From NCBI GenBank assembly GCA_011620645.1, contig WOYS01000015.1, positions 112,550 through 151,773 on the forward strand: a stretch of 39,224 bases of DNA, read 5' to 3'. The stretch's first letter is position 1; each line of letters starts with the position of its first letter. Below the pieces are notes generated by a model, which was not told the origin of the DNA, searched no databases, and saw only the letters and a program-made list of their open reading frames with translations. The translations under genes were made by a program, and so were the position numbers. The DNA comes from Mycobacterium sp. (GTDB lineage Bacteria > Actinomycetota > Actinomycetes > Mycobacteriales > Mycobacteriaceae). Shown piece by piece: positions 1 to 39,224 of this stretch.

Positions 1-92
1 TCCGCAAGCACGGCTCCATGTCGGCCGAGGCCGCGCACGATTACAAGAAGGAACTCGTCGCGACCAAACGCTACGTGCGCGACGTGTACTAG
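1..92 (+). CDS. 3' end of a CysJ/CPR-type flavoprotein reductase (partial)
   Basis: Only the last 29 codons lie in the window, in the frame starting at base 3 and ending at TAG 90-92. The C-terminus reads KELVATKRYVRDVY. This matches the typical end of NADPH-cytochrome P450 reductase/CysJ-like FAD-NADP(H) domains; E. coli CysJ ends in a very similar RRYQRDVY. In that family the terminal aromatic residue stacks on the FAD isoalloxazine ring. The gene is therefore probably a sulfite reductase or nitrate reductase/flavoprotein fusion subunit. The rest lies outside the window, so the exact product is an inference from a short tail. Confidence 0.5.
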   Translation, partial: RKHGSMSAEAAHDYKKELVATKRYVRDVY

Positions 93-124
93 GGGTTGAC
101 TCACTCTAAGGTCGGGCGGTCGGG

Positions 125-559
125 CTAGGGGTCGAGTTGGGCGGGGGCGACTCGGCACCCGGCGGCTTGGGCTCCGGTGTGCAGACGCCGGTCCCACACG
201 GCGACGATCAGGCTGGGGTCGCCGACTGCCAACGCGCTGGCCAGATGGACAGCGTCGGCTCCGCGTAAGGCATGGGCTCGGGCGAGGTCGCCGGCGTGCT
301 GTTCAACTGTCGCGGTGAGTTCGACTGGGCGGGTGGCGGCCCAGAAGTCCTCCCAGTCACGCTCGGATTCGGCGAGCTCGGATTCGGTGAGGTCGTGATT
401 GCGGACTGCTGCGGCGAGTGCGGCGCGGACTTCGGGGTAGGCCAGGCGGCTGGACAATGCGGCGTCGCAGCCGTCCCATAGCGCGGCCGCCAGCGGGCTG
501 CCCGTCTCGGTGGTGAGAAGTTTGACGAAGGCGCTGGCGTCGAAGTAGACGAGCGGCAC
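125..559 (-). CDS. vapC: VapC-family PIN-domain ribonuclease toxin
   Basis: A 144-residue PIN-domain protein starting at GTG 559. The N-terminus VYFDASAFVKLL carries the first acidic residue (Asp7). YPEVRAAL supplies the conserved Glu, GADAVHLASAL the third acidic residue and VWDRRL the last, so the full metal-binding quartet of an Mg-dependent RNase appears present. VapC toxins cut tRNA or rRNA when the paired antitoxin is degraded. The upstream antitoxin gene ends 3 nt before this start, giving a normal antitoxin-first, coupled operon. It converges on the flavoprotein gene ending at 92. The substrate cannot be predicted. Confidence 0.88.
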   Translation of the reverse strand: MPLVYFDASAFVKLLTTETGSPLAAALWDGCDAALSSRLAYPEVRAALAAAVRNHDLTESELAESERDWEDFWAATRPVELTATVEQHAGDLARAHALRGADAVHLASALAVGDPSLIVAVWDRRLHTGAQAAGCRVAPAQLDP

Positions 560-562
560 CGG

Positions 563-823
563 TCAGCGCCGCTGGTCGCTGACGCGGTCAGACACCGGCC
601 GCCGCGGTCGGGGGCCGGACCGTCCCGCAGCGACGGGCCGCTGCGCGGTGGCCTTGCCAATTACGCCTTCGGCCGTGAGACGCTCCAAGGTGCCTGCGCT
701 GTCCAGCGCAGCGAGTCGCGCGACCGGAATCCCGCGGTCGGTGATGACGACCTCACCACCAGCCCGAGCTCGATCGAGCCAATCGCTGAGGTGCGCGCGC
801 AACTCGGTCACGGATACATCCAC
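563..823 (-). CDS. vapB: VapB-family antitoxin (Phd/YefM-like)
   Basis: An 86-residue protein. I start it at GTG 823 because the N-terminus then reads MDVSVTELRAHLSDWL, the usual beginning of Phd/YefM-type VapB DNA-binding domains. The motif VVITDRGIPVARL follows. The C-terminal third is rich in Arg, Pro and Ser (QRPVAAGRSGPRPRRPVSD) and would be the disordered tail that wraps the toxin. The frame stays open upstream to 1015, but that part overlaps the tRNA and has no antitoxin-like sequence. A TACGTT hexamer 7 nt before the GTG suggests leaderless transcription. VapB neutralises VapC and, with it, represses its own promoter. Confidence 0.83.
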   Translation of the reverse strand: MDVSVTELRAHLSDWLDRARAGGEVVITDRGIPVARLAALDSAGTLERLTAEGVIGKATAQRPVAAGRSGPRPRRPVSDRVSDQRR

Positions 824-830
824 ACCGTGA

Positions 831-860
831 AACGTACACTCTCTGAACCCTGATGTGTAC
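831..860 (-). promoter_or_regulatory. vapBC promoter with paired operator half-sites
   Basis: On the minus strand TACGTT (836-831) lies 7 nt before the vapB GTG and fits a mycobacterial -10 hexamer for a leaderless mRNA. GTACAC (834-839) and its reverse complement GTGTAC (855-860) form an inverted repeat with centres 21 bp apart, two helical turns. One half-site overlaps the -10 and the other sits where the -35 should be. A second inverted pair, TGATGT-GT-ACATCA, covers 851-864. This is the geometry expected of a VapBC autorepression operator. Binding is inferred. Confidence 0.6.
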
Positions 861-988
861 ATCACTACCGAGTGTGGCGACGACGACCCGAGAGATTGAC
901 CTGCGCAAGCCTGGGTCTGCGCCATGACTACGATCGGCATCAGCGGCAAGTCATGTCGACGGCCGACTTGAGTCGTGCCGCCGGTGAG

Positions 989-1074
989 TGTCCGAGGGGG
1001 GACTTGAACCCCCACGCCCGTTAATAGGGCACTAGCACCTCAAGCTAGCGCGTCTGCCATTCCGCCACTCGGAC
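989..1074 (-). tRNA. tRNA-Leu (anticodon GAG)
   Basis: An 86-nt gene read on the minus strand. The acceptor arms GTCCGAG (1074-1068) and CTCGGAC (996-990) pair fully, with discriminator A at 989. The anticodon stem-loop is GCTAGC-TTGAGGT-GCTAGT with anticodon GAG (plus-strand CTC 1039-1041). A long variable arm of class II type is present, and the T arm contains GGTTCAAGTCC. CCA is not encoded. It reads CUC and CUU leucine codons. A toxin-antitoxin pair lies immediately downstream of its 3' end. Confidence 0.95.
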
Positions 1075-1192
1075 ATCGCCCCGGACCATCGGCACGGAGC
1101 GACTAAGGCTAACGGATAGGGTCCGCCGGACCCAAACCGGAACGTCACAGCGGTGCGGGGCCCCACCCGACGGCGCCCGGGAGGTGGTACGA

Positions 1193-2548
1193 ATGGTGAC
1201 TGTGACAGTACTTCCGACAAGCCTGCCGACGAGCGCCGACGAGGTGGTCGATCTCGTCAGCACGCTCATCAGGTTCGACACCTCCAACACCGGTGACCCG
1301 GCCACCACCAAGGGCGAGGAGGACTGCGCGCAGTGGGTGGGCGACCGGCTGCGCGAGGTCGGCTACACCACCGAATACGTCGAAGCAGGTGCTCCGGGCC
1401 GGGGCAATCTGTTCGTCCGGCTGGCCGGGGCCGACCCCGACCGGGGCGCGCTGCTGATTCACGGCCACCTCGATGTCGTCCCCGCCGAGCCCGCCGACTG
1501 GAGCGTGCACCCGTTCTCCGGTGTGGTGAAGGACGGCTACGTGTGGGGGCGCGGCGCGGTCGACATGAAGGACATGGTCGGCATGATGATCGCCGTCGCC
1601 AGGCACTTCAAACGCAACGGCATCGTTCCGCCCCGCGACCTGGTGTTCGCCTTCGTCTCCGACGAGGAGCACGGCGGCACCTACGGCGCGCAATGGCTCG
1701 TCGACAACCGGCCGGACCTGTTCGAGGGCGTCACCGAGGCCATCGGCGAGGTCGGCGGCTTCTCGCTGACCGTGCCGCGCCGCGACGGCGGGGAACGCAG
1801 GCTCTACCTGATCGAAACCGCGGAGAAGGGTCTGGCCTGGATGCGGCTGACCGCCCGCGGGCGGGCCGGGCACGGATCGATGGTGCACGACGGCAACGCC
1901 GTCACCGCGGTGGCAGAGGCCGTCGCCCGGCTGGGCCGACATCAGTTCCCGCTGATCCTGACCGACCCCGTCGAACAGTTACTCACCGCGATCTCCGAGG
2001 AGACCGGATACGAGTTCGACCTGGACTCGCCCGACCTGCCCGGCACCATCGCCAAGCTGGGCGGTATCGCCCGCATCGTCAGCGCCACGCTGCACGATAC
2101 CGCGAACCCCACGATGCTCAAGGCCGGTTACAAGGCCAATGTCATCCCGGCCACCGCGGAGGCGGTGCTGGACTGCCGGGTGCTACCCGGCCGCCGGGCG
2201 GCCTTCGAGCGTGAGGTCGACGAGCTGATAGGCCCCGATGTGGTGCGGAGCTGGGAGCGGGACCTGCCTTCGTACGAAACCACGTTCGACGGCGATCTGG
2301 TGGATCAGATGAACGACTCGCTGCTGTCGCTCGACCCGGAGGCGCGCACCGTGCCCTACATGATGTCCGGGGGTACCGACGCGAAAGCTTTCCAGCGGTT
2401 GGGAATTCGTTGCTTTGGCTTCGCTCCGCTGCGGCTGCCGGCCGACCTGGATTTCGCATCGCTGTTCCATGGTGTCGACGAACGGGTACCCGTGGACGCA
2501 CTAGAGTTCGGGGCGAAGGTTCTCGAACACTTTCTGACCAACTGCTGA
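1193..2548 (+). CDS. M20-family metallo-hydrolase (Rv2141c-like)
   Basis: A 451-residue M20/M25/M40 amidohydrolase or dipeptidase. Zinc-site motifs are in order: HGHLDVVP near residue 92 (metal His and the Asp that assists it), GRGAVDMKDM about 30 residues on (bridging Asp), DEEHGG (catalytic Glu and metal Glu), and a C-terminal FHGVDE bearing the last metal His. RAGHGSMVHDG belongs to the dimerisation lid. ATG 1193 is chosen because GGGAGG (1179-1184) lies 8 nt before it; an in-frame GTG at 1184 would overlap that site. The peptide or N-acyl substrate is unknown. It is probably co-transcribed with the PEBP gene 9 nt downstream. Confidence 0.88.
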   Translation: MVTVTVLPTSLPTSADEVVDLVSTLIRFDTSNTGDPATTKGEEDCAQWVGDRLREVGYTTEYVEAGAPGRGNLFVRLAGADPDRGALLIHGHLDVVPAEPADWSVHPFSGVVKDGYVWGRGAVDMKDMVGMMIAVARHFKRNGIVPPRDLVFAFVSDEEHGGTYGAQWLVDNRPDLFEGVTEAIGEVGGFSLTVPRRDGGERRLYLIETAEKGLAWMRLTARGRAGHGSMVHDGNAVTAVAEAVARLGRHQFPLILTDPVEQLLTAISEETGYEFDLDSPDLPGTIAKLGGIARIVSATLHDTANPTMLKAGYKANVIPATAEAVLDCRVLPGRRAAFEREVDELIGPDVVRSWERDLPSYETTFDGDLVDQMNDSLLSLDPEARTVPYMMSGGTDAKAFQRLGIRCFGFAPLRLPADLDFASLFHGVDERVPVDALEFGAKVLEHFLTNC

Positions 2549-2557
2549 AAGGGCGCG

Positions 2558-3082
2558 ATGAGCACGTCACCGTATGACAACCTGCCGCAACTGCCGACGT
2601 TCACGCTGACCTCGGAGACCGTGACCGACGGACAGCCGTACGGCAACGATCAGGTCAGTGGCATCTTCGGTGCCGGCGGTAAGGACATCTCGCCGCAGCT
2701 GAGCTGGTCGGGCTTCCCCGAGGAGACCCGCAGCTTCGCGGTGACGGTCTACGACCCGGACGCCCCCACGCTGTCGGGGTTCTGGCACTGGGCGGTGGCC
2801 GATCTGCCGGTCGGCGTCACCTCGCTGCCGCTGGACGCCGGTAACGGTGATCCGCTGCCCGGTGGTGCGGTCACGTTGACCAACGACGCCGGGCTGAAGC
2901 GCTTCCTGGGCGCCGCGCCGCCGGCCGGGCACGGCCCGCACCGCTACTACATCGCGGTGCATGCGCTGCCCGTCGAGAGCCTGGAACTGCCCGAGGGCGC
3001 CACCCCGGCCTTCCTTGGCTTCAACCTGTTCGGCCAGGCGATCGCCCGCGCGGTCATCCACGCCACCTACGAGCAGAAGTAG
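2558..3082 (+). CDS. YbhB/YbcL-type PEBP-fold protein (Rv2140c-like)
   Basis: A 174-residue phosphatidylethanolamine-binding-protein family member, close to the M. tuberculosis length of about 176. The ligand-pocket motifs are visible: [16 protein letters not shown] near residues 65-80 (the D-P-D-A-P anion site) and [14 protein letters not shown] near 127-140. No signal peptide is seen, so it is probably cytosolic. Its biological ligand is not established. It starts 9 nt after the M20 hydrolase stop, so the two are probably one transcript. It ends 4 nt before the convergent pyrD stop. Confidence 0.88.
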
Positions 3083-3086
3083 CCGT

Positions 3087-4151
3087 TTATCGGGTGGCGG
3101 CGCCGACCGCCTCGGTGAGCGTGGCGAATCCGCCCTCGCGCAACCGGCGGGCGATCCCGTCGTGAATCTGCTTGGGCCACAGGCCGCCGCCATAGATGAA
3201 TCCGGTGTAGCCCTGCAGCAGTGAGGCGCCGGAGATGATGCGCTCCCAGGCGTCGTCGGCGGTCTCGATGCCGCCGACGCTGATCAGCACGAGTCGGTCC
3301 CCGACCCGTCCGTACAGCCGGCGCAGTACCTCCAACGAGCGTGCGGCGACCGGCGCGCCGGACACCCCGCCCGAACCCAGTCCCTCGACATCGGGGGTCA
3401 GCAGGCCCGCCCTGGAGACCGTGGTGTTGGTGGCCACGATGCCGGCAAGGCCCAGTTCTACTGCCAGATCCGCGATCTCGTCGATATCGGAGTCGGACAG
3501 ATCGGGTGCGATCTTGACCAGCACCGGTGTGCAGGTCGCTGCGCGGACGGCGGCCAGGATGGGACGCAGGGACGACACCGCCTGCAGGTCGCGCAGCCCC
3601 GGGGTGTTCGGCGAGCTCACGTTGACCACCAGATACGACGCCAGCGGGCCCACCAGGCGGGCGCTCTCGGCGTAATCCTCGACGGCACCCTCGGCCGGGG
3701 TCACCTTGCTCTTGCCGATGTTGACCCCGATCGGCACATCCGGCGTGTGCCGGGTCAGCTGCAGCGCCAGCGCGCCGGCGCCGTGGTTGTTGAAGCCCAT
3801 CCGGTTGAGCAGGGCGCGGTCCTGCGCAAGGCGGAACAGCCGGGGCGTCGGATTCCCGGGCTGTGCCTGTGCGGTGACCGTGCCGACCTCGGCGTAGCCG
3901 AACCCGAGGGCGCCCCAGGTCTGCAGTCCGTGACCGTCCTTGTCGAATCCGGCGGCCAGCCCGAGCGGACCGGGGAAGCGCACGCCCCACAGGGTGCTGG
4001 CCAGCCTCGGATCGGTGGGTGCCAATCTGGCGCGCAGCATGCGGCGGGCGAAGCCGGGCCAGGTGGCCAGCCGCAGCAGGGCGAACACCCAGGTGTGGAT
4101 GCGTTCGGGGTCAACCAGGAAGAAGGTTTGCCGCAGCAGGGGGTAGATCAC
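3087..4151 (-). CDS. pyrD: dihydroorotate dehydrogenase, quinone-dependent (class 2)
   Basis: A 354-residue enzyme of pyrimidine synthesis that oxidises dihydroorotate to orotate and passes electrons through FMN to a quinone. The amphipathic N-terminus ([19 protein letters not shown]) is the membrane and quinone-entry segment of class 2 enzymes. The FMN/substrate motifs [30 protein letters not shown] (with the class 2 catalytic Ser) and ISVGGIET follow, and YTGFIYGG is near the end. Its GTG start at 4151 overlaps the TGA of the DUF5703 gene upstream (GTGA), so translation is probably coupled. Confidence 0.96.
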
Positions 4152-4390
4152 AGCGCAGGCTGATCGCCGAGGACTGACTTCTTGCGGCGCAGCAGAACCC
4201 GGCGACTGCCGTCGGTGTAGAGGCGCACCCGGGTCAGTTCCCAGCCCCGGTACTGGGCCTCGATGGACAACCGCACCGAGGCCGACAGTCGTGTCACGTC
4301 AGGTGGCAGTCGCAAAGGCACCCAGTCGTATTCGTCGGACAAGTTGGTGGCCCATCCGGCCGGCATTCGTCCGAGCTGGACAGTCGTCAT
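4148..4390 (-). CDS. DUF5703 family protein upstream of pyrD
   Basis: An 80-residue basic, soluble protein with no catalytic motif. The sequence ([20 protein letters not shown], then [23 protein letters not shown]) matches my memory of DUF5703, a small actinobacterial family found beside pyrD. AAGGAGA lies 6-7 nt before the ATG. Its stop overlaps the pyrD start by 4 nt, so the two are almost certainly one operon with pyrD expression dependent on translation of this gene. Function unknown. Confidence 0.82.
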
Positions 4391-4415
4391 GCCACTCTCC
4401 TTCTCGCGCAGGCGC

Positions 4416-5444
4416 TCATCGGGCTCCGGCTCCGGTGATCACCTGGACCCCGGCACCGGAACCGGACACCACGTACAAGGTGTCCGTGGAGTCGTCGAAA
4501 GCCAAGGTGTTAGGTTGCTGCACCGTTCGATAACGCACCTTTTCGACGGGTATTCCGGTGGCCAGATCGTAACCAACGACGGTGTTCGTCGCTGTCTGTG
4601 ACACCCAGGTCAGATCTGCCGACCCGGTCACCCCATACGGTGCGTCGTGCACCGGATATCGCTGGCGCAGGATAAGCGGCTCGGTGCCGTACACGAGCAG
4701 CGCGCCTCCGCGGGTATCGGTGACGAGCACCCGGCCCGCCGGGTCGGTGGCGATCGTGGTGGCGCCCTCGCCGGCTCGCAGCGCCTGTTCGGCAGCAGTC
4801 CCGTCACCATCGATCTCGGTGATCGAGGTTTGGCCGCGATCCAGGACTACCATCGAGTCGCCCTGTGCCACAAGGGCATCCACCCGGGCGAACTTCTTCA
4901 GGGTGGCGCCGACCTCGGTATCGGAGCTCAGCGTGTAGACGGTGCCATCGGCACCACCAAGCACCAGGCGCCCGTCGTCGTGGCGGGCGATGGCGCTGAA
5001 GTCGGTGTCGGGCTGTCCCTGGACCTGCGCGGGGGTGACGCCACCGCCGGAGATGTCGACCCGCAGGTAGCCGCCACGGGTGGACAGCCACAGCGCACCG
5101 GCGCCGTCGCCGGTGAGTGCGCTGGCCGTGGTGGGCAGCGCGATGGTGCGGGTGGGCCCCCTTCTCGGCAGCACCGTCAGTCGATCGGCGGGCCCGAGGA
5201 CAGCCAGCGAAGCGGTGCGGATATCGAAGGTGGCGGCAGTCCCCGGTGCGGGCAGCGGCTTCAACACGCCGTCGGGTGCGCCGGTGACCGGCGGCGACAC
5301 CGCAGGCAATGCGACGGGAATCGTCGGTGGTGGCGAATCAACGGGGTGTGATGAGCATCCCGAAGCAATCCCGGCCACCAGGGTCAACGCGGCCGTTACT
5401 CGAAGGCGGAATGCGGATGTGGTAGACACGGATTTCGTAGACAA
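4416..5444 (-). CDS. lppL: secreted beta-propeller-like lipoprotein LppL
   Basis: An exported lipoprotein of about 342 residues. A basic n-region, the hydrophobic stretch LRVTAALTLVAGIASGC and a lipobox (ASGC) predict cleavage by LspA and a lipidated Cys. The mature part is Pro-rich at first, then has repeated short beta-rich blocks (DGAGALWLSTRGGYLRV, DPAGRVLVTDTRGGALLV, DDSTDTLYVVSG) like a YncE/NHL-type propeller. The start is uncertain. TTG 5444 lies 12 nt after AGGAG (5461-5457); TTG 5453 is too close to it; GTG 5429 would still leave a usable signal peptide. The locus matches Rv2138. Function unknown. Confidence 0.8.
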   Translation of the reverse strand: MSTKSVSTTSAFRLRVTAALTLVAGIASGCSSHPVDSPPPTIPVALPAVSPPVTGAPDGVLKPLPAPGTAATFDIRTASLAVLGPADRLTVLPRRGPTRTIALPTTASALTGDGAGALWLSTRGGYLRVDISGGGVTPAQVQGQPDTDFSAIARHDDGRLVLGGADGTVYTLSSDTEVGATLKKFARVDALVAQGDSMVVLDRGQTSITEIDGDGTAAEQALRAGEGATTIATDPAGRVLVTDTRGGALLVYGTEPLILRQRYPVHDAPYGVTGSADLTWVSQTATNTVVGYDLATGIPVEKVRYRTVQQPNTLAFDDSTDTLYVVSGSGAGVQVITGAGAR

Positions 5445-5539
5445 TGGCCCCAAAAGCTCCTGATTTGGTAGTTGCGAAGCGTTCGTTCTCACTATTCGGG
5501 CAAATATCGGCAAGTCAGACGCGCACGTCAATATGACGG

Positions 5540-5552
5540 TAGGGTGCCAATC
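5540..5552 (+). promoter_or_regulatory. leaderless-type -10 element of the 5553 gene
   Basis: TAGGGT (5540-5545) lies 7 nt before ATG 5553. This TANNNT spacing places the transcription start at or next to the start codon. It supports ATG 5553 over upstream in-frame codons. Confidence 0.55.
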
Positions 5553-5864
5553 ATGACTCTTGCCCCGGGAACGGATCCGATGGCTGACGGGTTTGCCATC
5601 GAAGACATCTCGACCGGTGTGCATGCGAGTGGGTTCGGCGCGCTCGGCGATGGCCGCAGCTTCTCCTTTCACGTCGAGGACCGCCAGTTTCTGGTCGTCG
5701 AGGTGTATCGGCCGCGGTTGAGCGGACCTGTCCCGCAGAACGAGGACATCGTCGCGATCGCCACCCGCAGCCTGACCGATATCGACGTCACCGATGAGCG
5801 CAGCGTAGCCGCCGCGGTTCGGGACGCCGTCGCCGGAGCCGAGCCGGTGCGCACAGCGCGCTGA
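5553..5864 (+). CDS. small conserved actinobacterial protein (Rv2137c-like position)
   Basis: A 103-residue soluble acidic protein that I cannot assign to a functional family. It looks like a compact alpha/beta domain: SGFGALGDGRSFSFHVEDRQFLVVEVYRP forms the core, and a helical C-terminus (DERSVAAAVRDAVAGAEPV) follows. No metal or nucleotide motif is visible. It stands in the place of Rv2137c, divergent from lppL and 27 nt before uppP, with which it may be transcribed, although uppP also has its own -10-like hexamer. Confidence 0.7.
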   Translation: MTLAPGTDPMADGFAIEDISTGVHASGFGALGDGRSFSFHVEDRQFLVVEVYRPRLSGPVPQNEDIVAIATRSLTDIDVTDERSVAAAVRDAVAGAEPVRTAR

Positions 5865-5878
5865 CAATCACCCCACGG

Positions 5879-5891
5879 TACGGTCGTCCGC
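5879..5891 (+). promoter_or_regulatory. leaderless-type -10 element of uppP
   Basis: TACGGT (5879-5884) lies exactly 7 nt before GTG 5892, the spacing of leaderless mycobacterial promoters. It favours GTG 5892 over ATG 5901. Confidence 0.5.
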
Positions 5892-6731
5892 GTGGCGGAG
5901 ATGTCGTGGTTGCAGGTCGTCGTACTTGCCGTGGTGCAGGGTCTGACCGAGTTCCTGCCGGTGTCCTCCTCGGGCCACCTCGCGATCGTGTCGGAGGCGT
6001 TCTTCGGGGGCGACGCAGGCGCCTCCTTCACCGCAGTCGTACAGATCGGTACGGAACTGGCGGTCCTGATCTACTTCGCCGGGCAAATCGGTCGCATCCT
6101 GAATGCCTGGTTCGGCGGGCTCACCCACGCCGAGCGGCGGACCTCGGACTACTGGCTCGGGTGGTGGGTGATCATCGGCACCCTGCCGATCGGCGTGTTC
6201 GGGTTCACCCTTCAGCATTTCATTCGCGGCGACATCAGAAATCTCTGGATCATCGCCACCGCGCTCATCGTCTTCTCTTTCGTCATCGCCGCCGCCGAGT
6301 ACTTCGGCACACAGACACGCGCGATTCAGCAATTCACCTGGCGCGACAGTCTCATCATCGGGTCGGCTCAGGCGCTCGCGCTCATCCCCGGCGTCTCGAG
6401 GTCGGGTGTGACCATCAGCGTCGGCCTGTTCCTCGGTCAGAAGCGCGAGGCCGCGGCGCGATTCGGCTTCCTGCTGGCCATTCCGGCCGTCCTCGGCTCC
6501 GGGCTGTACGAACTGCGCAACGTCTTCGAACCCGGCGCCACGGGAATGAGCGCAACGGTTCCGCAGATCATCCTCGGTACCGTCATCGCGTTCGTGGTCG
6601 GCTATGCGGCCGTCGCCTGGTTCCTGCGATTCCTGGTACGCCACAGCATGTACTGGTTCGTGGGATACCGGATCATCCTCGGAACCCTCGTGCTGGTGCT
6701 GCTCGCCACCGGCGTGCTGGCCGCGCAGTGA
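5892..6731 (+). CDS. uppP: undecaprenyl-diphosphatase UppP (BacA)
   Basis: A 279-residue integral membrane enzyme that dephosphorylates undecaprenyl (in mycobacteria decaprenyl) diphosphate, recycling the lipid carrier for peptidoglycan and arabinogalactan. Both signature motifs are intact: [14 protein letters not shown] at residues 17-30 with the catalytic Glu and Ser, and PGVSRSG at about 166-172 with the essential Arg. About eight hydrophobic helices can be counted. The start is GTG 5892. It leads a run of same-strand genes through the SCO1521 gene. BacA proteins also affect bacitracin tolerance. Confidence 0.96.
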
Positions 6732-6765
6732 GCCGACCCTCCCCGACACTCGCTGAGAGGCTGCG

Positions 6766-7461
6766 ATGACCGTCATCCTGTTGCGACACGGCCGCTCGAC
6801 GTCGAACACCGCGCACACCCTGGCCGGCCGCTCCGAGGGTGTCGACCTGGATGATAAGGGACGTGAGCAGGCGCAAGCCGTGGTGGGCCGGATCGGTGCA
6901 CTGCCGGTGAAGGCGATCGTCCGCTCACCGCTGTTGCGCTGTGAGCGGACGGTGCAACCGTTGGCGGCCGCACTCGGGCTGCAGCCGACCGTCGAGGAAC
7001 GCATCTCCGAGGTCGACTACGGCACCTGGACCGGTCGCAAGATCGGCGAGCTGGTCGAGGAACGACTATGGAAGGTCGTGCAGCAGCAGCCCAGCGCGGC
7101 GGTCTTTCCCGAGGGCGAAGGGCTGGCTGAGGTCCAGGCCAGGGCGGTCGCCGCAGTGCGCGAACATGACCGCAGGCTGGCCGCCGAACATGGCGCCGAC
7201 GTGCTGTGGGTGGCCTGCACGCATGGTGATGTCATCAAGGCGGTGCTGGCCGACGCGCTGGGCGCCCATCTCGATGCCTTCCAGCGCATCACCGCCGACC
7301 CGGCATCGATGAGCGTCATCCGGTACACCGACACGCGGCCATTTGTGCTGCACGTCAACCACACCGGCAATGCGCTGACCGCCGGGTTGGCGGCCAAGCC
7401 GGACGCCACGCCCACCGCCGCGCCCGAAACGGATGCCGTTGTCGGCGGCTCCACCGATTGA
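6766..7461 (+). CDS. histidine phosphatase family protein (MSMEG_4193 type)
   Basis: A 231-residue member of the phosphoglycerate-mutase-like histidine phosphatases. The phospho-acceptor motif LLRHGRST is at residues 5-12. RSPLLRCERT supplies the second Arg, the acid Glu lies in ISEVDYGTWTGRKIGEL, and CTHGDVIKAVL carries the second His. The Pro/Ala/Thr-rich last 25 residues look disordered. This is the subfamily TIGRFAMs names after MSMEG_4193, found with the next two genes near mshC in actinobacteria. Its substrate is unknown. It starts 34 nt after uppP with a weak GAGAGG site and is followed by DUF3090 33 nt later. Confidence 0.9.
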   Translation: MTVILLRHGRSTSNTAHTLAGRSEGVDLDDKGREQAQAVVGRIGALPVKAIVRSPLLRCERTVQPLAAALGLQPTVEERISEVDYGTWTGRKIGELVEERLWKVVQQQPSAAVFPEGEGLAEVQARAVAAVREHDRRLAAEHGADVLWVACTHGDVIKAVLADALGAHLDAFQRITADPASMSVIRYTDTRPFVLHVNHTGNALTAGLAAKPDATPTAAPETDAVVGGSTD

Positions 7462-7494
7462 GGTAGCCCCGCTACCGGTATTTTGAAAGGTGCC

Positions 7495-8085
7495 ATGGCC
7501 CGCGCAATCCACGTCTTCCGAACACCCGACCGCTTCGTGGCCGGGACCGTCGGGCAGCCCGGAAACCGGACGTTCTACCTGCAGGCGGTACACGACAAGC
7601 GGGTGGTGTCGGTGATGCTGGAAAAACAGCAGGTGGCGGTGCTCGCGGAACGCATCTCGGCGCTGCTGGTGGAGATCAACCGCCGGTTCGGCACCCCCAT
7701 CCCTCCCGACACCGGGGAGATCGGCGATCTGCATCCGTTGGTCACCCCGGTCGACTCGGAGTTCCGGGTGGGCACGATGGGGCTGGGCTGGGACTCCGAG
7801 GCGCAGACCGTCGTGGTCGAGCTGCTGGCGGTCTCGGACATCGAGTTCGACGCGTCGGTGGTTCTCGACGACGCGGAGGAGGGCCCGGACGCGGTGCGGG
7901 TGTTCCTGAGCCCGGAGTCGGCACGTGAATTCGCCAACCGCTCGAACCGGGTGATCTCGGCGGGTCGCGCGCCGTGCCCGCTGTGCGATGAGCCGCTGGA
8001 TCCCGAAGGACACATCTGCGTGCGCACCAACGGCTACCGCCGCGGCGCCTTCGGTGGGGCAGCCGATGATGAACCCCCGTTCTGA
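7495..8085 (+). CDS. DUF3090 family protein with C-terminal zinc-ribbon-like motif
   Basis: A 196-residue protein of the DUF3090/TIGR03847 family (Rv2134c-like). The N-terminal domain (ARAIHVFRTPDRFVAGTVG, then RTFYLQAVHDKRVVSVMLEKQQ) is beta-rich. The end carries CPLCDEPLDPEGHIC, a CxxC...HxC arrangement that could bind zinc. No enzyme motif is seen. ATG 7495 follows GAAAGG (7485-7490) by 4 nt; an in-frame TTG at 7483 is not needed. Its last codons overlap the start of the SCO1521-family gene by about 20 nt, so the two are translationally coupled. Confidence 0.88.
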   Translation: MARAIHVFRTPDRFVAGTVGQPGNRTFYLQAVHDKRVVSVMLEKQQVAVLAERISALLVEINRRFGTPIPPDTGEIGDLHPLVTPVDSEFRVGTMGLGWDSEAQTVVVELLAVSDIEFDASVVLDDAEEGPDAVRVFLSPESAREFANRSNRVISAGRAPCPLCDEPLDPEGHICVRTNGYRRGAFGGAADDEPPF

Positions 8086-8950
8086 GCCGCAGATACTGAC
8101 CGACGGCGAACTCACCGTCATCGGCCGTATCCGCTCGGCGAGCAATGCCACCTTCCTGTGCGAGGCACAGGTGGGCGAGCAGCGGGTGCACTGCGTCTAC
8201 AAGCCGATCGCCGGGGAGGCCCCGCTGTGGGATTTCCCGGACGGAACGCTCGCCGGCCGGGAGCGTGGCGCCTACCTGGTGTCGGCGGCTCTAGGTTGGG
8301 ATATCGTGCCGCACACCGTCATTCGTGATGGTCCGGCAGGGCCTGGCATGGTGCAACGGTGGGTCGATCAGCCCGGCGACGCGCTCAGCGACGACCCGCT
8401 CAACGACGACCCGCTCAACGACGACCCGCTCAACGACGACGAGGACAGCCGGCAGACCGGGGAACCGGCCGCCGGCCCCGACCTCGTCGACCTGCTACCT
8501 GCCGGGGAAGTGCCGCCCGGATTCCTGTGCGTCTTGCAGGCCTACGACTATGCCGGCGACCCCGTCACCCTGGTGCACGCCGATGACGACCGGTTGCGTC
8601 GGATGGCGGTGTTCGACGTGCTGATCAACAATGCCGACCGCAAGGGCGGCCACATCCTGGCCGGAGTGGACGGCAGTGTGCGCGGCGTCGATCACGGCGT
8701 GAGCCTGCACGCCGAGGACAAGCTGCGCACGGTGCTGTGGGGCTGGGCGGGCAAGCCCGTCGAACATGAGACCCTGACCGCGGTGGCTTGCCTACGTGAG
8801 GAATTGAGCGGAGATCTGGCCGAGCGCCTCGTCGAGCACATCACCGCCCGGGAGGTGGCCGCATTGCGCGCCAGAGTCTCAGGCTTGCTGGAGCATCCGG
8901 TGATGCCGACGCCGGATCGGCACCGACCGATCCCGTGGCCGGCGTTCTAA
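8066..8950 (+). CDS. SCO1521-family protein with kinase-like motifs
   Basis: A protein of about 294 residues of the family TIGRFAMs calls SCO1521 (TIGR03843), next to mshC in actinobacteria. I see CVYKPIAGEAPLWDFPDGTL (a possible nucleotide-binding Lys), then VFDVLINNADRKGGHIL and RGVDHGVSLH. The last two resemble the catalytic (D...N) and metal-binding (DHG/DFG-like) loops of PI3/4-kinase- and HipA-like folds; that comparison is my inference. Tandem ATGs at 8066 and 8069 follow GGTGGGG; either could be used. An acidic 5-residue repeat interrupts the middle. The stop overlaps the convergent DUF2628 stop within CTAA (8947-8950). Confidence 0.83.
   Translation: MMNPRSEPQILTDGELTVIGRIRSASNATFLCEAQVGEQRVHCVYKPIAGEAPLWDFPDGTLAGRERGAYLVSAALGWDIVPHTVIRDGPAGPGMVQRWVDQPGDALSDDPLNDDPLNDDPLNDDEDSRQTGEPAAGPDLVDLLPAGEVPPGFLCVLQAYDYAGDPVTLVHADDDRLRRMAVFDVLINNADRKGGHILAGVDGSVRGVDHGVSLHAEDKLRTVLWGWAGKPVEHETLTAVACLREELSGDLAERLVEHITAREVAALRARVSGLLEHPVMPTPDRHRPIPWPAF
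8390..8434 (+). repeat. 15-bp x3 in-frame tandem repeat
   Basis: Three exact copies of GACGACCCGCTCAAC, followed by GACGAC of a fourth, inside the SCO1521-family gene. They encode (DDPLN)x3 and lie in a polar acidic stretch between the two conserved parts of the protein, probably a surface loop. Perfect identity at the DNA level points to recent slippage expansion. Confidence 0.93.
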
Positions 8951-9348
8951 GCTCGGCGGCCGAAGCCCTCGAACGGATTCCAGGACTGGCTGCCCCGAAT
9001 ATGTAGGTAGTAGGCGTAATTCGCGGTTGTCATGATTCCGCCGGCGAAGCCGAACGTCACCGCCTGGGATACGAAGTTGGGTGCCTGCAGCAACCCCAAC
9101 AGCAGGCCGAGCCCGACGCCGACGCCGAGGATCGTGGTGCCCTTGCGCCACATGCCCTTGACATAGAAGTAGATGAACCCGAACAGCAACGCCCAGATAT
9201 TGGATGTCAGGCGCACCTTGTCCCACAACGGCAGGGTGCGGTAGGCGAGTTTGGCCGCCGGCGACGAATTGGGCAGACCGTAGAGGTCGAAGAAGGCGAA
9301 CCGGCGCTGCCAGGACGGGGCGAGTTCGCCTGCTTCGGGTGCGGTCAT
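8947..9348 (-). CDS. DUF2628 membrane protein
   Basis: A 133-residue protein with a soluble N-terminus ([18 protein letters not shown]) and three hydrophobic segments: [34 protein letters not shown], and a more polar one ending [11 protein letters not shown]. This is the layout of DUF2628 inner-membrane proteins, whose function is not known. It faces the SCO1521 gene with overlapping stop codons and diverges from cysQ, 115 nt away. Confidence 0.82.
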
Positions 9349-9463
9349 GAGCCGTAGCCTCTCCTCGGGGGTACCGGCGTCAATCTTTCATCATGCTGTG
9401 CCGTGGCGCGTTTCCCGACACGTGCCGTGCGAGCTTGTTTCCCGGTCAAGCGATACTGGGGCG

Positions 9464-10234
9464 GTGAATTCCGCTGAGCAGAGCGACGCCGCGGTGGCCG
9501 CCATGGTGGCAGCCGAGGCCGGCGAACTGCTGCTGGCCGTCCGCGAGGACGTCGGCTTCTATGACTCCTACGATCTCGGCGACGCCGGGGATCGCCGTGC
9601 CAACACGTTGATCCTCAAGCGCCTGGCCGAGCTGAGGCCGGGCGACGCCGTGCTGTCCGAGGAAGCGGTCGATGATCTGTCCCGCGTGCATGCCGACCGG
9701 GTGTGGATTGTCGATCCGGTGGACGGCACCCGCGAGTTCTCCATGCCCGGGCACGCGGACTGGGCGGTGCACATCGCGCTGTGGCAGCGCAACGGGAGTT
9801 CCGAAGGCGCCATCACCGACGCTGCGGTGGCCCTGCCCGCTGTGGGCGAGGTCTACCGGACCGACACGGTGCAGAGTCCGCCCCCGCGCCGCGCCGGACC
9901 GATTCGCATCACCGCGAGCGCCTACCGGCCGCCTGCGGTGCTGTGGTGGCTGCGTGAGCATCTCGATATCGAGGTCGTGCGGATCGGCTCGGCGGGCGCC
10001 AAGGCGATGGCCGTCGTGCGAGGTGATGTCGATGCCTACATCCACGCAGGTGGGCAGTGGGAATGGGACTCTGCGGCGCCGGCCGGGGTGGTACGGGCCG
10101 CCGGGCTGCACGCATCACGACTCGGCGGCGCGCCGCTGATCTACAACCGGCGTGATCCTTATCTGCCGGACCTGTTGATGTGCCGGAAAGAGCTGGCCGA
10201 GCCGCTGCTGGAGACCATCCGGTCGGCGTTCTGA
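9464..10234 (+). CDS. cysQ: 3'(2'),5'-bisphosphate nucleotidase CysQ
   Basis: A 256-residue inositol-monophosphatase-fold enzyme that removes the 3'-phosphate of PAP/PAPS in sulfate assimilation and may also accept inositol phosphate or FBP, as reported for Rv2131c. Metal-site motifs are VLSEEAVDD (Glu pair), [12 protein letters not shown] (the D-P-x-D-G-T signature) and [12 protein letters not shown] (C-terminal Asp). I start at GTG 9464 because GATACT (9452-9457) lies 6 nt upstream and the protein then has near-family length; the frame is open further upstream but without family similarity. Confidence 0.9.
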
Positions 10235-10341
10235 TCCGATGGGGATCCCCGCCCGGGAATGGATCCGGCCTCCAACTTGTCGGTTTCCGTCGAGAGACCA
10301 GCGTGACCGCACCATCGGAAGGCCTCGGTGACCGAACACCT

Positions 10342-10354
10342 TAGAGTCGACCTC
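10342..10354 (+). promoter_or_regulatory. leaderless-type -10 element of mshC
   Basis: TAGAGT (10342-10347) lies 7 nt before ATG 10355. It agrees with the MQSW N-terminus known for MshC and argues against the upstream in-frame GTG at 10328. Confidence 0.55.
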
Positions 10355-11593
10355 ATGCAATCCTGGCCGGCGCCGACCGTTCCCAAGTTGCCCGGCACGG
10401 GTGTGCCGCTACGGCTCTACGACACCGCCGACCGTCAGGTGCGGCCGGTGGCGCCTGGTCAGACCGCCACCATGTACGTGTGCGGTATCACCCCGTATGA
10501 CGCGACGCACCTCGGTCATGCCGCGACGTACCTCGCGTTCGACTTGATCAACCGGGTCTGGCTGGACTCCGGACACACCGTGCACTACGTCCAGAACATC
10601 ACCGATGTGGACGATCCGCTGTTCGAGCGCGCCGCCCGCGACGGGATCGACTGGCGCGAGCTCGGCGAACGCGAGACACAGCTGTTCCGTGAGGACATGG
10701 CGGCACTTCGGGTACTGCCGCCGCGCGACTATGTGGCCGCCACGGATGCCATCGCCGAGGTGATCGCGCTCGTGGAGAAGATGCTGGCATCCGGTGCTGC
10801 CTACGTGGTCGACGATGCGCAGTATCCCGACGTCTACTTCCGCGCCGATGCCACCGTGCAGTTCGGCTACGAGTCGGGCTATGACCGCGACACCATGTCG
10901 CGGCTGTTCGCCGAGCGCGGCGGCGACCCGGATCGCCCCGGCAAGGGCGACCCGCTGGACGCACTGCTGTGGCGCGCCGAGCGGCCCGGCGAGCCCGCCT
11001 GGCCCTCACCGTTCGGTGCCGGCCGGCCGGGCTGGCACGTGGAGTGTGCGGCGATCGCCCTGGACCGCATCGGCACCGGTCTCGACGTCCAGGGCGGCGG
11101 TTCGGATCTGATCTTTCCGCATCACGAGTTCTCCGCCGCGCACGCCGAATCCGTCACGGGGGAGCGCCGCTTCGCCCGCCACTACGTCCACGCCGGAATG
11201 ATCGGCTGGGATGGCCACAAGATGAGCAAGAGTCGCGGCAACCTGGTGTTGGTGTCGCGGTTGCGCGCCGACGGCGTCGATCCCGGGGCGTTGCGACTGG
11301 GGTTGTTCGCCGGGCATTATCGCGCCGACCGGTTCTGGAGCGACGCGGTTCTCGATGAGGCGAACGCCCGCCTGCAGCGGTGGCGGGCTGCGGCGGCGCT
11401 ACCGTCCGGTCCGGACGCCGCCGATGTGCTGAGCCGGGTGCGCCACTACCTTGCCGACGATCTGGACACCCCCAAAGCGCTTGCCGCTCTTGATGGTTGG
11501 TGTACCGACGCACTCACCTACGGTGGCAGCGACGAGGCGGCGCCGAAGCTGGTCGCCGACGCGGTCGACGCCCTACTCGGTGTCGACCTCTAA
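10355..11593 (+). CDS. mshC: L-cysteine:GlcN-Ins ligase MshC (mycothiol synthesis)
   Basis: A 412-residue class I cysteinyl-tRNA-synthetase-like ligase that joins cysteine to 1-O-glucosaminyl-myo-inositol using ATP, the penultimate step of mycothiol synthesis. Cys43 in YVCGITPYD, Cys231 in WHVECAA and the His of PHHEFS are the zinc/cysteine ligands. THLGHA (51-56) is the HIGH-like motif and HKMSKSRGN (K289-S293) the KMSKS loop. No tRNA anticodon-binding domain follows, which separates it from CysS. ATG 10355 is the start by homology. It converges on the PAC2 gene across a tandem repeat. Confidence 0.97.
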
Positions 11594-11607
11594 TCAGGGG
11601 TGCTACC

Positions 11608-11724
11608 ACCGGCCTCGGTACCGTCTACCGGCCTCGGTACCGTCTGTCGGCCGCTACCGGCCTCGGTACCGTCTGTCGGCCGCTACCGGCCTCGGTACCG
11701 TCTGTCGGCCGCTACCGGCCTCGG
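11608..11724. repeat. 29-bp tandem repeat (VNTR-like), three full and two partial copies
   Basis: Three exact 29-bp units occupy 11626-11654, 11655-11683 and 11684-11712. Each contains CGGTACCG (an 8-bp palindrome around a KpnI site) and CGGCCG. A shortened copy precedes them (11608-11625), and the first 12 bp of a further copy lie at 11713-11724, inside the last codons of the PAC2 gene (RGR-stop). The array fills the space between the convergent mshC and PAC2 genes. Confidence 0.95.
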
Positions 11725-12581
11725 CGACGCAGGTAACGCTCGAACTCGGCCGCCAGCGCGTCACCGTCGATCTTGGCGACCGCCTCGTTCATATCGACCT
11801 CGGCGTCGCCGCGTTCCTCCAGGGACTGCACGTACTCGGCGATCTCCTCGTCCTCGGCGGTCATCTCGGTGACCGCCTCCTCCCACTCCTCGGCCGCGGT
11901 CGGCAGATCGGCCAGCGGAACCTCGATATCGAGCACGTCCTCGACACGGCGCAGCAGGGCCACGGTGGCCTTCGGGTTGGGCGGCTGCGACACGTAATGC
12001 GGTACCGCCGCCCAGAACGTCACCGCCGGGATACCGGCCTGCACGCAGGCATCCTGGAACACCCCGGCGATACCGGTCGGGCCCTCGTAGCGGGTCTCTT
12101 CCAGGCCGAAGAACTTGGCCGAGTCCGCTGAGTAGGCAGCCCCGGATACCGGTACCGGCCGGGTATGCGGAGTATCGGCGAGCAGTGCTCCCAGGATCAC
12201 GACCGTGTCGACGTTCAATTTGTCGGAGATGGCCAGCAGTTCCGCGCAGAACGTGCGCCACCGCATGTTCGGTTCGACGCCGTGCATGAGCACGATGTCG
12301 CGGTCGCTGCCGGGCGGCCGGCAGTGCGAGATGCGCATCGACGGCCAGACCAACTCGCGGGTGACGCCGTCGACCTGCCGGATCACCGGGCGATTCACCT
12401 GGTAGTCGTAGTACGTCTCGTCATCGATCTCGACGATCGTCTCTGCCTCCCAGATGTAGTCTAGGTGTTCCAGGGCACCGCTTGCCGCGTCACCGGCGTC
12501 ATTCCAGCCCTCGAAGGCCGCGACGACGATTGTGTTCTGCAGTTCCGGTAGGCCGGGCACGCTCGCATCCGACGGTGTCAC
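11712..12581 (-). CDS. PAC2-family protein (Rv2125-like)
   Basis: A 289-residue protein of the PAC2 family (PF09754), named for eukaryotic proteasome assembly chaperone 2; Rv2125 is about 292 residues. Core motifs: VVAAFEGWNDAGDAASGAL near the N-terminus, ILGALLADTPHTRPVPVSG in the middle and GIPAVTFWAAVPHYV, then a very acidic C-terminal segment (EEWEEAVTEMTAEDEEIAEYV). The GTG start at 12581 is supported by TACGCT 6 nt upstream. Bacterial members have no proven role. The proteasome locus lies 10 kb away. Confidence 0.9.
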   Translation of the reverse strand: MTPSDASVPGLPELQNTIVVAAFEGWNDAGDAASGALEHLDYIWEAETIVEIDDETYYDYQVNRPVIRQVDGVTRELVWPSMRISHCRPPGSDRDIVLMHGVEPNMRWRTFCAELLAISDKLNVDTVVILGALLADTPHTRPVPVSGAAYSADSAKFFGLEETRYEGPTGIAGVFQDACVQAGIPAVTFWAAVPHYVSQPPNPKATVALLRRVEDVLDIEVPLADLPTAAEEWEEAVTEMTAEDEEIAEYVQSLEERGDAEVDMNEAVAKIDGDALAAEFERYLRRRGR

Positions 12582-12593
12582 ACTGCCAGCGTA
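12582..12593 (-). promoter_or_regulatory. leaderless-type -10 element of the PAC2 gene
   Basis: On the minus strand TACGCT (12593-12588) lies 6 nt before GTG 12581. Confidence 0.5.
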
Positions 12594-12759
12594 AGCCCTG
12601 TATCGCGGTGATGAGCCGCAGCGGGCCACCCGGCGACGTGCGGGTCACATCGTCGTGAGGGACGCGTCATCGCGGGCGGGCTCGCCGAGGCCAAACACGT
12701 TCGGCCGCAATCTCCAGCCCGCGTGCCTTGGGCGTCCCGGCGTCGAACGGCCGACGACG

Positions 12760-12765
12760 TAGACT
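12760..12765 (+). promoter_or_regulatory. probable -10 element of the metH leader
   Basis: TAGACT fits the mycobacterial TANNNT -10 pattern and would start transcription near 12771, directly at the 5' helix of the riboswitch. No clear -35 is seen. The stretch 12594-12759 between the PAC2 gene and this site holds no gene that I can support. Confidence 0.45.
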
Positions 12766-12770
12766 TGCTT

Positions 12771-12863
12771 CGTCGAGAGGCGTTGCAACGGTTGTTCGGG
12801 TGCTGGGTTCCCCGGGTATCCGCCACGCTCGGCAGAGTTAAGGACGCCTTCCGTCATGGAGGG
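12771..12863 (+). ncRNA. probable S-adenosylhomocysteine (SAH) riboswitch before metH
   Basis: The leader matches the SAH riboswitch (Rfam RF01057) layout. P1 pairs GUCGAG (12772-12777) with CUCGGC (12828-12833). The conserved core UUGCAAC follows, a hairpin pairs CGG (12789-12791) with CCG (12820-12822) and CGGG (12797-12800) with CCCG (12811-12814), and CCACGCUCGG resembles the consensus CCAGGCUCGG. The pseudoknot strands AGGCGU (12778-12783) and ACGCCU (12844-12849) pair perfectly. CCUUCC (12847-12852) can instead pair with the Shine-Dalgarno GGAGGG (12858-12863) across a 5-nt loop. SAH binding would free the ribosome site, giving an ON switch for metH. Fold and mechanism are deduced by hand. 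Confidence 0.75.
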
Positions 12864-12871
12864 AGTGCACC

Positions 12872-16672
<3,801 letters not shown>

Positions 16673-16769
16673 CGCCCTGCTGGACGGAATGCCAACTGCG
16701 TGGGCTGCAAAGACCCATGACGCCCTTTCGATTTCGAGGGCATCCGCAGTCGATGAGAGAATCGATCAC

Positions 16770-17150
16770 ATGCGTGCGGTGCTGTGGGACATGGATGGCA
16801 CGCTCGTCGACTCGGAAAAGCTTTGGGACGTCGGCATCCAGGAGCTCTACCGCAGGCACGGTCGCGAATTGAGCGCCGAGGTCCGTACCGCCACCATCGG
16901 CGGTTCCAGCGAGGTCGTGATGCGGATCGTCTACGCCGACCTCGGCCTGGAACCCGATCCGGCGGATGTCGCGGCAACGGCGGACTGGCTGCACGACTAC
17001 GTCGGTGAGCTCTTCGCCGCCGGCCTGCCGTGGTGCGTGCCGAGCGGTCCTCGGCGTCGGCACGCCGATTCGCTGGCCGACCTGACCGTGGGCCATCTGC
17101 ACGCGTTACACGCCGAGTTGGGAACCGACTTGGACGAACGCAGCGCCTGA
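16770..17150 (+). pseudogene. HAD-family hydrolase with an internal deletion
   Basis: A 126-codon frame from ATG 16770. The N-terminus AVLWDMDGTLVDSEKLW has the HAD motif I nucleophile (DMDGT) and an intact cap start (TIGGSSEVVMRIVYADLGL). After GLPW the sequence jumps straight to SGPRRRHADSLADLTVGHLH, which resembles the extreme C-terminus of this subfamily. Motif II (Ser/Thr), motif III (Lys) and motif IV (DD), about 100 residues in normal members of about 220-230, are absent. The frame is kept, so a short product could be made, but it should lack phosphatase activity. GAGAAT lies 7 nt before the ATG. Its neighbours are metH and glcP. Confidence 0.7.
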
Positions 17151-17226
17151 TCCAGACCATTTCCGGTCGCGTCTGTGCGATTGTGATGTGGCACGCATCG
17201 CTGCATGGCTGCGGAAGGACGATCCG

Positions 17227-18696
17227 ATGACGCATGGTCCGGTGAGTGGCGAAGCCTCGTTCCTCGACGACGATTCCGGGTTCAACTCAGGACGCACGGC
17301 TGTCCGGATCGCGGCGGTGGCCGCGCTCGGCGGCCTGCTGTTCGGCTACGACAGCGCGGTGATCAACGGTGCCGTCGACTCCATCCAGGAGGACTTCGGG
17401 ATCGGCAATGCCAAGCTGGGTTTCGCCGTCGCGTCGGCGCTGCTGGGCGCCGCCGCGGGAGCCATGACCGCAGGACGCATCGCCGACAAGATCGGCCGCA
17501 TCGCGGTGATGAAGATCGCTGCCGTGCTGTTCCTCATCAGTGCCTTCGGCACCGGGCTCGCCCACGAGGTCTGGACGGTGGTGCTGTTCCGCATCGTCGG
17601 TGGTATCGGCGTGGGCGCGGCCTCGGTCATCGCGCCGGCTTACATCGCCGAGACATCACCACCGCAGATCCGCGGAAGGCTGGGCTCGCTGCAGCAGCTC
17701 GCCATCGTGCTGGGTATCTTCGCGTCCTTCGTCATCAACTGGCTGCTTCAGTGGGCCGCCGGCGGACCCAACGAGGTGCTCTGGCTCGGCTTGGACGCCT
17801 GGCGGTGGATGTTCCTCGCGATGGCGATTCCCGCCGTGCTCTACGGCGCGCTGGCCTTCACCATCCCGGAGTCGCCGCGTTATCTGGTTGCCAGTCACAA
17901 GATCCCGGAAGCGCGCAGGGTGCTGAGCATGCTGCTCGGGCAGAAGAACCTGGAAATCACCATCACCCGCATCCAGGACACCCTGGAGCGCGAGGACAAG
18001 CCGTCCTGGCGCGACCTCAAGAAGCCGACCGGCGGTATCTACGGCATCGTGTGGGTTGGTCTCGGCCTGTCGATCTTCCAGCAGTTCGTCGGCATCAACG
18101 TGATCTTCTACTACTCCAACGTGCTCTGGCAGGCGGTCGGCTTCAGCGCCGACGAGTCGGCCGTCTACACGGTGATCACCTCGGTGATCAACGTGCTGAC
18201 AACGCTGATCGCCATCGCGCTGATCGACAAGATCGGTCGCAAACCGCTCCTGTTGATCGGCTCGGCAGGCATGGCGGTCACGCTGGCGACCATGGCGGTC
18301 ATCTTCGCCAACGCCACCGTGAACCCCGACGGGACGCCGAGCCTGCCCGGTGCCTCCGGTGTCATCGCACTGATCGCCGCGAATCTGTTCGTGGTCGCTT
18401 TCGGCATGTCCTGGGGCCCGGTGGTGTGGGTGCTGCTCGGCGAGATGTTCCCCAATCGCATCCGGGCCGCGGCACTCGGTATTGCCGCGGCCGGTCAGTG
18501 GGCGGCCAACTGGGCGATCACGGTCAGTTTCCCGGAGCTGCGCAACAACCTTGGGCTGGCCTACGGTTTCTATGCGTTGTGTGCGGTGCTGTCGTTCCTG
18601 TTCGTGACCAAGTGGGTGCGTGAAACCAAGGGGGTCTTCCTGGAGGACATGCACGCCGAGGTGCTGCAGGAAGACGGAAAACGGGCCGCCAAGTAG
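17227..18696 (+). CDS. glcP: MFS sugar porter, glucose permease GlcP-like
   Basis: A 489-residue, 12-helix major facilitator of the sugar-porter family. Signatures: [14 protein letters not shown] in helix 1, [14 protein letters not shown] (loop 2-3), [25 protein letters not shown] after helix 6, [14 protein letters not shown] in helix 7, DKIGRKPLL (loop 8-9), and [18 protein letters not shown] in helix 10 and after. M. smegmatis GlcP (MSMEG_4182), a high-affinity glucose/H+ symporter, sits likewise just upstream of hisE, so I transfer the name. ATG 17227 follows GGAAGGA (17213-17219) by 7 nt. Confidence 0.88.
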
Positions 18697-18745
18697 CCGG
18701 TTCGGAGCCGCCGCAACAAACCCGCGTGACCGCGTCGCGGCCCAC

Positions 18746-19027
18746 GTGAAACAATTTCGGTCCGTGAAGACCTTCGACGGCCTGTTCGCCGAGCTCAGTG
18801 AGAAAGCGCAGACCCGGCCGGCCGGTAGCGGCACGGTCGCCGCGCTGGACGCCGGCGTGCACGGACTCGGCAAGAAAGTTCTCGAAGAGGCCGGCGAGGT
18901 GTGGCTGGCCGCCGAGCATGAGAGCGATGATGCGCTCGCTGAAGAGATCGGTCAGCTGCTCTACTGGACGCAGGTGCTCATGCTGTCTCGCGGGCTGAGC
19001 CTCGACGACGTCTACCGGAACCTCTGA
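18746..19027 (+). CDS. hisE: phosphoribosyl-ATP pyrophosphatase
   Basis: A 93-residue MazG-like enzyme that hydrolyses PR-ATP to PR-AMP, the second step of histidine synthesis. [22 protein letters not shown] starts the domain, and [17 protein letters not shown] with EEIGQLLYW supplies the acidic Mg-binding helices. GTG 18746 gives the same length as M. tuberculosis HisE (93); a GTG 18 nt later is the alternative. Its TGA overlaps the hisG ATG by one base (TGATG). Confidence 0.94.
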
Positions 19028-19875
19028 TGGTGCTGCGCGTCGCCGTACCCAACAAGGGTGCTCTCAGTGAAGCTGCCGCCGAGATCCTGTCCGAGGCCGG
19101 TTACCGGCGCCGGACCGACCCCAAGGATCTGACCGTCGTCGACCCGGCCAACAATGTCGAGTTCTTCTTCCTGCGCCCCAAGGACATTGCGATCTACGTG
19201 GGTTCCGGTGAGCTCGATCTCGGTATCACCGGTCGTGACCTGGCCGCCGAGTCGGACGCTCCGGTGGCCGAGCGGCTGGCGCTGGGTTTCGGCTCGTCGA
19301 CCTTCCGCTATGCGGCACCGGCCGGCCGCGACTGGACGGTGGCCGAACTGGCCGGCAAGCGGATCGCCACCGCGTATCCGAATCTGGTGCGTAACGACTT
19401 GTCCGACAAGGGGATCGAGGCCACCGTCATCCGTCTGGACGGCGCGGTGGAGATCTCCATCCAGCTCGGCGTGGCCGATGTCATCGCCGATATCGTCGGT
19501 TCCGGACGCACTCTGGGCCTGCACAATCTGGTGGCTTTCGGTGAGTCGCTGTGTGATTCCGAGGCGATCCTCATCGAACGCGCGGATCCCGAGCCCGATC
19601 CCGCGCGCGACCAATTGGCTGCCCGGGTGCAGGGTGTGGTGTTCGGGCAGCAGTACCTGATGCTGGACTACGACTGTCCGCGCAGCGTGCTCGAGAAGGC
19701 CACCGCCGTCACACCCGGCCTGGAGTCGCCCACCATCGCCCCGCTGGCCGATCCCGACTGGGTGGCGGTGCGCGCATTGGTGCCGCGCCGTGACGTCAAC
19801 GCCATCATGGACGAGATCGCCGCGATCGGCGCCAAAGCGATACTGGCGTCCGACATCCGGTTCTGCCGCTTCTGA
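19027..19875 (+). CDS. hisG: ATP phosphoribosyltransferase (long form)
   Basis: A 282-residue HisG-L enzyme catalysing the committed step of histidine synthesis, ATP + PRPP to [33 protein letters not shown] and the PRPP loop DIVGSGRTL are present. The C-terminal domain ([33 protein letters not shown]) is the regulatory, histidine-binding ACT-like part, so feedback inhibition by histidine is expected. Translation is coupled to hisE through TGATG. It ends 1 nt before the convergent RecB-like gene's stop. Confidence 0.96.
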
Positions 19876-19876
19876 T

Positions 19877-21765
<1,889 letters not shown>

Positions 21766-21777
21766 GCGGGCCCGGAA

Positions 21778-22329
21778 CTATCTGGGCGGCTCGGCCGGCG
21801 GCGAGGGGGTCGGGGACGGGACCGGGCCCAGTTCGAGCAGCTGGTCTGCGGTGACCCGGGTCAGCTTCCAGGCGCCCTCGTGCAAGGTGAACTGCATCGG
21901 ATAGCTGAACGGTCGCGCTTCCGAAGCCGGGTTGGCCGAGCTGACCGTGACGGTGGCCACGACGTCGCCGTAGTCGGCCGGGGACCAGCTCAGGTCGGTG
22001 GCCTGAAACGTCAGCGGCGCCAGGCCCCCGTCGACGGCCGCCCGAGCGAACCGGTCGAGCGCCTCGCCGTCCTCGGGTGTGGCGAACTGGACGAGCGCGA
22101 CCTTCTGCTCACCGGGAACCGAAGGGTCGGCGAGTTTGGTGAGAACCCCGACCAAAGCCTGCGGAGTCGGAAGCGGCGCCTGGGGCGCTGCGGACGGGCC
22201 GCCCGGCACCGCCGACGAGGATGCCGAGGGCTCGGGCATCGGGGGGACGGGCTCCAGACCGCACGCCGACAGTCCGAGCGCTACCACGGAAATGGTGGCG
22301 CTCAGGACCGCTACGGGCCTGCGGCGCAT
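21778..22329 (-). CDS. lppK: lipoprotein LppK, MTB12-like domain
   Basis: A 183-residue lipoprotein. Its signal peptide is RRRPVAVLSATISVVALGLSAC with lipobox LSAC. A Pro/Ser/Ala-rich linker follows, then a domain (ALVGVLTKLADPSVPGEQKVALVQ ... GLAPLTFQATDLSW ... WKLTRVTADQLLELG) resembling the C-terminal domain of the low-molecular-weight antigen MTB12, and a Pro-rich tail. ATG 22329 gives a proper signal sequence; upstream codons in the frame do not. It lies 10 nt after the MTB12-like gene, so the two form an operon. The position fits Rv2116. Function unknown. Confidence 0.82.
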   Translation of the reverse strand: MRRRPVAVLSATISVVALGLSACGLEPVPPMPEPSASSSAVPGGPSAAPQAPLPTPQALVGVLTKLADPSVPGEQKVALVQFATPEDGEALDRFARAAVDGGLAPLTFQATDLSWSPADYGDVVATVTVSSANPASEARPFSYPMQFTLHEGAWKLTRVTADQLLELGPVPSPTPSPPAEPPR

Positions 22330-22339
22330 CGACGCAGGG

Positions 22340-22831
22340 TCAGCCCACCGCCGAGAGCAACGCCATCGCGGATTGCTTGGAGACCACCCAGCCACTGGGG
22401 CTCGGTCCGGCGATGAAGGTGATCTGCTGCGTCGCGGTGGCGCCAGTGGCCGCCGTGGCAGTGACGTTGGCCGTCGCGATGGGTCCGTTGACGTCGATGT
22501 CGAGCACATTGAAGGTCAGCGGGAACTGGCCTTTCTTCGCGGCGTTGCTGTACGCACGGTCGGCGGCGACGGACTCGACACGGCCGATCCCGCCCTCGAG
22601 GTAGGCGGACTTGCCCGAGAACGAGCCGGGTCCGGCGAGCACGCTCAGGGTGCGAGTCAGCGGTGCCTGCAACTCCGGCGCCGGTGCCTGCGGGATCGGG
22701 ATGTCCCATACGACCGGTGTGATGGCGGGGACGTTGCTCGACGCAGCCGACGTCACACCCGTGATCGTCGCGGTGACCATGCCGGCCGCTGCGGCGCTGG
22801 TTACGAAGCCGATAGCGAGAGTTTTCAGCAT
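22340..22831 (-). CDS. secreted MTB12/CFP-2-like low-molecular-weight antigen
   Basis: A 163-residue exported protein. The N-terminus LKTLAIGFVTSAAAAGMVTA is a cleavable Sec signal peptide without a lipobox. The mature domain, with SAYLEGGIGRVESVAADRAY, GQFPLTFNVLDIDV and SGWVVSKQSAMALLSAVG, matches the pattern of M. tuberculosis MTB12 (Rv2376c; LVEGGIG, LPLSFSV, GWMLSRASAMELL). AAGGA lies 8 nt before ATG 22831, with an alternative GTG one codon earlier. TAAGCT (22861-22856) is a possible -10. It diverges from mpa. Confidence 0.83.
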   Translation of the reverse strand: MLKTLAIGFVTSAAAAGMVTATITGVTSAASSNVPAITPVVWDIPIPQAPAPELQAPLTRTLSVLAGPGSFSGKSAYLEGGIGRVESVAADRAYSNAAKKGQFPLTFNVLDIDVNGPIATANVTATAATGATATQQITFIAGPSPSGWVVSKQSAMALLSAVG

Positions 22832-22928
22832 CACAATGGTCCTTTCAATGGGGCAAGCTTATCAACGAGGTTAACAGCGCTGCTGGTGTGTCGAATTCCT
22901 AGACCGCACACAAAGGCTGAATCGCCGG

Positions 22929-22975
22929 TAGCGTTGAAGTTGTTACTGCACCAACATTCGGTGCGGGAGGGAGCG
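22929..22975 (+). promoter_or_regulatory. mpa promoter and leader
   Basis: TAGCGT (22929-22934) fits a -10 element with a start near 22941. The leader contains GCACC-AACATTC-GGTGC (22948-22964), a small hairpin directly before the Shine-Dalgarno GGGAGGGAG. Folding could limit ribosome access, which is inferred. Confidence 0.4.
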
Positions 22976-22979
22976 CAGC

Positions 22980-24815
22980 ATGAGTGAGTCCGAGCGTTCG
23001 GAGAATTTCGGAACATCCCACGAATCGAGCCTGTCCGCCGAGGATGCGGCCGACCTCGAACGGCTGCGCAGAGAAGCTGCAGCACTACGCGAACAACTTG
23101 AGAGCGCCGTCGGCGCCGGGAGCGGCCTGCGTACCGCTCGCGAGGTACAGCAACTCGAGGCCCGCATCGACTCGCTGGCGGCGCGCAACGCCAAGCTGAT
23201 GGACACCCTGAAGGAGGCGCGTCAGCAACTCCTGGCACTGCGTGAGGAAGTCGACCGGCTCGGTCAGCCGCCCAGCGGGTACGGGGTGCTGCTGGCGACC
23301 TACGAAGACGAGACCGTCGACGTCTTCACCTCCGGCCGCAAGATGCGGGTCACGCTCTCACCCAACATCGAGACCGCCGGTCTCAAGCAGGGCCAGACGG
23401 TCCGCCTGAACGAGGCGCTCACCGTGGTGGAGGCCGGCAACTTCGAAGCCGTCGGTGAGATCAGCACGCTGCGCGAGATCCTCGAGGACGGTCACCGCGC
23501 GCTGGTGGTCGGGCACGCCGATGAGGAACGTATCGTGTGGCTGGCCGAACCTTTGGTCGGTGTGGAGTACCTGCCCGCCGATGTCGAGATCCCTCTCGAC
23601 ATCGACGGGCAACCGCCGCGGAAGCTGCGGCCCGGCGATTCGCTGCTGGTAGACACCAAGGCCGGGTACGCCTTCGAGCGCATCCCCAAGGCCGAGGTCG
23701 AGGATCTGGTGCTCGAAGAGGTTCCCGATGTCAGCTATGGCGACATCGGTGGCCTGACGCGCCAGATCGAGCAGATCCGCGATGCCGTGGAGCTGCCGTT
23801 CCTGCACAAGGATCTCTACCGCGAGTACTCGTTGCGCCCACCCAAGGGTGTGTTGCTCTACGGGCCGCCAGGGTGCGGTAAGACACTGATCGCCAAGGCC
23901 GTGGCGAACTCGCTGGCCAAGAAGATGGCCGAGCTGCGCGGCGAGGACTCCCGGGAAGCCAAGAGCTACTTCCTCAACATCAAGGGTCCCGAGCTGCTCA
24001 ACAAGTTCGTCGGCGAGACCGAGCGGCACATCCGGCTGATCTTCCAGCGGGCCCGTGAGAAGGCGTCCGAGGGCACCCCGGTGATCGTGTTCTTCGACGA
24101 GATGGACTCCATCTTCCGCACCCGTGGCACGGGAGTGAGCTCCGACGTGGAGACCACCGTCGTCCCGCAGCTCCTCTCGGAGATCGACGGTGTCGAGGGC
24201 CTGGAGAACGTCATCGTCATCGGCGCCTCCAACCGTGAGGACATGATCGACCCGGCCATCCTGCGGCCCGGTCGGCTGGACGTGAAGATCAAGATCGAAC
24301 GACCGGACGCCGAAGCGGCACAGGACATCTTCTCCAAGTACCTGACGGAGAATCTGCCGGTGAACACCGACGACCTCGACGAGTTCGCCGGCGACCGCGG
24401 CCTGACCATCAAGACGATGATCGAGAAGGTCGTCGACCGGATGTACGCCGAGATCGACGATAACCGGTTCCTGGAGGTCACCTACGCCAACGGTGACAAG
24501 GAAGTCATGTACTTCAAGGACTTCAACTCCGGGGCGATGATCCAGAACGTGGTGGACCGTGCCAAGAAGTACGCCATCAAATCGGTGCTGGAAAACGGGC
24601 AGCACGGTCTGCGTATCCAGCATCTGCTGGACTCGATCGTCGACGAGTTCGCCGAGAACGAGGACCTGCCCAACACCACCAATCCCGATGACTGGGCCCG
24701 GATCTCGGGCAAGAAGGGTGAGCGGATCGTCTACATCCGCACGCTCGTCACCGGCAAGTCGTCGAGCGCCAGCCGGGCCATCGATACCGAGTCGAACCTC
24801 GGTCAGTACCTGTAG
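22980..24815 (+). CDS. mpa: proteasome-activating AAA+ ATPase Mpa (ARC)
   Basis: A 611-residue hexameric unfoldase that binds Pup through its coiled coil and threads pupylated proteins into the 20S core. An N-terminal coiled coil (about residues 20-95, [20 protein letters not shown]) is followed by tandem OB domains and the AAA module. Walker A GPPGCGKT is at 295-302 with Lys301, Walker B is [10 protein letters not shown], and the Arg-finger region is ILRPGRLD. The C-terminal GQYL is the motif that docks into the alpha-ring pockets. ATG 22980 has a strong purine-rich site. Confidence 0.97.
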
Positions 24816-24824
24816 GTCTGGCCG

Positions 24825-25222
24825 TCAATCTCTGACACCGGCTGCGATCGCGTGCAGCTCAGACATTGCACGCCAATCGTGCAGACTCAGGTCCAAGCGT
24901 TGACGTGACATCCGGGCCGACAGCTGCCACAGCTCACCGGTGAAGAACACCACCACCACCGTCAGCATCAACAGCGGCAGGGGGCCCCTGCTCATCAGGG
25001 TGCCGAGCGCCCCCAGTTGGACCCAGGCTAACCGGAACGCCCACCGCCACCGGCATCACCACGACGAAAGATGCCCATCACCATCCAAGCGCCCCAGCGG
25101 CGGGTCACCTCGTGCACCTGGTCGTCGTTTCTGGCCGGGCTGATGTCGGACACCGCAACATTGTGCGCGTTCGGCACCCGAATCATGTGCCACACGCGCC
25201 ATCGGCTCAGAGCTGCCGACAA
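24825..25222 (-). pseudogene. probable decayed membrane-protein gene between mpa and dop
   Basis: No intact gene fills the 439 nt between mpa and dop. On the minus strand one frame (25055-24825) reads a membrane-like C-terminus: WAFRLAWVQLGALG, then PLPLLMLTVVVVFFTGELW and SRQRLDLSLHDWRAMSELH before TGA 24827-24825, with no start and a TGA just upstream. A second frame (25222-25028) supplies RVPNAHNVAVSDISPARNDD and RRWGAWMVMGIF. M. tuberculosis has a membrane-protein gene (Rv2113) at this place, so a frameshifted remnant is plausible. The identity is inference. Confidence 0.4.
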
Positions 25223-25241
25223 CAGCGGGCGGCATGTGACC

Positions 25242-25254
25242 TAGGGTGGGCCCT
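25242..25254 (+). promoter_or_regulatory. leaderless-type -10 element of dop
   Basis: TAGGGT (25242-25247) lies exactly 7 nt before ATG 25255, and there is no Shine-Dalgarno. It supports ATG 25255 over the in-frame codon 9 nt upstream, which would overlap the -10. Confidence 0.58.
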
Positions 25255-26763
25255 ATGCAACGGATCATCGGCACCGAGGTCGAATACGGCATCTCCTCGC
25301 CGTCGGACCCCACGGCCAATCCGATCCTGACCTCCACCCAGGCGGTGCTGGCCTACGCGGCGGCCGTCGGACTGCAGCGTGCCAAGCGCACCCGCTGGGA
25401 TTACGAGGTGGAATCCCCGCTGCGCGATGCCCGCGGCTTCGACCTGTCCCGGACCTCCGGACCCACCCCCATCATCGACGCCGACGAGGTCGGGGCGGCC
25501 AACATGATCCTCACCAACGGCGCCCGGCTGTACGTCGACCACGCACACCCGGAGTACTCTGCACCCGAGGTCACCGACCCGATGGACGCGGTGATCTGGG
25601 ACAAGGCCGGTGAACGCGTCATGGAGGCCGCCGCGCGGCACGTGGCGAGCGTGCCCGGCGCGGTCAAGCTGCAGCTGTACAAGAACAACGTCGACGGCAA
25701 GGGGGCGTCCTACGGCACGCACGAGAATTACCTGATGTCGCGGCAGACGTCGTTCGCCTCCATCATCTCCGGGTTCACCCCGTTCCTGGTGTCCCGTCAG
25801 GTGGTCTCGGGCTCGGGACGGGTCGGCATCGGCCCGGCCGGCGACGAGCCCGGTTTCCAGCTGACCCAGCGGGCCGACTACATCGAGGTCGAGGTCGGGC
25901 TGGAGACCACCCTCAAGCGCGGCATCATCAATACCCGCGACGAGCCACATGCCGACGCCGACAAGTACCGGCGGCTGCACATCATCATCGGTGACGCGAA
26001 CCTCGCCGAGACCTCGACCTACCTGAAGGTCGGCACCGCCTCGCTGGTGCTGGACCTGATCGAAGAGGGGCCTGCGCACGGTATCGACCTGTCCGATCTC
26101 GCGCTGGCCCGGCCGGTCCATGCCGTGCACGTGATCAGCCGCGACCCGTCCCTGCGCGCGACCGTCGCGCTGGCCGACGGCCGCGAGCTGACCGCGCTTG
26201 CGCTGCAACGAATCTATCTGGACCGAGCGGCCAAACTGGTGAACGCCCGCGATCCCGACCCGCGGGCCACCCATGTCCTGGAGACCTGGGCGCACATACT
26301 GGATCTCTTGGAACGCGATCCCATGGAATGTTCCGAGCTCCTGGACTGGCCCGCGAAACTGCGGCTGCTCGAGGGCTTCCGGCAACGGGAGAATCTGACC
26401 TGGTCTGCGCCCCGGCTGCAGCTCGTCGATCTGCAGTACTCCGATGTGCGGCTGGACAAGGGCCTCTACAACCGGCTGGTCGCGCGCGGGTCGATGAAGC
26501 GACTGGTCACCGAGCAGCAGGTGCTCGACGCCGTCGACAACCCACCGACGGACACGCGCGCCTACTTCCGGGGTGAATGCCTGCGTCGGTTCGGCGCCGA
26601 TATCGCCGCGGCGAGCTGGGACTCGGTCATCTTCGATCTCGGCGGGGATTCGCTCGTCAGGATTCCGACACTGGAACCGCTGCGTGGCAGCAAGGCGCAC
26701 GTCGGCGCGCTGCTGGACTCGGTGAACAGTGCCGTCGAACTGGTCGAGCAGCTCACCACATAA
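25255..26763 (+). CDS. dop: Pup deamidase/depupylase Dop
   Basis: A 502-residue carboxylate-amine-ligase-fold enzyme, homologous to PafA. It deamidates the C-terminal Gln of Pup to Glu and removes Pup from conjugates. The N-terminus [10 protein letters not shown] carries the Mg/ATP Glu pair, [12 protein letters not shown] contains the catalytic Asp95, and residues about 40-80 form the Dop-loop absent from Paf[19 protein letters not shown] and [17 protein letters not shown] are nucleotide and metal motifs. It lies just upstream of pup, the usual mycobacterial order. Confidence 0.97.
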
Positions 26764-26798
26764 GCTTCGCTATCCCAAGCATTGCCGGTGTTGACCGG

Positions 26799-26831
26799 TA
26801 GTGTGAAAGAACCGGACGAGCAATCAGGAGG
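26799..26831 (+). promoter_or_regulatory. pup promoter -10 and ribosome-binding site
   Basis: TAGTGT (26799-26804) is a -10-like hexamer giving a leader of about 26 nt. AGGAGG (26826-26831) lies 5 nt before the pup ATG and is a near-perfect Shine-Dalgarno, in contrast to the apparently leaderless dop, pafA and pafB. This fits high translation of pup. Confidence 0.5.
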
Positions 26832-26836
26832 CAGCG

Positions 26837-27031
26837 ATGGCTCAGGACCAGACCAAGCGTGGCGGTGGTGGCGGCGAGGACGACGACGGCGAGGGTGCGT
26901 CGGCAGCCGGGCAGGAACGTCGCGAGAAGCTGGCCGAGGAGACCGACGATCTGCTCGACGAGATCGACGATGTCCTGGAGGAGAACGCCGAGGACTTCGT
27001 CCGCGCCTATGTCCAAAAGGGTGGCCAGTGA
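26837..27031 (+). CDS. pup: prokaryotic ubiquitin-like protein Pup
   Basis: A 64-residue intrinsically disordered tag. A Gly/Asp-rich N-terminus ([17 protein letters not shown]), the helix-forming Mpa-binding region [20 protein letters not shown] and the C-terminal QKGGQ are present. The final Gln must be deamidated by Dop before PafA links Pup to a lysine. The N-terminal part inserts into Mpa to start unfolding. Its TGA overlaps the prcB GTG (GTGA), so tag and core protease are translated together. Confidence 0.98.
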
Positions 27032-27879
27032 CGGCCTGGTCGAATAAGCCTTTCGCCAATCCGCTCGATCTCACCTCAGCGCATCTGAATCTCTCGTCCT
27101 TCTCGGACTTCCTGAGCAGGCAGGCACCGGAGTTGCTGCCTGGCGGCACCTCTCACGGTGCCGCGGGCGGCGGTCTGGAACTCGCCCACGGCACGACGAT
27201 CGTGGCGCTGAAGTACCCGGGTGGCGTCCTGATCGCTGGCGACCGAAGGGCCACCCAGGGCAACATGATCGCCAGCCGCGATGTTCAGAAGGTGCATATC
27301 GCCGACGATTACGCGGCCACCGGTATCGCAGGCACGGCGGCGATCGCGGTCGAGTTCGCCCGGCTGTACGCCGTGGAGCTGGAGCACTACGAGAAGGTCG
27401 AGGGTGTCGCGCTGACCTTCCGCGGCAAGGTGAACCGGCTGGCCACCATGGTCCGCGGCAACCTCGGCGCGGCCCTGCAGGGCTTCGTCGCCCTGCCGCT
27501 GCTGGTGGCCTTCGACGTCGACGCCATCGATCCGGTCGGTGCCGGGCGCATCGTGTCCTTCGACGCGGCCGGTGGCTGGAACATCGAGGAAGAGGGCTAT
27601 CAGGCGGTGGGTTCGGGATCGCTGTTCGCCAAGTCCTCGATCAAGAAGCTCTACCCGCAGGTGGTCGACGCCGATACCGCGTTGAAGACGGCCATCGAAG
27701 CGTTGTACGACGCGGCCGACGACGATTCCGCCACCGGCGGACCGGATCTGGTGCGCGGTATCTATCCGACCGCGGTGCTGATCGAAGCGACGGGCGCCGC
27801 GGAAGTGACCGAAGTGAGGATCGCCGCATTGGCCAGGGAAGTCATCGAACGCCGGACCCGCGCGGACGGTAACGGCTGA
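27028..27879 (+). CDS. prcB: proteasome beta subunit PrcB
   Basis: A 283-residue Ntn hydrolase precursor. The first 55 residues are a propeptide ending in HG. Autocleavage exposes the catalytic Thr56 of [21 protein letters not shown], with Asp and Lys (GDRR; RDVQKVH) completing the site. [15 protein letters not shown] belongs to the beta-subunit fold. Two seven-membered beta rings form the proteolytic chamber. GTG 27028 overlaps the pup stop by 4 nt, and its own TGA overlaps the prcA ATG. Confidence 0.97.
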
Positions 27880-28607
27880 TGAGCTTCCCGTATTTCATCT
27901 CGCCCGAGCAGGCGATGCGTGAGCGTTCCGAGCTTGCGCGCAAAGGCATTTCACGTGGCCGCAGCGTGGTCGTGCTGACCTATGACAGCGGTGTGCTGTT
28001 CGTCGCCGAGAACCCGTCGCGGTCGCTGCAGAAGGTCAGCGAGCTCTACGACCGGGTGGGCTTCGCCGCGGTGGGTCGCTTCAACGAGTTCGACAAGCTG
28101 CGCGTTGCCGGCATTCAGTTCGCCGACACCCGCGGTTATGCCTACGACCGCCGTGATGTCACGGGTCGTCAGCTTGCCAATGTGTACGCTCAGGCACTCG
28201 GCACCATCTTCACCGAACAGGCCAAGCCGTTCGAGGTCGAACTGTGCGTCGCCGAGGTGGCACACAACGGGGAGACGAAAGCCCCCGAGCTGTATCGCAT
28301 CACCTATGACGGTTCGATCGCCGACGAACCGCATTTCGTGGTGATGGGTGGGAGCACCGAGCCGATCGCCAAGGCGCTGGAGGAGTCGTACACCGAGAAC
28401 GCCGGCCTCGCAGACGCGGTCAAAATCGCCGTGAATGCACTGCGGGCCGGCGGCACCGGCAGCGAACCCCGCGTACTCGGTCCTTCCACCATGGAGGTCG
28501 CGATCCTCGACGCGAGCCGGCCACGGCGCGCATTCCGGCGGATCACCGGCGCGGCTCTGGAAGCACTGGTGCCCGAACCGGACCCGGATCCGGCCCCTGC
28601 CGAGTAG
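27879..28607 (+). CDS. prcA: proteasome alpha subunit PrcA
   Basis: A 242-residue structural subunit that forms the outer rings and substrate gate. The N-terminus [22 protein letters not shown] contains the gating segment and helix H0. [20 protein letters not shown] begins the Ntn-like fold, and no catalytic Thr is present. The acidic, Pro-rich tail ([11 protein letters not shown]) is variable. The start overlaps the prcB stop (TGATG), ensuring equal synthesis of the two rings. Confidence 0.97.
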
Positions 28608-28614
28608 TCCGAAC

Positions 28615-28629
28615 GACTGAATCAGTCGA
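28615..28629. promoter_or_regulatory. perfect palindrome downstream of prcA
   Basis: CGACTGA-A-TCAGTCG is a 7-bp inverted repeat around one base, 8 nt after the prcA stop. It could be a protein-binding site or a short 6-bp hairpin with a 3-nt loop. No T-run follows, so it is not a standard terminator. Confidence 0.4.
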
Positions 28630-28811
28630 AATCGGTGGAATGCCGTGCTGGACCGCTCCGGGCCGCTGGCCTATGCAGCGCACAACGCACAAACCTGTAC
28701 GCCGCCCTGTCGGCCGCCGATGAGGCGGTGGTCGCCGCTGACCGCGAGTTCTATGGAACGGAAACCTCGCACAAGGGACTGCTTTGCGCACCGGTACCGA
28801 TACCCAACCCG

Positions 28812-28824
28812 TAAGCTCGAACAT
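28812..28824 (+). promoter_or_regulatory. leaderless-type -10 element of pafA
   Basis: TAAGCT (28812-28817) lies 7 nt before GTG 28825, the start that matches the known PafA N-terminus. No Shine-Dalgarno is present. The 217 nt from prcA to pafA hold no other gene that I can support. Confidence 0.55.
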
Positions 28825-30183
28825 GTGCAGCGACGGATCATGGGAATTGAGACTGAATTCGGCGTGACCTGCACGTTCCATGGTCACCGCCGTCTCAGTC
28901 CGGACGAGGTTGCCCGCTATCTGTTCCGGCGGGTGGTGTCCTGGGGCCGCAGCTCCAACGTCTTCCTCCGCAACGGGGCCCGGTTGTACCTCGACGTGGG
29001 GTCACATCCCGAATACGCGACGGCCGAGTGCGACAACCTTGCCCAGCTCGTCACGCATGACCGCGCCGGTGAGCGGGTGCTGGAGGATCTGCTGATCGAC
29101 GCCGAGCAGCGTCTTGCCGATGAGGGCATCGGCGGGGATATCTACCTGTTCAAGAACAACACCGATTCGGCGGGTAATTCCTACGGCTGCCACGAGAACT
29201 ATCTGATCGTCCGCGCCGGCGAATTCTCCCGCATCTCCGATGTGCTGCTGCCCTTCCTGGTGACCCGTCAGCTGATCTGTGGCGCGGGCAAGGTGTTGCA
29301 GACCCCGAAGTCGGCCACCTTCTGCCTGTCCCAGCGCGCCGAGCACATCTGGGAAGGCGTGTCCTCGGCGACCACCCGATCCCGCCCGATCATCAACACC
29401 CGCGACGAGCCGCACGCCGACGCGGAGAAGTACCGCAGGCTGCACGTGATCGTCGGCGACTCCAACATGAGCGAATCGACGACCATGTTGAAGGTCGGTA
29501 GCGCGTCGCTCGTGCTGGAGATGATCGAGGCGGGCGTCGCGTTCCGCGACTTCTCCCTCGACAATCCGATCCGGGCGATCCGCGAGGTGAGCCACGATTT
29601 GACCGGCCAGCGCCCGGTGCGACTGGCGGGCGGGCGACAGGCCAGTGCGCTGGACATTCAGCGGGAGTACTACGGCCGGGCGGTGGAATATCTGCAGACG
29701 CGCGAGCCGAACACCCAGATCGAGCAGGTGGTCGATCTGTGGGGGCGCCAGCTCGACGCGGTCGAAAGCCAGGACTTCGCAAAGGTCGACACCGAGATCG
29801 ACTGGGTGATCAAGCGCAAATTGTTCCAGCGCTACCAGGACCGGTACAGCATGGAACTCTCCGATCCCAAGATCGCCCAGCTCGACCTCGCCTATCACGA
29901 CATCAAACGGGGCCGCGGCGTGTTCGACCTACTGCAGCGCAAGGGTCTTGCCGCCCGGATCACCACCGATGAGGAGATCGAGGCCGCGGTCAACACGCCG
30001 CCGCAGACCACCAGGGCCAAGTTGCGGGGCGAATTCATCAGTGCCGCACAGGAAGCGGGCCGCGATTTCACGGTCGACTGGGTACACCTCAAGCTGAACG
30101 ATCAGGCCCAGCGCACGGTGCTCTGCAAGGACCCGTTCCGGTCGGTCGACGAGCGGGTCAAGCGACTCATCGCAAGCCTGTGA
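28825..30183 (+). CDS. pafA: Pup-protein ligase PafA
   Basis: A 452-residue ATP-dependent ligase, the same length as in M. tuberculosis, that activates the C-terminal Glu of Pup as a gamma-phosphate and joins it to substrate lysines. [11 protein letters not shown] carries Glu9 and Glu11 of the Mg/ATP site. [13 protein letters not shown] contains the catalytic base Asp57. [19 protein letters not shown] and [17 protein letters not shown] parallel Dop. The C-terminal domain ([20 protein letters not shown]) helps bind Pup. In M. tuberculosis about ten genes separate prcA from pafA; here they are adjacent. Confidence 0.98.
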
Positions 30184-30218
30184 GCGGGTCGCGCCCGGTT
30201 CGCGGCGCCGTCACGCCC

Positions 30219-30230
30219 TAAGCTGCTTTG
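30219..30230 (+). promoter_or_regulatory. leaderless-type -10 element of pafB
   Basis: TAAGCT (30219-30224), the same hexamer as before pafA, lies 6 nt before GTG 30231. This suggests pafBC has its own promoter in addition to read-through from pafA. Confidence 0.55.
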
Positions 30231-31220
30231 GTGGCGACGTCCAAGGTCGAAAGACTGATGAATCTGGTGATCGCGCTGTTGTCCACCAGTTCGTACCTCA
30301 CGGCGGAGAAGATCCGCAAGAACGTGGCGGGTTACTCCGACAGTGCGAGCGACGAGGCTTTCTCGCGGATGTTCGAGCGCGACAAGAACGAACTGCGCGA
30401 CTTGGGCATCCCGCTGGAAACCGGAAAAATGTCCTCGTTCGACGCCACCGAGGGCTACCGCATCAACCAGAAGGCCTACGCGCTGCCACCGGTGGAGCTG
30501 ACCGCGGAGGAATCCGCATCGGTCGCCGTCGCCACCCAGTTGTGGCAGTCCCCGGAGATGGTCACCGCGACCCAGAGCGCGTTGCTCAAGCTGCGCGCCG
30601 CCGGCGTCGACGTCGATTCCGAGGATGCGGGGGTGGCGTTCACGTCGACCGCCACGCTGCCCGGGCTGCGCGGCTCCGAGGAGGTGCTGGGAGTTCTGTT
30701 GGCGGCCACCAACTCTGGCCGGCTGGTCCAGTTCGAACACCGTCCGTCCCGCAACGATCCGTATCGGACGCGGACGGTCGAACCGTGGGGAGTGGTCACC
30801 CACCGTGGCCGCTGGTATCTGGTCGGGCATGACCGCGACCGCGGGGACACCCGCACCTTCCGGCTCTCCCGTATCGCGGCCGGCGCCAAGGCTGTCGGCC
30901 CGTCGGGCGCGGTCACTGTGCCGGAAGGCGTCAAGTTGCGGCAGATCGTGCAACGGGTCGTTGCCGATGCGCCCACCGGTGAGCAGGCCCGGGTATGGGT
31001 TGCGAGGGGGCGGGCCACCGCGCTGCGCCGCCAGGCCGCCTCCGCGACCCCACTGGACTGGCGAGGGCGGGCCGGGGAGGAGATCACCGTCGACATCGGC
31101 ATGTACGACCGGCTGGCCCGGGAGATCGCCAGTTACGGAACCGATGCCGTCGCTCTGGACCCGCCGCAGTTGCGGGATGACGTGCTGGCCAGACTGCGCG
31201 CCCAGGCGGATCGCGCATGA
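30231..31220 (+). CDS. pafB: WYL-domain transcriptional regulator PafB
   Basis: A 329-residue HTH-WYL protein. PafB and PafC form a heteromeric activator of the RecA/LexA-independent DNA-damage response in mycobacteria. The N-terminal winged HTH starts at TSKVERLMNLVIALL and includes the EAFSRMFERDKNELRDLG helix. The WYL domain includes EPWGVVTHRGRWYLVGHDR and TRTFRLSRI, and the WYL C-terminal extension follows. GTG 30231 agrees with the M. tuberculosis N-terminus; a TTG lies one codon earlier. The stop is 34 nt before the pafC start, across a small duplication. Confidence 0.95.
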   Translation: MATSKVERLMNLVIALLSTSSYLTAEKIRKNVAGYSDSASDEAFSRMFERDKNELRDLGIPLETGKMSSFDATEGYRINQKAYALPPVELTAEESASVAVATQLWQSPEMVTATQSALLKLRAAGVDVDSEDAGVAFTSTATLPGLRGSEEVLGVLLAATNSGRLVQFEHRPSRNDPYRTRTVEPWGVVTHRGRWYLVGHDRDRGDTRTFRLSRIAAGAKAVGPSGAVTVPEGVKLRQIVQRVVADAPTGEQARVWVARGRATALRRQAASATPLDWRGRAGEEITVDIGMYDRLAREIASYGTDAVALDPPQLRDDVLARLRAQADRA

Positions 31221-31260
31221 GTCGGCCGAGCGAGAAGCCGGAGGCGGATCGCGCATGAGT
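31205..31260 (+). repeat. direct repeat carrying a duplicated pafC start
   Basis: GGCGGATCGCGCATGAGT occurs at 31205-31222 and again at 31243-31260, offset by 38 bp. The first ATG (31217) overlaps the pafB TGA and opens a 13-codon frame (MSRPSEKPEADRA) whose TGA (31256-31258) overlaps the real pafC ATG (31255). The offset is not a multiple of 3, so the first ATG no longer reads into pafC. Confidence 0.85.
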
Positions 31261-32232
31261 CATACTTCGAGCAGGCTGGTGCGGCTACTCAACATGGTTC
31301 CGTATTTCAAGGCCAACCCGAGGGTGACCCGTGACGAGGCGGCGGCCGCACTGAGCGTGACCCGCAAGCAGCTCGACGCCGACCTGGAACAGCTCTGGCT
31401 GTGCGGCCTGCCCGGCTACGGCCCGGGTGATCTGATCGACTTCGATTTCACCGGGGACACCATCGAGGTCACCTTCGCCGCCGGGGTGGACCACCCGCTG
31501 AGGCTGACTTCCACCGAAGCCACCGGTATCCTGGTGGCGCTGCGCGCACTGCTCGACGTGCCCGGCATGGTCGACCCGCGTGCGGCGCGCAGCGCCATCG
31601 CCAAGATCGAATCGGCGGCAGGCACGGCAGGAGCGGTCGGAAACGCCGGCCTCGACGAACTAGAGAGCGACGAACTCGAGAGCGACGAACTCGAGAGCGC
31701 GTCCGCGGCGGCTGTCCGTGACGCCACCCGGGCCGGCAAAGCGCTGTCGCTGGAGTACCACTCGGCCTCCCAGGACACCGTGTCGAGTCGTGTCGTCGAT
31801 CCGATCCGGGTGGTGCTCGTGAGCGACCGCAGCTACCTGGAGGCCTGGTGCCGCAGCGCCGAGGGTGTGCGGTTGTTCCGCTTCGACCGCATCGTCGAAG
31901 CTCGGGTGCTCGATGAGCCGGCCACACCGCCGGCGCCGGCCGTGCAGGCCGGTCCGGACACCGCATTGTTCGACGCCGACCCCTCGCTGCCGTCGGCGAC
32001 CCTGCTCATCGATCGCTCCGCGGAATGGATGTTCGACTACTACCCGCTGCGGGTCATCGCCGAGCTTCCCGACGGCGCCTGCGAAGCGGCCATGACCTAC
32101 GCTTCCGACGAGTGGATGGCCCGGTTCGTGCTGGGATTCGGATCAGCGGTGCGGGTGCTCACCCCACACGCGCTGGCCGTGAAGGTCCGTGAGACTGCCG
32201 CGGCGGCGGTACGTGCATATGAAGACGAGTAG
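31255..32232 (+). CDS. pafC: WYL-domain transcriptional regulator PafC
   Basis: A 325-residue partner of PafB. The HTH region is TSSRLVRLLNMVPYFKANPRVTRDEAAAAL and the WYL-like domain includes DPIRVVLVSDRSYLEAWCRSAEGVRLFRFDRI, here with SYLEAW in place of W-Y-L. A well conserved C-terminal segment CEAAMTYASDEWMARFVLGFGS follows. Between the domains is a 5-residue repeat (DELES x3), part of a linker that differs from M. tuberculosis PafC (about 316 residues). The ATG is stop-start coupled to a mini-frame created by duplication. Confidence 0.94.
   Translation: MSHTSSRLVRLLNMVPYFKANPRVTRDEAAAALSVTRKQLDADLEQLWLCGLPGYGPGDLIDFDFTGDTIEVTFAAGVDHPLRLTSTEATGILVALRALLDVPGMVDPRAARSAIAKIESAAGTAGAVGNAGLDELESDELESDELESASAAAVRDATRAGKALSLEYHSASQDTVSSRVVDPIRVVLVSDRSYLEAWCRSAEGVRLFRFDRIVEARVLDEPATPPAPAVQAGPDTALFDADPSLPSATLLIDRSAEWMFDYYPLRVIAELPDGACEAAMTYASDEWMARFVLGFGSAVRVLTPHALAVKVRETAAAAVRAYEDE
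31654..31698 (+). repeat. 15-bp x3 in-frame tandem repeat in pafC
   Basis: Three copies of GACGAACTCGAGAGC; the first differs by one silent base (CTA for CTC). They encode DELES three times in the linker between the N-terminal and WYL parts of PafC. Confidence 0.93.
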
Positions 32233-32262
32233 ACTCGACCACAATCTCTGGAGGTGTTTGAA

Positions 32263-32511
32263 TTGGGCGGTCTTCAACCGTGGCACTGGCTGATCATTAT
32301 CGCGGCTTTCATTTTGTTGTTCGGTGCCAAGAAGCTCCCGGACGCGGCGCGTTCGCTGGGCAAGTCGATGCGCATCTTCAAGTCCGAGATCAAGGAGATG
32401 CAGTCCGACGGCGCCGATAAGCCGGAAGCGTCGCTTCCCGCCACCCCGGTGACCTCGGAGCGCATCGAGACTCCCGCGCCCGAGCAGTCCGGCGACAAGC
32501 GACCGGCCTGA
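32263..32511 (+). CDS. tatA: twin-arginine translocase subunit TatA
   Basis: An 82-residue membrane protein that assembles the Tat pore. The N-terminal helix [23 protein letters not shown] is followed by the conserved F-G-x-x-K-L-P hinge and an amphipathic helix [19 protein letters not shown]. The tail is polar and disordered. TTG 32263 is chosen: TGGAGG (32249-32254) lies 8 nt before it and the protein then aligns with M. tuberculosis TatA (83 residues); GTG 32254 would overlap the ribosome site. It follows pafC by 30 nt. Confidence 0.95.
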
Positions 32512-32591
32512 TAGCTGCCAAGTCCGTCCCATCGCGGTGTGATGTCGCGTCGATAGGGCGCGCCTGCCTGCATCGACGTTAAAGGCTGACC

Positions 32592-33536
32592 GTGCACACC
32601 CCTGGAATCTTCAAGAGGATCGACCCCCGCCGTCGCCGTGCGCAGGACAATCCCGACGGCACCATGTCGCTGGTCGATCACCTCGCCGAATTACGCAACA
32701 GGCTGCTGATCGCCACCGCCGCGGTGGTGCTGACCACGATCGTCGGTTTCTTCTGGTACACCCATGGTGTCTTCGGCTTCCACAGCCTGGGCGAGTGGCT
32801 GCGCGGACCGTACTGTGCGCTACCCGAGTCGGCGCGTGCCACCATCGCCCCCGACGGGCAGTGCCGGCTGCTCGCCACCGGCCCGTTCGACCAGTTCATG
32901 CTGCGACTGAAGGTCGCGCTCACGGCGGGCGTCGTGCTGGCCTGCCCGGTGTGGCTCTATCAACTCTGGGCGTTCATCACTCCCGGCCTCTACAGCAAGG
33001 AACGCCGCTTCGGCATGGCGTTCGTCGGCGTCGGCGCGGTGCTGTTCATCGGCGGTGCGGTGCTGGCCTACGTGGTGCTGTCCACGGCGTTGAGCTTCCT
33101 GCTCACCGTCGGCAGCGATGTCCAGGTCACCGCACTGGCGGGTGATCAGTACTTCGGTTTCCTGCTCAACCTGCTGCTGGTCTTCGGTATCAGTTTCGAG
33201 TTCCCGTTGCTGATCGTCATGCTCAACGTGATCGGCGTGCTCCCGTACGCAAAGCTCAAGGAATGGCGTCGCGGTCTGATCTTCGCGCTGTTCGTATTCG
33301 CGGCCTTTGCCACGCCAGGCTCCGATCCGTTCTCGATGCTGGCGCTGGCACTGGCGCTGACACTGCTCCTCGAGTTCGCCATCCAGATCACCCGGGTCCA
33401 CGACAAGCGCAAGGCGAAGCGGGAGGCCCTGGCAGAGGTGCCCGAGGACGAGGCTGCGCCGATTCCGTCCGTCGAGCCGATCGCCCCACCGACCGCGGTC
33501 TCCTCGCAGGCATTGTTCGATGACGACTCCACCTGA
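32592..33536 (+). CDS. tatC: twin-arginine translocase subunit TatC
   Basis: A 314-residue, six-helix protein that recognises twin-arginine signal peptides of folded exported proteins. The cytoplasmic N-terminus [15 protein letters not shown] holds the signal-binding site. The periplasmic loop has [15 protein letters not shown], and [18 protein letters not shown] and [16 protein letters not shown] mark later helices. An acidic/Pro-rich tail follows. The GTG start at 32592 is preceded by AAAGG. Its last 17 nt overlap the helY start. Confidence 0.95.
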
Positions 33537-36255
33537 GTCCGGGCCGCTGCTGCTCGGGTTCGCCGCGCAGCTGCCCTTCGGGCTCGATCCGTTCCAGGTG
33601 CGCGCCTGTGCCGCACTGGAGGCCGGCCACGGGGTGCTGGTCTGCGCGCCGACCGGCGCGGGCAAAACGGTGGTGGGCGAGTTCGCGGTGCACCTGGCGC
33701 TCGCGGCGGGCCGCAAATGCTTCTACACCACACCGATCAAGGCGCTGAGCAACCAGAAGCACCTCGACCTGGTGCGCCGCTATGGTGCCGACCGGGTGGG
33801 CCTGCTCACCGGGGATCAGTCGATCAACGCGGACGCGCCGGTGGTCATCATGACCACCGAAGTGCTGCGCAACATGCTCTATGCCGACTCGCCTGCCCTG
33901 CAAGGGCTTTCCCACGTGGTGATGGACGAGGTGCACTTCCTGGCCGACCGGATGCGGGGCGCGGTGTGGGAGGAGGTGATCCTGCATCTGCCCGAGGAGG
34001 TGCGCCTGGTGAGCCTCTCGGCGACGGTGAGCAATGCCGAAGAATTCGGCGGTTGGATCCAGACCGTCCGCGGGGACACCACCGTGGTGGTCGACGAGCA
34101 CCGACCGGTGCCGCTGTCGCAGCACATGATGGTCGGCAAACGGCTGTTCGACCTGTTCGAGGGCAACAGCAACGGAACGCTGGTCGACCCGCATCTGCTG
34201 CGTCACATCGCGCACCGGCGGGAGGCCGACCGACTGGGGGACTGGCAGCCCCGTGGACCGCACAGCCGCAACCGGGGCAGGCAGGGCAGGCCGAGCCTCA
34301 ACCGGGCACCGTCGCGACCCGATGTCATCGCCACCCTCGACGCCGAAGGTCTGCTGCCGGCAATCACTTTCGTCTTCTCCCGGGCCGGCTGCGATGCCGC
34401 GGTCAAACAGTGCCTGCGCGCGCCGCTTCGGCTCACCAGTGATGCCGAGCGTGCCCGCATCACCGAGGTGATCGACCGGCGGTGCGCCGATCTCGCCCAG
34501 TCGGACCTGGCGGTGCTGGGCTATTACGAGTGGCGTGAGGGCTTGCTGCGCGGGCTGGCCGCCCACCATGCGGGCATGCTGCCGGCGTTCCGGCACACCG
34601 TCGAGGAATTGTTCACCGCGGGCCTGGTGAGGGCGGTGTTCGCCACCGAGACACTGGCTTTGGGTATCAACATGCCGGCCCGGACCGTGGTGCTCGAGCG
34701 GCTGGTCAAGTACAACGGGGAGCAGCACGCGCCGCTCACGCCGGGGGAGTACACCCAGCTGACCGGGAGAGCCGGCCGCCGCGGAATCGACGTCGAGGGC
34801 CACGCGGTGGTGCTGTGGCACGCCGACGACAATGCCGCCGAACCCGCCGAGGTGGCCGGGCTGGCCTCCACCCGCACGTTTCCGTTGAAGAGTTCGTTCG
34901 CGCCGTCGTACAACATGACGATCAACCTGGTCCAGCAGATGGGGCCGGACCTGGCTCGCCAACTGCTGGAACGGTCCTTCGCGCAGTACCAGGCCGACCG
35001 CTCGGTGGTGGGTCTGGTCCGCGGCATCGAGCGCGGAGAGCGGATGCTCGGCGAGATCGCCACCGAGTTGCACCCTGACACGCTCGAATACGCCCGGCTG
35101 CGCGCCTCGATCTCCGCCCGCGAACGAGCGCAGTCTCGGGCATCGCGGCTGCACCGACGCCGCGCGGCGGACGAGGCACTGGCGGCGTTGCGCCGCGGCG
35201 ACATCATTACCATCACCCATGGCCGTCGCGGCGGGCTGGCCGTGGTGCTCGAGCCCGCCCATGACAGCGACGACCCCCGGCCACTGATCCTCACCGAACA
35301 CCGCTGGGCCGGCAGAATCTCGTCGGCCGACTACTCCGGCGCCTCCGATCCGCTCGGAGCGATGAGCCTGCCCAAGCGCGTCGAGCACCGTCAGCCCCGG
35401 GTGCGTCGCGACCTGGCCTCGGCCCTGCGCTCGGCGGCCGCGGGCCTGGATGTGCCCTCGCGCCGGCGCGAGGCTGCCGGTGAGCGTGACGTGGACCCCG
35501 AACTCGCCGGGCTTCGTGAGCAACTGCGCCGCCATCCCGCGCACAATGCCGCCGACGGTGAGGTGCAGGCCCGTATCGCCGAGCGCTATCTGCGCATCGA
35601 ACGCGACAACGAGCAGATCCGGCAGAAGGTCGCCGCCGCCACGAACTCACTGGCCCGCACTTTCGACAAGATTCTGGTGCTGCTCACCGAACGCGGCTTC
35701 ATCGATCGCACCGGCGACACGCCGAAGGTCACCGAGGACGGCCGTCTACTCGCGCGGATCTACAGCGAGAGTGACCTTTTGGTCGCCGAGTGCCTGCGCC
35801 ACGGTGTGTGGGAGGGTTTGACGCCCGCGGAGCTGGCTGCGGTGGTCTCGGCGGTGCAGTTCGAATCCCGCGGTGACGGAACGGGCCCGCAGGGCCTGCA
35901 GATTCCGACCGGTGGTGTGCGCCGGGCACTCGCAGGCACCCGCGGGTTGTGGTCGGAGATCCGCAGTGATGAAGAGCGCCAACGCATTGCGCACAGCCGC
36001 GAACCCGATGACGGATTCGTCGCCGCGATCCACCAGTGGGCGACCACCGGGGATCTGGCATCGTCGCTGGCCGCATCCGATGTCAGCGGCAATGGAACCG
36101 CGCTGTCTGCCGGAGATTTCGTCCGGTGGTGCCGCCAGGTCCTGGATCTGCTCGATCAGGTTCGCAACGCGGCCCCCACACCGGCTCTGCGCGCAACTGC
36201 GAAACGCGCCATCACCGACATTCGGCGCGGCGTCGTGGCAGTTGAGGCAGGGTAG
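33520..36255 (+). CDS. helY: Ski2-like DEVH-box helicase HelY
   Basis: A 911-residue superfamily 2 helicase related to Mtr4/Ski2 (M. tuberculosis HelY is about 906). Walker A APTGAGKT is at 43-50, followed by [13 protein letters not shown] (Ia) and TGDQSIN, with the box MDEVHFLAD at 135-143, VSLSATVSN (III), [10 protein letters not shown] (IV) and [12 protein letters not shown] with [12 protein letters not shown] (V/VI). The C-terminal half contains the beta-barrel and helical-bundle modules. A role in RNA metabolism is inferred. The start overlaps tatC by 17 nt, so the genes are coupled. Confidence 0.95.
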
Positions 36256-36293
36256 TGTGGCGGCGTAGAACGAGCCCGGATCAAGGAGAAACG

Positions 36294-37004
36294 ATGAGCG
36301 GACCGCAGGGATCTGACCCCACGCAGGCGTGGTCAGGTCAGCCGCCGCAGTCCAGCGGGGCCCCGTCGCCGGGTGATCAGGCGGCCTGGCAACCGCCGTC
36401 CCAGCCCGAGCAGCCCGGCGGTGACGCACCGGCGTGGCAGCAACCGGCCTATCAGGCGCCTCAGCAGTACCCCCAGTACCCCCAGCCGGTCTACAACCCG
36501 CAGTACCCGCAACCGAACCAGTACGGTCAGCAGCCCGCTGGCTACGCCCCTCAGGGGTATCCGCAGTACGGCCAACCGCAGTACGGACAACCGCAGTACG
36601 GCCAGCCAGGGCAGTACGATCCGCAATACGCGCCGTACGGTGCCCCGGCACCCGACGAGGGCTCGAAGAAGTCGCTGGCGGTCATCGGCGCCGTGGGCGG
36701 TTTGCTGGTCGCGGTCATCATCGCGGTGGTGCTGGTGCTCGGCTTCTGGAAGCCGGGATTCTTTGTCACCACCACGCTGGACGTGGATGCCGCACAGACC
36801 GGCGTGCAGCAGATCCTGACCGACGAGGCCAACGGCTACGGCGCCAAGAACGTCAAGGACGTCCGCTGCAATGACGGTGTCAGCCCCGAGGTGAAAAAGG
36901 GCGGTACCTTCACCTGCCAGGTCAGCATCGACGGCACCAAGCGTCAGGTCACCGTGACGTTCCAGGACGACAACGGCACCTACGAGGTCGGCCGCCCCAA
37001 GTAA
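36294..37004 (+). CDS. Pro/Gln/Tyr-rich single-pass protein with DUF4333 domain (Rv2091c-like)
   Basis: A 236-residue protein. The N-terminal ~120 residues are low-complexity, with repeated PQYGQ, QYPQP and PAW units at DNA level too. One transmembrane helix ([21 protein letters not shown]) follows, then an extracytoplasmic DUF4333 domain with two Cys ([20 protein letters not shown]) that probably form a disulfide. AAGGAG lies 5 nt before ATG 36294. TAGTGT (36253-36258), overlapping the helY stop, is a possible -10. Function unknown. Confidence 0.85.
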
Positions 37005-37020
37005 CCCTCAGTTCCGTCGT

Positions 37021-37974
37021 TCAGGGCAGTCTGTCCAGCGCCTTCTGCAGGCGCCCGATCGACGACACCACGCCGTATTCTTCGGCCAGCGCCACCAGCC
37101 GTGCCGGGTCGGCGGCCGCCAGCGGCAGCAGATCCGACGGCGTGGACATCGTCACAGGCGCATCCGGAGCCACCCGCACCACCGGTTCGGCGGCAATGAT
37201 GTACTCGTCGGCGGCAAGCAGCTTCTTACGTTGGGCGGCAGGCATTTTCGACGACGGGTCGGCGGCGGCCGCGACGATCGCGGCCAGCGATCCGTGTTGG
37301 GCCAGGAGAGTCGACGCCGTCTTCTCGCCGATGCCCGCCACGCCGGGCAGCCCGTCCGATGGGTCACCGCGCAGCAGCGCCAGTTCGGCGTATGCCGGCC
37401 CGGCGCGGTGCACCGGCACCCCGTAGGTTTGCGCGACCTCGGTGGGCCCGAAAAGGACGGCCTTGGTGAGACCGCGGCCGATGTAGAACACCCGCACCGC
37501 AACCGGGTCGTCACCGACCAGTTGCAGCAGGTCGCGGTCGCCGCTGACGACGATCACCGGGTCGCGCTGCTCGGCGGTCGCCAGCGTGCCCAGCACATCG
37601 TCGGCCTCGTATCCCGGCGCGCCGGCGGTGGCGATCCCGAACGCGTCGAGGATCGCCATGATCATGTCGACCTGCGGGGTGAGCTCGTCGGGCACCTCCT
37701 CGACGTCGGGAACGCCCGCCGGGCGGGCCTCCTCGACGCGGTGTGCCTTGTACGACGGGATTCGGTCGACGCGCCACTGCGGGCGCCAGTCGTCATCGCG
37801 GCACACCACCAGCCGCGCCGGGCGGTGCTGGGTGACCAGGGTGGCGATGGCGTCGATGAACCCACGCAGCGCGTTGACCGGCCTACCGTCGGGAGCGGTG
37901 ATGAAGGACGGCACCCCGAAGAACGAGCGGAACCACATGCTCGCGCCGTCGAGCAGCAGGACCGGGCCGCTCAT
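37021..37974 (-). CDS. 5'-3' exonuclease, FEN/PolA N-terminal type (Rv2090-like)
   Basis: A 317-residue stand-alone flap/5' nuclease like the N-terminal domain of DNA polymerase I. Acidic metal sites: [38 protein letters not shown] and [11 protein letters not shown]. The helix-hairpin-helix is [16 protein letters not shown]. No polymerase domain is attached. Expected roles are flap or RNA-primer removal and repair. It diverges from pepE, 46 nt away, and converges on the DUF4333 gene. Confidence 0.93.
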
Positions 37975-38008
37975 GCCGTCTGTCGATTCGTTTCGCGGCG
38001 CATCCCAT

Positions 38009-38020
38009 TAGCCTATTGGC
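38009..38020 (+). promoter_or_regulatory. leaderless-type -10 element of pepE
   Basis: TAGCCT (38009-38014) lies 6 nt before ATG 38021, within the 46-nt divergent gap. No Shine-Dalgarno is visible. Confidence 0.5.
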
Positions 38021-39169
38021 ATGGCTACTGCCGGAGACGTCAATCTGTTCAGCACCGAGGTCTACGCACAGCGCATCCGGGCGGCCGCGAGGGGTGCCGC
38101 GAGTGCCGGGCTGGCCGGCCTGGTCATCACTCCGGGCTATGACCTGCGCTACCTGGTGGGTTCGCGGGCGCAGACATTCGAACGGCTCACCGCCCTGGTG
38201 CTACCCGCCGACGGATCGGCACCGACGGTGGTGGTGCCGCGACTCGAACTGGCCGCGCTGCGCGAGTCCGCGGTATCCGAACTCGGTGCGACCGTGCAGG
38301 ATTGGGTGGACGGCGAGAATCCGTACGCACTGGTCGCGCAGGCGCTGCGGGGCCGACACTGCGGGCCGGTCACCGTTGCCGTCACCGACTCGATGACGGC
38401 GCTGCATCTCCTGCCACTGGCCGATGTCCTGGGCGCGGTGCCCGTGCTGGCGACCGATGTGCTGCGCCGACTGCGGATGATCAAGGACCCCGCCGAGATC
38501 GACGCACTGCGCAAGGCCGGTGCGGCGATCGACCGGGTGCACACCCGGGTACCGGAGTTCCTGGTCCCGGGGCGCACCGAGGCTGACGTAGCCGCCGATA
38601 TCGCCGAAGCCATTGTCGCCGAAGGGCATTCGGAGGTGGCTTTCATCATCGTCGGATCCGGTCCCAATGGTGCCGACCCGCATCACGAATGCTCGGATCG
38701 GGAACTGCAGGTTGGGGACATCGTGGTCGTCGACATCGGCGGACCGTACGCGCCCGGCTACAACTCGGACTCCACCCGCACCTATAGCATCGGCGAACCC
38801 GACGCCGAGGTCGCCCGTCGATACGCGGTGCTGCAGCGCGCCCAGTCCGAAGCGGTCCGGGCGGTCCGCCCGGGTATCACCGCCGGTTCGGTCGACGCGG
38901 TCGCACGCGATGTGCTGGCCACCGAGGGCCTGGCCGAGGTGTTCGTGCACCGCACCGGTCACGGTATCGGCCTGTCGGTGCACGAGGAGCCCTACATCGT
39001 GGCCGGTAACGAGATCCCTCTCGAACCGGGCATGGCGTTCTCGGTCGAGCCGGGCATCTACTTCCCGGGTCAGTGGGGCGCGCGGATCGAGGACATCGTC
39101 GTCGTCACCGAGGACGGCGTGGAGTCGGTGAACCAGCGTCCGCACGAGTTGGTCGTCGTACCGGTGTAA
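38021..39169 (+). CDS. pepE: M24-family Xaa-Pro dipeptidase PepE (Rv2089c-like)
   Basis: A 382-residue creatinase/aminopeptidase-P-fold metallopeptidase. The N-terminal domain (LVITPGYDLRYLVGS) precedes the pita-bread domain with all five metal ligands: Asp238 and Asp250 (VVDIGGPYAPGYNSDSTRTY), His314 (HRTGHGIGLSVHEEPY), Glu343 (FSVEPGIYFPGQWG) and Glu357 (ARIEDIVVV). It should release N-terminal residues from Xaa-Pro dipeptides. The last codons and stop are duplicated just downstream. Confidence 0.93.
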   Translation: MATAGDVNLFSTEVYAQRIRAAARGAASAGLAGLVITPGYDLRYLVGSRAQTFERLTALVLPADGSAPTVVVPRLELAALRESAVSELGATVQDWVDGENPYALVAQALRGRHCGPVTVAVTDSMTALHLLPLADVLGAVPVLATDVLRRLRMIKDPAEIDALRKAGAAIDRVHTRVPEFLVPGRTEADVAADIAEAIVAEGHSEVAFIIVGSGPNGADPHHECSDRELQVGDIVVVDIGGPYAPGYNSDSTRTYSIGEPDAEVARRYAVLQRAQSEAVRAVRPGITAGSVDAVARDVLATEGLAEVFVHRTGHGIGLSVHEEPYIVAGNEIPLEPGMAFSVEPGIYFPGQWGARIEDIVVVTEDGVESVNQRPHELVVVPV

Positions 39170-39187
39170 GTCGTCGTACCGGTGTAA
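39152..39187 (+). repeat. 18-bp x2 duplication over the pepE stop codon
   Basis: GTCGTCGTACCGGTGTAA occurs at 39152-39169 and again at 39170-39187. The first copy is the last five codons and stop of pepE (VVVPV-stop); the second is in frame but untranslated. The remaining 37 nt are too short to interpret. Confidence 0.9.
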
Positions 39188-39224
39188 GTGGTGCCGGTCC
39201 GACGGCTCAGGCCTCGCTGCGGTC

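Follow-up and report, generated by a model that had tools for sequence, protein, structure and literature searches.

In the SAH riboswitch class, a pseudoknot forms between the strand that follows helix P1 and a strand further downstream. Members bind SAH, discriminate against SAM and activate the gene through Shine-Dalgarno release or antitermination, and the ligand and mechanism of the class reportedly go back to the original papers of Weinberg in 2007 and Wang in 2008. In the Proteobacteria covered by PMC4239095, ahcY and metF are the core targets of the SAH regulon and metK is not a target. A separate RNA, the SAM/SAH riboswitch RF01727, binds SAH and has a pseudoknot fold (PMC7367207), and it is described as exclusive to Rhodobacterales and located upstream of metK (PMC2864571). 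In M. tuberculosis, metE is governed by a cobalamin riboswitch that exerts translational control as an OFF switch (PMC12713380, main text). Neither 'SAH' nor 'S-adenosylhomocysteine' occurs as a whole word in the main text of that review, which would fit if M. tuberculosis has the other metH described below; a 2022 survey of mycobacterial non-coding RNA (PMC9569102) likewise lacks the word SAH in its main text. SAH riboswitches were noted as identified in Mycobacteriaceae in 2013, in one clause of the main text of PMC3766115, which was the only item in the literature searched to name 'SAH riboswitch' and 'Mycobacteriaceae' together. Their presence in this family is therefore not new in print, contrary to the first-pass annotation of the present locus, which knew of none described in a mycobacterium, and the element meant there is very probably the one described below.

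In this study, we examined the leader of metH in a stretch of 39,224 nucleotides from a Mycobacterium sp., referred to as a whole as the window (Table 1). Sequence comparison makes it highly probable that this leader is a riboswitch of the SAH class acting as a translational ON switch. Transcription of metH would start at P1, and at low SAH the hairpin of CCUUCC with GGAGGG would hide the ribosome site. Binding of SAH would stabilise the pseudoknot, which would take CCU from this hairpin and free the ribosome site, and the MetH produced would remove the homocysteine that arises from SAH hydrolysis and thereby pull SAH down. We infer that the ligand is SAH because the RNA resembles the class and because of the genes that its relatives precede.

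Table 1. Features of the metH leader and neighbouring genes in the window
Feature	Position	Strand	Remarks
-10-like TAGACT	12760..12765	+	Consensus only; transcript probably starts near 12772, the first base of P1
P1 5' strand GUCGAG	12772..12777	+	Pairs with 12828-12833
Pseudoknot 5' strand AGGCGU	12778..12783	+	Pairs with 12844-12849
Conserved core UUGCAAC	12783..12789	+	Invariant in 31 genus leaders; UGCAAC is the RF01057 consensus
P2 hairpin	12789..12822	+	Conserved CGG/CCG base, variable loop; U-U mismatch 12792/12819 in the window
CCACGCUCGG	12823..12832	+	Junction CCACG and most of 3' P1; invariant or nearly so
P1 3' strand CUCGGC	12828..12833	+	Pairs with 12772-12777
Pseudoknot 3' strand ACGCCU	12844..12849	+	Six Watson-Crick pairs with 12778-12783
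Anti-Shine-Dalgarno strand CCUUCC	12847..12852	+	CCU common to the pseudoknot 3' strand
Shine-Dalgarno GGAGGG	12858..12863	+	Complement of CCUUCC with one U-G pair
metH, cobalamin-dependent methionine synthase	12872..16672	+	PF02574, PF00809, PF02607, PF02310, PF02965 (Pfam)
Divergent PAC2-family gene	11712..12629	-	PF09754

The first-pass annotation had placed P1, the core, P2, CCACGCUCGG, the pseudoknot, the anti-Shine-Dalgarno strand and the Shine-Dalgarno sequence correctly, base for base. The reading frame of metH is open from 12842 and has no in-frame ATG, GTG or TTG before 12977; its start is most likely the in-frame CUG at 12872-12874, in line with the start codons of 30 aligned relatives, which use GUG, AUG or, in a single case, UUG there. 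The first codons of metH hold a direct 18-bp repeat, GCTAAGTCGGATGTCTCT twice (12881-12916), and an open frame of 1064 aa, of a kind common in G+C-rich DNA, runs antisense to the gene (12962-16156, minus strand). The sole above-threshold Rfam match in the window is a tRNA gene (989-1074, minus strand).

At the gathering threshold, the Rfam scan gave no match to RF01057 in the window. A permissive scan of all Rfam over 331 nt (12650-12980) placed RF01057 at 12769-12891 with 25.6 bits (E 0.0066), below the gathering threshold of 37 bits, which is a curator's choice and not biology. The first-pass annotation had been ready to give up its reading if RF01057 scored below threshold, and taken literally this is what the search returned. 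The leader is thus not a formal RF01057 hit, and we name it an SAH-class candidate on its other features. In the whole-genome scan it heads the 12 RF01057 matches up to E 10 (E 0.019, with the runner-up at 18 bits), and the 5 matches that 12650-12980 gives up to E 10 do not include RF01727. The P1 and P2 helices are present in the RF01057 consensus order, as are the conserved UGCAAC and GCCA..GCUCGG with one consistent G-to-C departure, which puts CCAC for CCAG beside P1; the other departure from the Rfam consensus is an A/G exchange at the start of the pseudoknot strand. The RF01057 model contains no pseudoknot, and the Rfam alignment puts its 3' end about 35 nt downstream of the 3' pseudoknot strand of the first-pass annotation; the alignment of relatives identifies the latter placement, as against that of Rfam, as the conserved one.

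Taken alone, the pseudoknot with an overlapping anti-Shine-Dalgarno hairpin is only moderately rare, since 22 of 5000 dinucleotide shuffles of 12771-12870 produced a comparable combination, and the folding energy of the leader is ordinary (z -1.2; 23 of 200 shuffles as good). The decisive evidence for the element is its conservation and covariation in aligned sequences. A chance resemblance, to which the weak Rfam score might point, is contradicted by both, namely by the genus-wide conservation before the same gene and by the covariation, and can be regarded as practically negligible.

Across a set of 198 genomes of Mycobacterium in the broad sense, RF01057 matched 178 at E 0.5 or better, some of them by chance, and none above the cut-off, the best reaching 36.6 bits. 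With a model made from 31 leaders (R1), the leader was found in 174 of the 198. The remaining 24 comprise 18 with another metH, 2 (G059, G139) in which a contig end truncates metH and 4 where metH is absent or fragmentary; a complete 5' end of an orthologous metH was seen in none of them. The claim that the SAH riboswitch architecture precedes metH was borne out by the relatives, with metH following the leader directly at each of the 88 loci examined, a set that counts some genomes twice, includes three loci from sister genera and is smaller than the 174 genomes. Second RF01057 matches occur in some genus genomes, and the four inspected (L277-L280) were taken as chance because by eye none joins P1, core, CCACGCUCG junction and pseudoknot strand. 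The mycobacterial leader was also seen in metagenome bins titled Acidobacteria (L183) and Bifidobacterium breve (L209), with metH 89-92% identical to that of the window; these records are probably misbinned.

The P1/P2/pseudoknot fold is conserved and covaries in all three helices of the aligned sequences. Within the genus, all 18 double-change cells of the aptamer lie in P2, versus 6.6 when shuffled, and 4 of the 7 P2 pairs have changes on both sides. P1 and the pseudoknot are nearly constant there (5 of 6 pairs never vary in each), and so evidence for their covariation comes from other genera and families. This covariation was assessed in an alignment (A4) of 46 sequences, 45 of them distinct, which consists of 14 genus leaders chosen manually from the 31, all 27 order loci and five others; every sequence put forward passed extraction. 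Over the whole aptamer, 97.0% of A4 cells are paired, versus 30-41% with the strands slid, and 8 pairs show double changes in 87 cells, versus 26.4 when shuffled; none of 500 shuffles was as good, kinship being ignored in this count. In P1, 99.3% of cells are paired and 2 of 6 pairs have changes on both sides. The proposal of a perfect 6-bp pseudoknot whose strands are unlike the consensus yet covary was upheld: all A4 cells (100%) are paired, with 20 double-change cells versus 7.3 shuffled, and two pairs are exchanged, G-C to A-U and C-G to U-A. The second pair is A-U in two A4 loci, and the last pair is U-A in the genus and in three f14 loci (U-G in one of them) and C-G in the rest of A4. 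Compensatory changes, which the first-pass annotation had suggested looking for in metH leaders of related mycobacteria, were found in P2 within the genus and in all helices in A4. Of the 46 A4 sequences, 45 retain the core UGCRAC and the junction CCACG, CCAC or its like being general. The one that departs is L139, an ahcY leader above the Rfam cut-off with the core UGCAGC together with GCGACG, a joint change at two nearly invariant places. In L294, alone among 53 loci examined outside the genus and itself no member of A4, the searched 3' pseudoknot pattern is absent and the last pair is apparently broken.

With regard to the expression platform, the first-pass annotation had pointed to an anti-Shine-Dalgarno strand overlapping the 3' pseudoknot strand, and a CCUUCC-loop-GGARGG hairpin is indeed found in 77 of 77 distinct leaders, with energies of -7.5 to -9.9 kcal/mol in 76 of them and no double changes within the genus. 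Shine-Dalgarno accessibility was computed on secondary structure in 76 leaders with P1 formed and both pseudoknot strands barred from other pairs, and in the control six neighbouring bases were blocked in place of the 3' pseudoknot strand. The computed mean rose from 0.026 in the free leader to 0.545 with the pseudoknot strands held, versus 0.013 in the control, and the value exceeded the control in 76 of 76 leaders, by more than 0.5 in 43. In 76 of the 77 distinct leaders, the TANNNT nearest to P1 on its 5' side (TAGACT in 71) has its end 6 or 7 nt ahead of the helix, which indicates that the RNA probably begins at P1. Since CCU belongs both to the 3' strand of the pseudoknot and to the strand masking the Shine-Dalgarno sequence, a translational switch turned on by SAH appears to be the best explanation. 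We consider it very improbable that the leader is instead a conserved structure working without a ligand, thermometer-like or through a protein bound to the Shine-Dalgarno hairpin; in favour of such a structure, the hairpin is stable alone and occurs in every distinct leader, but the covarying pseudoknot and the conserved core between the helices would be left unexplained.

The window's own copy is an outlier. With P1 formed, its conserved P2 register lies 3.4 kcal/mol above the best fold, the sole such case among 74 distinct aptamers; in the 73 others the register is within 0.5 kcal/mol of the best fold, and in 67 of the 74 the difference is zero. Its computed Shine-Dalgarno accessibility rises only to 0.32. 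It is atypical also in the wobble of its Shine-Dalgarno hairpin, where 75 of 77 distinct leaders have GGAAGG versus GGAGGG in the window, and in its CUG start. The P2 register, the wobble and the CUG would all suit a copy that has decayed and no longer switches, the class fold being right for the genus. However, the copy has kept its core nucleotides, P1 and all six pseudoknot pairs, the energy calculation contains no pseudoknot and ligand terms, and an assembly of 128 contigs could hold errors, and we regard decay as unlikely. Tertiary contacts may offset the P2 energy gap, and an assembly error may explain the CUG start.

Relatives of the predicted SAH switch occur in other Actinomycetes. 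RF01057 at E 0.02 matched 64 of 249 order genomes, including 45 from outside the genus, and 14 genomes hold relatives above the 37-bit cut-off, unlike the window's leader. In the family, R1 matched 34 of 301 genomes, of which 28 belong to the genus; the others are strong in two g30 genomes and one g6 genome and weak in three, and weak matches lie before metH in G208 and before a methyltransferase gene in G219. A match in G266 (25.3 bits with R1) has no core and was dropped. A model made from A4 (R2) matched 74 of 394 genomes of the class at E 0.001, a few of which had also given rows to A4, and the 49 outside the genus all scored 3.4e-9 or better. A pattern scan of named genomes gave at least 117 stretches; among the 80 listed are Mycobacterium, Mycolicibacterium, Mycobacteroides, Nocardioides, Prauserella, Saccharomonospora, Actinomadura and Marmoricola, metagenome bins being less certain, and metH stands next to the leader in 76 of these 80 loci, the other 4 being too near the locus edge.

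The next gene was assigned by tblastn in 53 loci outside the genus (all 27 order loci and 26 of the 30 class loci, four same-genus loci being left out) as metH in 41, ahcY in 7, metK in 2, adenosine deaminase in 2 and a MOSC gene in 1, and Pfam confirmed both adenosine deaminases and one each of the other non-metH types. The Shine-Dalgarno hairpin pattern was found in 48 of 52 loci outside the genus, 4 of the 52 being without the searched pattern. In two g69 genomes (L150, L154; near 1501-1578) an SAH-type aptamer with a Shine-Dalgarno hairpin directly precedes metK, and in L132 and L156 such an aptamer precedes the adenosine deaminase gene. In L097 (1954-2040, minus strand) and L159 it stands with a CCUCCUG/CAGGAGG hairpin before a class I methyltransferase gene. 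The ahcY leader of L135 (1501-1620) carries a terminator-like hairpin, GGCGCCUCC...GGAGGCGCC followed by a U run, in which the pseudoknot strand takes part; such a hairpin is clear in this one ahcY leader and weak in three more. In L133 (1501-2393) the SAH aptamer precedes the MOSC gene and a strong cobalamin riboswitch (93.7 bits) follows about 600 nt later.

These downstream genes bear on the nature of the ligand. It is improbable, in our judgement, that the fold is of the SAH class and the ligand another compound of the SAM cycle (SAM, both, or adenosine), or that its specificity has drifted. Such a change could be read into CCAC and the A/G exchange of the pseudoknot strand, as well as into the two relatives before adenosine deaminase genes and the two before metK, a gene not under SAH riboswitches in the Proteobacteria studied (PMC4239095). 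Against it stand the core and junction, kept throughout A4 except in L139, and the downstream gene, which is metH or ahcY in 48 of the 53 loci.

The other metH carried by 18 of the 198 genus genomes (L104-L121) encodes proteins that share 32-37% identity, according to the aligner used, with the MetH of the window and are 86-98% identical to that of L106, one of the 18. This metH occupies the same locus, and all 18 loci have a homologue of the divergent PAC2 gene upstream of it. Each of the 18 also shows a TANNNT box whose end lies 6-8 nt ahead of the start codon; 17 boxes were found by a script that sought a spacing of 5-8 nt, so that the search favours that spacing, and the box of L118 was found by eye (TATCCT, 6 nt before GTG). 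The mRNA of the replaced metH is apparently leaderless and without the riboswitch, and at the Rfam cut-off no family was found in the 18 leaders, the one match being located in another part of a locus. Closed genomes of 3.3 Mb account for two of the 18. The proteins of this other metH include some of 1192 and 1206 aa, probably close in length to MetH of M. tuberculosis and M. leprae. A tree of the PAC2 protein (91 rows, quick method) groups the 18 better than chance would, with 8 changes versus 16.6-16.7 when shuffled, and its well-supported branches force at least 3 changes, in a short protein with three rows on long end branches. On this tree, the foreign metH may have arrived by one replacement or by several.

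The newer details are the genus-wide leader below the cut-off, its absence where metH is replaced, and the relatives before ahcY, metK and adenosine deaminase. We see about an even chance that the following two statements hold together: that the mycobacterial metH switch, with a CCAC tertiary-contact variant of its own, belongs as one branch to a far-reaching actinobacterial SAH regulon in which SAM synthetase, adenosine deaminase and a methyltransferase are also included, and that some members of the genus, probably with the leprosy bacilli among them and perhaps also the tubercle bacillus, lost SAH control of methionine synthesis through a leaderless foreign metH at the same locus. If the metH leader is the predicted switch, many mycobacteria would steer two methionine synthases by two RNA sensors, metE being turned off by cobalamin and metH turned on by SAH. 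A regulatory RNA would lie genus-wide below the standard annotation cut-off, and the exchange of metH with the absence of the leader would allow species that have the switch to be compared with those that lack it. Whether the class always means 'recycle SAH' is put to the test by the cases of metK and adenosine deaminase.

In comparison with known systems, the leader resembles RF01057 in that P1, core, P2, junction and pseudoknot, the last by our own reading of the consensus, have the same succession and precede SAH-recycling genes (metH and, among its relatives, ahcY), with predicted activation. It differs in the pseudoknot (AGGCGU/ACGCCU, versus GAGCGC/GCGCUC as read in the Rfam consensus), in CCAC versus CCAG and in a sub-threshold score in all 198 genus genomes. 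RF01727 has another architecture than the metH leader and shares with the SAH class the binding of SAH and a pseudoknot fold. The cobalamin riboswitch of metE likewise provides translational control of a methionine synthase, as an OFF switch and with another ligand; the only cobalamin riboswitch match in the window's genome at E 0.001 (L311, G000:C97:52802-52977) scores 24.5 bits, below the cut-off of 31.5. The proteobacterial regulon (PMC4239095) is similar in its SAM-cycle targets, which include metH in Comamonadaceae; unlike it, the genus shows a single site, which precedes metH, and in other Actinomycetes metK and adenosine deaminase join the list.
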